Below are positions 1 through 64,000 of a DNA stretch of 64,000 nucleotides, piece after piece (within the stretch, counting starts at the first letter, position 1; each line of letters begins with the position of its first letter). Below the pieces are notes generated by a model. That model saw nothing but the letters and a program-made list of their open reading frames with translations, was not told the DNA's origin and made no database searches. Made by a program: the position numbers and the translations under genes. This DNA is from Pseudorhodoferax sp. Leaf274 (GTDB lineage Bacteria; Pseudomonadota; Gammaproteobacteria; Burkholderiales; Burkholderiaceae_C), in the NCBI RefSeq assembly GCF_001422445.1, contig NZ_LMNA01000001.1, positions 288,932-352,931 on the forward strand. The letters are read 5' to 3'.

Positions 1-1132
1 CAGTGGCCTTGGCCACCGACTGGCCGAGCGAGGTCTTGCCCACGCCCGGGGGGCCGACCAGGCACAGGATCGGCGCCTTGACCTTGTCCACGCGCTGCTG
101 CACCGCGAGGTATTCGAGGATGCGGTCCTTGACCTTGTCCAGGCCGTAGTGGTCTTCGTTGAGCACGGCCTCGGCGTTGGCCAGGTCGTGCTTGATCTTC
201 GTGCGCTTGCTCCAGGGCAGGTTGGTCAGCACGTCGATGTAGTTGCGCACCACGGTGGCTTCGGCCGACATGGGCGACATGAGCTTGAGCTTCTTGAGCT
301 CGGCCTCGGCCTTCTTGAGCGCCTCCTTGGACATCTTGGCGAGGCGGATCTTCTTCTCGATCTCCTCGATGTCGGCACCCTCCTCGCCCTCGCCAAGTTC
401 CTTCTGGATGGCCTTGACCTGCTCGTTGAGGTAGAAGTCGCGCTGGTTCTTCTCCATCTGCCGCTTCACGCGGCCGCGGATCTTCTTGTCGACGTTGAGG
501 ATGTCGACCTCGCGCTCGAGCTGCCCGTACAGGTTCTCCAGGCGCTCGCGCACGTCCGACAGGTCGAGCACGACCTGCTTGTTGTCCAGCTTGAGCGGCA
601 GGTGCGCGGCGATGGTGTCGGCCAGGCGGCCGGCGTCGTCGATGCTGGAGATCGAGGTCAGGATCTCGGGCGGGATCTTCTTGTTCAGCTTGACGTACTG
701 GTCGAACTGCTGCATCACCGCACGGCGCAGCGCCTCGACCTCGGTGTTCTTCAGCGTCGCGTCGGCAGGCTGGATCGGCGTGACATTGGCGCTGAAATGC
801 GACTCGCCATCCTGGATGGCGTTGACGCTCGCGCGCTGCTGGCCCTCGACCAGCACCTTCACGGTGCCGTCGGGCAGTTTCAGCATCTGCAGGATGGTGG
901 AGACGCAGCCGACATCGAACATGTCGGTGACCGCGGGTTCGTCCTTGGCGGCAGCCTTCTGCGCCACCAGCATGATGCGACGCTCTGCCTCCATCGCGGC
1001 CTCCAGCGCCTTGATGCTCTTGGGGCGGCCCACGAACAACGGGATCACCATGTGGGGGAACACCACCACATCGCGCAGCGGCAACAGCGGCAGGTCCAGC
1101 GGCTCGGCTGGCAGGGGGGTTTGACCGGACAT
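1..1132 (-). CDS. lon: Lon protease, N-terminal part (truncated by window edge)
   Basis: This is the first 377 codons of the ATP-dependent serine protease Lon, which degrades misfolded and regulatory proteins in the cytoplasm. The start is followed by the substrate-binding LON domain (residues about 10-210, beginning [20 protein letters not shown]), then a coiled linker and the beginning of the AAA+ module. The Walker A loop GPPGVGKTS is read at the very edge (bases about 25-55 on the minus strand). The rest of the ATPase and the Ser-Lys protease domain lie outside the window; the family is usually about 800 residues. It follows clpX on the same strand after 122 bases that hold a terminator and a promoter, so it is probably its own transcription unit. 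Confidence 0.97.
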
Positions 1133-1157
1133 CAGAATCCTTTGTGTGACCCAGCGA

Positions 1158-1184
1158 ATATGGTCGCGTGTGTCACATTTTCAA
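1158..1184 (-). promoter_or_regulatory. Heat-shock-like promoter of lon
   Basis: On the minus strand TTGAAA (1184-1179) is followed after 13 bases by GACCATAT (1165-1158). This resembles the sigma-32 pattern CTTGAAA-N13-17-CCCCATnT. The same DNA also reads as a sigma-70 pair TTGAAA / CATATT with 16 bases between. It lies 26 bases upstream of the lon start codon. Lon is a heat-shock gene in many proteobacteria; use of sigma-32 here is inference. Confidence 0.5.
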
Positions 1185-1187
1185 CCC

Positions 1188-1203
1188 GTGCCGCGTGCGG
1201 CAC
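1188..1203. promoter_or_regulatory. Perfect palindrome just upstream of the lon promoter
   Basis: GTGCCGC-GT-GCGGCAC is a perfect 7-base inverted repeat with a 2-base centre. It lies four bases upstream of the lon -35 element. It could be an operator or a secondary RNA hairpin behind the clpX terminator; nothing in the sequence decides between these. Confidence 0.35.
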
Positions 1204-1220
1204 AGGAGGGGTTGAAGAAA

Positions 1221-1247
1221 GCCGGCACCGCCCTTGCGGGAACCGGC
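1221..1247 (-). terminator. Probable terminator after clpX
   Basis: Read on the minus strand, GCCGG pairs with CCGGC around an inner CCGC/GCGG stem and is followed directly by TTTCTTC. It begins 7 bases after the clpX stop codon and separates clpX from lon. Confidence 0.6.
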
Positions 1248-1254
1248 AGCACGG

Positions 1255-2520
1255 TCAGGCTTTCTTGGCCGCTTCGCGGTAGACCAGCAGCGGCGCCTTG
1301 TTTTCTTCGATGGTGGACTCGTCGACGACCACCTTGTCGACGTTGGCCGTGTTCGGCAGCTCGAACATGGTGTCGATCAACGACAGCTCGAGGATGGAAC
1401 GCAGGCCGCGCGCGCCGGTCTTGCGCGCCAGCGCCTTGCGGGCGATCGCCTTGAGCGCCGCGGGGCGGATCTCCAGGTCCACGTCTTCCATGGCCAGCAG
1501 CTTGGCGTATTGCTTGACGAGCGCGTTCTTGGGCTCGGTCAGAATCTGCACCAGCGCGTCTTCGCTGAGCTCGGCCAGCGTGGCCACCACCGGCATGCGG
1601 CCGACCAGTTCGGGGATCAGGCCGAACTTGATCAGGTCCTCCGGCTCGACCTCACGGAACACCTCGGTCAGCGCGCGCTCGGCCTTGCTCTTCACCGCGG
1701 CGCCGAAGCCGATGCCCGAGGACTCCTGCCGGCTGCCGATGACCTTCTCCAGGCCAGCGAACGCACCGCCGCAGATGAACAGGATGTTGGTCGTGTCGAT
1801 CTGCAGGAAGTCCTGGTTCGGGTGCTTGCGGCCACCCTGCGGCGGCACGCTGGCCATGGTGCCTTCGATGAGCTTGAGCAGCGCCTGCTGCACGCCCTCG
1901 CCCGACACATCGCGCGTGATCGAGGGGTTGTCCGATTTGCGCGAGATCTTGTCGATCTCGTCGATGTAGACGATGCCGCGCTGGGCCCGCTCCACATCGT
2001 AGTTGCAGCTCTGCAGCAGCTTGGCCACGATGTTCTCGACGTCCTCGCCAACGTAGCCGGCCTCGGTCAGCGTGGTGGCGTCGGCCATCACGAAGGGCAC
2101 GTCCAGCATGCGCGCGAGTGTCTGCGCCAGCAGCGTCTTGCCCGAACCGGTGGGGCCGATCAAGAGGATGTTGCTCTTGGCGAGCTCGACCTCGTCCTTC
2201 TTGGCCTTGTCCTTGTAGCGCAGGCGCTTGTAGTGGTTGTAGACCGCAACGGACAACGTGCGCTTGGCGACCTCCTGGCCGACCACGTAGTTGTCCAGGT
2301 TGTTCTTGATCTCCAGCGGCGTGGGCAGGTCGCCGCGGCCCTCGCGCGCCTCGCCGGCCGCAGGCACTTCGTCGCGGATGATCTCGTTGCACAGGTCGAT
2401 GCACTCGTCGCAGATGAACACGGACGGTCCTGCGATGAGTTTCTTCACCTCGTGCTGGCTCTTCCCGCAGAACGAGCAGTACAGGGTCTTTTCGCTGGAG
2501 GAGCCTTTTTTCTCGGCCAT
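1255..2520 (-). CDS. clpX: ClpX, ATP-binding unfoldase subunit of ClpXP
   Basis: ClpX recognises tagged substrates, unfolds them with ATP and feeds them into ClpP. The 421-residue protein has the family length. The N-terminal zinc-binding domain shows cysteines 15, 18, 37 and 40; Walker A GPTGSGKT is at 122-129 and Walker B VYIDEID at 184-190. The AAA+ large and small domains follow to the C-terminus. It lies downstream of clpP on the same strand, but a strong intrinsic terminator sits in the 113-base gap, so clpX probably depends on read-through or on its own promoter. The start is preceded by a modest AAGG at 10 bases. Confidence 0.99.
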
Positions 2521-2565
2521 GGAGGAATGCCTTTAAAAAGACGTTGGGCAATGATAACCAAACGA

Positions 2566-2599
2566 AAAACGGCGCCTTTCACCAAAAAGGCGCCGTTTT
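2566..2599. terminator. Strong intrinsic terminator between clpP and clpX
   Basis: AAAACGGCGCCTTT and AAAGGCGCCGTTTT form a perfect 14-base stem with a 6-base loop. The A and T ends make it work in both directions. A second perfect hairpin, CCACGCGG-ctg-CCGCGTGG (2609-2627), lies between it and the clpP stop and has no T run. Together they would strongly limit clpP transcripts entering clpX. Confidence 0.92.
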
Positions 2600-2633
2600 C
2601 CGCGCAGTCCACGCGGCTGCCGCGTGGTCCGGA

Positions 2634-3254
2634 TCAGGGCCGGCGCGCGATCACCTGGTCGATGAGACCGTATTCCTTGGCCTCGTTGGCTTCCAGGAAG
2701 TAATCACGCTCGGTGTCGTGCTTGACCTTCTCCAGCGGCTGGCCGGTGCGCTCGGCCAGGATGCGGTTCATCTGGTCCTTGGTGCGCAGGATGTCGCGCG
2801 CATGGATCTCGATGTCGGTCGCCTGGCCACGCGCGCCACCCAGCACCTGGTGGATCATGATCTTCGAGTTAGGCAGCGAAAAGCGCTTGCCCTTGGCACC
2901 GGCCGCCAGCAGGAAGGCACCCATGCTGGCCGCGAAGCCCACGCACAGCGTGGACACGTCCGGCTTGATGAACTGCATGGTGTCGTAGATGGCCATGCCG
3001 GCCGTCACGCTGCCGCCGGGCGAGTTGATGTAGAACGAGATGTCCTTGTCGGGGTTCTCGCTCTCCAGGAACAGCAGCTGCGCCACCACCAGGTTGGCGG
3101 TCTGGTCGTTGACCTCGCCCACCAGGAAGATCACCCGCTCTTTCAGCAGGCGCGAGTAGATGTCGTAGGAACGCTCGCCGCGGCCCGACTGCTCGATGAC
3201 CATGGGAACCATGCCCAGGTTCTGGGTCTCGAGCGAACTGTTGTGGATGGCCAT
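2634..3254 (-). CDS. clpP: ClpP, proteolytic subunit of Clp proteases
   Basis: ClpP is the tetradecameric serine protease that degrades proteins unfolded by ClpX or ClpA. The chosen start (MAIHNSS) gives 206 residues and has GGAG close upstream; the reading frame stays open 19 codons further but that extension does not look like ClpP. The catalytic triad is visible: Ser110 in AASMGAF, His135 in MIHQ and Asp184 in TERDYF. It follows tig by 78 bases and is probably co-transcribed with it. Confidence 0.98.
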
Positions 3255-3332
3255 GTTTTCTCCGGAATTAGGTTGGCAAGCGTCAGATGGGGGCCTCGCG
3301 CCCGAAGGCAAGGGGCCAGGCCCGGCCGGGCA

Positions 3333-4646
3333 TCAGCCCTGCTGCGCCATCAGTTCGTCGAAGCCGATCGCCTTGTCGGTGACCTTGGCCTGGGCCAGCA
3401 CGTAGTCGGTCACGTTGTTCTCGATCACGGCGGCTTCCACGTCCGCCAGGCGTTGGCGGTCGCCGTAGTACCAGCGCACCACGTCTTCGGGCTTCTCGTA
3501 GCTGGCCGCCAGGTCGTCGATGTGGGCCTTGATCTGCTCGGGCTTGGCCAGCAGCTCGTTCTTGCGCACGAGTTCGGCCACCACCAGGCCCAGGCGCACG
3601 CGGCGCTCGGCCTGGGGACGCACGATCTCCTCAGGGATCGGCGCGCTGTCGGCATCCTTCAGGCCGCGCTGCTTGAGGTCGGCGCGGGTGCTCTCGATCA
3701 TGCGGCCGATCTCGGCCTGCACGCTGGCGTTGGGCAGGTCCAGCTCGGCCTTGGTCAGCAGCGCGTCCATGACGGCCTGCTTGTTGCGGGCCAGCAGGCG
3801 GAACTTGACTTCGCGCTCCAGGTTCTTGCGGATGTCGGCGCGCAGGCCGGCCACCGTGCCGTCGGCGATGCCCAACGACTTGGCCAGGGTGTCGTCGATC
3901 TCGGGCATGTGGCTGGACTCGATCTTCTTGACCGTGACGAGGAAATCGGCCTGCTTGCCGGCCACGTCCTTGCCGTGGTAATCGGCCGGGAAGGCCAGCG
4001 GGAAGGTGCGGCTCTCGCCGGACTTCATGCCACGCACGGCGTCTTCGAACTCCTTGAGCATCTGGCCTTCGCCGACCACGTACTGGAAGTCCTCGGCCTT
4101 GCCGCCCTGGAAGGGCTCGCCGTCGATCTTGCCTTCGAAATCGACCGTCACGCGGTCGCCGTCGGCGGCAGCGGCGTCCTGGGCGCGCTGGGCGAAGCTG
4201 CGGCGCTGCTTGCGCAGGATGTCCAGCGTCTTGTCGATGGCTTCGTCGGTCACCTCGGCGGACAGGCGCTCGACCTCGGCCGTGGCCAGGTCGTTGATGA
4301 CCACATCGGGGAACACCTCGAACACCGCGTCGAAGGCCAGCTGGCCCTCGGGCGCGCCTTCCTTCTCGCTGATGCGCGGCTGACCGGCCACGCGCAGCTG
4401 GGCTTCGTTGGCGGCGGCCGAGAACGCCTCGCCCACCTTGTCGTTCATGACTTCGTAGTGCACCGAGTAGCCATAGCGCTGCGCCACGACGTTCATCGGC
4501 ACCTTGCCGGGACGGAAGCCGTCCATGCGCACGGTGCGCGCCAGCTTCTTGAGGCGGTTGTTGACCTCGTTCTGGATCACATCCACCGGCAGCGACAGGG
4601 TGATCTTGCGCTCCAGCTTCTCGAGGTTTTCAACGGTAACGGCCAT
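3333..4646 (-). CDS. tig: Trigger factor, ribosome-associated chaperone and prolyl isomerase
   Basis: Trigger factor binds nascent chains at the ribosomal exit tunnel. The 437-residue protein has the ribosome-binding N-terminal domain (about 1-145), an FKBP-type isomerase domain (about 155-245, with DRVTVDFEGKIDGEPF and GMKSGE) and the C-terminal cradle. The frame is open upstream through the tRNA-Leu gene, but the ATG at MAVTVENLEKLE matches the family start. Only 27 bases separate the tRNA from this start, with no visible terminator or complete promoter between, so tig may be co-transcribed with the tRNA. Confidence 0.98.
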   Translation of the reverse strand: MAVTVENLEKLERKITLSLPVDVIQNEVNNRLKKLARTVRMDGFRPGKVPMNVVAQRYGYSVHYEVMNDKVGEAFSAAANEAQLRVAGQPRISEKEGAPEGQLAFDAVFEVFPDVVINDLATAEVERLSAEVTDEAIDKTLDILRKQRRSFAQRAQDAAAADGDRVTVDFEGKIDGEPFQGGKAEDFQYVVGEGQMLKEFEDAVRGMKSGESRTFPLAFPADYHGKDVAGKQADFLVTVKKIESSHMPEIDDTLAKSLGIADGTVAGLRADIRKNLEREVKFRLLARNKQAVMDALLTKAELDLPNASVQAEIGRMIESTRADLKQRGLKDADSAPIPEEIVRPQAERRVRLGLVVAELVRKNELLAKPEQIKAHIDDLAASYEKPEDVVRWYYGDRQRLADVEAAVIENNVTDYVLAQAKVTDKAIGFDELMAQQG

Positions 4647-4673
4647 GGTGGTCTCGGGTAAATGAAAGAGGGG

Positions 4674-4760
4674 TGGTGCGCGGGGGGGGACTCGAACCCC
4701 CACACCATTGCTGGCGTCAGGACCTAAACCTGGTGCGTCTACCAATTTCGCCACCCGCGC
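4674..4760 (-). tRNA. tRNA-Leu, anticodon UAG
   Basis: The 87-base sequence folds as a class II tRNA. The acceptor GCGCGGG pairs with CCCGCGC; the anticodon loop TTTAGGT lies in stem CAGG/CCTG; there is a long variable arm; the T arm is GGGGG-TTCGAGT-CCCCC; and the 3' ACCA is encoded. The anticodon TAG reads CUN leucine codons. A TAAAAT -10-like element lies at 4784-4779 upstream, with no good -35. Confidence 0.98.
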
Positions 4761-4825
4761 AGTTTCGGTCAACCGGGCATTTTAGCCGGTCGCGCAAACC
4801 GCTTCGCGCGGGTGGCGGGTGCGGA

Positions 4826-7800
4826 TCAGGCGCCCAGTGCGGCCGCGTGGGCGCGCTCCTCGTCGGTGGGCTTCTTCACCCGGAACCAGGCTGCATACAT
4901 CGCGGGGAGCGACAGCAGGGTGAGCACCGTGGCCACGATCAGCCCGCCCATGATGGCGACGGCCATCGGCCCCCAGAACACGGAGCGCGACAGCGGGATC
5001 ATGGCCAGAACGGCCGCCAACGCCGTCAGCACGATGGGGCGCAGGCGCCGCACGGCCGATTCGACGATGGCATCCCAGGCCGGCACGCCACGTGCGCGGT
5101 CCTGCTCGATCTGGTCGATCAGGATCACCGAGTTGCGCTGGATCATGCCCATCAGCGCGATCACGCCCAGGAGCGCGACGAAGCCGAACGGCCGGTTCAG
5201 CACCAGCAGCGCGCCGGCCACGCCGGCGATGCCCAGCGGGCCGGTCAGGAACACCAGCACCGAGCGGCTGAAGCTCTGCAGCTGCAGCATCAGCAGCGTA
5301 AAGGTCAGGAACAGCATGATCGGCACGCCGGCGGCGATGGACGACGAGCCGCGGCTGCTCTCCTCCACCGCACCGGAGACCTGCACGGCATAGCCGCCCG
5401 GGCCCTGCTGCTTCCATCCGGCTTCCAGCGCGCGCAGCTTCGGCAGCAGCTCGTCCGTCACGGTCGCGCCCTGCAGGCCTTCCACCACGTCGCTCTGCAC
5501 GGTGATCGCGTAGTCGCGGTTCTCGCGCCACATGACGCCCGGCTCCCAGCTGAACACCGGCGTGGCGATCTGCGTGAGCGGAATCGAGCGGCCCGAGGCG
5601 GTGGGCACGTAGGCGTTGACGATGTCGGTGATCAGCGCGCGCTCGCTGGCCGGCTGGCGCAGCACGATGTCGATCAGCTTGTCGTATTCGCGGAACTGCC
5701 CGACCGTCGTGCCGGTCAGCGCGCTGTTGGCGGCCTGGGCGATGGACTGGCTGGTCACGCCCAGCGCGCGCGCCTTGGTCTGGTCGATCTCCAGCCGCAC
5801 CGTCTTGACCGATTCGTTCCAGTTGTCGTTGACGCCGCGCGTGTTGGGGCTCTCGCGCATCGCCGCCTTGACCTCGTCGGCGCGTTGGCGCAGCAGTTGC
5901 GGATCGGAGCCGATCACGCGGAACTGCACCGGATACGGCACCGGCGGCCCGTTGGGCAGCAGCTTCACGCGGCCGCGCACCTCGGGAAACTCCTCGGCCA
6001 GCAGCCTGGGCAGCGCCACGCGCAGGCGCTCGCGCACCGGCACGGACTCGGTCAACAAGATGAACTGCGACACGTTGGTCTGCGGGAACACCTGGTCCAG
6101 CGGCAGGTAGAAGCGCGGCACGCCCGAGCCGATCCACAGCGTGACCGAGCGCACACCCGTCTCCTGGCGCAGCCGCTGCTCCACGCGCCGGGCGATCTGC
6201 TCGTTGGCGGCGAACGACGAGCCCTCGGGCAGCCACAGGTCCACCAGGATCTCGGGCCGGCTCGAATCCGGGAAGAACTGCTGCTGCACCTTGCCCATGC
6301 CCACGATGCCCAGCGCGAACACGCCCACCGTGGCCAGGATGGTCAGCCAGCGGTGCGCCACGCACCAGTTCACAGATTTGCGGAAGGCGTTGTAGAAGCC
6401 CGAATCGAACATCTCGTGCGGCTGGCCGTGGGCCGCGCCCTCGCCATGGTGCGGCTGGGCCTTGAGCAGCAGCGTGCCCAGGTAGGGCACGAAGTACACC
6501 GAGACGAACCAGCTCAACACCAGCGCGATCACGGTGACGGCGAAGATCGCGAAGGTGTATTCGCCGGTCACCGACTTGGCGATGCCGATGGGCAGGAAGC
6601 CCACCGCCGTGATCAGCGTGCCCGTCAGCATGGGCATGGCGGTGATCTCGTAGGCGAAGGTGGCGGCGCGCACCTTGTCGTAGCCCTCCTCCATCTTGCG
6701 CACCATCATCTCCACCGCAATGATGGCGTCGTCCACCAGCAGGCCCAGCGCGATGATCAGCGAGCCCAGCGAGATCTTGTGCAGGCCGATGCCCCAGTAC
6801 CACATGGCCAGGAAGGTCACGGCCAGCACCAGCGGGATGGTGATGCCCACCACCAGGCCGGGCCGCACGTCGATGTAGTAGCGGCGCAGCAGGCTGTGGT
6901 TGCCGGGCCGGCGATGGAAACCCAGCGCGATGAAGCTCACGGCCAGCACGATGACCACGGCCTCGATCAGCACCTTCACGAACTCGTTGACCGAGTTGGA
7001 GACGGCGCTGGGCTGGTCCTGCACCTGGGCCAGCTGCACGCCGGCCGGCAGGCCCTTCTCGATGTCGGCGAACGCCGTCCTGAGCGCCTTGCCGAGCCGG
7101 ATGATGTCGCCGCCCTTGGTCATGGACACGCCCAGCGCGATGACCTCGCGCCCGTCGTGGCGCACCTTCACGCCCGGCGGGTCGACGTAGCCGCGCCGCA
7201 CCTCGGCGATGTCGCCCAGGCGCAGCTGCGCGCCCGAAGGCCCGCGGATCGGCATGTCGCGCAGCTGCTCGACGGCGCCGAACTGGCCCGTCACGCGCAC
7301 CTGCAGCACGTCCAGCGGGGTCTGGATGGCCCCGGCGCTGGCCACGGCGTTCTGCTGGCCCAGCTGGTCCAGCACCTGCGAGAAGTCCAGCCCCAGCTGC
7401 GCCAGCCGGCGCTGCGAGACCTCGATGTAGACCTTCTCGTCCTGCACCCCGAACAGCTCGACCTTGGCCACGTCGGGCACGCGCAGCAGCGTCTGGCGCG
7501 CGTCGTCGGCAAAGGTCTTGAGCTCGGCGTAGCTGAAGCCGTCGGCCGACAGCGCGTAGATCACGCCATAGACATCGCCGAAGTCGTCGTTGAAGAACGG
7601 CCCCTGCACGCTCTGCGGCAGCGTGTAGCGCATGTCGCCGATCTTCTTGCGCACCACGTACCAGAGGTTGGCCACGTCCTTGGGCGGCGAGTTGTCCTTG
7701 AGCTCGAAGATGATCTGCGACTCGCCCGGCTTGGAGTAGCTGCGGATCCGGAAGGCATAGGGCACCTCCTGCAGCGTGCGCTCCAGCTTATCGGTCACCT

Positions 7801-8023
7801 GCTCGGCCACCTGCTGCGCCGTGGCGCCAGGCCAGTAGGTGCGCATGACCATGGCCCGGAACGTGAACGGCGGGTCCTCGTCCTGCCCCAGCTGGAAGTA
7901 GGTGGCAAAGCCCAGCAGCATCAGCACCACCATCAGGTAGCGCGTCAGCGCCGGGTGGTCGAGCGCCCAGCGCGAAAGATTGAAGCCAGCCTTGGGCTGG
8001 TCCAGGGTGTTCGGTTCGCTCAT
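4826..8023 (-). CDS. RND-family efflux pump, inner-membrane transporter
   Basis: This 1065-residue protein is a resistance-nodulation-division transporter that exports substrates by proton antiport. It has the family layout: a first membrane helix (about 28-46), a large periplasmic loop, a block of six helices from about 350, a second periplasmic loop, and the final helix block. The adjacent aspartates in LLVDDAI (431-432) match the proton-relay pair of AcrB. It starts 7 bases after its adaptor gene. No outer-membrane channel gene is adjacent, so it may use a shared one. Substrate is not evident; drugs, solvents or small metabolites are possible. Metal-export RND pumps are less likely because the DDAI relay is of the HAE1 type. 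Confidence 0.95.
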   Translation of the reverse strand: MSEPNTLDQPKAGFNLSRWALDHPALTRYLMVVLMLLGFATYFQLGQDEDPPFTFRAMVMRTYWPGATAQQVAEQVTDKLERTLQEVPYAFRIRSYSKPGESQIIFELKDNSPPKDVANLWYVVRKKIGDMRYTLPQSVQGPFFNDDFGDVYGVIYALSADGFSYAELKTFADDARQTLLRVPDVAKVELFGVQDEKVYIEVSQRRLAQLGLDFSQVLDQLGQQNAVASAGAIQTPLDVLQVRVTGQFGAVEQLRDMPIRGPSGAQLRLGDIAEVRRGYVDPPGVKVRHDGREVIALGVSMTKGGDIIRLGKALRTAFADIEKGLPAGVQLAQVQDQPSAVSNSVNEFVKVLIEAVVIVLAVSFIALGFHRRPGNHSLLRRYYIDVRPGLVVGITIPLVLAVTFLAMWYWGIGLHKISLGSLIIALGLLVDDAIIAVEMMVRKMEEGYDKVRAATFAYEITAMPMLTGTLITAVGFLPIGIAKSVTGEYTFAIFAVTVIALVLSWFVSVYFVPYLGTLLLKAQPHHGEGAAHGQPHEMFDSGFYNAFRKSVNWCVAHRWLTILATVGVFALGIVGMGKVQQQFFPDSSRPEILVDLWLPEGSSFAANEQIARRVEQRLRQETGVRSVTLWIGSGVPRFYLPLDQVFPQTNVSQFILLTESVPVRERLRVALPRLLAEEFPEVRGRVKLLPNGPPVPYPVQFRVIGSDPQLLRQRADEVKAAMRESPNTRGVNDNWNESVKTVRLEIDQTKARALGVTSQSIAQAANSALTGTTVGQFREYDKLIDIVLRQPASERALITDIVNAYVPTASGRSIPLTQIATPVFSWEPGVMWRENRDYAITVQSDVVEGLQGATVTDELLPKLRALEAGWKQQGPGGYAVQVSGAVEESSRGSSSIAAGVPIMLFLTFTLLMLQLQSFSRSVLVFLTGPLGIAGVAGALLVLNRPFGFVALLGVIALMGMIQRNSVILIDQIEQDRARGVPAWDAIVESAVRRLRPIVLTALAAVLAMIPLSRSVFWGPMAVAIMGGLIVATVLTLLSLPAMYAAWFRVKKPTDEERAHAAALGA

Positions 8024-8030
8024 CGTCGGC

Positions 8031-9194
8031 TCAGCGCGGTGAGGAAGCGGTGGCGGCCGCTGGCGGGGCCACGGCCTTGTCGCCGCCCACGCGCGGCTGG
8101 TAGACAGAGACCTTCTGGCCCGGCGTCAGCACATGCACGCCCGCCGCCACCACCCGCTGGCCCGGCTGCAGGCCGCTGCTGATCACGGCGTCGTTGCCGT
8201 CCGCGGTCGCGATGGTCACGGGCTGCTGGCGCACCGTCATGCTGGCGTCGTCGAGCACCAGCACCGAGGTCTGGCCGCTGGCGGCGTCCTGCTTCAGCGC
8301 GCTGGTGGGCAGCTTGATCACCGGGGCGCCGCCACTGCTCAGCGCCTTGGGCACCACGCTGACCGTGGTGCCCAGCGGCGGCGGCGTCTTGCTGTCCAAC
8401 GCCACCTTGACCTGGAAGGTGCGCGTGGCCGCATCGGCACTGGCCGCCACCTCGCGCACGCGGCCGGGCAGCGTGTCGTCCGAATTCCACAGCCGCACCT
8501 CCACCGGCGAGCCCACGGCCACGGCGGCGACACGGTCCTCGGGCACCGAGAACACCACGTCGCGCACGCCGCTCTGCGCCACGCGCACCACCGGCGTTCC
8601 CGCCGCCACCACCTGGCCCGGCTCCGCCTCGATGCCGGTCACCACGCCGGCCACGTCGGCCACCAGCCGCGCGTAGCCGGTCTGGTTGCCCTGCGCCGAC
8701 AGCTGGGCCTTGGCCTGGTCCAACTGGGCCTGGGCCGCCTGGTAGGCCGATTCACGCCGCTCGAGTTCAGCGCCGCTGATGAAGTTCTGGCTGCGCAATT
8801 CCTTGTAGCGCTTCTGGTCGGCCAGGGCCAGGTCGCGGTTGGTCTGGGCCGCCGCCACCTGGGCACGCGCGGCATCGGCCGCCAGGCGCAGGTCCTGCGC
8901 ATCGAGCTCGGCCAGCAGTTGGCCCACGCGCACCGCCTGCCCCAGCTCCACGTTGCGGCGCACGATCTTGCCGGCCACGCGGAACCCCAGCCGGGATTCC
9001 ACGCGCGGGCGCACCTCGCCGGCGAATTCCATGCTGAAGGTCGATGCCGCAGGCGCCACCGTCACCAGCTTGACGGCGCGCACCGGCTCAGGCTCGGCCG
9101 GCGGCTTGCTGCACCCCGCCAGCCCGGCCGCCACGACCAGGAACGCCGCGCACGGCCAGGGAAAACGGCGCACGCGCCTCGGCTGGTTTGACAT
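8031..9194 (-). CDS. RND efflux periplasmic adaptor lipoprotein
   Basis: This is the membrane-fusion partner of the adjacent pump and links it to an outer-membrane channel. The start MSNQPRR gives 387 residues and an N-terminal lipoprotein signal: RRVRR, a hydrophobic stretch, then lipobox LAGC with Cys28. After it come the barrel-sandwich halves, an alpha-hairpin (about 105-170, with AAAQTNRDLALADQKRY) and the beta-barrel and membrane-proximal domains. The frame is open 19 codons further upstream, but that would bury the signal sequence. It is the first gene of the two-gene operon. Confidence 0.94.
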   Translation of the reverse strand: MSNQPRRVRRFPWPCAAFLVVAAGLAGCSKPPAEPEPVRAVKLVTVAPAASTFSMEFAGEVRPRVESRLGFRVAGKIVRRNVELGQAVRVGQLLAELDAQDLRLAADAARAQVAAAQTNRDLALADQKRYKELRSQNFISGAELERRESAYQAAQAQLDQAKAQLSAQGNQTGYARLVADVAGVVTGIEAEPGQVVAAGTPVVRVAQSGVRDVVFSVPEDRVAAVAVGSPVEVRLWNSDDTLPGRVREVAASADAATRTFQVKVALDSKTPPPLGTTVSVVPKALSSGGAPVIKLPTSALKQDAASGQTSVLVLDDASMTVRQQPVTIATADGNDAVISSGLQPGQRVVAAGVHVLTPGQKVSVYQPRVGGDKAVAPPAAATASSPR

Positions 9195-9251
9195 TGGGAA
9201 GCCCCGAACAAGCGCCCCGGAAGTCCGCGAATCGACGCGCCCCAGGCCCAC

Positions 9252-9271
9252 TACTGACTGATGGGTTAGTA
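9252..9271. promoter_or_regulatory. Palindromic operator of the RND efflux operon
   Basis: TACTGAC-N6-GTTAGTA is an inverted repeat with 7-base arms and one mismatch. It touches the -10 element of the efflux promoter and covers the expected transcription start, the usual place for a TetR-type repressor site. No TetR gene lies in the window. Confidence 0.6.
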
Positions 9272-9300
9272 ATCTAGGAGAATTGCTTGCGCATTGTCAA
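9271..9300 (-). promoter_or_regulatory. Sigma-70 promoter of the RND efflux operon
   Basis: On the minus strand a perfect TTGACA (9300-9295) is followed after 18 bases by TAGATT (9276-9271). The adaptor start codon lies 76 bases downstream. Confidence 0.65.
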
Positions 9301-9351
9301 TCAAGTCAACCGCCGGATTGGCGCGGAAAACACAGCGAAAATCGGGCGCAC

Positions 9352-10200
9352 ATGCGTGCCACGCCCCAAAGCGCGCCGGCTGTTGCGCCGGACGTCACAC
9401 ACTACGAGAACTTCCCTGTCGCGTCCTGGCTTTGTCCACCGGCGCTGCGCCCTGCCGTGGCTGCGATCTACTGGTTTGCACGCACCGGCGACGACATGGC
9501 CGACGAGGGCCAGGACAGCGCCGACGCGCGCCTGTCCACCCTGGCCCGGTACCGCGCCGACCTGGCGGCGCTGTACGCAGGCGAGCCACTGTCGGGCCTC
9601 TGGCCTGGCGTGTTCGGCCCCCTGGCGCAGGCCAGGGCCCGGCACGCGCTGCCCTTGCAGCCGCTGGACGACCTGCTGGACGCCTTCATGCAGGACGTGC
9701 GCAAGACCGCCGCCGGCGCCGGCTACGCCGACCGCGCCGAGCTGCTGGACTACTGCAGCCGCTCGGCCGCCCCGGTGGGCCGGCTGGTGCTGCACCTGTA
9801 CGGCATCGACGCGCCCGAGGCCCTGCGCCAGAGCGACGCGATCTGCAGCGCCCTGCAGCTCATCAACTTCTGGCAGGACCTGAGCGTGGATTTGCCGCGC
9901 GGGCGCTACTACCTGCCGCAGGACGGCTGCGCCGCCCACGGCACGACCCAGGCGGCCCCGGTGCGGGCGCTGGTGGCCGAGCAGGTGCAATGGGCGCGCG
10001 CGCTGATGCTGCAGGGCGCGCCGCTGGTGCACCGCGTGCCGGGCCGCATGGGCTGGGAGCTGCGCCTGGTGGTGCAGGGTGGCCTGGCCATCCTGGACAA
10101 GATCGCCGCACTGGACCACGCCAGCTGGCGCGAGCGTCCCCGCCTGCACAAGACCGATGGGCCTCGCCTGCTGTGGCGCGCGTGGCGCATGCATGGATGA
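9352..10200 (+). CDS. hpnC: HpnC, hydroxysqualene synthase
   Basis: HpnC belongs to the trans-isoprenyl diphosphate synthase fold and converts presqualene diphosphate to hydroxysqualene. Both aspartate-rich motifs are visible: DDMADE (residues 47-52) and QDLSVD followed by LPRGRYYLP (about 180). The ATG start gives 282 residues; an upstream TTG would add 23 residues lying over the divergent promoter and is less likely. It heads hpnC-hpnD-hpnE, the three-step route from farnesyl diphosphate to squalene. The gene is divergent from the efflux operon and shares its upstream region. Confidence 0.93.
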   Translation: MRATPQSAPAVAPDVTHYENFPVASWLCPPALRPAVAAIYWFARTGDDMADEGQDSADARLSTLARYRADLAALYAGEPLSGLWPGVFGPLAQARARHALPLQPLDDLLDAFMQDVRKTAAGAGYADRAELLDYCSRSAAPVGRLVLHLYGIDAPEALRQSDAICSALQLINFWQDLSVDLPRGRYYLPQDGCAAHGTTQAAPVRALVAEQVQWARALMLQGAPLVHRVPGRMGWELRLVVQGGLAILDKIAALDHASWRERPRLHKTDGPRLLWRAWRMHG

Positions 10201-10318
10201 ACGACCCGTTGAAGCACACACCGCCGACGCCCAGCAGACCCGAACCCGACGCTTTCCCCATGGCAACGCCGCTGCCGCATCCTTGCGCGCGCCGGTCCTA
10301 GACAATCCCGCCCCATGA
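10193..10318 (+). other. Open spacer frame bridging hpnC and hpnD
   Basis: An ATG inside the hpnC end opens a 41-codon frame whose TGA overlaps the hpnD ATG (ATGA). A second frame begins on the hpnC stop itself (ATGA at 10197) and ends 13 bases before hpnD. Neither encodes a recognisable peptide. It is listed because similar bridging frames occur at other junctions here; alone it could be chance in GC-rich DNA. Confidence 0.2.
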
Positions 10319-11160
10319 CAACGACACCGGAACAGTACGTGCAGCAGAAGGCCGCGGCCTCGGGCAGCAGCTTCTACTACGCCTTCCTGTTTCTGCCCAA
10401 GCCGCGCCGCGCGGCCATCACCGCCTTCTACGCCTTCTGCCGCGAGGTCGACGACGTGGTCGACGAGGTCAGCGACCCGGCCGTCGCACGCACCAAGCTG
10501 GCCTGGTGGCAGACCGAGGTCGCCAAGGCCTATGCCGGCCAGCCCAGCCACCCCGTGATGCAGGCGCTGATGCCGCTGGCGCCACAGTTCGGCATCGAGC
10601 AGCGCCACCTGCAGGCCGTCGTCGAGGGCTGCCAGATGGACCTGGAACAGACGCGCTACCTCGATTTCCCGGGCCTGAAGCGCTATTGCCACCTCGTGGC
10701 CGGCATCGTCGGCGAGGTCTCCGCGCGCATCTTCGGCCAGACCCAGGACGCCACCACGCAGTACGCCCACACCCTGGGGCTGGCCTTCCAGCTGACCAAC
10801 ATCATCCGCGACGTGGGCGAGGATGCCATGCGCGGGCGCATCTACCTGCCCATCGACGAGCTGCAGCGCTTCGACGTCAAGGCCCACGAGCTGCTGAACC
10901 GGGTCCATTCCGAGCGCTTCGTCGCGCTCATGCGGTTCCAGGCCGAACGTGCCCATGCCCTGTACGACGAGGCGCTGGCGCTGCTGCCGGCCGCCGACTG
11001 GCGCGCGCAGAAGCCCGGGCTCATGATGGCCAGCATCTACCGCACGCTGCTGCGCGAGATCGAGCGCGACAACTTCGCCGTGCTGGACCAGCGCATCAGC
11101 CTCACGCCGCTGCGCAAGTTCTGGCTGGCGTGGAAGGTGCAGGCATTGGGCCGCCTATGA
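10315..11160 (+). CDS. hpnD: HpnD, presqualene diphosphate synthase
   Basis: HpnD condenses two farnesyl diphosphates to presqualene diphosphate. The 281-residue protein has both substrate-binding motifs: DDVVDE (46-51) and NIIRDVGEDAMRGRIYLP (about 162-179). The N-terminus SGSSFYYAFLFLPKPRR is typical of the family. It lies between hpnC and hpnE on the same strand. No Shine-Dalgarno sequence is visible just before the ATG. Confidence 0.94.
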   Translation: MTTTPEQYVQQKAAASGSSFYYAFLFLPKPRRAAITAFYAFCREVDDVVDEVSDPAVARTKLAWWQTEVAKAYAGQPSHPVMQALMPLAPQFGIEQRHLQAVVEGCQMDLEQTRYLDFPGLKRYCHLVAGIVGEVSARIFGQTQDATTQYAHTLGLAFQLTNIIRDVGEDAMRGRIYLPIDELQRFDVKAHELLNRVHSERFVALMRFQAERAHALYDEALALLPAADWRAQKPGLMMASIYRTLLREIERDNFAVLDQRISLTPLRKFWLAWKVQALGRL

Positions 11161-11252
11161 GCCCCCCCGCTTTTCACGCCCTTCGGTCGCGCGCCTCCAC
11201 CGCCCACGGGGCAGGCGCGCCCGGCTCGGTGCGGCCCGGCGCCCGGCCGTGA
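11157..11252 (+). CDS. Bridging mini-ORF between hpnD and hpnE (31 codons)
   Basis: The ATG overlaps the hpnD stop as ATGA, and the TGA overlaps the GTG start of hpnE as GTGA; the whole gap is open in this frame. The DNA begins ATGAGCCCCCCCGC, like the zinc-ribbon/mutL spacer (ATGACGCCCCCCACGC). The peptide starts MSPPAFHALRSR and ends in a Gly/Ala/Pro/Arg-rich part with GAGAPGS. hpnE has no Shine-Dalgarno sequence, so reading through this frame could couple its translation to hpnD. That the peptide is made or useful is inference. Confidence 0.4.
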   Translation: MSPPAFHALRSRASTAHGAGAPGSVRPGARP

Positions 11253-12508
11253 AGCTGGCCATCGTCGGCGCCGGCTGGGCCGGCCTGGCCGCTGCCGTGC
11301 GCGCCACCGAGGCCGGCCACCAGGTCACCGTCTTCGAATCGGCCCGCCATGCCGGCGGGCGCGCGCGCAGCGTGGTGCACGACCATGCCGGCCGCGCGCT
11401 CACGCTGGACAACGGCCAACACATCCTGATCGGCGCCTACACCGAGACCCTGGCGCTGATGCGCAGCGTGGGCGTGGACCCCGACCAGGCCCTGCTGCGC
11501 CTGCCGCTGGACCTGCGCCTGGCCGACGGCAGCGGCATCGCACTGCCCGACCGCGCACCGCCGTGGGACGCACTGGCCGGCATCCTGGGCGCGCGCGGCT
11601 GGGGCTGGCGCGACAAGGCCACGCTGCTGGCCGCCACCACGCGCTGGCAGCTGGCCGGCTTTCGCTGCGCGCCACAGGCCAGCGTGGCGCAACTGTGCAC
11701 CGGCCTCACGGCACGCGTGCAGCAGCAGTTCGTCGAGCCGCTGTGCCTGTCCGCCCTCAACACGTGCGCCGACGAGGCCAGCGCCAGCGTGTTCCTGCGC
11801 GTGCTGCGCGATTCCCTGCTGGGCGGGCGCGGCGGGTCCAACCTGCTCGTCCCGCGCCGGCCGCTGGGCGCCCTGTTCCCCGCGCCGGCCATGGCCTGGC
11901 TCCAGGCGCGTGGCCAGCCCGTGCAGCTGGGCACGCGCGTGGCCGCGCTGCAGCAGGACGGCCGCGCCTGGCGCGTCGACGGCCAGGCCTTCGACCGTGT
12001 GCTGCTGGCTTGCCCGTCATGGGAGGCCGCGCGCCTGGTCCGTACGGCCGACAGGGCCACCACTTCCGCGGCCCGGTCCTGGCTGGCCTGTGCCGATGCG
12101 CTGCGGTTCGAGCCCATCACCACGGTCTACGCCACCAGCGCCACGCGCCTGCCGCGGCCCATGACGGCGCTGGCGGGCGGCCCGGCCCAGTTCGTGTTCG
12201 ACCGCCGCCACCTGGGCGAAGACGGCCTGCTGGCCTTCGTCGTGAGCGTGAGCCGCGGCACACGCGAGGAACTGCAGCAGCAGGTGATCGCCCAGGGCCG
12301 CGCGCAGTTGGCCCGGTTCGGCCTGGGCGACCTGCAGCCCGTCGTCACCATCGTGGAAAAGCGCGCCACCTTTGCCTGCACGCCCGGCCTGCAGCGGCCC
12401 GGCCTGCAGGTCGCGCCAGGCCTGTCGGCCTGCGGCGAGTACGTGGCCGGCCCCTACCCCGGCACCATCGAGGGCGCGGTGCGCAGCGCGCTACAGGCGC
12501 TGGCCTGA
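11249..12508 (+). CDS. hpnE: HpnE, FAD-dependent hydroxysqualene dehydroxylase
   Basis: HpnE reduces hydroxysqualene to squalene, the last step of the HpnCDE route. The 419-residue protein opens with a Rossmann FAD-binding motif, VGAGWAGLAAA (6-16), followed by the amine-oxidase/phytoene-desaturase fold, and ends in the conserved FAD-contact region ACGEYVAGPYPGTIEGAVRSG-like. The start is GTG. It ends two bases before the convergent HAD gene, with no terminator between. A carotenoid desaturase role is less likely given the hpnC and hpnD neighbours. Squalene-hopene cyclase is not in the window. Confidence 0.92.
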   Translation: MKLAIVGAGWAGLAAAVRATEAGHQVTVFESARHAGGRARSVVHDHAGRALTLDNGQHILIGAYTETLALMRSVGVDPDQALLRLPLDLRLADGSGIALPDRAPPWDALAGILGARGWGWRDKATLLAATTRWQLAGFRCAPQASVAQLCTGLTARVQQQFVEPLCLSALNTCADEASASVFLRVLRDSLLGGRGGSNLLVPRRPLGALFPAPAMAWLQARGQPVQLGTRVAALQQDGRAWRVDGQAFDRVLLACPSWEAARLVRTADRATTSAARSWLACADALRFEPITTVYATSATRLPRPMTALAGGPAQFVFDRRHLGEDGLLAFVVSVSRGTREELQQQVIAQGRAQLARFGLGDLQPVVTIVEKRATFACTPGLQRPGLQVAPGLSACGEYVAGPYPGTIEGAVRSALQALA

Positions 12509-12509
12509 A

Positions 12510-13202
12510 TCAGCGGAACAGCGCGCAGAGCTCGCGCAGGTCCGCCAGGCTCGCATGCGGCTGCACCGACTGCGTCCACGGGTGCTCGCCGCGGTTGATC
12601 CAGGCCGTCTGCATGCCCACCGCATGCGCACCCAGCACGTCGAGCAGCGCGTCGTCGCCCACGTGCAGCACGGCCTCGGCCGGCACGCCGGCGGCCTCGG
12701 CCGCGGCCAGGAAGATGCGCGCATCGGGCTTGCCCACGCCGAAGCCCGTGGCGCTGAACGCCGCGCGGAAATGCTGCTGTAGCCCCACGCGCGCGAGGTC
12801 GGCGTTGCCGTTGGACACGGCCACCAGCGGGAAGCGCGCGGCCAGGAATTCCAGCGCCTCCAGCGCATCCTCGTAGAGCTCGACCTCGTGGCGCACGGCG
12901 ATGAAGACGTCGAACGCGGCAGCGGCCAGCGCCTCGTCGTCGCCGGCCTGCACCAGCGCGCGCCGGATCGACTCGCGCCGCAGAAAGCCCATGTCGTGCG
13001 CCAGGTGCGCATGCTCCTGCACGACCTGCTCGCGCAGCAGGCGGCGCTGCTCGGCATCGCCCCAGAAGCGGCCTGTCGCCGGCGCGTGGTCGGAAAACCA
13101 GGCGCCCAGCGCCTTCTCGGCCTTGGCGATGGTGGGCCAGATCGGCCAGAGGGTGTCGTCCAGGTCGAGCGTGATGGCCCGGACTTTGGTGGTCTGCAGC
13201 AT
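12510..13202 (-). CDS. HAD-family hydrolase (phosphatase)
   Basis: The 230-residue protein has the haloacid-dehalogenase motifs: nucleophile DLDDT near the start (MLQTTKVRAITLDLDDTLWP), motif II in VAVSNGN, lysine in GVGKPDARIF, and motif IV in GDDALLDVLGA. The helical cap between motifs I and II fits subfamily I. Substrate is unknown; phosphoglycolate- or nucleotide-phosphatase-like activity is possible. The start has 7 further open codons upstream, but MLQTT fits best. Only 20 bases separate it from the divergent hemH, so their promoters must overlap coding DNA. Confidence 0.85.
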   Translation of the reverse strand: MLQTTKVRAITLDLDDTLWPIWPTIAKAEKALGAWFSDHAPATGRFWGDAEQRRLLREQVVQEHAHLAHDMGFLRRESIRRALVQAGDDEALAAAAFDVFIAVRHEVELYEDALEALEFLAARFPLVAVSNGNADLARVGLQQHFRAAFSATGFGVGKPDARIFLAAAEAAGVPAEAVLHVGDDALLDVLGAHAVGMQTAWINRGEHPWTQSVQPHASLADLRELCALFR

Positions 13203-13222
13203 GGGTCGCCGAGAATAGCGCA

Positions 13223-14275
13223 ATGCCCCTTCCCCCCGCGCCCGCTGCCACCGACATCCCCGGCAGCACTGCCGTCCTGTACTGCAACCTCGGCACGCCC
13301 GACGCCCCGACCGCCCCCGCCGTGCGGCGCTACCTGGCCGAGTTCCTGTCCGACCCGCGCGTGGTGGAGATTCCCAGGCTGGCCTGGTGGCCCATCCTGC
13401 ACGGCATCATCCTGCGCGTGCGGCCGGCCAAGTCGGCTGCCAAGTACGCCAGCATCTGGACGGACCAGGGCTCGGCCCTGAAGGTCTGGACCGCGGCGCA
13501 GACCCTGGGCCTGCGCGGCGCGCTGGCCGGGCGCGGCCACCGCGTTGGCGTGCACTACGCCATGCGTTACGGCCAGCCCGCCATCGCGGCGCAGCTGGAC
13601 GCCCTGGCCGCCCAAGGGGTCACGCGCATCCTCGTGCTGCAGGCCTACCCGCAGTACTCGGGCACCACCACGGCCAGCGTGCTGGACGCGGTGGGCGACT
13701 GGAGCCGGCGCCAGCGCCGCGTGCCCGACTTCCGGTTCGTGGGCGACTACCACGGCGACGCGGGCTACATCGCCGCACTGGCCGACAGCGTCGAACGCCA
13801 CTGGGCCCAACACGGCCGCGGCGAACTGCTGCTCATGAGCTTCCACGGCATTCCCGCGCGCAACATCGCGCTGGGCGACCCCTACCACGCGCAGTGCCAG
13901 GCCACGGCGCGCCTGCTGGCGCAGCGGCTGGGCCTGGGCAGCGCGCAATACCGCGTGACCTTCCAGTCGCGCTTCGGCCGCGCCAAGTGGCTGGAGCCCT
14001 ACACCGAACCCACGCTGCGCGCCCTCGCGCAACAAGGCACCAGGCGCATCGACGTGATGTGCCCCGGCTTTCCGAGCGACTGCCTGGAGACGCTGGAGGA
14101 AATCAACATGGAAGCGCGCGAGGCCTTCCTCGAATCGGGCGGCGAGGCCTTCAGCTACATCCCCTGCCTGAACGACAGCCCGGCCTGGGCCGCGGCCCTG
14201 GCCGACCTGGCCGAACGCCACCTGACCGGCTGGAATACCCGGACGGGCGAGGCGGATCAGCCAGCGGTCAGTTAA
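13223..14275 (+). CDS. hemH: Ferrochelatase
   Basis: Ferrochelatase inserts ferrous iron into protoporphyrin IX, the last step of protoheme synthesis, at the cytoplasmic membrane face. The 350-residue protein shows the N-terminal LYCNLGTPDAPT motif, the catalytic His208 in SFHGIP, and the CPGFPSDCLETLEEI region near the C-terminus. It is followed on the same strand by tctB after 104 bases. No iron-sulfur cluster ligands are evident at the C-terminus. Confidence 0.96.
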   Translation: MPLPPAPAATDIPGSTAVLYCNLGTPDAPTAPAVRRYLAEFLSDPRVVEIPRLAWWPILHGIILRVRPAKSAAKYASIWTDQGSALKVWTAAQTLGLRGALAGRGHRVGVHYAMRYGQPAIAAQLDALAAQGVTRILVLQAYPQYSGTTTASVLDAVGDWSRRQRRVPDFRFVGDYHGDAGYIAALADSVERHWAQHGRGELLLMSFHGIPARNIALGDPYHAQCQATARLLAQRLGLGSAQYRVTFQSRFGRAKWLEPYTEPTLRALAQQGTRRIDVMCPGFPSDCLETLEEINMEAREAFLESGGEAFSYIPCLNDSPAWAAALADLAERHLTGWNTRTGEADQPAVS

Positions 14276-14379
14276 CGCTTTTTACGCTCGCTGCACAGCC
14301 GCGCCCTCCGCGTGGCTGCGTCGGTGCGCGTCCGCGTGCCGGCCCGTTCCACTTCGGGGCCGCGTGCCCCCCTGCCTCC
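14276..14379 (+). other. GC-rich spacer hemH/tctB, open in the bridging frame
   Basis: Between the hemH stop and the tctB start the hemH frame stays open for 35 codons and then ends in a TGA overlapping the tctB ATG (ATGA). There is no start codon at its beginning because hemH ends in TAA. Its translation begins RFLRSLHSRALR, resembling FHALRSRAS of the hpnD/hpnE spacer. It looks like a decayed copy of the bridging spacers described elsewhere. Confidence 0.3.
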
Positions 14380-14826
14380 ATGAAAACCACCCGAGACATC
14401 CACGACCTCGTCGGCGGACTGCTGATGACCGCCGCCGGCATCTTCTTTGCGCTGTACGGCCAGCGCTACACCTTTGGCGAAGCCGCCCGCATGGGCCCGG
14501 GCTACTTTCCCGTCGTGCTGGGCTGGGCCCTGGCCGTGCTCGGCGTGCTGGTGGCCCTGCCCGCCTGGTGGCGGCGCGGCACCGGCATCACCGTGCAGTG
14601 GAACAACCTGCTGTGGTGCATCGCCGCGCTGCTGGCCTTCGCCTTCACGCTGCACCCGCTGGGCGTGGTGCTGGCCTCGTTCTTCGCCGCGCTGCTCTCG
14701 CTCGTGCCCTCGGCCATGGCACTGCGCACGCGGCTCACGGTCTGCGCCGTGGTCGCGGTGCTGACCACGCTGATCTTCCCGATCGGCCTGCAGATGATCC
14801 TGCCGCTGTGGCCCTGGAGCAGCTGA
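14380..14826 (+). CDS. tctB: TctB, small membrane subunit of a tripartite tricarboxylate transporter
   Basis: TctB is the poorly conserved four-helix subunit of TTT carriers that take up citrate or other carboxylates with a periplasmic TctC receptor. The 148-residue protein has four hydrophobic segments (about 10-30, 42-62, 78-106 and 119-140). It ends four bases before tctA, and the tctD-tctE two-component genes follow on the same strand. No tctC gene is in this cluster; the nearest is at 21203-22165 on the other strand. Confidence 0.9.
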   Translation: MKTTRDIHDLVGGLLMTAAGIFFALYGQRYTFGEAARMGPGYFPVVLGWALAVLGVLVALPAWWRRGTGITVQWNNLLWCIAALLAFAFTLHPLGVVLASFFAALLSLVPSAMALRTRLTVCAVVAVLTTLIFPIGLQMILPLWPWSS

Positions 14827-14830
14827 CGCC

Positions 14831-16357
14831 ATGGACCTTCTCTCCAACCTCTGGCTCGGCCTGCAAGTCGCCTCCGAGCCCATCACCTTGCTCTACTGCT
14901 TCGGCGGCGTGCTGCTGGGCACCGTGGTCGGCGTGCTGCCCGGCATCGGCGCGCTGGCCGCCATCTCGCTGCTGCTGCCGCTGACCTACCACATGCCGCC
15001 CACGGCGGCCATCATCATGCTGGCCGGCGTGTACTACGGCGCGCAGTACGGCGGCTCCACCGCCTCCATCCTGCTGAACCTGCCGGGCACGCCATCGTCG
15101 GCCGTGACCTGCCTGGACGGCTACCCCATGGCCAAGAACGGCAAGGCCGGCGTGGCGCTGTTCGTGACCACCATCGCCTCGCTCGCGGGCGCGATGTCGG
15201 GGCTCGTGCTGCTGGTGCTGTTCTCGCCCGCGATCTCGGAGATCGGCCTGAAGTTCGGCCCGGCCGAGTTCTTCTCGATGATGGTGCTGGGCCTGGTGGC
15301 AGCCTCGTCGATGAGCACGGGCTCGGCCGCCAAGGGCCTGGCCATGGTGGTGTTCGGCCTGCTGCTGGGCATGGTCGGCACCGACGTGAACTCGGGCGTG
15401 GCGCGCTTCTCGTTCGATGTGCCCGAACTCATGGACGGCATCAACCTGATCGCGCTGGCCATGGGCCTGTTCGGCGTGGCAGAGGTGGTGCGCTGCATCA
15501 ACTCGGCCGACACCAGCCGCCGGCCCGACAAGGTCACGCTGCGCTCCATGGTGCCGAGCCGGGAAGACTTCAAGGCCACGCTCAAGCCGATGGCGCGCGG
15601 CTCGGCGCTGGGCTCGGCGCTCGGCGCGCTGCCGGGCGTGGGCCCGTCCATCGCGGCCTTCATGTCCTACGCCATCGAGAAGAAAGTGGCCAAGGACCCG
15701 AGCCGCTTCGGCCACGGCGCCATCGAGGGCATCACGGCGCCCGAGTCGGCCAACAACGCCGCCGCGCAGACCGCCTTCGTGCCCTCGCTGTCGCTCGGCA
15801 TCCCGGGCGACGCGGTGATGGCCGTGATGCTGGGTGCGCTGATCATCCACGGCATCCAGCCCGGCCCCATGCTCATCACCGAGCAGCCGCAGCTGTTCTG
15901 GGGTCTGGTGGTCAGCTTCGCCATCGGCAACATCATGCTGGTGGTGCTGAACCTGCCGACCATCGGCCTGTGGGTCGCGCTGCTGCGCATCCCGTTCGCG
16001 TGGATGTACCCGGCCATCCTGGTGTTCGTGGCGCTGGGCGTGTACAGCGTGAACAACAACACCTTCGACATCTTCTCGGTCGCGGCGCTGGGCATCATGG
16101 GCTATGCGCTGATGGTGCTGCGCTTCGAGCCGGCGCCGCTGCTGCTGGGCTACATCCTGGGGCCGATGCTGGAAGAGAACCTGCGCCGCGCGCTGCTGCT
16201 CTCGCGCGGCGACGCGATGGTCTTCATCGAGCGGCCCATCAGCGCAGGCCTGCTGGCCGTCACGCTGCTGCTGCTGCTGTGGGCGATCTGGTCCACCGTG
16301 CGCGCCACGCTGCGCTCCAAGCGCCAGCTGGAAATGGCGCAGCAGGTGCCGGGGTGA
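14831..16357 (+). CDS. tctA: TctA, large membrane subunit of a tripartite tricarboxylate transporter
   Basis: TctA is the multi-helix transport subunit of the TTT family. The 508-residue protein has about 12 hydrophobic segments and the two family repeats: GVLPGIGALAAISLLLPLTY with YYGAQYGGSTASILLNLPG near 35-85, and GALPGVGPSIAAFMSYAIEK with LGIPGDAVMAVMLGAL in the second half. It lies between tctB and the tctD regulator. The substrate is not evident. Confidence 0.96.
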   Translation: MDLLSNLWLGLQVASEPITLLYCFGGVLLGTVVGVLPGIGALAAISLLLPLTYHMPPTAAIIMLAGVYYGAQYGGSTASILLNLPGTPSSAVTCLDGYPMAKNGKAGVALFVTTIASLAGAMSGLVLLVLFSPAISEIGLKFGPAEFFSMMVLGLVAASSMSTGSAAKGLAMVVFGLLLGMVGTDVNSGVARFSFDVPELMDGINLIALAMGLFGVAEVVRCINSADTSRRPDKVTLRSMVPSREDFKATLKPMARGSALGSALGALPGVGPSIAAFMSYAIEKKVAKDPSRFGHGAIEGITAPESANNAAAQTAFVPSLSLGIPGDAVMAVMLGALIIHGIQPGPMLITEQPQLFWGLVVSFAIGNIMLVVLNLPTIGLWVALLRIPFAWMYPAILVFVALGVYSVNNNTFDIFSVAALGIMGYALMVLRFEPAPLLLGYILGPMLEENLRRALLLSRGDAMVFIERPISAGLLAVTLLLLLWAIWSTVRATLRSKRQLEMAQQVPG

Positions 16358-16382
16358 ACCCCTTCTGCTAGCCTCGCACCCC

Positions 16383-17072
16383 ATGCGAATCCTGCTGGTT
16401 GAAGACGATACCGTGCTGCGCGAGGTCATGACGCGCAGCCTGGAGCACGCGGGCCACCGCGTCGACCCGGCCGAGAGCGTCGAGGACGCCGCCCACCTGT
16501 GGCGCGTGCAGCCCTTCGACGCGGTGCTGCTCGACCTGAACCTGCCGCAGCACGCACGCCCCGGCAGCACCATGGGCTCGGGCCTGGCGGTGCTGCGCGA
16601 GGCGCGTGCGCGCGGCGACCGCACGCCGGTGCTGGTGCTCACGGCACGCAACCGCACCGAAGAGCGCATCGCCGGCCTGGACGCCGGCGCCGACGACTAC
16701 CTCGGCAAGCCCTTCGACCTGGCCGAGGTCGAGGCCCGGCTGCGCGCGCTGGTGCGCCGCGCCATCGGCACCGACGACGTGGCCACGCTCGGGCAGCTGC
16801 AGCTGGACCGGCGCGCGCGCCGCTTCAGCGTGGCCGGCGAGCCGCTGGACCTGCCCGCGCGCGAGTTCGAGGTGCTGTGGGAGCTCATGAGCCCGCCCGG
16901 CCACGCGGTGAACAAGCGCACGCTGTCGGACAAGCTCTCGGGCTTCGACGACGCGTTGGGCGACAACGCGCTGGAAGCCTTCATCTCGCGCCTGCGCAAG
17001 AAGCTCGCGGGCAGCGGCGCGGCCATCCGCACGCTGCGCGGCATCGGCTACCTGCTGGAGCCCGAGGCTTGA
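16383..17072 (+). CDS. tctD: OmpR-family response regulator of the tct cluster
   Basis: The 229-residue protein has an N-terminal receiver (acidic pocket E7, D8, D9; phosphorylation site Asp51 in LLDLNLP) and a C-terminal winged-helix DNA-binding domain (about 135-225). A short insertion (PQHARPGSTMGSG) after beta-3 is typical of TctD/QseB-like regulators. It starts 25 bases after tctA and ends two bases before the kinase gene, which is its likely partner. It presumably activates tctBA and the distant receptor in response to carboxylates. Confidence 0.93.
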   Translation: MRILLVEDDTVLREVMTRSLEHAGHRVDPAESVEDAAHLWRVQPFDAVLLDLNLPQHARPGSTMGSGLAVLREARARGDRTPVLVLTARNRTEERIAGLDAGADDYLGKPFDLAEVEARLRALVRRAIGTDDVATLGQLQLDRRARRFSVAGEPLDLPAREFEVLWELMSPPGHAVNKRTLSDKLSGFDDALGDNALEAFISRLRKKLAGSGAAIRTLRGIGYLLEPEA

Positions 17073-17074
17073 GC

Positions 17075-18490
17075 ATGCCGGCTGCGGGTGTGGCTGCGCC
17101 TTCGCTGCGCATCCGCATGCTGCAGCACGTGATGCTGCCGCTGGTGCTGACCTGGCTGATCGGCACCATCGCCACGCTGGGCGTGGCCAGCTACTTCACC
17201 GAGCAGGCGTTCGACCGCGCGCTGCTCGACGACGCCTACTCCATCGCCTCGCAGGTCGGCCCGCTGCCCGACGGCCAGGTGGTGCTGCGCCTGACGACCA
17301 GCGAGCTCACGGCGGCGCTGTTCGACCAGGCCGAGGCCGTCTACTTCAGCGTGCTGCGGCCCGACGGCTCGCGCCTGGCCGGCGAGCCGCTGCCGGAGAT
17401 GCCGCTGCCCTCCCAACCCGAGGGCCACCTCTACGGCAACACCTTCTACCAGGGCCATCCCGTGCGCGCCGTGGTGCTGCGCCACAGCGTGGACGGCGCC
17501 GACTACCACGTCGTGATGGCCCACACCACGCGCATCCGCGGCGCGCTCGTGCAGCGCCTGCTGGTGTTCGGCGCGTTGCCGCTGCTGCTCTTGCTGGGCC
17601 TGCTGGCCATCTGGCTGTGGCGCGGCATCCAGCGCGATCTGGCCCCGCTGAGCCAGCTGCAGGCCGCGCTCGCGCACCGCGACGCCAACGACCTCTCGCC
17701 GGTGCCGCTGGCCCCCTCCACGCAGGAGATCGACGAGGTCGGCCACGCCGTCAACGCCTTGTTCGAGCGCCTGGGCCGCAACGTGCGTGCCCAGCGCGAG
17801 TTCGCCGGCAACGTGGCGCACGAGCTGCGCACGCCGCTGGCTGGCATCCGCGCGCTGGCCGACTACGGCCTGGCGCATCCGGGCACGGCGGTCTCGCGCC
17901 AGCAGCTGCAGCAGATCGCCACCAGCGCCGAGCGCGCGGGCCGGCTCGTGAACCAGCTGCTGGACCTGGCCCTGGCCGACGAGGGCGAACTCGTGCTCAA
18001 GCGCGAACGCCTGCCGCTGGGCCCGTTGGTCGGCCAGACCATCGTGCGCCACCTGGACAAGGCCGATGCGCGCGGCGTGGACCTGGGCGCGCGCGGCCTG
18101 GACGAGGCCGGCGACGACGACTTCACGGTCTGGGCCGATGCCGCGCTCGTCGAAGGCATCCTGGACAACCTGGTCGACAACGCGTTGCGCTATGGCGGCC
18201 GCACGCTGACCATCGCCTTGCAGGACACCCCCGCGCGCGACGCCTGCGTGCTGGCCGTGGTGGACGACGGCCCGGGCATCCCCGCCTCGGCCCGCCAGGA
18301 CCTCATGCAGCGTTGGGCCCAGGGCCGCGACGGCGAGAAGCTGGGCCAGGGCGCGGGCCTGGGCCTGTCCATCGTGGCGCGCTACGCGCAACTGCTGGGC
18401 TCCGAGCTGCGGCTGGACACCGGCGAGGATGGCCGCGGCCTGCGCGCCAGCGTGACGCTGCCGCGCGCCGTGCAATCGCCCCACCCGTAG
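17075..18490 (+). CDS. tctE: Sensor histidine kinase of the tct cluster
   Basis: The 471-residue kinase has a first membrane helix (about 18-42), a periplasmic 2CSK-type sensor segment (to about 160), a second helix ([20 protein letters not shown]), a HAMP-like linker, HisKA with His249 in [11 protein letters not shown], and HATPase_c with N, G1 (DDGPGIP) and G2 (GAGLGLSIV) boxes. The ATG is two bases after the tctD stop; a TTG overlapping the stop is an alternative start. It is expected to phosphorylate TctD. Confidence 0.93.
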
Positions 18491-18500
18491 GACATTTCGC

Positions 18501-18551
18501 GACGGCCGGGCACGGTCGCCCGCCGAATGGCGCCGTGCGCGCCCGGCCGTC
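18501..18551 (+). terminator. Hairpin after tctE
   Basis: GACGGCCGGGC (18501-18511) and GCCCGGCCGTC (18541-18551) are perfect 11-base arms, with an inner ACGG/CCGT pair in the 29-base loop. It begins 10 bases after the tctE stop. There is no T run, so it may be a factor-dependent or stabilising structure rather than a classic terminator. Confidence 0.45.
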
Positions 18552-18653
18552 CATCGGCCAGCCTCTACATTCGGCCGCGCACTGCCACGCGCTCACGCGC
18601 GTGCCCATCCTCCAACGACGAACGAAAGTGGACCGAACCATGACGGAGACTGC

Positions 18654-20273
18654 ATGAACGCCCTGAAGAACCTCAGACTGGGCACGCGACTGACACTGGG
18701 CTTCGGCCTGGTGGTGGTGCTGCTGGTGGGCGTTTCCATCCTTGGCCTGGTCTCCATGGCCCAGATCCAGAACCGCCTGGACGACATCGTGTCGGTGAAC
18801 AACAAGGAAGCCAACCTGGCCGGTGCCATGCGCAGCGCCGTGAGCCAGGTGGCGCAGCGCAGCCGCGACATCGTGCTGTACGACGGCGTGCGCAAGCGTG
18901 TCGCCATCGACGGCATCACGCAGGCCCGCCAGAAGTACGAGGCGGCCGAGAAGGAGCTCGCGACGATGTTCGAGCTGCCGGACACGACCGCCAACGAGAA
19001 GGAGCTCTTCGCCAAGATCGCCAAGCTCAAGACCGCGGCCATCCCGCTGGTCAGCAAGGTGGTCGAGCTGGGCCGCAGCGACATGGCCGACGAGGCTTCC
19101 CGCTTCCTCGGCACCCAGGTGGACGGGCCGATGCAGGCCTGGTACGACGCGCTGGGCGAGTTGTCGGACGCCGAGGAAAAGGCCAACGACGAAGCCGCGC
19201 AGGACGCGCAGACGGCCTACGAACGCGCGCGCCTGCTGATGCTGGCCATGTGCGCCACCGGTGTGGCGCTCGGCCTGCTGGCCGCCTGGTCGATCACACG
19301 CAGCATCACCGTGCCCATCGGCGAGGCCGTGCGCATCGCACGCACGGTTTCCGCTGGCGATCTCACCTCGCGCATCGAGGTGCGCAGCCGGGACGAGGCC
19401 GGCCAGTTGCTGGCCGCATTGCGCGACATGAACGCGAACCTGATCCGCGTCGTCTCCACCGTACGCCACAGCAGCGACTCCATCGCCACGGGCGCCGGCG
19501 AGATCGCGGCCGGCAACCAGGACCTGAGCCAGCGCACCGAAGAGCAGGCCAGCAACCTGCAGCAGACGGCCGCCTCGATGGAGCAGATCGGCTCCACCGT
19601 GCAGTCCAACGCCGAGACCGCGCGCCAGGCCGCGCAGCTGGCCACCGCGGCCGCGCTGGCCGCGGAGCAAGGCGGCGCCGTCGTCGGCCAGGTGGTCGGC
19701 ACGATGGACGCCATCTCGGGCGGCTCGCGCAAGGTCAGCGAGATCATCGGCCTGATCGACGGCATCGCCTTCCAGACCAACATCCTGGCGCTGAACGCGG
19801 CCGTGGAAGCGGCGCGCGCGGGCGACCAGGGCCGCGGCTTCGCCGTCGTGGCCACCGAGGTGCGCAGCCTGGCGGGCCGATCGGCCCAGGCCGCCAAGGA
19901 GATCAAGACGCTGATCGGCGAGAGCGTGAAGATGGCCGAGGTCGGCACCACGCAGGCCGATGCGGCCGGCGTGGCCATGGGCGACATCGTCAAGCAGGTC
20001 AAGCGCGTGGCCGACCTGATCGCCGAGATCAGCGCGGCCAGCGGCGAGCAGACCACCGGCATCGGCCAGGTCAGCGGCGCTGTCAACCAGCTCGACCAGG
20101 TGACGCAGCAGAACGCCGCGCTGGTGGAGCAGTCCGCCGCCGCCGCCGACAGCCTCAATGCCCAGGTCGGGCGCATGGTGGACGCCGTGGGTGTGTTCCG
20201 GCTGCCGCAGGAGGCCGGCGCCGCCGTGCCCGGGCCGGCGCTGCCGAGCCCGCAGCGCGCACTCGCCGCCTGA
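18654..20273 (+). CDS. Methyl-accepting chemotaxis protein (no CheR tether)
   Basis: The 539-residue receptor has a first membrane helix (about 12-33), a four-helix-bundle ligand domain (about 35-185), a second helix (about 190-212), HAMP (to about 265), and a long cytoplasmic signalling domain. The hairpin tip reads [38 protein letters not shown]. It ends in PQRALAA without a C-terminal WxxF docking pentapeptide. The ligand is unknown; lying next to the tct genes, carboxylate sensing is possible but not shown. Confidence 0.95.
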
Positions 20274-20279
20274 AGCGGC

Positions 20280-21206
20280 TCAGCCGCGCGGGTGGTGCCG
20301 CGCGTGCAGCGCGTGCAGCCGCTCGCGCGCCACGTGGGTGTAGATCGTGGTGGTGGAGATGTCGGCGTGGCCCAGCAGCATCTGCACCGCGCGCAGGTCG
20401 GCGCCGTGGTTCAGCAGATGCGTGGCGAAGGCGTGGCGCAGCGTGTGCGGCGATGGCGCCACGGCGATGCCCGCGGCCAGCGCATAGCGCCTGACCAGGC
20501 CCCAGAACATCATGCGCGACATGGCGCTGCCCGCCTGGGCGCCACGCGTGGTCACGAACAGGTCTTCGCTCTGGCGCCCGTCCAGCAGTTCGGGCCGGGC
20601 CTCCTGCAAATACTGCTCCAGCCACTCCTGCGCCAGCTCGCCGAACGGCACCAGCCGCTCCTTGTTGCCCTTGCCGGTCACGCGCAGCACGCCGTCGTTC
20701 AGGGCGATCTGGAAGGTGCGCAGGCCGACGAGCTCGCTCACGCGCAGCCCGCTGGCGTAGAGCAGCTCCAGCATGGCGCGGTCGCGCACGCCCAGCGGCG
20801 TCTGCACGTCGGGCGCAGCCAGCAGGGCCTCGACCTGGGCCTCGGTCATGGTCTTGGGCACGCGCAGCGGCTGGCGCGCCGACTGCAGCTTGAGCGTGGG
20901 GTCCGCCGCGATGGCCCGCTCGCGCAGCGCCCAGCGGAAGTAGCGCTTGAACACCGTGAGCCGGCGGTTGGCCGTGGTGGCCTTGGTGCCGGCATGGCGG
21001 GCCGCGAAGTAGGCCTGCAGGTCGGCCTCGCGCGTGGCGTCGAGCGCGCTGCCGCGTTCGGCCAGCCAGTGCGCGTACAGGGCCAGATCCTGCCGGTAGG
21101 CGGCCAGCGTGTTGCGCGCCAGGCCCTGCTCCAGCCAGAGCGCATCGACGAAGGCGTCGATACGGCCCTGGCTTTCGGTCAGCACCGCCGGTGGCGGCGC
21201 ACTCAC
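20280..21206 (-). CDS. xerD: XerD tyrosine recombinase
   Basis: XerD acts with XerC at dif to resolve chromosome dimers. The 308-residue protein has the N-terminal SAM-like DNA-binding domain ([21 protein letters not shown]) and the catalytic domain with Arg155, His254, Arg257, His280 and nucleophile Tyr289. The GTG start overlaps the tctC stop (GTGA), so the two genes appear translationally coupled, an unexpected pairing. It is the housekeeping recombinase, not a phage integrase: there are no attachment sites or phage genes around it. Confidence 0.95.
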
Positions 21207-22165
21207 TCCAGCGTCAGCTTGGAGGTTTCCACGACCTTCTTGTAGACGTCGAACTCGGCCTTGATCTGCGCCGCGAATTCCTCGGGCGAGTTGCCGATGA
21301 TGAGCGAGCCCGTGTCTTCGATGCGCTTGCGCACGGCCGGGTCTTCGAGCGCCTTGCGCACGCCGGCGTTGATCTTGTCGACGATGTCCTTGGGCAGGCC
21401 CTTGGGACCGACGATGCCGTAGTAGGCCATGCGGTTCACGGGCTCCAGGCCGACTTCCTTGAAGGTCGGCACGTTCGGCAGCGAGGCCACGCGCTGCGGC
21501 GCCGCCACGACGATGGGCACCAGACGGTTGCTCTGTACGAAAGGCAGCGTGGACGGCAGGTTGTCGAAGATCATGGGCACCTGCCCGGCGACCGTGTCGT
21601 TGAGCGCCGGGCCCGCGCCGCGGTAGGGGATGTGGGTGACGAACACGCCCGCCATGTTCTTGTACAGCTCCATCTGCAGGTGGCCGATGCCGCCCGTGCC
21701 GGAGGACGAATACGAGTACTTGCCCGGCGACTTCTTGAGTTCGGCGACGAAGCTCTTGTAATCCTTGGCGCCGAACCCCGGGTTCACCGCGATGATGTTG
21801 GGCGTCGCCGCGATGTTGACGATGGGCGTGAAGTCGGTCAGCGGGTTGTAGGGCGTCTTGGGGTTAATGGCGGGGTTGGCCGCCGTGGTCGACACCGTGG
21901 CCACGCCGAGCGAGTAGCCGTCGGGCGCCGAGCGCGCCGTCTCGGACGCGCCGATGATGCCGCCGCCGCCGCTCTTGTTGTCCACCACCACGGGCTGGCC
22001 CAGGGCCCGGCCCAGCGGCTCGGCGATGACGCGCGCGATGATGTCCGTGGTGCCGCCCGGCGCGAATGGCACGACCAGCTTGACCGGCTTGTTCGGATAG
22101 GACTGCGCGAAGGCAGAGCCGGCAGCGGCCAGCAGGGCCAGGGTGAAGACGGAACGGCGTTGCAT
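21203..22165 (-). CDS. tctC: TctC/Bug-type periplasmic carboxylate receptor
   Basis: The 320-residue exported protein is a tripartite tricarboxylate receptor. A signal peptide ([20 protein letters not shown]) is followed by the family start [23 protein letters not shown], and later by GYSLGVAT and [18 protein letters not shown], which form the ligand cleft. Bug receptors are numerous in Burkholderiales and many have no adjacent membrane subunits; this one may serve the tctBA carrier 5 kb away. The leader contains a 16-base tandem duplication and a TATAAT element. Confidence 0.93.
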
Positions 22166-22180
22166 CGGGGGAGTTCTCCG

Positions 22181-22212
22181 CTGAGGGTGGATCGGTCTGA
22201 GGGTGGATCGGT
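22181..22212. repeat. Perfect 16-base tandem duplication in the tctC leader
   Basis: CTGAGGGTGGATCGGT occurs twice head to tail (22181-22196 and 22197-22212). It lies between the tctC -10 element and its start codon, 16 bases upstream of the ATG. Confidence 0.95.
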
Positions 22213-22249
22213 GCCAGGCAGCAGGCTCGTGGCCACTCCTGGCGAAAAA

Positions 22250-22255
22250 ATTATA
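22250..22255 (-). promoter_or_regulatory. Consensus -10 element upstream of tctC
   Basis: The minus strand reads TATAAT followed by a T run, about 85 bases before the tctC start. No -35 match lies 16-18 bases further upstream, so the promoter would need an activator or another sigma factor. Confidence 0.45.
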
Positions 22256-22348
22256 GGAGTCGCCCCGCCGGCCTCGCCCTCGGGCATGCCCTTGTCTGCC
22301 GCTGGTATTCTCGGGCGCCGCCCTGCGCGCACCGCGCCTTTTCGCCCC

Positions 22349-23266
22349 GTGAACTACGCGCAACTGCTGCTGCCCGACTTCTCGCTGATCCTGATCGGCT
22401 TCCTGCTGTGCCGCTACACACCCATGAACCGCGAGGTCTGGGGACAGGTCGAGAAGCTCGTCTACTACGTGCTGTTCCCGGTGCTGCTGTTCCAGTCGGT
22501 GCTGCGCTCGCGCATCGACCTGGCGGCCACCTCCGACCTGATCCTGGCCGGCCTGGCGCTGGCGGCCTGCGGCATTGCACTTTCCTACAGTCTGCCGTAC
22601 TGGCCGGGCCTGGGCCGGCATGTGGAGCGGCGCGAGCATGCGGGCGCCGCGCAGGTCGCGTTCCGCTTCAACTCCTTCATCGCGCTGCCGCTGGCCGAAC
22701 GGCTGGCCGGCGCACCGGGCGCGCTGGCCATGGCCGTGCTGATCGCCGTCTGCGTGCCGCTGTTCAACATCGCGGCGGTGTGGCCCATGGCGCGCGGCGC
22801 CAGCGCGAACTTCGGGCGCGAACTGCTGCGCAACCCGCTGATCGTGGCCACGGCCACCGGCCTGGCCGCCAACCTGGCCGGCCTGCGCATTCCCGAATGG
22901 ATCGAGCCAACCGCCACGCGCATCGGTTCGTCCTCGGTGGCCATGGGGCTGATGGCGGCCGGTGCGGGCATGCAGTTCGGCCCGCTTGCGCGCGCCAAGG
23001 CGCTGGGCCTGGGCCTGCTGGCCATCCGCCACCTGCTGCTACCGCTGGCCGCGCTGGGCCTGGTGCTGCTGCTGAAGCTGCCGACGGTGCAGGCCACGGT
23101 GCTGCTGATCTTCTCGGCGCTGCCCACGGCATCGAGTTGCTATGTGCTGGCCGCGCGCATGGGCTACAACGGACCCTACGTGGCCGGGCTGGTCACGCTG
23201 TCCACGCTGGCTGGCATGATGAGCCTGCCGTATGCGCTGGGCATCCTGCGGCCGATGGCGCCCTGA
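22349..23266 (+). CDS. AEC-family (auxin efflux carrier type) transporter
   Basis: The 305-residue membrane protein has about ten hydrophobic segments and the AEC-family features: a conserved N-terminal [17 protein letters not shown], a helix break around [14 protein letters not shown], and a C-terminal [16 protein letters not shown] motif. Bacterial members move malonate, malate or amino-acid-like compounds; the substrate here is unknown. The start is taken as GTG ([10 protein letters not shown]); no upstream ATG fits. It converges on the isovaleryl-CoA dehydrogenase gene with 7 bases between. Confidence 0.9.
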
Positions 23267-23273
23267 CAGCGCA

Positions 23274-24455
23274 TCACGCCGTCTCGGCGAACAGCTCGCG
23301 GCCGATCAGCATGCGGCGGATCTCGCTGGTGCCCGCGCCGATCTCGTAGAGCTTGGCATCGCGCCACAGCCGCTCGACCGGAAAGTCCTTGGTGTAGCCC
23401 ACGCCGCCCAGCGCCTGGATCGCCTCGCCGGCCATCCAGGTGGCCTTCTCGGCCGAGTACAGGATGGCGCCGGCGGCGTCCTTGCGGAAGCTGCGCGCGT
23501 GGTCGTTGCGGTCGCAGGCCTTGCCAACGGCATAGACATAGGCGCGCGTGGCCTGCCAGGTGCTGTACATGTCGGCGATCTTGCCCTGCATGAGCTGGAA
23601 CTCGCCGATGCTCTGACCGAACTGCTTGCGCTCGTGCACGTAGGGGATCACGGCGTCCATGCAGGCGGCCATGATGCCCAGCGGGCCGCCCGACAGCACG
23701 GCGCGCTCGTAGTCCAGCCCGCTCATGAGCACCTTGGCGCCCATGCCCTCGCCGCCCAGCACGTTGGCCTCGGGCACCTCGCAGTTGTCGAAGAACAGCG
23801 GGAAGGTGTTGGAGCCGCGCATGCCCAGCTTGTCGAGCTTGGTGCCGGCCGAGAAGCCCTTGAAGCCCTTCTCGACGATGAAGGCCGTCATGCCGCGCGC
23901 GCCCATCTCGGGCTCGGTCTTGGCGTAGATGACCAGCGTGTCGGCATCGCCGCCGTTGGTGATCCACATCTTGCCGCCGTTGAGCACGTAGTAGCCGTCC
24001 TTCCTGTCGGCCTTGAGCTTCATGCTGACCACGTCGGAGCCGGCGTTCGGCTCGCTCATGGCCAGCGCACCCACGTGCTCGCCGCTGACGAGCTTGGGCA
24101 GGTACCTGGCCTTCTGCGCAGCGCTGCCGTTGCGGTGGATCTGGTTCACGCACAGGTTGGAGTGCGCGCCGTAGGACAGGCCCACGGATGCGGACGCGCG
24201 CGAGACCTCCTCCATCGCCACGATGTGGGCCAGGTAGCCCAGCTCGGTGCCGCCGTACTCCTCCTTCACCGTCATGCCGTGCAGGCCCAGGCTGCCCAGC
24301 TTGGCCCACAGGTCCTTGGGAAACTGGTTCTCGCTGTCGATGGCGGCTGCGCGCGGCGCGATCTCGGCGGCGCAGAAGTCGGCGATGGCATCGCGCAGCG
24401 CATCGATGGTCTCGCCCAGGTCGAAATCGAGGCCGGGCAGGGGTGTGGCGGGCAT
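23274..24455 (-). CDS. ivd: Isovaleryl-CoA dehydrogenase
   Basis: This FAD enzyme oxidises isovaleryl-CoA to 3-methylcrotonyl-CoA in leucine degradation. The 393-residue protein has the acyl-CoA dehydrogenase domains and the FAD/substrate signatures [12 protein letters not shown] (130-141) and WITNGG. The catalytic base Glu250 lies in [15 protein letters not shown], the position characteristic of isovaleryl-CoA dehydrogenases rather than the C-terminal glutamate of medium-chain enzymes. The 3-methylcrotonyl-CoA carboxylase genes that often accompany it are absent. A divergent AraC regulator 112 bases away is a candidate controller. Confidence 0.9.
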
Positions 24456-24567
24456 GGGGCAAGTCTCCTGGAGGGGGTTGGGTCGCAGCGCGACAGCTTA
24501 CGCCGGCCGGCCGGCCATTTGACGCCACAATGGTTGCAGATCGCGCCACGCTCTTCGTTCCTTCGCC

Positions 24568-25605
24568 ATGCCATCCCCGCTCGCCCCGCCACCCACGCGC
24601 GCCGCCACGCCGATGGCCTTCGTCCAAGCCATCGTGCAGGCCTATGCGCGCCATGGAATGGACCCGGCCGCGGCCCTGCGTGCGGCACAGATCGCGCCGC
24701 ACGAGCTGGACCGGCCCGGCGCCCGCGTGACGGCCGCGCAGTTCGAGGCGCTCAATGCGCACGCCATGCAGGAACTCGACGACGAGGCCCTGGGCTGGTT
24801 CGGCCGGCGCCTGCCCTGGGGCAGCTACGGCATGCTGTGCCGCGCCTCCCTGACCTCGCCCGACCTGGGCGTGGCGCTGGCGCGCTGGTGCCGGCACCAC
24901 CGGTTGCTGGTGGACGACGTGCTGCTGCACCTGCACGTGGAAGGCGGCGTGGCGCGGCTGTGGATCGAGGAGCGGCGCGACCTGGGCGCGCTGCGCGAGT
25001 TCTGCCTGGTCTCGTGCCTGCGCTTCGTGCACGGCTATGCGAGCTGGGCCATCGATTCGCGCGTGTCGCTGCAGGAGGCCGGCTTCCCGTATCCGGCGCC
25101 CGCGCACGCCGACGCCTACCCGTTGATGTTCGGCGGCACCATCCGCTTCGGCGCGCGCGAGGCCGGCTACAGCTTCGACGCCGCCTACCTCGCGCTGCCG
25201 CTGGTGCGCGACGAGCGCGCGCTGCGCACCATGCTGCGCCGCGCGCTGCCGCTCACGGTGCTGCAGTACCGGCGCGACCGGCTGCTGGGCCAGCGCGTGC
25301 GCGAGCTGCTGCGCACGCGCAGCGAGGCGGGCACGGCGGATGCGTTGGCCGGCCTGCTGAACGTGTCCACGCGCACGCTGCACCGCCAGCTGCAGGCCGA
25401 GGGCCTGTCGCTGCAGGGCCTGAAGGACCAGGTGCGCCACGAGCAGGCCGTGGAGCTGTTGCGCCGCACCACGCGCTCGGTCAAGCAGATCGCGCTCAGC
25501 GTGGGGTTCCGCAACGAGAAGAGTTTTGCGCGCGCGTTCCGGCAATGGACCGGCATGGCGCCGGGCGCGTTCCGCCAGGCGCAGGCGCCCGCTCAACCCT
25601 GTTGA
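24568..25605 (+). CDS. AraC-family transcriptional regulator
   Basis: The 345-residue protein has an N-terminal Arabinose_bd-type ligand domain (about 20-210) and a C-terminal pair of helix-turn-helix motifs (about 245-335: LAGLLNVSTRTLHRQLQAEG and VKQIALSVGFRNEKSFARAF). It is transcribed away from the isovaleryl-CoA dehydrogenase gene, suggesting control of that gene by a leucine catabolite; this is inference from position. The shared 112-base region contains a GGCCGGCCGGCC run (24503-24516). Its last 13 bases overlap the convergent queG gene. Confidence 0.92.
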   Translation: MPSPLAPPPTRAATPMAFVQAIVQAYARHGMDPAAALRAAQIAPHELDRPGARVTAAQFEALNAHAMQELDDEALGWFGRRLPWGSYGMLCRASLTSPDLGVALARWCRHHRLLVDDVLLHLHVEGGVARLWIEERRDLGALREFCLVSCLRFVHGYASWAIDSRVSLQEAGFPYPAPAHADAYPLMFGGTIRFGAREAGYSFDAAYLALPLVRDERALRTMLRRALPLTVLQYRRDRLLGQRVRELLRTRSEAGTADALAGLLNVSTRTLHRQLQAEGLSLQGLKDQVRHEQAVELLRRTTRSVKQIALSVGFRNEKSFARAFRQWTGMAPGAFRQAQAPAQPC

Positions 25606-26690
25606 GCCAGGGCCCAGTCCACGTGCTCGCGCACGAGCGCGCTGGCGTGTCCGGCGCGCGCCTGCAATGCGGCGCGCAATGGCGCCTGCTCGCCAGCAGG
25701 CAACTGCCGCAGCGCGTTGCCCAGCGCCACCGCGATGTTGCGCAGCCAGCGCTCGTGGCCGATGCGGCGGATCGGGCTGCCTTCGGTGCGGCGCAGGAAC
25801 TCGTCCTCGCTCCAGCCGAAAAGCGTGGCGAGCGCGCTGCCGGCCAGGCCCTCGCGCGCATCGAAGTCGGGCAACGCGGAACGTCCCGCGAACTTGTTCC
25901 AGGGGCAGGCCAGCTGGCAGTCGTCGCAGCCGTAGATGCGGTTGGCCAGCAAGTGGCGCAGCGGCAACGGAATCGGGCCCGCGTGCTCGATGGTCAGGTA
26001 AGAGATGCAACGCCGCGCATCGAGCCGCTGCGGCCCGACGATGGCACCCGTGGGGCAGATGTCGATGCAGGCCTGGCACTGGCCGCAATGGGCCGTCACG
26101 GCATCGCTGGCCGGCAGCGCGATGTCCAGATAGATCTCGCCCAGGAAGAACATGGAGCCGCCTTCGCGGTTCAGCACCAGCGTGTGCTTGCCGCGCCAGC
26201 CCTGGCCGCTGCGCGCGGCCAGTTCCGCCTCCAGCACGGGCGCCGAATCGGTGAACACGCGAAAGCCCAGCGGCCCGACCTCCTGGGCGATGCGCTCGGC
26301 CAGCTTCTGCAGCCGCGCGCGCAGCACCTTGTGGTAATCGCGGCCCCGGGCATAGACCGAGACGATGGCTTCCGTGGGCCGCTCCAGCCGCGCGAACTCG
26401 CGGGCCTGCCAGTCGGCCGGCGTGTCCTGCGGCAGGTAGTCCATGCGCGCGGTCAGCACGCTCAGCGTGCCCTGCACCAGTTCGGCCGGACGCGCGCGCT
26501 TCATGCCGTGCGCGGCCATGTAGGCCATCTCGCCGTGGAAGCCGGCCGCGAGCCAGGCAGCAAAACCCGGTTCGGCCGACGACAAATCCACAGGGGCGAT
26601 GCCGATTTGGGAGAATCCGAGCGCGCTGGCCCAGTCCCTGATGTGGGACACCAGCCGGAGAGCATCGATCTGAACCACAGCAGCCGTCAC
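25593..26690 (-). CDS. queG: Epoxyqueuosine reductase
   Basis: QueG reduces epoxyqueuosine to queuosine in tRNA using cobalamin and two 4Fe-4S clusters. The protein (365 residues from the GTG start) contains the DUF1730 N-terminal region (HGEMAYMAAHGMKRARP) and cluster motifs CGQCQACIDICPTGAI and CDDCQLACPWNKF, followed by a HEAT-like C-terminal domain. The frame is open upstream into the divergent tsaE gene, but VTAAVVQIDALRL is the family-like start. It shares its upstream region with tsaE. Confidence 0.94.
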   Translation of the reverse strand: MTAAVVQIDALRLVSHIRDWASALGFSQIGIAPVDLSSAEPGFAAWLAAGFHGEMAYMAAHGMKRARPAELVQGTLSVLTARMDYLPQDTPADWQAREFARLERPTEAIVSVYARGRDYHKVLRARLQKLAERIAQEVGPLGFRVFTDSAPVLEAELAARSGQGWRGKHTLVLNREGGSMFFLGEIYLDIALPASDAVTAHCGQCQACIDICPTGAIVGPQRLDARRCISYLTIEHAGPIPLPLRHLLANRIYGCDDCQLACPWNKFAGRSALPDFDAREGLAGSALATLFGWSEDEFLRRTEGSPIRRIGHERWLRNIAVALGNALRQLPAGEQAPLRAALQARAGHASALVREHVDWALAQQG

Positions 26691-26759
26691 CCGCCGATTG
26701 TAGAAACCGCACCATCCGCTGCGGATGGCGCGCAAGAGGCGCCCCTCCCCGCTGCCCTG

Positions 26760-27224
26760 GTGCTGCACTGGCCCGACGAGGCCGCCACGGCCGCCTTTGC
26801 CGCGCGCCTGGCCGCGCAGCCGACGGTGGTGGACGCCTTCATCACGCTGCACGGCGACCTGGGAGCGGGCAAGACCACGCTGGTGCGCCACCTGCTGCGC
26901 GCGCTGGGCGTGCAGGGCCGCATCAAGAGCCCGACCTATGCCGTGGTGGAGCCGCACGCGGTCGACGGCTGCGTGCCGCCACTGTCGATCTGGCACTTCG
27001 ACTTCTACCGCTTCGACGATCCGCGCGAGTGGGAGGACGCGGGCTTTCGCGACATCTTCGCCAGCGGCGGACTGAAGCTGGCCGAATGGCCCGAGAAGGC
27101 CGGCGCGCTGCTGCCGCCGGCGGACCTGGCGGTCACGATCACGGCGCAGGCCGATGAAGGCCGCGCGGTGCGGATCGCGGCCCACACGCCACGCGGGCGT
27201 GCGCTACTGGAGAACCTGAGATGA
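26760..27224 (+). CDS. tsaE: TsaE, ATPase of tRNA t6A37 synthesis
   Basis: TsaE works with TsaB and TsaD to make threonylcarbamoyladenosine in ANN-decoding tRNAs. Walker A GDLGAGKTT is followed by SPTYAVVE, HFDFYRF and LAEWPEKAG, all family hallmarks. The start is uncertain: GTG at 26760 gives 154 residues but has no Shine-Dalgarno, and the frame is open upstream to near 26664, where GGAGAG precedes a CTG at 26670. Its stop overlaps an ATG (ATGA) opening the mini-ORF before amiC. Confidence 0.9.
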   Translation: MLHWPDEAATAAFAARLAAQPTVVDAFITLHGDLGAGKTTLVRHLLRALGVQGRIKSPTYAVVEPHAVDGCVPPLSIWHFDFYRFDDPREWEDAGFRDIFASGGLKLAEWPEKAGALLPPADLAVTITAQADEGRAVRIAAHTPRGRALLENLR

Positions 27225-27298
27225 ACACCCCCACGCCCATCGCCGCCCCGTTGCAGGGCGCATCGGCGCCTTCGGGCAGCCGGGCGCTGCCGACATGA
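27221..27298 (+). CDS. Bridging mini-ORF between tsaE and amiC (25 codons)
   Basis: The ATG overlaps the tsaE stop (ATGA) and is preceded by GGAG at 8 bases, a good ribosome-binding site. Its TGA overlaps the amiC ATG (ATGA). amiC itself has no Shine-Dalgarno. The peptide shares IAAP-x2-GASAPSG-x-RA with the mini-ORF before mutL, and the DNA core 27256-27289 matches 32482-32518 at about 31 of 34 aligned bases. A coupling role is inference. Confidence 0.5.
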   Translation: MNTPTPIAAPLQGASAPSGSRALPT

Positions 27299-28722
27299 AA
27301 CGCCGCCGCCTGCTCGGCCATGGCGCGCTGGTGCTGCTGCTGGGCGTGACCCATGCGGCGCGCGGCGCCGGCATCGTGGCCGTGCGCGTCTGGCCCGCGC
27401 CGGACTATTCGCGCGTGACCATCGAATCCGATGTGCCGCTGACCACCAAGCAGATCTTCGTGTCCGATCCGCCGCGGCTGGCCGTCGACATCGAGGGCAT
27501 CGACCTGGATGCAGCGCTGCGCGAACTGGTGGGCCGGGTGCGCCCGGACGACCCCAACATCGAGCGCATCCGCGTCGGCCAGAACCAGCCCGGCGTGGTG
27601 CGGCTCGTGATCGACCTCAAGCGCCGGGCCGTGCCCCAGGTGTTCACGCTCAAGCCGGTCGCGGCCTACCAGAACCGCCTGGTGCTCGACCTGTACCCGG
27701 CCGAGGCGGAAGACCCGCTGCAGGCCCTCATCACCGAGCGGCTGCGCGATGTGGACGCCGGCAAGGCACCCGCCGCCGACCCGCTGGACGACCTGATCGC
27801 ACGCCACACCGGCCCCGGCAGCACCAGCGGCCCGGAGCTGCGCGAATCGCCGCCGCCCGGGCGGGTGTTGCCCCTGCCCGGCCCGGACAGCACGGCGCGC
27901 CCGGCATCGCCCGAACTGCCGCACGGCACGCTGGCCGCCGCGCCCGACAAGGCCCCGCCGCGCCCGGCCAAGGCGCCCGCGCCACCGCCCAGCCGCACCG
28001 ACCGCCTCATCATCGTGGCGCTGGACCCGGGACACGGCGGCGAGGACCCCGGCGCCATCGGCCCCAAGGGCACGCGCGAGAAGGACATCGTGCTGCGCGT
28101 GGCGCACAAGCTGCGCGAGCGCATCAACGTGGCCAGCGTCAACGGCAACCCGATGCGCGCCTTTCTCACGCGCGACGCCGATTTCTTCGTGCCGCTGCAG
28201 ACGCGCGTGCAGAAGGCCCGCAACGTGCAGGCCGACCTGTTCATCAGCATCCATGCCGACGCGTTCACCACGCCGGCCGCGCGCGGCGCCAGCGTGTTCG
28301 CGCTGAGCCAACGCGGCGCCACCAGCACGGCCGCGCGCTGGCTGGCCGACAAGGAGAACCAGGCCGACCTGATCGGCGGCGTCAACGTGCAGGCCAAGGA
28401 CCAGCACGTGCAGCGCATGCTGCTGGACATGAGCACCACCGCGCAGATCAACGACAGCCTGAAGCTGGGCAGCGCGGTGCTGGGCGAGATCGGCGGCATG
28501 GCCCGTCTGCACAAGCCGCGCGTGGAGCAGGCGGGCTTTGCGGTGCTGAAGGCGCCCGACATCCCCAGCGTGCTGGTGGAGACGGCCTTCATCAGCAACC
28601 CCGAGGAAGAGGCCCGCCTGCGCAGCGATGCCTACCAGGACGACCTGGCCGAAGCCATCATGCGCGGCATCCGCGCTTACTTCGCCAAGAACCCGCCGCT
28701 GGCGCGCAACCGCACGGTCTGA
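27295..28722 (+). CDS. amiC: N-acetylmuramoyl-L-alanine amidase, AmiC type
   Basis: This periplasmic zinc amidase cleaves septal peptidoglycan during daughter-cell separation. The 475-residue precursor has a signal sequence (KRRRLLGHGALVLLLGVTHAARG), an AMIN domain (about 26-150) for septal targeting, a Pro/Ala-rich linker, and an Amidase_3 domain (about 240-468) with zinc-site motifs DPGHGGEDPGA, SIHADAF and LVETAFISN. The Arg-rich signal start fits Tat or Sec export. In relatives it lies in tsaE-amiC-mutL order; here 3.8 kb separate it from mutL. Confidence 0.95.
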   Translation: MKRRRLLGHGALVLLLGVTHAARGAGIVAVRVWPAPDYSRVTIESDVPLTTKQIFVSDPPRLAVDIEGIDLDAALRELVGRVRPDDPNIERIRVGQNQPGVVRLVIDLKRRAVPQVFTLKPVAAYQNRLVLDLYPAEAEDPLQALITERLRDVDAGKAPAADPLDDLIARHTGPGSTSGPELRESPPPGRVLPLPGPDSTARPASPELPHGTLAAAPDKAPPRPAKAPAPPPSRTDRLIIVALDPGHGGEDPGAIGPKGTREKDIVLRVAHKLRERINVASVNGNPMRAFLTRDADFFVPLQTRVQKARNVQADLFISIHADAFTTPAARGASVFALSQRGATSTAARWLADKENQADLIGGVNVQAKDQHVQRMLLDMSTTAQINDSLKLGSAVLGEIGGMARLHKPRVEQAGFAVLKAPDIPSVLVETAFISNPEEEARLRSDAYQDDLAEAIMRGIRAYFAKNPPLARNRTV

Positions 28723-28840
28723 GCGGCCCTACGCCCGACGCCGGCCGCGGCCTACAGGTGTGCCGCAGGCCCGTGCCTACAGTCATGCCACGGGCCCGCG
28801 GACAACGGGCCTGCCACCACAACAGCACGACGAGGTACAC

Positions 28841-29062
28841 ATGATCAAGACCATCCTGGCCACCACGGCCGCTGCCGTCATCGGCCTGACGGGCTGCGCA
28901 TCCAACCCCAGCGGCGCCCAGGTCGGCACCGGTGTCGGCGCCGTGGCGGGCGGCGTCGTCGGCAACGCTGTGTTCGGCAGCACGCTGGGCACGGTTGGCG
29001 GCGCGGCAGCCGGCGCGCTGGTCGGCAACGAAGTCGGCAAGCGGCGCGACCAGGGCCGCTGA
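28841..29062 (+). CDS. Small glycine-zipper outer-membrane lipoprotein
   Basis: The 73-residue product has a lipoprotein signal with lipobox LTGC (Cys19) and a glycine-zipper segment (GTGVGAVAGGVVGNAV, then GGAAAGALVGNEVGK). Such proteins insert in the outer membrane and resemble SlyB/OsmB-type stress lipoproteins. GAGG lies 6-10 bases before the ATG. It ends before a bidirectional terminator and begins the block inserted between amiC and mutL. Confidence 0.85.
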   Translation: MIKTILATTAAAVIGLTGCASNPSGAQVGTGVGAVAGGVVGNAVFGSTLGTVGGAAAGALVGNEVGKRRDQGR

Positions 29063-29100
29063 GCCACCGGGCCGGGTTCCGCCGTGGACCCCCCACCGAC

Positions 29101-29120
29101 AAGGGCCCTGCGGGGCCCTT
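29101..29120. terminator. Bidirectional intrinsic terminator
   Basis: AAGGGCCC-tgcg-GGGCCCTT is a perfect 8-base stem with a tetraloop, flanked by T-rich bases on the plus strand. It lies 39 bases after the glycine-zipper gene and 32 bases after the convergent small exported gene. Confidence 0.8.
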
Positions 29121-29151
29121 CGTCATTCACGGTGCCGTTGCGCCGCGTCGT

Positions 29152-29403
29152 TCAGGAACCTTCCTGCGGCAGCTTGGCGGACTGGCACTGGATGGCACCG
29201 GCCGCCATGTGGCAGGCGATCGCCCGCCCGGTGGCGGGATCGTGGAACCAGGCCGTGCTGCCACTGCCACTGGACGACACGCCCACCGGCTGGAAACTGG
29301 GGTTGGCGCGGATCTGCGACTGGGCACTGGGCACCATGGTGACCCCCAGTGCGAGGACGGACACCACGGCCAAAGCGATGGCGGGAATGCGGAAACGGGA
29401 CAT
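29152..29403 (-). CDS. Small exported protein of unknown function
   Basis: The 83-residue product starts at an ATG with an ideal Shine-Dalgarno (AAGGAG, 6 bases upstream). It has a signal sequence (MSRFRIPAIALAVVSVLALG, cleavage probably after PSAQS), then a short mature part of about 50 residues. The mature part has a Ser/Gly run, a WFHDPATGRAIACHMAAGAIQCQ stretch and two cysteines that could form a disulfide. I do not recognise the family. Confidence 0.7.
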   Translation of the reverse strand: MSRFRIPAIALAVVSVLALGVTMVPSAQSQIRANPSFQPVGVSSSGSGSTAWFHDPATGRAIACHMAAGAIQCQSAKLPQEGS

Positions 29404-29494
29404 GCAGAGCTCCTTCGGGCCAAAAGCCGCATCATCCCGCAGCGCCGGCGCGCCGGGCGTGACGAGCCGTGTCCGCCGCGTGGTCAGGGCCCGG

Positions 29495-30163
29495 TCAAGG
29501 CGTGGCGGCGCCCGCTGCATCGCGCTCGGCCTGGCGCTTGGCCTTCCAGGCGCCATAGATCGCGATCAGGCCGGGGATGAAGATCATGGCCCAGATGATC
29601 TTGTCCAGGTTGGCCTTGACCCACGGCAGGCCGCCCAGGAAGTAGCCGGCCGTGCAGATGCCCAGCACCCAGATCAGCGCGCCGGCCACGTTGTAGGCCG
29701 TGAACTTGGTGCGGCTCATCTCGGCCACGCCGGCCACGAAGGGCGCGAAGGTGCGGATGAACGGCATGAAGCGCGCCAGGATGATGGTCACGCCGCCGTA
29801 GCGCTCGTAGAACGCATGGGCCTGGTTGAACGCCTTCTTGTTGAAGAAGCGCGAATCCTCCCACTGGAACACCTTGGGCCCGAAATAGCGGCCGATGCTG
29901 TAGTTGCACTGGTCGCCCAGGATGGCCGCCGCGATCAGCACGGCCATGGCGATCGGCAGGCTCATGAGGCCCAGCCCGCACAGCGCGCCGACCACGAACA
30001 GCAGCGAATCGCCGGGCAGGAACGGCATGACCACCACGCCGGTCTCGACGAACACGATCAGGAACAGCAACGCATAGACCCAGGTGCCGTAGTTGCGCAC
30101 GAAGGCCTCCAGGTGGCTGTCCACGTGCAGGATGAAGTCGATCAGAAAGCTCACCAGTTCCAT
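29495..30163 (-). CDS. DedA-family membrane protein
   Basis: The 222-residue protein has the DedA/VTT pattern: PFLPGDSLLFVVGAL near 47-61, GDQCNYSIGRYFGPKVF, then a re-entrant region RFMPFIRTFAPFVAG. DedA proteins move lipids or help keep membrane potential and can affect cationic-peptide resistance. It lies within the block between amiC and mutL and is divergent from the first zinc-ribbon gene. Confidence 0.95.
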   Translation of the reverse strand: MELVSFLIDFILHVDSHLEAFVRNYGTWVYALLFLIVFVETGVVVMPFLPGDSLLFVVGALCGLGLMSLPIAMAVLIAAAILGDQCNYSIGRYFGPKVFQWEDSRFFNKKAFNQAHAFYERYGGVTIILARFMPFIRTFAPFVAGVAEMSRTKFTAYNVAGALIWVLGICTAGYFLGGLPWVKANLDKIIWAMIFIPGLIAIYGAWKAKRQAERDAAGAATP

Positions 30164-30327
30164 GGCGCGGCATTATGGCGGCCCACCCTGGCCCGGCACA
30201 TGACAGGCCGCCGCGCCAGGGGATTTGCGCGGCAACGCATTTGCTAGCATCGGCCCGCCCTGGCGCACGCCGGCCGCGGCCAGCGCCGCCGGCGCACCGC
30301 GGCGCCCCTCCATCCCGCTGTTTCCAT

Positions 30328-31314
30328 TTGTCCAAGACCTGCCCCGCATGCGGCACCGGCAACCGGCCCATCGCCAGGTTCTGCAGGAAGTGCGCAACGC
30401 CGCTGGAGCCGACCGCCCCCGCGGCCGGTGCCGCCGTGCGCGCTGCGCCCCTCGCCCCGCAGCCGGCCGCCCGCACCGCCTGCGCGGCGTGCGGCAAGCC
30501 CAACCGGGCCGGCGCGCGCTTTTGCCGCAGCTGCGGCAAGGCCATCGGTGCGGCAGCCCAGGCGGCCACCGTGCCTGCCGTGTCCACGGAGTCCGTGGCC
30601 CGCCACGCGCCCGTGGCGCCCAGGCTGGTCCAGGCCGACCGGCAGCGCGACATCCCGGCGCCGCGCCCGGACGCGACGCCCGACGGACAACCGGACCGCA
30701 CGCCAGCCGCGGCCGCACCGCCGCGGCATCGCCCCGTCACCCCGTGGCTGCTGCTGGTGCTGGTGCTCGTGGCGGCGTTCCTGTGGTGGCAGCGCGACCC
30801 TGCGCCAGCACCCGCGCCCGCCGCGCCGCCCGCGGCCGAGCCGGTGGAAGAGTTCCTGACCGAGCCGCGCCCCCTGCCACCCGAGACCCCAACCGAGATC
30901 CCGCCCGCCCAGCCCGAAGCGCCAGCGGCCGAGCCACCGGCAACGCCCGCGGCCTCCGGGCCGGCCCCGGCGCCCGCCCCCACGCCCGAACGCGCCCGGC
31001 CGCAGCCCGCGCCTGCCCTGCCGGCGGCCAGCGCCGCCCAGGCCGCCCCCACGCCGCCGGCCGCGCCCGCCGCCGTCTACACTGCGCCCCCGCCCGCCAG
31101 CCCGCAGCCGCCGCCACAGCCGCCGCGCAAGGCCGCTGCCGCGCCCAGCCCGGAGACCGTCTGCGCCGACAGCACCGGGCTCGGCCGCTCGCTGTGCATC
31201 GGCGTGCAGTGCTTCAAATCCGAATTCCGCCGGCACCCGACCTGCGTGCGGCTGGAAAATGAGGCCCGCGAGCGCCGCCAGCGCGAAATAGACCAGGGCC
31301 TGGTCGGCGGCTAG
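30328..31314 (+). CDS. Double zinc-ribbon, single-span membrane protein of unknown function
   Basis: The protein carries two zinc ribbons at its N-terminus (CPACG...FCRKC at about 5-22, and CAACG...FCRSC at about 56-73) and one membrane helix (PWLLLVLVLVAAFLWW, about 148-163). A Pro/Ala-rich stretch of about 130 residues follows, then a short C-terminal domain with four cysteines (VCADSTGLGRSLCIGVQCF, TCVRLE). The ribbons would be cytoplasmic and the tail periplasmic. The TTG start is uncertain: no Shine-Dalgarno is visible and the frame is open to 30175. It precedes another zinc-ribbon membrane gene by 38 bases. The function is unknown. Confidence 0.7.
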   Translation: MSKTCPACGTGNRPIARFCRKCATPLEPTAPAAGAAVRAAPLAPQPAARTACAACGKPNRAGARFCRSCGKAIGAAAQAATVPAVSTESVARHAPVAPRLVQADRQRDIPAPRPDATPDGQPDRTPAAAAPPRHRPVTPWLLLVLVLVAAFLWWQRDPAPAPAPAAPPAAEPVEEFLTEPRPLPPETPTEIPPAQPEAPAAEPPATPAASGPAPAPAPTPERARPQPAPALPAASAAQAAPTPPAAPAAVYTAPPPASPQPPPQPPRKAAAAPSPETVCADSTGLGRSLCIGVQCFKSEFRRHPTCVRLENEARERRQREIDQGLVGG

Positions 31315-31352
31315 CCGGCCGCGCCGCAGCAACCACCAGGAGAATCCACCCC

Positions 31353-32438
31353 GTGCTTTCCCAACAAGTCAAGGACAGCAGCAGCCTCGTCGACAGCATC
31401 GACGCCATGCGCAACTGGCGCGCCCTCGTGCTGCTGCTGGTGACCCTGGTCGCTGGCGCCGTGGTCATGGGCCTGGGCACGCTGCTGGCCGGGGTCAGCT
31501 ATGTGTTCGTCGCGCTGTTCGCCGTGGCCGCCTACACCGTGCTGTTCTATGGCTTCAACGCCGCCGGCGTGATGCTGATGGACGAGGCCCATGGCCAGCG
31601 CTCGCGCTCCATCGTCGACGCGGTCGTGCATTCGCTGACCCATTCGCACCGCCTGCTGCTGGTCTACCTGTGGATCGCCGGCCTGTACCTGGCGGGCGTG
31701 CTGCTGCTGGTGGTGGTGCTGTTCGTGTGCAAGCTGCCGCTGCTGGGGCCGTTGCTGTATGCCTTCGTCTTCCCGGTGGCCGTGGTGCTGACCGGCGTAG
31801 CGCTGTTCGCCTTGCCGATGGTGGTGTTCCCGCTGTCGGCCCCGTCGGTCTGGAACGGGGCGACGGCGATGGAATGCATGAGCCAGCTGATCGCCATCGC
31901 GCGCCGCCGGCTCGGCATGGTGCTGCTGCTGATGCTGGTGGTGTCCTTCATCGCCGGCCTCATCGGGCTGCTGATCGGCACCATCCTGTTCGGCGGCGTG
32001 GCCATCACGGCCGGGCTGTCGGCGCCCATCGTGGGCAACATGGACATGGGCAGCTTCGGCATGGGCAGCGGCGGCGCGCACGCGGCTGCGGCAGGCTTCG
32101 GCAGCGGCGTGCTGTTCGCCGCCGCCTTCACGCTGCCGGGCCTGGTCTACCTGCGCGGCGTGAGCGCCGTCTACCTGCGCGCGCTGGACGGGCTGGACCT
32201 GGCCGCCGAGCAGGCCCATGTGGATGCCCACCTGGCCTATGCCGTCGACAAGGCGCGCGGCATGCAGGAGCAGGCCCAGGCGCGCGCCCAGCGCGTGGCC
32301 GAGCGCGCCCGCGCCGCGGCCGCCAGTGCCGCGCAGCCCGCCGAGCCGCCGCGCCCGCCAGCCACATGCCCCAACTGCGGCACCAACGTGCGTGCCAGCG
32401 ACACCCAGTGCGCCGCCTGCGGCCATCCGCTGAAATGA
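31353..32438 (+). CDS. Multi-span membrane protein with C-terminal zinc ribbon
   Basis: The 361-residue protein starts at GTG with AGGAG 10 bases upstream. It has about five to six hydrophobic segments (24-50, 52-75, 103-128, 132-158, 190-215 and 245-262) and a Gly/Met-rich loop (MDMGSFGMGSGG). An Ala/Arg-rich helical stretch follows, and the protein ends in a zinc ribbon (CPNCG...CAACG). Its stop overlaps the ATG of the mini-ORF before mutL. With its neighbour it forms a zinc-ribbon membrane pair inserted in the amiC-mutL interval. The function is unknown. Confidence 0.82.
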   Translation: MLSQQVKDSSSLVDSIDAMRNWRALVLLLVTLVAGAVVMGLGTLLAGVSYVFVALFAVAAYTVLFYGFNAAGVMLMDEAHGQRSRSIVDAVVHSLTHSHRLLLVYLWIAGLYLAGVLLLVVVLFVCKLPLLGPLLYAFVFPVAVVLTGVALFALPMVVFPLSAPSVWNGATAMECMSQLIAIARRRLGMVLLLMLVVSFIAGLIGLLIGTILFGGVAITAGLSAPIVGNMDMGSFGMGSGGAHAAAAGFGSGVLFAAAFTLPGLVYLRGVSAVYLRALDGLDLAAEQAHVDAHLAYAVDKARGMQEQAQARAQRVAERARAAAASAAQPAEPPRPPATCPNCGTNVRASDTQCAACGHPLK

Positions 32439-32524
32439 CGCCCCCCACGCTCATCACTTCGTGTATCGCTGCCCCCCGAGGGGGCGCTTCAGCGCCTTCG
32501 GGCGGCCGGGCGGCGCTGAAATGA
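32435..32524 (+). CDS. Bridging mini-ORF before mutL (29 codons)
   Basis: The ATG overlaps the stop of the zinc-ribbon gene (ATGA) and the TGA overlaps the mutL ATG (ATGA). It contains a hairpin-forming GCCCCCCGAGGGGGC and the core shared with the tsaE/amiC spacer. The peptide has IAAP-x2-GASAPSG-x-RA in the same frame as the other copy. mutL has no Shine-Dalgarno, so ribosomes arriving through this frame could start mutL. This is inference from layout. Confidence 0.5.
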   Translation: MTPPTLITSCIAAPRGGASAPSGGRAALK

Positions 32525-34434
32525 GCACCGAACGCCGCCAGATCCGCGAACTGCCCGACGAGCTGATCAGCCAGATCGCCGCGGGCGAGGTGGTCGAGCG
32601 CCCGGCCTCGGTGGTGCGCGAGCTGGTCGACAACGCGCTGGACGCCGGCGCGCGCCAAGTGGTGCTGCGCCTGCTCGCCGGCGGCGTGCGCCTGATCGCC
32701 GTGGAGGACGACGGCACCGGCATTCCCATGGCCGACCTGCCGCTCGCACTCAAGCGCCATGCCACGAGCAAGATCGGCAACCTGCAGGAACTCGAGAGCG
32801 TGGCCACCATGGGCTTTCGCGGCGAGGCGCTGGCGGCGATCAATTCGGTGTCCGACATGGCGATCGCCTCGCGCACCGCGGAGCAGCCGCACGCCATGCT
32901 GCTGGACGGGCGCACCGGCGAGATGAAGCCGGTGGCGCGCGCCGTCGGCACCACGGTGGAGGTCAAGGAACTGTTCTTCAGCACGCCGGCGCGGCGCAAG
33001 TTCCTCAAGACCGACGCGACCGAGCTGGCCCACTGCATCGAGGCCGTGCGCCGCCACGCGCTGGCGCGGCCCGACGTGGGCTTTGCCATCTGGCACGAGG
33101 GCAAGCTCGTCGAGCAGTGGCGCGCCGCGCCCGACAGCGACGACGCCGGCATGGACCAGCGCCTGGCCGACGTGCTGGGCGAGGACTTCTGCGAGCGCTC
33201 GGTGCTGGTGGACTACCGCAGCAGCGCGCAGTCCGAAGCCGGCGGCCCGCTGATCCGCGTGCGTGGCCGTGCCGGCATCCCGGACGCGGCACGCGCGCGC
33301 GGCGACCACCAGTTCGCCTACGTCAACGGCCGCTTCGTGCGCGACAAGGTGCTCGCGCACGGCGCGCGCAGCGCCTACGAGGACGTGCTGCACGGCCAGC
33401 GCCAGCCGGTCTACGCGCTCTACGTGGACATGGACCCCACCCGGGTGGACGTGAACGTGCACCCGACCAAGATCGAGGTGCGCTTTCGCGACAGCCGCGA
33501 GGTGCACCAGGCCGTGCGCCGCGCCATCGACCAGGCGCTGGCAACGCCGCGCGCCGCGCTGGCCCAGACCGCGCCGCAGCTGCCCCTGCCGGTGCCGGCC
33601 ACGGTGGTGCCGCCGTGGCAGCAGCCGTCGATGGCCTTTGCCGAGCGCGCACCGGCCGCCGATTTCACGCCCTGGAGCCCGGCCCCCGCCTCCCGCGTGG
33701 CCGAGCCGGCCCCGCGCTGGGCACCCGATTTCGCTGCAGATACCGGAGCCGAAGCCGAAGCCACCACCGTCCTGGCCGAGCGCACCACCGACGGCGTCCG
33801 TGCCCCGCCCGCGCCGGTGGCGGTGCAGCCCGCGCCGGCAGACATGCCGGCCTGGCCGCTGGGCCGCGCACTGGCGCAGCTGCAGGGCATCTACATCCTG
33901 GCCGAGAACCAGCAGGGCCTGGTGGTTGTGGACATGCATGCCGCGCACGAACGCATCGTGTACGAACGGCTCAAGGCCCAGGCGGATGACGCCGCCATGG
34001 CGAGCCAGCCACTGCTGATCCCCGCCACCTTCGCCGCCACGCCGACCGAGCTGGCCACCGCCGAGGCCCATGCCGAGACACTGTCCACGCTGGGCCTGGA
34101 CGTCGCGCCGTTCTCGGCCCGCACGCTGGCCGTGCGCGCCGTGCCGGCCAGCCTGGCCCAGGGCGACGCCGTGGCCCTGGCCCGCAGCGTGCTGGCCGAG
34201 CTGGCCCAGCACGACGCCAGCGGCGTGGTCGAGCGCGCCCGCAACGAATTGCTGGCGACCATGGCCTGCCACGGCGCAGTGCGCGCCAACCGCCGGCTGA
34301 CGCTGGAGGAGATGAACGGCCTCTTGCGCCAGATGGAGGCCACCGAGCGCTCCGACCAGTGCAACCACGGCCGGCCGACCTGGCGCCAGATCAGCGTGCG
34401 GGAACTCGACCAGCTGTTCCTGCGGGGGAGATGA
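32521..34434 (+). CDS. mutL: MutL, DNA mismatch-repair protein
   Basis: MutL links mismatch recognition by MutS to strand removal. The 637-residue protein has the GHKL ATPase N-terminus (ELVDNALDAGA, DDGTGIP, KRHATSKI, GFRGEAL), the transducer domain to about 335, a Pro/Ala-rich linker, and the dimerisation domain. The C-terminus carries DMHAAHERIVYE, CNHGRP and a terminal FLR, close to the metal-binding motifs of endonuclease-type MutL and unlike E. coli MutL. It is separated from amiC and miaA, its usual neighbours, by inserted genes. Confidence 0.97.
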   Translation: MSTERRQIRELPDELISQIAAGEVVERPASVVRELVDNALDAGARQVVLRLLAGGVRLIAVEDDGTGIPMADLPLALKRHATSKIGNLQELESVATMGFRGEALAAINSVSDMAIASRTAEQPHAMLLDGRTGEMKPVARAVGTTVEVKELFFSTPARRKFLKTDATELAHCIEAVRRHALARPDVGFAIWHEGKLVEQWRAAPDSDDAGMDQRLADVLGEDFCERSVLVDYRSSAQSEAGGPLIRVRGRAGIPDAARARGDHQFAYVNGRFVRDKVLAHGARSAYEDVLHGQRQPVYALYVDMDPTRVDVNVHPTKIEVRFRDSREVHQAVRRAIDQALATPRAALAQTAPQLPLPVPATVVPPWQQPSMAFAERAPAADFTPWSPAPASRVAEPAPRWAPDFAADTGAEAEATTVLAERTTDGVRAPPAPVAVQPAPADMPAWPLGRALAQLQGIYILAENQQGLVVVDMHAAHERIVYERLKAQADDAAMASQPLLIPATFAATPTELATAEAHAETLSTLGLDVAPFSARTLAVRAVPASLAQGDAVALARSVLAELAQHDASGVVERARNELLATMACHGAVRANRRLTLEEMNGLLRQMEATERSDQCNHGRPTWRQISVRELDQLFLRGR

Positions 34435-34514
34435 ACGGCGCTGCGCTCTGGCCCTGATCGTGCTTGCGCTGCGTAGGATTGAACTTACGCCGCCCACCGA
34501 AGTCAGTGCCTGCC

Positions 34515-35405
34515 ATGCGCCGCCTTTCCCTGATCGCCCTGCTGAGCTCCGTGCTGGCCCTGGCCACGGTATCGGGCTGCAGCCTTCTCGACGAACGCCA
34601 GCGTGACTGGATCTTCCAGCCCGGTGACCGAGCCTGGGGCGGCAGCGCCGCCAGCGCCGAGGGCATGGAGGAGGTGTGGATCCCGTTCGACTCGCGGGTC
34701 TCCAACGAGCCGGTGCGCCTGCACGGCCTGTGGCTGGAGAGCGAACCGGCGCTGCACACCGGCGCCTCGCAGGCGCCCATCCTGCTCTACCTGCACGGCG
34801 CGCGCTGGAACGTGCAGGGCTCGGCGCCGCGCATGCGCGCCATGCAGGAGCTGGGCTTCTCGGTGCTGGCCATCGACTACCGCGGCTTCGGCAAGAGCAC
34901 GGCCGAACTGCCCTCGGAAGACCGCGCGTTCGAGGACGCCCGTGCGGCCTGGGACTGGCTGGCGGCGCGCTACCCCGACCGCCCGCGTTACATCTTCGGC
35001 CATTCGCTGGGCGGCGCCATCGCGATCGACCTGGCATCCAAGGTCGACGACGAGCGCGGTGTGCTGGTCGAGGGCACCTTCACCTCCATTCCCGAGGTCG
35101 CGGCCAGCATGAAGTGGGGCTGGCTGCCGATCGGCTGGCTCATCACCCAGCGCATGGAGTCGATCCGCAAGGTGCCGCACATCGGCGCACCGCTGCTGGT
35201 GGTGCACGGCTCGGACGACAGCCTGATCAAGCCTGACCTGGGCCGGCGCCTGTACGAGGCCGCCCAGGAGCCCAAGGCCTTCGTCGTGGTCGAGGGCGGC
35301 ACGCACCACAACACCATCATGCGCGGCCAGGCCCAATACCGCATGGCCCTGCGCAAGCTGTTCGGCTGGCCCACCGCCAGCACCATGGCCCAGGCTGGCG
35401 GATAG
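34515..35405 (+). CDS. Alpha/beta-hydrolase lipoprotein
   Basis: The 296-residue product has a lipoprotein signal (MRRLSLIALLSSVLALATVSGC, Cys22) and a serine-hydrolase fold: oxyanion region LYLHGARWN, nucleophile in GHSLGG, aspartate in VHGSDDSLIKP and histidine in EGGTHHN. It resembles the BEM46-like family of membrane-anchored hydrolases; the substrate is unknown. It follows mutL by 80 bases, and a hairpin spanning its stop codon terminates the unit. Confidence 0.88.
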   Translation: MRRLSLIALLSSVLALATVSGCSLLDERQRDWIFQPGDRAWGGSAASAEGMEEVWIPFDSRVSNEPVRLHGLWLESEPALHTGASQAPILLYLHGARWNVQGSAPRMRAMQELGFSVLAIDYRGFGKSTAELPSEDRAFEDARAAWDWLAARYPDRPRYIFGHSLGGAIAIDLASKVDDERGVLVEGTFTSIPEVAASMKWGWLPIGWLITQRMESIRKVPHIGAPLLVVHGSDDSLIKPDLGRRLYEAAQEPKAFVVVEGGTHHNTIMRGQAQYRMALRKLFGWPTASTMAQAGG

Positions 35406-35415
35406 CGCCAGCCTG
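35391..35415 (+). terminator. Hairpin terminator spanning the hydrolase stop codon
   Basis: CAGGCTGGCG (35391-35400) and CGCCAGCCTG (35406-35415) form a perfect 10-base stem. The 5-base loop GATAG contains the TAG stop. The sequence AGTGTTGTACTTT follows. Confidence 0.7.
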
Positions 35416-35462
35416 AGTGTTGTACTTTCGCTCAGCCCTGGGCGGCGGGGCCAGCGGATACA

Positions 35463-35488
35463 TACACAGGGTGCGCCCATGCCCATAA
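35463..35488 (+). promoter_or_regulatory. Possible FliA (sigma-28) promoter of the chemoreceptor gene
   Basis: TACA (35463-35466), 14 bases, then GCCCATAA (35481-35488) resembles the flagellar/chemotaxis pattern TAAA-N15-GCCGATAA, with one mismatch in each half. It lies 116 bases before the receptor start. Confidence 0.4.
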
Positions 35489-35603
35489 TCGGCGCACCAT
35501 TGGCTACCCGAAGGCTTGTTGTGCACCACAAACAAACACACAGCTGCACCGCGCCCACCCTGCCGCACGGCAGTGGGCATGTCCGTGCCACCGGGAGGGC
35601 CGC

Positions 35604-37385
35604 ATGAGTGCATTGCGTCAACTGCGCATCGGCGCACGCCTCACACTGGCATTCAGCATCCTGCTGCTGATCATTGCCATCAGCGCCGCCGTGGGCTACT
35701 GGCGCTTGCAGGAGACCGCCGCCGACGCCCAGCGCATGGGCACCGTGGACAGCGAGAAACTGCGGCTGGCCGAACGCTGGCGCCAGAACATCGAGATGAA
35801 CTGGGTGCGCACCCAGGCAGCGCTGCAGGATTCCGATGCCAGCCGCATTCCGGCCTGGACGGCGCAGATGGACCGCACCTCCAAGCGCATCTCGGAAGTC
35901 AGCGAACGCATCGGCCAGCTGGCGGTGACGCCGGAAGAAAAGGCCTTGATCGCCGAGATCAACGCCCGGCGCGAGGCCTACCGCGGCCCGCGCGGCGAAC
36001 TGACGAAGCGGCGCCAGGCCGGCGAGGACGTCTCGGCGCTGCTGGCCAGCCAGCTGCGCCCGCTGGCCGACCAGTACGACGCCGCGCTGCAGCGCTTCGA
36101 GGAAAGCCAGCAGCGCATCTACGACGACGCGCTGCGCGCCACCGCGGCCCATGCGGCGCTGGGCCAGTCCATCCTGGTCGGTTTCGCCGTCGTGGCGCTG
36201 CTGCTGGTGGCGCTGTTCGCCTACCTGCTCACGCGCAGCATCACGGGCCCGCTGGCGCAGGCCGGCAGCGCGGCACGCCGCGTGGCCGCTGGCGATTTGA
36301 CGGAAGACATCCAGGTGCATGGCCGCGACGAAGCCACCGCCATGCTGGCCGCGCTCAAGGAGATGCAGCAGCAACTGGCCACAGTGGTCTCGGGCGTGCG
36401 GCGCAACGCGGAGGGCGTGTCCACGGCCAGCAGCGAGATCGCGGCGGGCAACAACGACCTGTCCAGCCGCACCGAGCAGCAGGCGTCGGCGCTGCAAGAG
36501 ACGGCCGCCTCGATGGAGGAACTCAGCTCCACCGTGCGCCAGAACGCCGACAACGCGCGCCAGGCCAACGCGCTGGCCACCAACGCCTCGTCCGTCGCGA
36601 CCAAGGGCGGCGAGGTCGTCTCGCGCGTGGTGGCGACCATGAAGGGCATCCACGAAAGCTCGGACCGCATCTCCGACATCATCGGCGTGATCGACTCCAT
36701 CGCCTTCCAGACCAACATCCTCGCGCTCAACGCGGCCGTGGAAGCCGCGCGCGCCGGCGAGCAGGGCCGCGGCTTCGCCGTGGTGGCCACCGAGGTGCGC
36801 AGCCTGGCGGGCCGCTCGGCCGAGGCTGCGCGCGAGATCAAGACGCTGATCGGCGCCAGCGTGGAGCGCGTGCAGCAGGGCACGACGCTGGTGGACCAGG
36901 CCGGCAGCACGATGGACGAGGTGGTCGCCGCGATCCGCCGCGTGACCGACATCGTGGGCGAGATCAGCGCCGCCAGCAGCGAGCAGAGCTCGGGCGTCGA
37001 ACAGGTCGGCCAGGCCATCACCGAGATGGACCAGACCACGCAGAAGAACGCCGCGCTGGTCGAGCAGTCCGCCGCCGCAGCCGACAGCCTGCGCCACCAG
37101 GCCGAGCAGCTGGTGCAGGCCATGGCGGTGTTCCAGCTGCGCGATGGCGCCGCGGTGGCGCCGCGCGCGGCCCCCGCCCTGGCGCCGGCCGCACCGGCCC
37201 GCCCCGCCGCACCGGCCCGCCCGGCCGCCCGGCCCGCACCGCGCGTGACGGCGCAGGCCGCGCCTGCGCGTGCCGGCGCACGGCCCGCACCGCCGGTGGC
37301 CGCGCCGAAGAAGGCCTTGCCGCCCGCGCGGCCCACGGCCAAGGCCGCCACCACGGCCGACGAAGGCGACTGGGAAAGCTTCTGA
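35604..37385 (+). CDS. Methyl-accepting chemotaxis protein with CheR-docking tail
   Basis: The 593-residue receptor has two membrane helices (about 12-32 and 192-212), a four-helix-bundle sensor between, HAMP, and a signalling domain with tip [39 protein letters not shown] Pro/Ala-rich flexible tail of about 70 residues ends in DWESF, matching the WxxF pentapeptide that tethers CheR/CheB in enteric receptors. Start ATG has GGGAGG upstream. It and the hydrolase separate mutL from miaA. The ligand is unknown. Confidence 0.95.
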
Positions 37386-37567
37386 CGCCGCCGCCGGCGC
37401 CACGTGCGGGAATGGGCGGCACGCAGCGCGGGTTTGCCACAATCGCGGGCCCGGCGCGCTGCGAGCGCCGTTCCGCCCCGACACCATGCGCCTGCCCCGC
37501 CTTCTCCTGACCGCCACCCCGCCCCACCGGCAGCCCGCCGGTGCGCGGCGCTGAGGCGCGCGCCACC

Positions 37568-38509
37568 GTGGCAATTGACTGGATCGGCCTGGCCGGCCCC
37601 ACGGCTTGCGGCAAGACCGCAGCCGCGCTGGCCATCGCGGCGCGGCGGCCGGTGGAGATCGTCAGCGTCGACTCGGCCCTGGTCTACCGTGGCATGGACA
37701 TCGGCACCGCCAAGCCGCTGCCGGCCGAGCGCGCCACCGCGCCGCACCACCTGATCGACATCCTCGACCCCACCGAGGCCTACAGCGCGGCACGCTTCGT
37801 GGCCGACGCCACGCGCCTGGTGGCCGAGATCCGCGCGCGCGGCGCGCTGGCGCTGCTCGTGGGCGGCACCATGCTGTACTTCAAGGCGCTCATCGACGGG
37901 CTGGACGCGATGCCGCCGGCCGATGCCGCGCTGCGCGCGACCCTGGAGGCCGAGGCCGCCGGGCGCGGCTGGCCCGCCATGCATGCCGAGCTGGCCCGGC
38001 ACGACCCGGTGACTGCGGCACGGCTGGCGCCAAACGACGCCCAGCGCATCCAGCGTGCACTGGAGGTCTGGCGGCTGACGGGCCGGCCGCTGTCGTCGCT
38101 GCACAGCGGGCGCAGCGAGAAGGCCGAGGCACGCCACCGCCTCGTCGCGCTGGAGCCCCGCGAGCGCGGCTGGCTGCATGCGCGCATCGCCCAGCGCTTC
38201 GATGCCATGCTGGCCGGCGGCTTCATCGATGAGGTGCGCGCCCTGCGCGCGCGCGGCGACCTGCATGCCGACCTGCCGTCCATGCGCTGCGTGGGCTACC
38301 GCCAGGCCTGGCAGACGCTCGATGCCCTGCCTGCACCCGACGCCCCGCTGACGCCGGCCGCGCTGGCTGCGCTGCGCGAACAGGGCATCGCCGCCACGCG
38401 CCAGCTCGCCAAGCGCCAGATCACCTGGCTGCGCTCCATGCCGGCGCGCGAGGTCGTGCCATGCGACGCACCGGACGCGCTGGCCCAGGTGCTGGAGCGC
38501 ATCGCGTGA
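37568..38509 (+). CDS. miaA: tRNA dimethylallyltransferase MiaA
   Basis: MiaA adds the dimethylallyl group to A37 of tRNAs reading UNN codons. The protein (313 residues from the GTG at 37568; GTG at 37541 is an alternative) has P-loop GPTACGKT (10-17, with Cys where Ser is usual), [38 protein letters not shown] and [13 protein letters not shown] lies about 12 bases before the chosen start. Its stop is overlapped by the GTG of a mini-ORF leading to the ABC transporter genes. MiaA commonly follows mutL; here 3.1 kb separate them. Confidence 0.95.
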
Positions 38510-38570
38510 GCGGCGCCCGCCCCCCCTTGAGCCGCACGCGTCCCCCGTGCGCGGCACGGAGCCTGGCTCC

Positions 38571-38574
<4 letters not shown>
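38506..38574 (+). CDS. Bridging mini-ORF between miaA and the ABC ATPase (22 codons)
   Basis: The frame opens at a GTG overlapping the miaA stop (GTGA) and closes at a TGA overlapping the ATG of the ABC ATPase (ATGA). The peptide is rich in Arg, Pro and Ser. It has no clear sequence similarity to the other spacers, only the same double overlap. The downstream gene has GGAG at 11 bases, so coupling is less needed here. Confidence 0.3.
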
Positions 38575-39231
<657 letters not shown>

Positions 39232-39245
<14 letters not shown>

Positions 39246-41802
39246 GGCTTCCACCCGCGTGCTGCGCGCGCTGCTGGCCAGCTTCTCCTGGCAGGAGCTG
39301 CGCCAGCACCCCTGGCGCAACGCCGCTGCCGTCGTCGCCGTGATGCTGGGCGTGGCGCTGGCTTTCTCGGTGCACCTCATCAACGCCTCGGCGCTGGACG
39401 AGTTCGCCAGCGCCGTGCGCAGCGTCAACGGCCAGCCCGACCTGGAGCTGCGCGCCGCGCAGGGCGGCTTCGACGAGAACCTCTACGCCCGCGTGGCCAC
39501 CCATCCGCAGGTGCGCCACGCCAGCCCGGTGCTGGAGCTGCAGACCCTGGCCAGCTCGACCCGCGCCGGCACCCAGCGCGTGCCGCTGCGCGTGTTGGGC
39601 CTGGACGCGCTGCGCGTGGCGGCCTTCGCGCCGCAGCTGCTGCCCGCCCCCACGCCCGGCATGGCCGGCGCGCGCGAGGCCTGGTTCGCGCCGGCCACGG
39701 TGTTCCTCAACCCCGCGGCCCAGCAGGCGCTGGGCATGGACGGCGTGCAGCTGCAGCACGGCCTGGCCTTGCTGCCGGTGCGCGTGGCCGGCACCGTCGC
39801 GGCCGGCGGCCCGCCACTGGCGGTGATGGACATCGGCGCCGCGCAGGACCTGTTCGAGCGCGTGGGCGAGATCTCGCGCATCGACGTTCAGCTCGCGCCC
39901 GGCAGTGCGCGCGAGGCCGTGCTGGCGGCGCTGGCGCTGCCCGCCAACGTGCGCGCCCAGACGCCCGGGCAGGACGCGCAGCGCGTCAGCAACCTCTCGC
40001 GCGCCTACCGCGTGAACCTCACGGTGCTGGCGCTGGTCGCGCTGTTCACGGGGGCCTTCCTGGTGTTCTCGGTGCTGTCGCTGTCGGTGGCCCGGCGCAG
40101 CCGGCAGTTCGCACTGCTGGGCGTGCTGGGCCTGACCGGCCGCGAACGCCAGCGGCTGGTGCTGGCCGAGTCCGCAGTGCTTGGGCTGGCCGGCAGCCTG
40201 GCCGGGCTGGCGCTGGGCACCGCGCTGGCGGCCGCGGCCTTGCGCCTGCTGGGCGGCGACCTGGGCGGGGGCTATTTCAACGAGGCGGCACCGCCACTGC
40301 AATGGAGCGCGGCAGCGGCCGCCGTATACGGCGCGCTGGGCATCGCCGCCACGCTGGCCGGCGGCTGGTGGCCGGCGCGGGCAGCGCAAAGCCTGCCACC
40401 GGCCCAGGCGCTCAAGGGCCTGGGCTACGCACCGGCCGGCCGGCGGCGGCATCTGTGGAGCCTGGCGCTGCTGGGGTTGGGTGTGCTGCTGGCGCTGGCT
40501 CCGCCGGTGGGCGGGCTGGCGCTCGGCGCCTATGTCTCGGTCGCCTTGCTGCTGGTCGGCGGCATCACCGCGCTGCCGCTGCTGATCCAGGTCCTGTACG
40601 ACCGGCTGCAGCCGCACGTGGCCGGCCGGCTGCTGCCGCTGCTGGCCGTGGAGCGCGCGCGGCGCGTGCGCGAGAGCGCGGCCGTGGCCGTCAGCGGCGT
40701 GGTGGCGGCGCTCAGCCTGGCTGTGGCGCTGACGGTGATGGTGGCAAGCTTCCGCGAATCCATGATCGGCTGGCTCGACCAAGTGCTGCCGGCCGACCTG
40801 TACCTGCGGCCCGCCGTGTCGGCCGGCGACGCGCTGTTCTTCTCCCCCGAGACCGTGGCCGCGGTGGCCGCCAGCGACGGCGTGGCCCGCGTGGCCACCA
40901 CGCGCCAGCGCGCGGTGCAGTTGAGCCCGGAGCGGCCGGCCGTGCAGCTGCTGGCCCGCGCCATCGGCGATCCGGCCAGCAGCCTGCCGTTGGTGGGTGC
41001 GCCGCTGCCGGTACCGGCCGGCATGCTGGGCGTGTATGTCAGCGAGCCCATGGTCGACCTGTACGGCGCCGCACCGGGCAGCCGGCTGGACACGCTGGCC
41101 GCCACGGCGTTCCCGCAGGCCACGCCGCCGCCCGCGCTGTTCGTGGCCGGCGTCTGGCGCGACTACGTGCGCCAGTTCGGCGCGGTGGCGCTGCCGCTGC
41201 AGGACTACCAGCGGCTCTCGGGCGACCGGCGCATCAACGACATCGCGCTGTGGCTGGCGCCCGGCACCGACGCCGGCGCCCTGCAGCAGCGGCTGCGCGC
41301 GCTGGTCGAGGCGCAGGCGCCGGGCGCGGGCGCGCTGCTCGAGTTCACCTCGGTTGGCGCACTGCGCGCCAATTCGCTGCGCATCTTCGACCGCAGCTTC
41401 GCCGTGACCTACTGGCTGCAGGCCGTGGCGATCGCCATCGGACTGTTCGGCGTGGCGGCCAGCTTCAGCGCGCAGGTGCTGGCGCGTCGCAAGGAGTTCG
41501 GGCTGCTCGCGCACCTGGGGCTGACGCGCCGGCAGATCCTGGCCGTGGTGGCCGGCGAAGGCGCGGCCTGGACCTCGATCGGCGCCATCGCCGGCCTGGC
41601 GCTGGGCCTCGCGGTGGCGGTGGTGCTGGTGCACGTGGTCAATCCGCAGAGCTTCCACTGGACCATGGACCTGCACGCCCCCTGGGGCCGGCTGCTCGCG
41701 CTGTGCGCGGCCGTCGTCGCCGCGGGCACGCTGACGGCGTGGCTGGCAGGCCGCGCGGCGGCGGGGCGCGATGCGGTGCTGGCCGTCAAGGAGGACTGGT
41801 GA
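39232..41802 (+). CDS. FtsX-like ABC permease, double-domain
   Basis: The 856-residue protein has an N-terminal helix (about 27-48), a large periplasmic domain, two FtsX/DUF214 helix groups (about 255-430 and 720-850), and a central block of further helices, as in the YbbP/DevC-like permeases. It starts inside the ATPase gene and its stop overlaps the protease gene (GTGA), so the three genes are tightly coupled. No periplasmic binding protein is adjacent, consistent with an export or lipid-handling role. Confidence 0.92.
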
Positions 41803-42305
41803 AGCCGCAGCGCGGCATGGTGCTGCGCGGCGCGCTCGCCATGGTGGCGTTCTGGCTCGCCGTCATGGCGGCGTTGTACTGGGCGATGGACCGCTGGCAG
41901 CAGCCGCGCGCGGCGCGCGTCATGGCCACGGGCGAACTGCTGATCCCCCGGCATGCCGACGGGCACTTCCGCATCGCCGGATCCATCAACGGCGAGCCCG
42001 TGGTGTTCCTCGTCGACACCGGCGCCAGCGTGGTCAGCGTCAGCGAAGCGCTGGCCCGCCGCGCGGGCCTGGAAGGCGGCGAACGCGCGAGCTTTCGCAC
42101 CGCCAACGGCGTGCGCGAAGGACGCATGGTGCGTGCCGGCAGGATCGAACTGCAAGGCGGTGCGGCCGTGACGGGACTGCGCGTGGGCGTGGGCCTGCAA
42201 CTGGGCGCCGACGATGCGCAGGCGCTGCTGGGCCAGAACTTCCTGCAGCACTTCGAGGTCCGCATGGACCGCGACGACATGCGGCTGCGCCCACGCAGCG
42301 AGTGA
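41799..42305 (+). CDS. Membrane-anchored retropepsin-like aspartic protease
   Basis: The 168-residue protein starts at GTG overlapping the permease stop. It has one membrane helix (about 12-32) and a retropepsin fold with active-site VDTGAS (about 72-77), then a flap-like GRMVRAGRIEL and LLGQNFLQHFEV. It belongs to the bacterial TIGR02281-like clan AA family, expected to act as a dimer facing the periplasm. Its coupling to an ABC exporter is suggestive but its substrate is unknown. Confidence 0.88.
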   Translation: MKPQRGMVLRGALAMVAFWLAVMAALYWAMDRWQQPRAARVMATGELLIPRHADGHFRIAGSINGEPVVFLVDTGASVVSVSEALARRAGLEGGERASFRTANGVREGRMVRAGRIELQGGAAVTGLRVGVGLQLGADDAQALLGQNFLQHFEVRMDRDDMRLRPRSE

Positions 42306-42414
42306 GCCTGCTCAAGCGGCTTTTGCTGTGGGAAGGAAGGGCACCGTAGGATGGTGCGGGTGGCGCGCCCTGTGCTGTGGCACCTGTGCTGGTGCGGGCG
42401 GCTGGTGGAAATCC

Positions 42415-42489
42415 TGGAGGAGCTACGGGGAGTCGAACCCCGCTTCTCAGAATGAAAATCTGATGTCCTAACCGATAGACGATAGCTCC
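42415..42489 (-). tRNA. tRNA-Glu, anticodon UUC
   Basis: The sequence folds as a standard tRNA: acceptor GGAGCTA/TAGCTCC, anticodon stem CAGAT/ATTCTG with loop containing TTC, T arm CGGGG-TTCGACT-CCCCG and an encoded 3' CCA. It is transcribed opposite to the neighbouring genes. Confidence 0.97.
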
Positions 42490-42723
42490 GGGAAGCGCGC
42501 ATGTTAACCCAAAAATAAGGCGATTTCGTCCGGCGCCATGCGAAGTTGATCAGGCACCGTGTCGAACCGTCGCACCGCCGCAGCGTGACCCGCTGAACGG
42601 GTTCTGCCGCCGTGTCAAATGCGCATCTTGCGCACCAATCGAGCGCTGCATTCGTATAGTTGTGCGCAGTAACGCCTTGAAACATCGAGGCCTGCCGGAC
42701 CACTTTCCTGCAAGAGGCTTTCC

Positions 42724-43236
42724 ATGACCGTGCCCCTGGCCAAGCTGCTCCGACTTCTCGCACTCCTGGCGGCCTGCCTGGCACCAGGCTGGGCCGCGGC
42801 GCTGGACAAGCCCGCCGGCGACGTGGTGCTGACCGTCAGCGGCAAGGTCGGCCAGCCGAACGCCGGCCAGCGCGCGGTGTTCGACATGGCCATGCTGGAG
42901 AAGCTGCCTCAGCACAGCTTCACGACCAACACGCCCTGGCACACCGGCCCCACGCGCTTCACCGGCCCCTTGCTGCGCGACGTGCTGGCCGCCGCCGGCG
43001 CCATTGGCAGCAAGCTCGTGGCCGTGGCGCTGAACGACTACAAGACCGACATCCCGTTCAGCGATGCCAGCCGCTACGACGTGATCGTGGCCCGTCTGCT
43101 CAACGACAAGCCCATGCCGGTGCGCGAGAAGGGCCCGCTGTTCATCGTCTACCCCTTCGACAGCAAGGCCGAGCTCAAGGCCGAGACCTTCTACAACCGC
43201 TCGGCCTGGCAACTGAACCAGTTGCAGGTGCAGTGA
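42724..43236 (+). CDS. Exported molybdopterin-oxidoreductase-fold protein without cofactor cysteine
   Basis: The 170-residue product has a signal peptide (about 1-26, ending AAALDKP) and a mature domain resembling the sulfite-oxidase/YedY molybdopterin fold ([44 protein letters not shown]). There is no cysteine in the mature part, so it cannot bind molybdenum in the usual way and is probably not an enzyme. It lies 55 bases upstream of a hybrid kinase and may be its periplasmic ligand-binding partner. A TATAGT element is at 42655-42660. Confidence 0.8.
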
Positions 43237-43291
43237 ACCCGCCCAACGCCACAGCGACGGCCGGGCGCCGCCCGGTCCCTCCCGATTCCGC

Positions 43292-46347
<3,056 letters not shown>

Positions 46348-46351
<4 letters not shown>

Positions 46352-46827
46352 GCCGGCAACGCCAGCGCGGCCGCCACCTCGGGCGGTGCCTGCACGAGTT
46401 CGATCAGCACGCCCTCGCCCGCGATCGGGAAGGCCTCGTTGGCCTTGGGGTGCAAAAAGCAGATGTCGTAGCCGGCCGCGCCCTTGCGGATGCCGCCGGG
46501 CGCAAAGCGCACGCCCTGCGCGGTGAGCCACTCCACGGCCTTGGGCAGGTCGTCGATCCACAGGCCCACATGGTTCAGCGGCGTGGTGTGCACGGCCGGC
46601 TTCTTCTCGGGGTCCAGCGGCTGCATGAGGTCGACCTCGACCTTGTAGGGCCCGCTGCCGATGGCGCAGATGTCCTCGTCCACGTTCTCGCTCTCGCTGC
46701 GGAAGTTGCCCGTGACCGTGAGGCCCAGCATCTCGACCCACAGCTTTTGCAGCCGCTGCTTGTCGGGGCCGCCGATGGCGATCTGCTGGATGCCCAGCAC
46801 GCGGAAGGGGCGTTGGTTCGTGCTCAT
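46348..46827 (-). CDS. VOC-family protein, candidate methylmalonyl-CoA epimerase
   Basis: The 159-residue protein has the paired glyoxalase-fold modules ([12 protein letters not shown]..., [18 protein letters not shown]) and the C-terminal FLHPK...GVLIELVQ typical of methylmalonyl-CoA epimerases. His in LNHVGL and Glu in LIELVQ fit the metal site, but the first family histidine is replaced by Gln (GIQQIAI). Its ATG overlaps the bioB stop. Lying in a propionyl-CoA carboxylase/mutase cluster that otherwise lacks an epimerase, that role is plausible; another VOC function is possible. Confidence 0.7.
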
Positions 46828-47879
46828 GTGTGTTCGTCCTGTTCGATGGAAATGGAGCGGGTGGCGTAGCCCAGCTTGTCCAGCAGCCGGCGGTCGGCAT
46901 CCGCATCGGGGTTGCCGGTCACGAGCAGCTTGTCGCCGTAGAAGATGGAGTTGGCGCCCGCCAGGAAGCACAGCGCCTGCACCGGCTCGCCCAGCTGCTG
47001 GCGGCCGGCCGACAGGCGCACGCGCGCGGTCGGCATTGTGATGCGCGCGACCGCGATCACGCGCACGAAGTCCAGCGGATCGATGGGCGGCGCATCGGCC
47101 AGCGGCGTGCCGGGCACGCGCACCAGGCTGTTGATGGGCACCGACTCAGGGTACGGGTCGAGGTTGGCCAACTGCGCGATCAGGCCGGCGCGGTGCACGG
47201 GCGTCTCGCCCATCCCCACGATGCCGCCGCAGCACACTTTGACGCCGGCCGCGCGCACATGGGCCAGCGTGTCGAGCCGGTCCTGGTAGCTGCGCGTGTC
47301 GACGACGTCGGCGTAGTACTCGGGCGCGGTGTCCAGGTTGTGGTTGTAGTAATCCAATCCCGCGTCGCGCAGGGCCACGGCCTGGTGCTTCTCCAGCATG
47401 CCCAGCGTGGCGCAGGACTGCAGGCCCAGGTCCTTCACGGTGCGCACGAGTTCGGCCACCTTCTCGATGTCGCGGTCCTTGGGCGCGCGCCAGGCCGCGC
47501 CCATGCAAAAGCGCGTGGCGCCCGCGTCCTTGGCGGCCTGGGCCGCGTGGCGGACCTGGTCGACCGACATGAGCTTTTGCGCCTGCACGCCCGTGTCGAA
47601 CTCGGCCGATTGCGGGCAGTAGCCGCAGTTCTCGGGGCAGCCGCCGGTCTTGACCGACAGCAGCGTGGCCAATTCGATGTCGCCCGCCGGCCAGTGCGCG
47701 CGGTGCACGGTCTGCGCGCGGAACAGCAGCTCGTCGAACGGCAGCTCCAGCAGGGCCTGCACGTCCTCCACGCGCCAGCGCTGCGGCGCCGCGGGTGCCG
47801 GCCGGCGCAGCGGCGCGAAATGCAGGGGCTGCGCGTGCGCGACCGGGGCGGGTGGGGTCAACAGGGATTCTTGAGGCAT
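46824..47879 (-). CDS. bioB: Biotin synthase
   Basis: BioB is a radical-SAM enzyme that inserts sulfur into dethiobiotin. The 351-residue protein has the cluster motif CPENCGYC (Cys81, Cys85, Cys88), and later [27 protein letters not shown] and [11 protein letters not shown], all typical. The start has AGGAAGGA upstream. It is near the biotin-dependent propionyl-CoA carboxylase subunits, a sensible supply arrangement. Other bio genes are not in the window. Confidence 0.96.
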
Positions 47880-48178
47880 CGCGTCCTTCCTGGGTTCAAC
47901 GGATCTGCGGCGATTGTGGGAGGCCCCCGCTGCGTCTGGAAAGCTTCCCGCCGCAGAAAGTCGGCCCCTTTTTCGCGTTGCCAACTTCGCCCAAATCCAC
48001 GCGTGCAATGGCCGACGATGCGCGGCGTTGCACCCACGTTCGCAGAACTTGGGCAAGGCCATTTCGGCACTGCGCCAAGACCGGCCGATCTGCGCCGAAC
48101 GTGCGGCGAACCGCTCCAAAACCGCGGCCCGGGCTGCCGGACGATGGGCGCACTTGCAATGCGCCCACCGGCCCGGCC
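47880..48178 (-). other. 299-base intergenic region between pccA and bioB with nested inverted repeats
   Basis: No gene fits. It holds nested complementary segments: GCCCAA (47989-47994) with TTGGGC (48049-48054), and inside them GTGCAA (48003-48008) with TTGCAC (48028-48033). It also holds a perfect hairpin near pccA (48145-48167). The bioB promoter must lie here, but only weak matches are seen. No BirA-type operator is visible. Confidence 0.5.
48145..48167 (-). terminator. Hairpin after pccA
   Basis: TGGGCGCA-cttgcaa-TGCGCCCA is a perfect 8-base stem with a 7-base loop, 11 bases beyond the pccA stop. There is no T run. Confidence 0.5.
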
Positions 48179-50227
48179 TCAGGCGAACTCGACGATGGGC
48201 TGGTCCACCGCCAGGCTCTCACCCTTGGCGGCCAGCACCTTGCCGACCACGCCATCGGCAGCGGCGAACAGCACGTTCTCCATCTTCATGGCCTCGATCA
48301 CGGCCACGCGCTCGCCGGCCTGCACCTTCTGGCCAGGCTGCACGGCCACCTCGACCAGCAGGCCCGGCATCGGCGAGAGCACGAAGCGGCTCATGTCCGG
48401 CGGCGCCTTGTAGGGCATCAACGTGAACAGCTCGGCCGCGCGCGGGGACAGTACCAGCGCATCGAGCTGGGTGCCGTTGTGCTGCACGCGGATCGCCAGC
48501 GGGTTCTTGGGGATGCCGCGCTCCACCTGGGCGCTGAAGGGCTGGCCGTTGCTGGTGCCCGCCAGCCGGATCGCGCCGAGCCGGCCGTCGCTGGCCAGCG
48601 CATAACTGCGCGAGCCCACCTCCACGGTGCTGCTGCCGGTCTGGCCCTGGTAGCTGGTCACGCGCACGGGCGTGGCCTTGTGGTGGCCGTCCGCGCCCAG
48701 CGCCACGACCACGAAGTCCTGGCCGACCTTGAGGCCGTGGCCGGCCATCTGGCCGCTGATGCCGCTGGCGCGGCCCAGGTAGCGCCGCTTGGCGAAGGCG
48801 GCCAGCGCGAGCAGGAACTCGGGTTCGTCGTGCGGCACGTCCTCGGCATGGAAGCCATGGCCGTAGTGCTCGGCGATGAAGCCCGTGTTGAAGTCGCCGG
48901 CGACGAACTTGGGATGCGCCAGCAGCGCCGCCTGGAACGGGATGTTGCTGCTGATGCCGCGGATGATGAAGCCGTTCAGCGCCTCGCGCATCTTGGCGAT
49001 CGCCTCGTTGCGGTCGCGCCCGTGCACGATGAGCTTGGCGATCATCGAGTCGTAGTACATCGGGATCTCGCCGCCGTCCTGCACGCCGGTGTCCACGCGC
49101 ACGCCTTGCAGGTGCTCGGTGTCGGCCGAGAACATGGTCTCCTGGGGCGGCGCGAAGCGCACCAGCCGGCCGGTGGACGGCAGGAAGTTGCGGAACGGGT
49201 CCTCGGCGTTGATGCGGCACTCGATGGCCCAGCCGTCGCGCTTCACATCGGCCTGCGCCAGCGGCAGCTTCTCGCCGGCCGCCACGCGGATCATGAGTTC
49301 CACGAGGTCCAGGCCGGTGATGCACTCGGTCACCGGGTGCTCCACCTGCAGCCGCGTGTTCATCTCCAGGAAGTAGAAGTCCTGGTTCTTGCCGACCACG
49401 AACTCCACCGTGCCAGCGCTCTGGTACTTCACAGCCTTGGCCAGTTGCACGGCCTGCTCGCCCATGGCCTTGCGCGTGGCATCCGAGATGAAAGGCGACG
49501 GCGCCTCCTCGATGACCTTCTGGTGGCGGCGCTGGATCGAGCATTCGCGCTCGTTCAGGTAGATCACGTTGCCGTGGGCATCGCCCAGCACCTGGATCTC
49601 GATGTGGCGCGGCTGCTCGACGAACTTCTCGATGAAGATGCGGTCGTCGCCGAAGCTGTTGCGGGCCTCGTTCTGGCAGGCCGTGAAGCCCTCCAGCGCC
49701 TCCTTGTCGTTGAAGGCCACGCGCAGGCCCTTGCCACCACCGCCGGCGCTGGCCTTGATCATGACCGGATAGCCGATGTCCTTGGCGATCTGCACGGCGC
49801 GCTCGGCCGATTCGATGGCGTTGTTCCAGCCCGGGATGGTGTTGACCTTCGCCTCGTTGGCCAGCTTCTTGGAGGCGATCTTGTCGCCCATGGCCGCGAT
49901 GGAGTAGTGCTTGGGGCCGATGAAGGCGATGCCCTCTTCTTCCACGCGCTTGGCGAAGGCCTCGTTCTCCGACAGGAAGCCGTAGCCCGGGTGCACGGCC
50001 TCGGCGCCGGTCTGCTTGCAGGCGGCGATGATCTTGTCGGCCAGCAGGTAGCTCTCGCGCGAGGGCGCAGGCCCCAGGCGCACGGCTTCGTCGGCCAGCT
50101 CGACGTGGCGCGCATCCTTGTCGGCGTCGGAGTAGACGGCGACGGTCTTGATGCCCATCTTCTTGGCCGTCTTGATGACGCGGCAGGCGATCTCGCCGCG
50201 GTTCGCAATCAGGATCTTCTTGAACAT
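48179..50227 (-). CDS. pccA: Propionyl-CoA carboxylase alpha subunit (biotin carboxylase plus BCCP)
   Basis: The 682-residue protein carboxylates its own biotin and carries it to the beta subunit. It has the biotin carboxylase N-domain ([17 protein letters not shown]), ATP-grasp region ([12 protein letters not shown]), C-domain with [13 protein letters not shown], a BT linker domain, and a C-terminal biotinyl domain with EAMKMEN (biotinyl Lys648). AGAGGA precedes the ATG. The BT domain and the mcm/meaB/pccB neighbours favour propionyl-CoA over acetyl-CoA or methylcrotonyl-CoA as substrate. Confidence 0.93.
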
Positions 50228-50268
50228 GCGGGTTCCTCTTTGGTGTTCGTTGTCTTCAAGCAGGCACG

Positions 50269-51401
50269 TCAGGGGGTCTGGCCGTCCTGCAGCGCGGTGG
50301 GCAGGCGCAGCCAGTCGCTGCAGCGCGGCTGGGCGCAGGCTTCGCTGCCGACCAGCTGCAGCTGCGCCGCGCCCTTGAAGGCGTCATCGGTGGTCACGCG
50401 GCCCAGCACGCGCACGGCCAGCACGCGCATGCCGGCGGCCCACTGGGCCACGCCATCGCCATCGAGCACCGCACGCGCATAGCCCCAGTCGGGGCCACGC
50501 AGTTGCAGCAGGGCGCGCGTGGGGCTGACCACCTCGTCCAGCTGCGCCATCGTCACCACCACGCGCCCGGCGTGGCGGAACGGGTTCTGGGCGATGTCGC
50601 CCAGGCTGGCCCAGGCCTCGGCCTGGTGCGCCTGGAAGAAGCCGCGCAGGCGCTGCTGGGTGGCCTGGCGTTCGGCCTGGTCCTGCGTGCGCTGCTCCTG
50701 CTGGCGTTGCTGCGAGGCGGCCTGGTTGCTGTAGCGCGCCAGCGGTGTGCCGGCGGCCAGCGGCACCGAGGCATCGGCCAGCACGCCGCTGGCGTTGCCC
50801 CAGCGGTCGGCCTGCAGCTCGGCCGTGGGCACGGCGCGCACGCTCAGGTGCGTGCGCTCCCCGCCGGGCCGGCCGGGCTCACGCAGGCTGTCGCCGCAGC
50901 GCTGCTTGAGCTTGTCGGCGGCCGCGAGCAGCAGGGCCTGGGCCACGGTGTCGGACTGCAGCGCGTTCGCCGGGGCGTTGACCACCCACAGCGTGCGGGG
51001 CTTGCAGGGGTCGGGGTAATTGGTCAGGTCGGCCGCGGCCTCCACCTGCAGGCGCGGTGCGGGCACGCCCTCCTGCGCGGGCAACGGGCCCAGGTCGAAC
51101 AGCGCGTTTTCTTCGCCCCACGCGCGCGCGCTGAGCCCCTTGGCGGGTGCCGGCAGGTAGACGCCTGCACTGAACGCGCCCTCCCACACCACGCGGTTCT
51201 GCGGCGACAGGCGCAGCGTCCAGACCGCGCGCCCCGCGCCTTCGGCGAGCCCGGCCTTGCAGGCACCGCTGTAGGCGAACTGGTAGTCGCTGCTCGCCAG
51301 ATAGCGCGGCGCCACCACGGCACAGCCGCTGCCGGGGTCCTTGTGCTGCGCAGCCTGGGCCGACGCCGCCAACCACAGGCCGGCCAGCGCCAGGCTCCAT
51401 T

Positions 51402-51405
<4 letters not shown>
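50269..51405 (-). CDS. Exported protein of unknown function between pccB and pccA, probable CTG start
   Basis: The frame has no ATG or GTG near its beginning. A CTG overlapping the pccB stop (CTGA) gives 378 residues with a clean signal peptide ([17 protein letters not shown]). The next in-frame TTG would cut that signal. The mature part has [22 protein letters not shown], like a MORN-type repeat, and a Gln/Arg-rich coil ([16 protein letters not shown]). The rest is unrecognised. Its place inside the carboxylase operon is the only hint of function. Confidence 0.65.
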
Positions 51406-52934
<1,529 letters not shown>

Positions 52935-52960
52935 GTCACTCCTCTAGCGGTTGTGTCTCT

Positions 52961-53974
52961 TCAAATCGGTACCGATGCGCTGGCCAGCAATTGGCGCGCG
53001 GCGGTGGATGCGGCGATGCGGCCTTCGGTGACGGCCTGCACCATGGCGGGCAGTTGCCCGCGCACGGCGGGGTGGGCGCGAAAGGCCTGCTTGAGGCCGG
53101 TCTCGATGCGTTCCCACATCCAGGCCAGGGCCTGCTTCTGGCGACGTGTTTCCAGCCGGCCGTTGGCGGTTTGCAGCGTGCGGAAGTGTTCGACCTTCTC
53201 CCAGAAGCGGTCGACGCCCTCGTTGCGCAGGGCACTCAGCTGCATGGCGCGCGGGCGCCACAGGCTTTCGTCGTGGAGCGAATGGCCGGCGTTGCCGTGC
53301 ATGCCCAGCAGCCGCAGCGACGAGGTGATCTGCGCCTGCGCGCGCGTGGCGGCGTCGGGGTCGATGTCGGCCTTGTTGATGACCACGAGGTCGGCGATCT
53401 CCATCACGCCCTTCTTGATGGCCTGCAGTTCGTCGCCCGCGTTGGGCAGCTGCAGCAGCACGAACATGTCGGTCATGCCGGCCACGGCCGTCTCGCTCTG
53501 GCCCACGCCCACGGTCTCGACGATGACCACGTCGTAGCCCGCGGCCTCGCAGACCAGCATGGCCTCGCGCGTCTTCTCGGCCACGCCGCCCAGCGTGCCC
53601 GACGAGGGGCTGGGCCGGATGTAGGCGCGCTCGTGCACGGAGAGATGTTCCATGCGCGTCTTGTCGCCCAGGATGGAGCCGCCCGAGACGGTGGACGAAG
53701 GGTCGATGGTCAGCACCGCGACGCGGTGGCCTTTGGCGATCAGGTACAGGCCCAGGGCCTCGATGAAGGTGCTCTTGCCGACGCCCGGCACGCCCGAGAT
53801 GCCCAGGCGGAAGGCGCGGCCCGTGTGCGGCAACAGCGCGGTCAGCAGATCGTCGGCCTGCGCGCGGTGGTCGGCACGGGTCGATTCCAGCAGCGTGATG
53901 GCCTTGGCGATGGCGCGGCGCTGGGCGGTGCCTTCGCCGCGCAGCAGCGGTTCGGCCCAGGGGATGGCAGGCAT
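52961..53974 (-). CDS. meaB: MeaB, GTPase chaperone of methylmalonyl-CoA mutase
   Basis: MeaB protects and loads cobalamin-dependent methylmalonyl-CoA mutase. The protein (337 residues) has P-loop GVPGVGKST (61-69), [27 protein letters not shown] and NKAD. The ATG is chosen; a GTG two codons upstream overlaps the toxin stop (GTGA) and would make translation coupled. It is separated from mcm by the toxin-antitoxin genes. Confidence 0.95.
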
Positions 53975-53976
53975 GT

Positions 53977-54393
53977 TCACAGGATCTCGAAGGCACGCCC
54001 GTCGGGCAGGCGGTAGCGGGAGAAGTCGCGCACGTCCACGGTCAGGATGGCGATCACACCGCTTTCATGCGCCAGCCAGTAGAGGGATGCGTCGGCGAGG
54101 TCCATCCGGGTGCGCGGCGTTTCGGTGTAGCGCTGCATCCAGCCCACCATGTCCAGCAACGCAGAGGCATCGAACGGGAACACCTGCGCGCCACCCAGGC
54201 CAAGCCACTTCAGCATCTCCAGCCGCTCGACATCACCCAGCATGTGGCTGGCCTCGACCACACACGGCCAGGTCGTGTACAGATTCAAAGGTCGACTCCT
54301 GTCCCCCAGCAACGTCCGGTAATGCAGATGGAAGGCATCACCGTCGTCGAACAGGGAGATCAGGGGGCCGGCATCCAGCAGCACAGGCGTCAT
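53977..54393 (-). CDS. PIN-domain toxin (VapC-like)
   Basis: The 138-residue protein has the PIN nuclease pattern: Asp in [15 protein letters not shown] near the start, Glu in CVVEASHM, Asp in [13 protein letters not shown] and Asp in LTVDVRDF, forming the metal site that cleaves RNA. Its ATG overlaps the antitoxin stop (ATGA) and its stop overlaps a possible GTG start of meaB. Confidence 0.88.
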
Positions 54394-54725
54394 GAAGCGG
54401 GTGGTTCCTGCTTTGCCTTGGCGGCGAGATAGGCCGCGTAGTCCTGCTGTTGGGCTGTGTGTTGCGCACGCAGCTTCGCGCGCAAGGGATCGCCGCCATG
54501 GGCAGGCGCTTCCTCCACTCCGACAGCCGCCTTGCGTGCAGCCTGCTCCACCCGGTAGGGCGCGAACTCTTCCTTGACCTGGTGCAGCAATGCCAAGGGA
54601 TCGCGCCTCCCCAGCGCGCGCTCCACCGCGTCGATGATGAATTGCGACTTGGTGATGCCCTGGCGCTTGGCCGCCAACTCCAGCTCCTTCTCCATCAGGG
54701 GGTCCATGCGAACGGAAACGGCCAT
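54390..54725 (-). CDS. Ribbon-helix-helix antitoxin
   Basis: The 111-residue protein starts with an RHH DNA-binding fold (MAVSVRMDPLMEKELELAAK, ITKSQFIIDAVERAL). A basic and Ala-rich C-terminal half follows that would wrap the PIN toxin. GGAG lies 7 bases before the ATG. A palindrome just upstream is its probable operator. The pair is inserted between mcm and meaB. Confidence 0.85.
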   Translation of the reverse strand: MAVSVRMDPLMEKELELAAKRQGITKSQFIIDAVERALGRRDPLALLHQVKEEFAPYRVEQAARKAAVGVEEAPAHGGDPLRAKLRAQHTAQQQDYAAYLAAKAKQEPPAS

Positions 54726-54740
54726 GATCAACTCCAGGAG

Positions 54741-54757
54741 AATACGGTATTACCGAA

Positions 54758-54759
<2 letters not shown>
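54741..54759. promoter_or_regulatory. Palindromic operator of the toxin-antitoxin pair
   Basis: AATACGGTA-T-TACCGAATT is an inverted repeat with 9-base arms and one mismatch. It lies 16 bases upstream of the antitoxin ATG and overlaps the mcm stop codon, fitting autoregulation by an RHH dimer. Confidence 0.65.
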
Positions 54760-56908
<2,149 letters not shown>

Positions 56909-56941
56909 GTTGCTTGTCCTCTTGTATTGCAGCTACACAAT

Positions 56942-57023
56942 GTTCGCAAAATAGCGGTGTGTTCGCAACAGGTGAAAGTGCAAGCATTGCAAACCCCGCC
57001 TGCAATGGTGCAAACTTTGCAAA
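56942..57023. promoter_or_regulatory. Cluster of RamB-like operator sites between mcm and its regulator
   Basis: Four related sites occur: GTTCGCAAA (56942-56950), GTTCGCAAC (from 56961), CATTGCAAA (56985-56993) and AAACTTTGCAAA (57012-57023). The last is next to the regulator's start codon and matches the RamB motif recalled from Corynebacterium (ARAACTTTGCAAA) at 12 of 13 positions. The first overlaps a possible mcm -35 (TTGCGA, 17 bases, TACAAG). Confidence 0.65.
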
Positions 57024-57024
57024 C

Positions 57025-58470
57025 ATGGCCAAAGCATTCATGGGTGTGCATCTGAAGACGCTGCGCGAGCAGCGCGGCCTCACGCAGGCCGCGCTGGCGC
57101 AGGCGCTCAAGGTGTCGTCGAGCTACCTGAACCAGATCGAGAACAACCAGCGGCCGCTGACCGTCAACGTGCTGCTGCGCCTGCAATCGGCCTTCGGCAT
57201 CGACCTGCAGCTGTTCTCCGAGGATGCGCAGACGCGCCAGCTGGCCGAGCTGCGCGCCGTGCTGGCCGAAGGACCGGACGCCGGCAGCGTGCCGCAGGCC
57301 GAGGCGCAGATGCTGGCGCAGCAGCTGCCGGCCGTCTCCAAGGCCATCCTGGCCCTGCACAAGCGCGTGCGCTCGGCCGAGGAGCGGCTGGGGCTGATCG
57401 CCGAGAGCAGCGACGGCGACCGTTCCGCAGCCTCCACGCCGCTGCAGCCCTACGAGGAGGTGCGCGAATTCTTCTACGCGCGCCACCAGCACCAGGCGCT
57501 GCTGGACGAGCGCGCCGAGCAGGTCTACGCCCAGCTGCAGGACGGTTTTCCGCCGCCGCGCACGCCCAGCGCCGGCAACCTGTTCGCCGCGCTGGAGCAG
57601 CGGCTGCGCCGCCTGCACGGCATCGCGGTGCGCTGCGAGTCGGGCTCGTCGATGGCCGAGCAGCCGCTGCGCAGCTTCGACCCCGCCAGCCGCACGATCA
57701 CGCTGGCCGCTGGCCTGAGCGCCGCGCAGCAGGCCTTCCAGCTGGGCGTGCAGCTCGCGTTCTTCGAGATGGGGCCGATGATCGACACCTTCATCCAGGC
57801 CAACGAGTTCAGCACCGGCGAGGCGCGCAGCCTGGCGCGCATCGGCTTTGCCAACCACTTCGCCGGCGCGCTGGTGCTGCCCAACCGCATCTTCCAGGAG
57901 AGCGCGGAGGAATTGCGCTACGACATCGACCTGCTCAGCGAGCGCTTCGGCGTCGGCTTCGAGACGGTGGGCCACCGGCTCTCCACCATGCGCCACCCGC
58001 ACGCGCAGAGCATCCCGTTCTTCTTCGTGCGCGTGGACCGGGCGGGCAACATGTCCAAGCGCCAGTCCTCGGCCGATTTCCACTTCTCGCGCACGGGCGG
58101 CACCTGCCCGCTGTGGAACGTGTACGAGGCCTTCTCGCAGCCCGGCAAGGTGCTGACCCAGCTGGCGCGCATGCCCGACGGCCGCACCTACCTGTGGATC
58201 GCGCGCACCGTGGAGCACCGGCGCGGCGGCTACGGCACGCCGCACCGCATCTTCTCGGTGGCGCTGGGCTGCGACGTGCGCCACGCCAACCGGCTGGTCT
58301 ACGGCGACGGCCTGGCCGCGGACGCGGCCGACCGCGCCGTGCCGATCGGCTCCGGCTGCAAGGTGTGCGACCGCGAGAACTGCGTGCAGCGCGCCTTCCC
58401 GGCCATGGGCCGGCCGCTCAGCATCGACCCGAACGCGCGGCGCTTCGCCCCCTACGCGCCGGCGGGCTGA
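57025..58470 (+). CDS. XRE-family short-chain acyl-CoA metabolism regulator (RamB/ScfR/PrpR type)
   Basis: The 481-residue protein has an N-terminal XRE helix-turn-helix (VHLKTLREQRGLTQAALAQA, then SSSYLNQIENNQRPL). An ImmA/IrrE-like domain (about 190-300) follows, then a C-terminal DUF2083-type domain with FHFSRTGGTCPLWNVYEAF and cysteines in GCKVCDRENC. Regulators of this type control propionate, acetate or glyoxylate genes. It is divergent from methylmalonyl-CoA mutase, with RamB-like sites between and one touching its own start, implying autoregulation. Confidence 0.92.
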   Translation: MAKAFMGVHLKTLREQRGLTQAALAQALKVSSSYLNQIENNQRPLTVNVLLRLQSAFGIDLQLFSEDAQTRQLAELRAVLAEGPDAGSVPQAEAQMLAQQLPAVSKAILALHKRVRSAEERLGLIAESSDGDRSAASTPLQPYEEVREFFYARHQHQALLDERAEQVYAQLQDGFPPPRTPSAGNLFAALEQRLRRLHGIAVRCESGSSMAEQPLRSFDPASRTITLAAGLSAAQQAFQLGVQLAFFEMGPMIDTFIQANEFSTGEARSLARIGFANHFAGALVLPNRIFQESAEELRYDIDLLSERFGVGFETVGHRLSTMRHPHAQSIPFFFVRVDRAGNMSKRQSSADFHFSRTGGTCPLWNVYEAFSQPGKVLTQLARMPDGRTYLWIARTVEHRRGGYGTPHRIFSVALGCDVRHANRLVYGDGLAADAADRAVPIGSGCKVCDRENCVQRAFPAMGRPLSIDPNARRFAPYAPAG

Positions 58471-58484
58471 CAGCGGCGCATGGC

Positions 58485-58505
58485 CGCCGGGCGCGCTGCC
58501 CGGCG
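58485..58505 (+). terminator. Hairpin after the XRE regulator
   Basis: CGCCGGGC-gcgct-GCCCGGCG is a perfect 8-base stem 14 bases after the stop codon. There is no T run. The remaining bases to 58708 hold no gene that I can support. Confidence 0.5.
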
Positions 58506-58708
58506 ACAGCCTTCGCATGCGTTGCTGGCCGGACCGCGCCAGCTTTGCGCATGCACGGCCGGCCCCACTGCGGGCGCCAGCAGATTTGCTACAAACGGCG
58601 TCCCCCGCGAGCCCTGCGGTCACGGTGCACACCAGCCGTTGAGGCAAGATGTTGCCCGCACCCGGCCAGGGCCACGCGCGCCGACCTCGCCGCCAACGGA
58701 GCCATTGC

Positions 58709-62902
<4,194 letters not shown>

Positions 62903-62918
62903 CGGCGCGCGCGCCCCG

Positions 62919-63986
62919 TCAGGGCGCGGCCGGCTCCCGCGGCCCCTTGTTCACGTAGCTGGCGTTGCCCAGGCCCGTGCCGATGGTCAGCACGGCCCAG
63001 CGCTTCACGTCGCGCATGAAGGGCAGCTCCGACAGGCCCTGCACCACGGCATCGTTGTGCATCAGCACCTGCGTCGCGTCGTGGCCGATCACGGGCAGCT
63101 TCTCGCGCAGCGCGGTCGGCAGGTGGAAGGTGTCGGCCGCCCAGTTGCCGGGCAGGTTCTGTGCGCCGCGCGCGATGCTGCCGTCCTCGCGGATCAGGCC
63201 CGGGCAGGCGATGCCCACGAACGGCGCGAGCCGGATCCCGTGCCGGCTGGCCCAGGCGATCATGTCGGCCAGCATGGCCACCAGCCCGTCGACCAGCGCA
63301 GTGCGGCTGGGCTCGTCGTCGGCATGGCGCCACTTGGCGCGGCGCACGACCTTGGCGCGCGACAGGTCGGCCGCCTTGTCGCGCCGGAACTTCACGATGC
63401 CGCAGCGCACGTTGGTGCCGCCGATGTCCAGCGCCAGCAGCGCATCGGCATGCTCGGCGAAGTGCGGCGGCGCCAGGTGCACCCAGCCGATCAGGCCGCC
63501 ATCGTCGGGCTCGTGGCGCAGCCGCGCCAGCTCCACAGGAATCTCGGCCACATGGCACAGCGCGGCGGCCTGCAGGATGGCCAGCTCGCCGACCTCGCTC
63601 TCGGGAAAGCCGCCACCGATCACGATGCGCTGCACACCGCTCCAGGCCTTCTGGCGCATGAAGCGTTCGATCACATCGGTCAGCTCGACGGCGAACTCCT
63701 CAATGGCGCCGCGCACCAGGTCACCGGCTTCCGACGCCGCCTTGCCGCGCAACGCGCGGTCCAGCACCTTCTTGCTGAGCTGGGCCGAAGGCAGGTCGCC
63801 CAGCGGATCGGCGCGCCCCTTGTCGCGGCAGCGCTTGCGCCAGACGTCGAGCAACTGGCGGAATGCCGTCTGGCTCGCGCGGTCGCCGACGAAGCCGTCC
63901 TCGTCCGACACCTCCAGGTTGTAGCCCGCGATGTCGAGTGCGGCCAGTGCCGACGTGCCGTGGTGCGCACCGACCACACTGGGCAT
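62919..63986 (-). CDS. ROK-family protein with apparently permuted domain order (may extend past window edge)
   Basis: The frame has ROK kinase motifs in an unusual order. A segment like the ROK C-terminal half comes first (IVIGGGFPESEVGELAI at 121-137, DDGGLIGWVHL at 161-171). The N-terminal phosphate motif DIGGTN (187-192), VGIACPGLI (257-265), NLPGNW (279-284), HNDA (310-313) and GTGLG (336-340) follow. The usual CxCGxxGC zinc motif is missing. The ATG at 63986 gives 355 residues, but the frame stays open to the window edge (KKRH before M). A sugar kinase or ROK-type regulator is expected; no helix-turn-helix is visible. Confidence 0.75.
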   Translation of the reverse strand: MPSVVGAHHGTSALAALDIAGYNLEVSDEDGFVGDRASQTAFRQLLDVWRKRCRDKGRADPLGDLPSAQLSKKVLDRALRGKAASEAGDLVRGAIEEFAVELTDVIERFMRQKAWSGVQRIVIGGGFPESEVGELAILQAAALCHVAEIPVELARLRHEPDDGGLIGWVHLAPPHFAEHADALLALDIGGTNVRCGIVKFRRDKAADLSRAKVVRRAKWRHADDEPSRTALVDGLVAMLADMIAWASRHGIRLAPFVGIACPGLIREDGSIARGAQNLPGNWAADTFHLPTALREKLPVIGHDATQVLMHNDAVVQGLSELPFMRDVKRWAVLTIGTGLGNASYVNKGPREPAAP

Positions 63987-64000
63987 GTGGCGCTTCTTGC

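What the first reader, a model, noticed from the sequence alone, without database searches (positions are those of the whole stretch)
27221..32524. Repeated in-frame mini-ORF spacer that overlaps both flanking genes (before amiC and before mutL)
Seen: two spacers, 27221-27298 and 32435-32524, each open with an ATG overlapping the upstream stop (ATGA) and close with a TGA overlapping the downstream ATG (ATGA). The DNA cores 27256-27289 and 32482-32518 match at about 31 of 34 aligned bases with a 3-base gap. Both peptides contain IAAP-x2-GASAPSG-x-RA, so the repeat is kept in frame. amiC and mutL both lack a Shine-Dalgarno. Inference: the spacer acts as a translational bridge that carries ribosomes from one gene to the next across a gap, possibly as a dispersed family across the genome.
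Basis: partly seen in the sequence, partly recalled or inferred. Interest (0 to 1): 0.8.

Follow-up and report, generated by a model that had tools for sequence, protein, structure and literature searches.

The report
Start-codon repeat carrying ribosome-relay mini-genes
A short hairpin-rich DNA repeat sits on the start codons of dozens of genes in this bacterium and its relatives, and nearly every such copy examined carries a tiny reading frame that begins at or near the previous stop codon and ends on the next start codon, apparently handing ribosomes across the insertion.

Summary
Both belong to a dispersed family of ~85-nt, three-hairpin repeats: 63 matches at E<=1.6e-4 in the own genome (probably Pseudorhodoferax), 30-37 in each of 5 congeners, present in 23 of 30 genomes of other genera in the family. 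Of 134 units examined in own genome and congeners, 98 lie tightly between co-directional genes in sense orientation. Of 107 such units (9 from other genera), 99 carry a mini-ORF from near the upstream stop to within -3..+4 nt of the downstream start; 5 are in-frame N-terminal extensions. Shifted frames give 14 bridges and 55 fusions of 198. All three element frames are used and related mini-ORFs show no third-position excess, so the ribosome path, not the peptide, looks conserved. Sister genomes have empty sites where the amiC and mutL junctions are bare ATGA overlaps. Best reading: insertion at a start codon, which is duplicated; the mini-ORF takes over initiation and delivers ribosomes by termination-reinitiation. 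This is the architecture reported for mycobacterial MIRUs; the sequence is probably the betaproteobacterial repeat BRE, which had no function. Translation was not measured.

The parts
26760..27224 (+). tsaE, upstream gene of copy 1 (start position from the script's gene finder)
   Evidence: PF02367 E 4.2e-34, TIGR00150 over cut-off
27221..27298 (+). mini-ORF 1 (25 codons + stop): ATG overlaps the tsaE stop, TGA overlaps the amiC start
   Evidence: ortholog with a longer element in G004; empty ATGA sites in G002, G003, G005
27228..27294 (+). element copy 1, about 12 nt shorter inside than the family consensus (by eye); start-to-start 74 nt against 83 in the G004 ortholog, a difference of 9
   Evidence: lengths; CM match 51.0 bits
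27261..27294 (+). 3' hairpin of copy 1: arm CATCGGCGC, inner stem-loop, arm CTGCCGAC directly before the amiC ATG
   Evidence: sequence; arm pairing tested across copies
27295..28722 (+). amiC-like amidase gene, downstream of copy 1
   Evidence: PF01520 and PF11741
31353..32438 (+). gene upstream of copy 2 (hydrophobic protein with a marginal C-terminal zinc ribbon)
   Evidence: PF13248 26.2 bits against a cut-off of 27, PF13240 25.1 against 25
32435..32524 (+). mini-ORF 2 (29 codons + stop): ATG overlaps the upstream stop, TGA overlaps the mutL start
   Evidence: same arrangement in G003, G004, G005; empty ATGA site in G002
32442..32520 (+). element copy 2, full length, best own-genome match of the model
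   Evidence: 106.5 bits, E 5.4e-18; the copy is itself one of the 28 in the model
32455..32463 (+). hairpin 1 of copy 2 (CAC-TTC-GTG)
   Evidence: one of its three pairs is GC in 17 and AU in 9 of 28 copies
32471..32485 (+). hairpin 2 of copy 2 (GCCCCCCGAGGGGGC)
   Evidence: 92.9% of cells paired; little covariation
32488..32520 (+). hairpin 3 of copy 2, outer arms TTCAGCGC / GCGCTGAA, ending directly before the mutL ATG
   Evidence: 9 of 14 pairs with changes on both sides
32521..34434 (+). mutL, downstream of copy 2
   Evidence: NF000949 and TIGR00585 over cut-off, PF08676, PF01119

Best explanation
The two spacers are copies of a dispersed, hairpin-forming repeat that becomes inserted at gene start codons. 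The element now has a start codon on both sides (shown), and sister genomes without it have one start, at the two window junctions overlapping the upstream stop (shown). The 5' ATG would keep the original initiation site and opens a mini-ORF of 25-37 codons through the element (longer in a tandem); its stop overlaps or abuts the 3' ATG, the start of the gene (shown as sequence). Ribosomes that translate the mini-ORF would open the 3' hairpin, stop on the duplicated start and re-initiate there (inferred from termination-reinitiation in other organisms). Insertions that do not keep this path are lost, because an 80-nt gap would cut the gene off from its ribosomes (inferred). The peptide is a by-product. 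A minority of copies solve the same problem by in-frame fusion, as N-terminal extensions.
For: Phase: 99 of 107 tight sense units bridge (93 ATG, 5 GTG, 1 TTG starts), stop end relative to gene start only -3, -2, -1, +1 or +4; 5 fused; 1 read by eye as a two-step relay through a tandem pair. Same starts shifted by 1 or 2 nt: 14 bridges, 55 fusions of 198, so bridge plus fusion is 104 of 107 against 69 of 198. 105 units form 74 junction groups with several frame/stop combinations. Antisense units, own genome and genus: 9 bridge, 9 fused, 1 other of 19; shifted 1 and 8 of 38. Empty sites: mutL junction in G002, amiC junction in G002, G003, G005 are bare ATGA overlaps. The two start regions of a copy share more sequence than swapped pairs (run 5.15 against 4.52, above all 2000 shuffles). 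GGAG/GAGG/AGGA before 26 of 99 mini-ORF starts, 7 of 99 gene starts. Substitutions at codon positions 1/2/3: mini-ORF 71/73/56, downstream gene 25/21/112 in 29 same-frame pairs; 103/112/89 and 111/81/188 in all 39 pairs. Covariation: 67 cells changed on both sides against 19.3 shuffled. Both exceptions fit: L277, without a bridge, has GGAG before its gene start; in L305 the upstream frame runs through the element and ends on the gene's ATGA. Coupling nearly vanishes at gaps of about 20 nt in six tested pairs (PMC10666635, abstract).
Against: No translation or expression data. Copies are related, so phase is partly inherited: 31 of 74 groups share one frame/stop class. Gene starts come from my own gene finder; a few were checked by eye. 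The model was trained on 28 sense copies of the own genome, and only 80 of about 171 congener matches, the top-scoring ones, were examined. Fusions alone are common by chance (55 of 198 shifted frames). At rpoN and yaeQ the sister empty sites are gaps of 3-19 nt, not ATGA. L332, at a gene start, has no start codon for a mini-ORF; of 7 looser sense units 4 bridge and 3 do not. Accessibility differs weakly between the two starts (0.44 against 0.37 unpaired, 43 of 66). A duplex-energy Shine-Dalgarno test favoured the gene starts (-5.77 against -3.77), perhaps because the element's own G-rich stretch lies there. In other genera 9 of 42 units are tight sense.
Confidence: 0.8

Rival explanations
1. 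An ordinary dispersed palindromic repeat that lands anywhere; mini-ORFs are an accident of a G+C-rich, stop-poor sequence between close genes.
For: High G+C; in-frame fusions occur in 55 of 198 shifted frames; copies exist inside ORFs and in intergenic regions, mainly in other genera; BRE is described as usually intergenic.
Against: Mini-ORFs end on the downstream start in 99 of 107 units against 14 of 198 shifted frames. Length changes between orthologs keep phase (74 and 83 nt, 98 and 110 nt); the one pair of lengths that differ by 2 (87 and 85, L266 and L240) differs after the stop codon. In 4 of 6 bridges that lack an ATG, a GTG or TTG overlaps the upstream stop.
Confidence: 0.06
2. The mini-ORFs are small genes whose peptide is functional.
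For: The two window copies share IAAPxxGASAPSGxRA.
Against: Element frames 0, 1 and 2 are used 62, 25 and 12 times; no third-position excess; no Pfam hit for the two peptides.
Confidence: 0.03
3. The element is a regulatory RNA structure (hairpin hiding the start, attenuator or stabiliser) and the open frame only keeps upstream translation from blocking it.
For: Three hairpins, the third with strong covariation; the third ends at the start codon and its inner arm pairs with the sequence next to that start (5.26 of 7 variable pairs against 3.64 with arms swapped).
Against: Does not explain why the frame ends on the start codon; in the two window copies no run of T follows the hairpin; no relevant Rfam match in 27000-32700.
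Confidence: 0.08

Closest known systems
MIRU (mycobacterial interspersed repetitive units), as described in PMC12548453 (passages seen) and PMC2734929 (passages seen)
   Same: Short dispersed repeat (40-100 bp), apparently mobile, inserted at start codons, with an internal ORF coupled to the gene at a -4 spacing; tandem copies.
   Different: Different phylum; no sequence comparison made. Here: three hairpins with covariation, spacings of -1 and +1 type besides ATGA, GTG/TTG starts, both orientations, in-frame fusions. Whether MIRUs do these too was not checked.
BRE, Beta-proteobacterial repeat element (PMC3110155, section 14 read and passages)
   Same: About 75-91 bp, G+C-rich, tandem arrays, some copies overlapping ORF ends or inside ORFs, in Comamonadaceae and other Betaproteobacteria.
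   Different: Its sequence is not in the text held, so identity was not shown; the section read reports no link to start codons, phase or coupling and declines to suggest a function.
Rickettsia palindromic elements (PMC10969869, passages seen)
   Same: Small palindromic repeats carrying an ORF, inserted in frame.
   Different: Those described lie inside genes and encode a conserved peptide; here 98 of 134 own and congener units lie tightly between genes and the peptide varies.
Termination-reinitiation at overlapping gene pairs (PMC10666635 abstract; PMC6728339 start of abstract)
   Same: ATGA and TGATG junctions and short spacings.
   Different: Known for gene pairs; here a repeat supplies an intermediate ORF.

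Membership tests
MIRU-like start-codon element (works like) | Copies sit at gene start codons | tested here: met
   98 of 134 own and congener units are tight sense junctions (34 of 56 own, 64 of 78 genus); of 7 divergent-context units 6 have a gene start at their end. Other genera: 9 of 42 tight sense
MIRU-like start-codon element (works like) | ORF in the repeat coupled to the gene at -4 spacing | tested here: met
   Sequence arrangement only: 40 of 99 bridges end as ATGA (+4), the rest at -3 to +1; coupling itself not measured
MIRU proper | Sequence homology with mycobacterial MIRUs | not tested
   No mycobacterial sequence was fetched; not filed as a member
BRE | 75-91 bp repeat, tandem arrays with few bases between, G+C-rich, Betaproteobacteria | tested here: met
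   86-position model, arrays of 2-4 copies, G+C 0.62-0.85 per match, 44 of 399 genomes of the order positive
BRE | Sequence identity with the Bordetella BRE | not testable with these tools
   No consensus in the passages seen; supplements not available
BRE | Copies beside lexA, as in three Bordetella species of the paper | tested here: inconclusive
   No match in 9 LexA-family loci of 8 unnamed order genomes, none known to be Bordetella
Rfam RNA families | Match to a curated family | tested here: not met
   One weak unrelated hit in 27000-32700
REP/RAYT palindromes | 20-40 bp palindromes with a tagged end (PMC3733652, start of abstract) and a RAYT transposase (recalled) | not tested
   Length differs; tag and transposase not searched

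The most novel reading that the evidence does not exclude
BRE-type repeats are a mobile family that targets start codons, the inner arm of the 3' hairpin being either copied from or recognising the target: across 73 junction groups the arm is complementary to the sequence next to that gene's start at 5.26 of 7 variable positions against 3.64 with arms swapped, in some copies including the start codon (L279, L099, L100, L020, L331). This would be a MIRU-like ribosome-relay element evolved independently in Betaproteobacteria, with hairpin-coded target choice.
Probability: 0.25. Interest if true: 0.85.

Novelty: new variant of a known kind. Interest (0 to 1): 0.62.

Why it matters
It gives a testable role (ribosome relay) to a repeat family probably identical with one reported without function, and about a hundred natural constructs on which the rules of termination-reinitiation (overlap, spacing, hairpins, start codon) can be read. 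It shows how a repeat can sit at the start of genes such as mutL, rpoN and yaeQ while leaving their reading frames and starts intact. It is apparently a second case beside mycobacterial MIRUs. It also warns annotators: gene starts and N-terminal extensions at such sites are easily miscalled.

Tried and rejected
Rfam: nothing relevant. Paper searches by context and by core letters found no functional account of this repeat in the open-access library; searches returned no paper at all, so this is a limited search. BRE was found through; its full name occurs in one held paper. MIRU surfaced. lexA test of BRE identity: inconclusive. Duplex-energy Shine-Dalgarno test went against expectation (-3.77 at mini-ORF starts, -5.77 at gene starts); judged confounded, both results reported; a looser motif that includes GGGG gave 27 and 12 of 99. 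RNA accessibility: weak difference. Peptide selection: rejected; one search had mixed in pairs from one group of six that joins different genes, so repeats it without that group and within one frame. Regulatory RNA as main role: kept as a rival.

Dropped before counts: of 65 own matches two duplicates and one weak match (33.8 bits); of 81 genus matches one weak (30.9 bits); of 50 family matches two duplicates. One of four tandem copies on contig C4 was not returned, so that array counts as two units; one of them was left out of the antisense count (19 of 20 units). Own-genome matches weaker than E 1.6e-4 (26 of 89) were not examined. In one search one gene start (L134) was moved to an upstream in-frame ATG at the element's end.
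Full report
What was seen. The flanking genes are tsaE and an amiC-like amidase gene for the first, and a gene for a hydrophobic protein with a marginal zinc ribbon and mutL for the second.

Not two spacers but a family. blastn with the second spacer finds 44 places in the own genome; with the first, 40 at E<=1, few of them strong. From 28 sense copies I built a covariance model with three hairpins. 91.6% of cells are paired against 80.3% in shuffles and 38-52% when partners are slid; 67 cells have changes on both sides against 19.3 in shuffles, most of it in the third hairpin. The model finds 89 places at E<=0.1 in the own genome, 63 at E<=1.6e-4. Among 59 relatives: 5 of 5 congeners (30-37 matches each), 23 of 30 genomes from other genera of the family, 1 of 24 elsewhere in the order (E<=0.01). 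In a wider draw 44 of 399 genomes of the order, own included, had a match at E<=1e-5 (stricter filters). The nearest named MutL is from Pseudorhodoferax aquiterrae (88%), which carries the element directly before both amiC and mutL, so the window is probably a Pseudorhodoferax; this is an inference, as records very near the window may be left out of that search.

Where the copies lie. I fetched 9, 17 and 96 stretches besides loci returned by searches, and classed 190 matches (176 units after merging tandem copies) with a codon-usage gene finder trained on the window. Own genome, 56 units: 34 tight between co-directional genes in sense orientation, 13 antisense to co-directional genes, 6 inside ORFs, 3 others. 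Genus sample, 78 units: 64 tight sense, 3 loose sense, 7 antisense, 4 others; these are the top-scoring 80 of about 171 matches, and the model was trained on sense copies. Other genera, 42 units: 9 tight sense, the rest intergenic, looser or within called ORFs; calls there are shaky because the gene finder was trained on 70% G+C.

Phase. For 107 tight sense units I asked whether an ORF beginning near the upstream stop ends near the downstream start. 99 do: 93 from ATG, 5 from GTG, 1 from TTG. The stop ends at -3 (6), -2 (1), -1 (42), +1 (10) or +4 (40) relative to the gene start, and 45 of 99 mini-ORF starts overlap the upstream stop by four bases. Five are open into the gene in frame. L099 is a tandem pair that reads, by eye, as two mini-ORFs in series, each handing over at an ATGA. 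Two remain: L277 lacks a bridge but has GGAG before its gene start, and in L305 the upstream frame runs through the element and ends on the gene's ATGA. Shifting the starts by one or two bases gives 14 bridges and 55 in-frame fusions of 198; fusions are thus common by chance and bridges are not. Antisense units: of 19 in own genome and genus, 9 bridge, 9 fuse, 1 neither; shifted frames give 1 bridge and 8 fusions of 38. Of 4 antisense units in other genera 3 do neither. Grouping by downstream gene leaves 74 junction groups, of which 31 share one frame/stop class and 43 do not (one group of six joins different genes). The groups are not fully independent, but start-to-start lengths from 74 to 110 nt (175 in a tandem) and all three element frames (62, 25, 12) keep the outcome.

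Not only bridges between genes. L014, classed as convergent because its downstream ORF of 214 codons was missed, also bridges. The common denominator is the start codon.

Empty sites. At the mutL junction G002 has a bare ATGA overlap and G000, G003, G004, G005 are occupied; G001 has 186 nt between its called upstream stop and mutL. At the amiC junction G002, G003 and G005 are bare ATGA overlaps and G000 and G004 are occupied (the G005 stop was read by eye). At rpoN and yaeQ only G000 of six genomes of the genus is occupied and the others have 3-19 nt between stop and start, so the target need not be an overlap. Sequence around the two starts of a copy is more alike than in swapped pairs (run of 5.15 against 4.52 bases, none of 2000 shuffles as high, 66 groups), as expected if the target is duplicated; in the mutL copy the run is CGCTGAAATGA.

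What is conserved. In 29 same-frame pairs of related copies, substitutions in the mini-ORF fall 71/73/56 on codon positions 1/2/3, in the downstream gene 25/21/112 (103/112/89 and 111/81/188 in all 39 pairs). The peptide is not under visible selection; start, stop and frame are. GGAG-like motifs precede 26 of 99 mini-ORF starts and 7 of 99 gene starts; an energy-based version went the other way and is probably confounded. For amiC, GGAG in the tsaE 3' end stands before the mini-ORF start (sequence).

Mechanism. Shown: family, structure, position, phase, empty sites, lack of peptide conservation. Inferred: that the mini-ORF is translated, that its ribosomes re-initiate on the gene, and that out-of-phase insertions were lost. 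The inference rests on termination-reinitiation elsewhere: in six gene pairs of E. [quoted passage not shown] the review PMC12548453 (passages seen) also cites studies with less dependence on distance. The same review describes this architecture for mycobacterial MIRUs. So the kind is known; this is apparently a second case, in Betaproteobacteria, with a sequence that is probably BRE (PMC3110155, section 14 read), for which that section declines to suggest a function. BRE identity could not be tested; the lexA test was inconclusive.

An open point. The inner arm of the 3' hairpin pairs with the sequence next to the gene start: 5.26 of 7 variable pairs against 3.64 when arms are swapped (sd 0.12, 73 groups; for the 34 groups without CTGA in the outer arm 5.24 against 3.04). 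In L279, L099, L100, L020 and L331 the outer arm includes the start codon itself. Either the element brings its own start codon, or the arm reflects target choice, or selection restores pairing. This was not resolved.

Noticed in passing
L099 (own genome C2:204750-204920): Two tandem copies read as two mini-ORFs in series, each handing over at an ATGA, before a gene that itself begins ATGAGAAA.
   Followed up: partly
L026 (own genome C12:36914-37165): Three tandem 84-bp copies lie antisense inside a called open reading frame of 838 codons, 252 bp in all, a multiple of three.
   Followed up: partly
L102, L224, L280 and other antisense copies: Antisense copies at gene starts open with ATGAGCGCC/ATGAGCGAC, which reads as a recurring N-terminal start (MSAAPGRPKQ-like); it may appear in annotated proteins as a real or artefactual N terminus.
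   Followed up: partly
L462 (G011) and L464 (G014), upstream of rpoN: In two other genera repeat copies also stand directly before rpoN: antisense tandem copies in G011, sense copies in G014 ending about 10 nt before the start (by eye). Phase not tested.
   Followed up: no
window 44102-45605 and 60602-62147: Long direct repeats (71-87% identity) about 16.5 kb apart, probably paralogous signalling genes.
   Followed up: no
L007 2403-2488 (own genome C1:361833-361918): A second, diverged copy about 0.9 kb downstream of another copy, so both junctions of one gene are occupied; it bridges too.
   Followed up: partly
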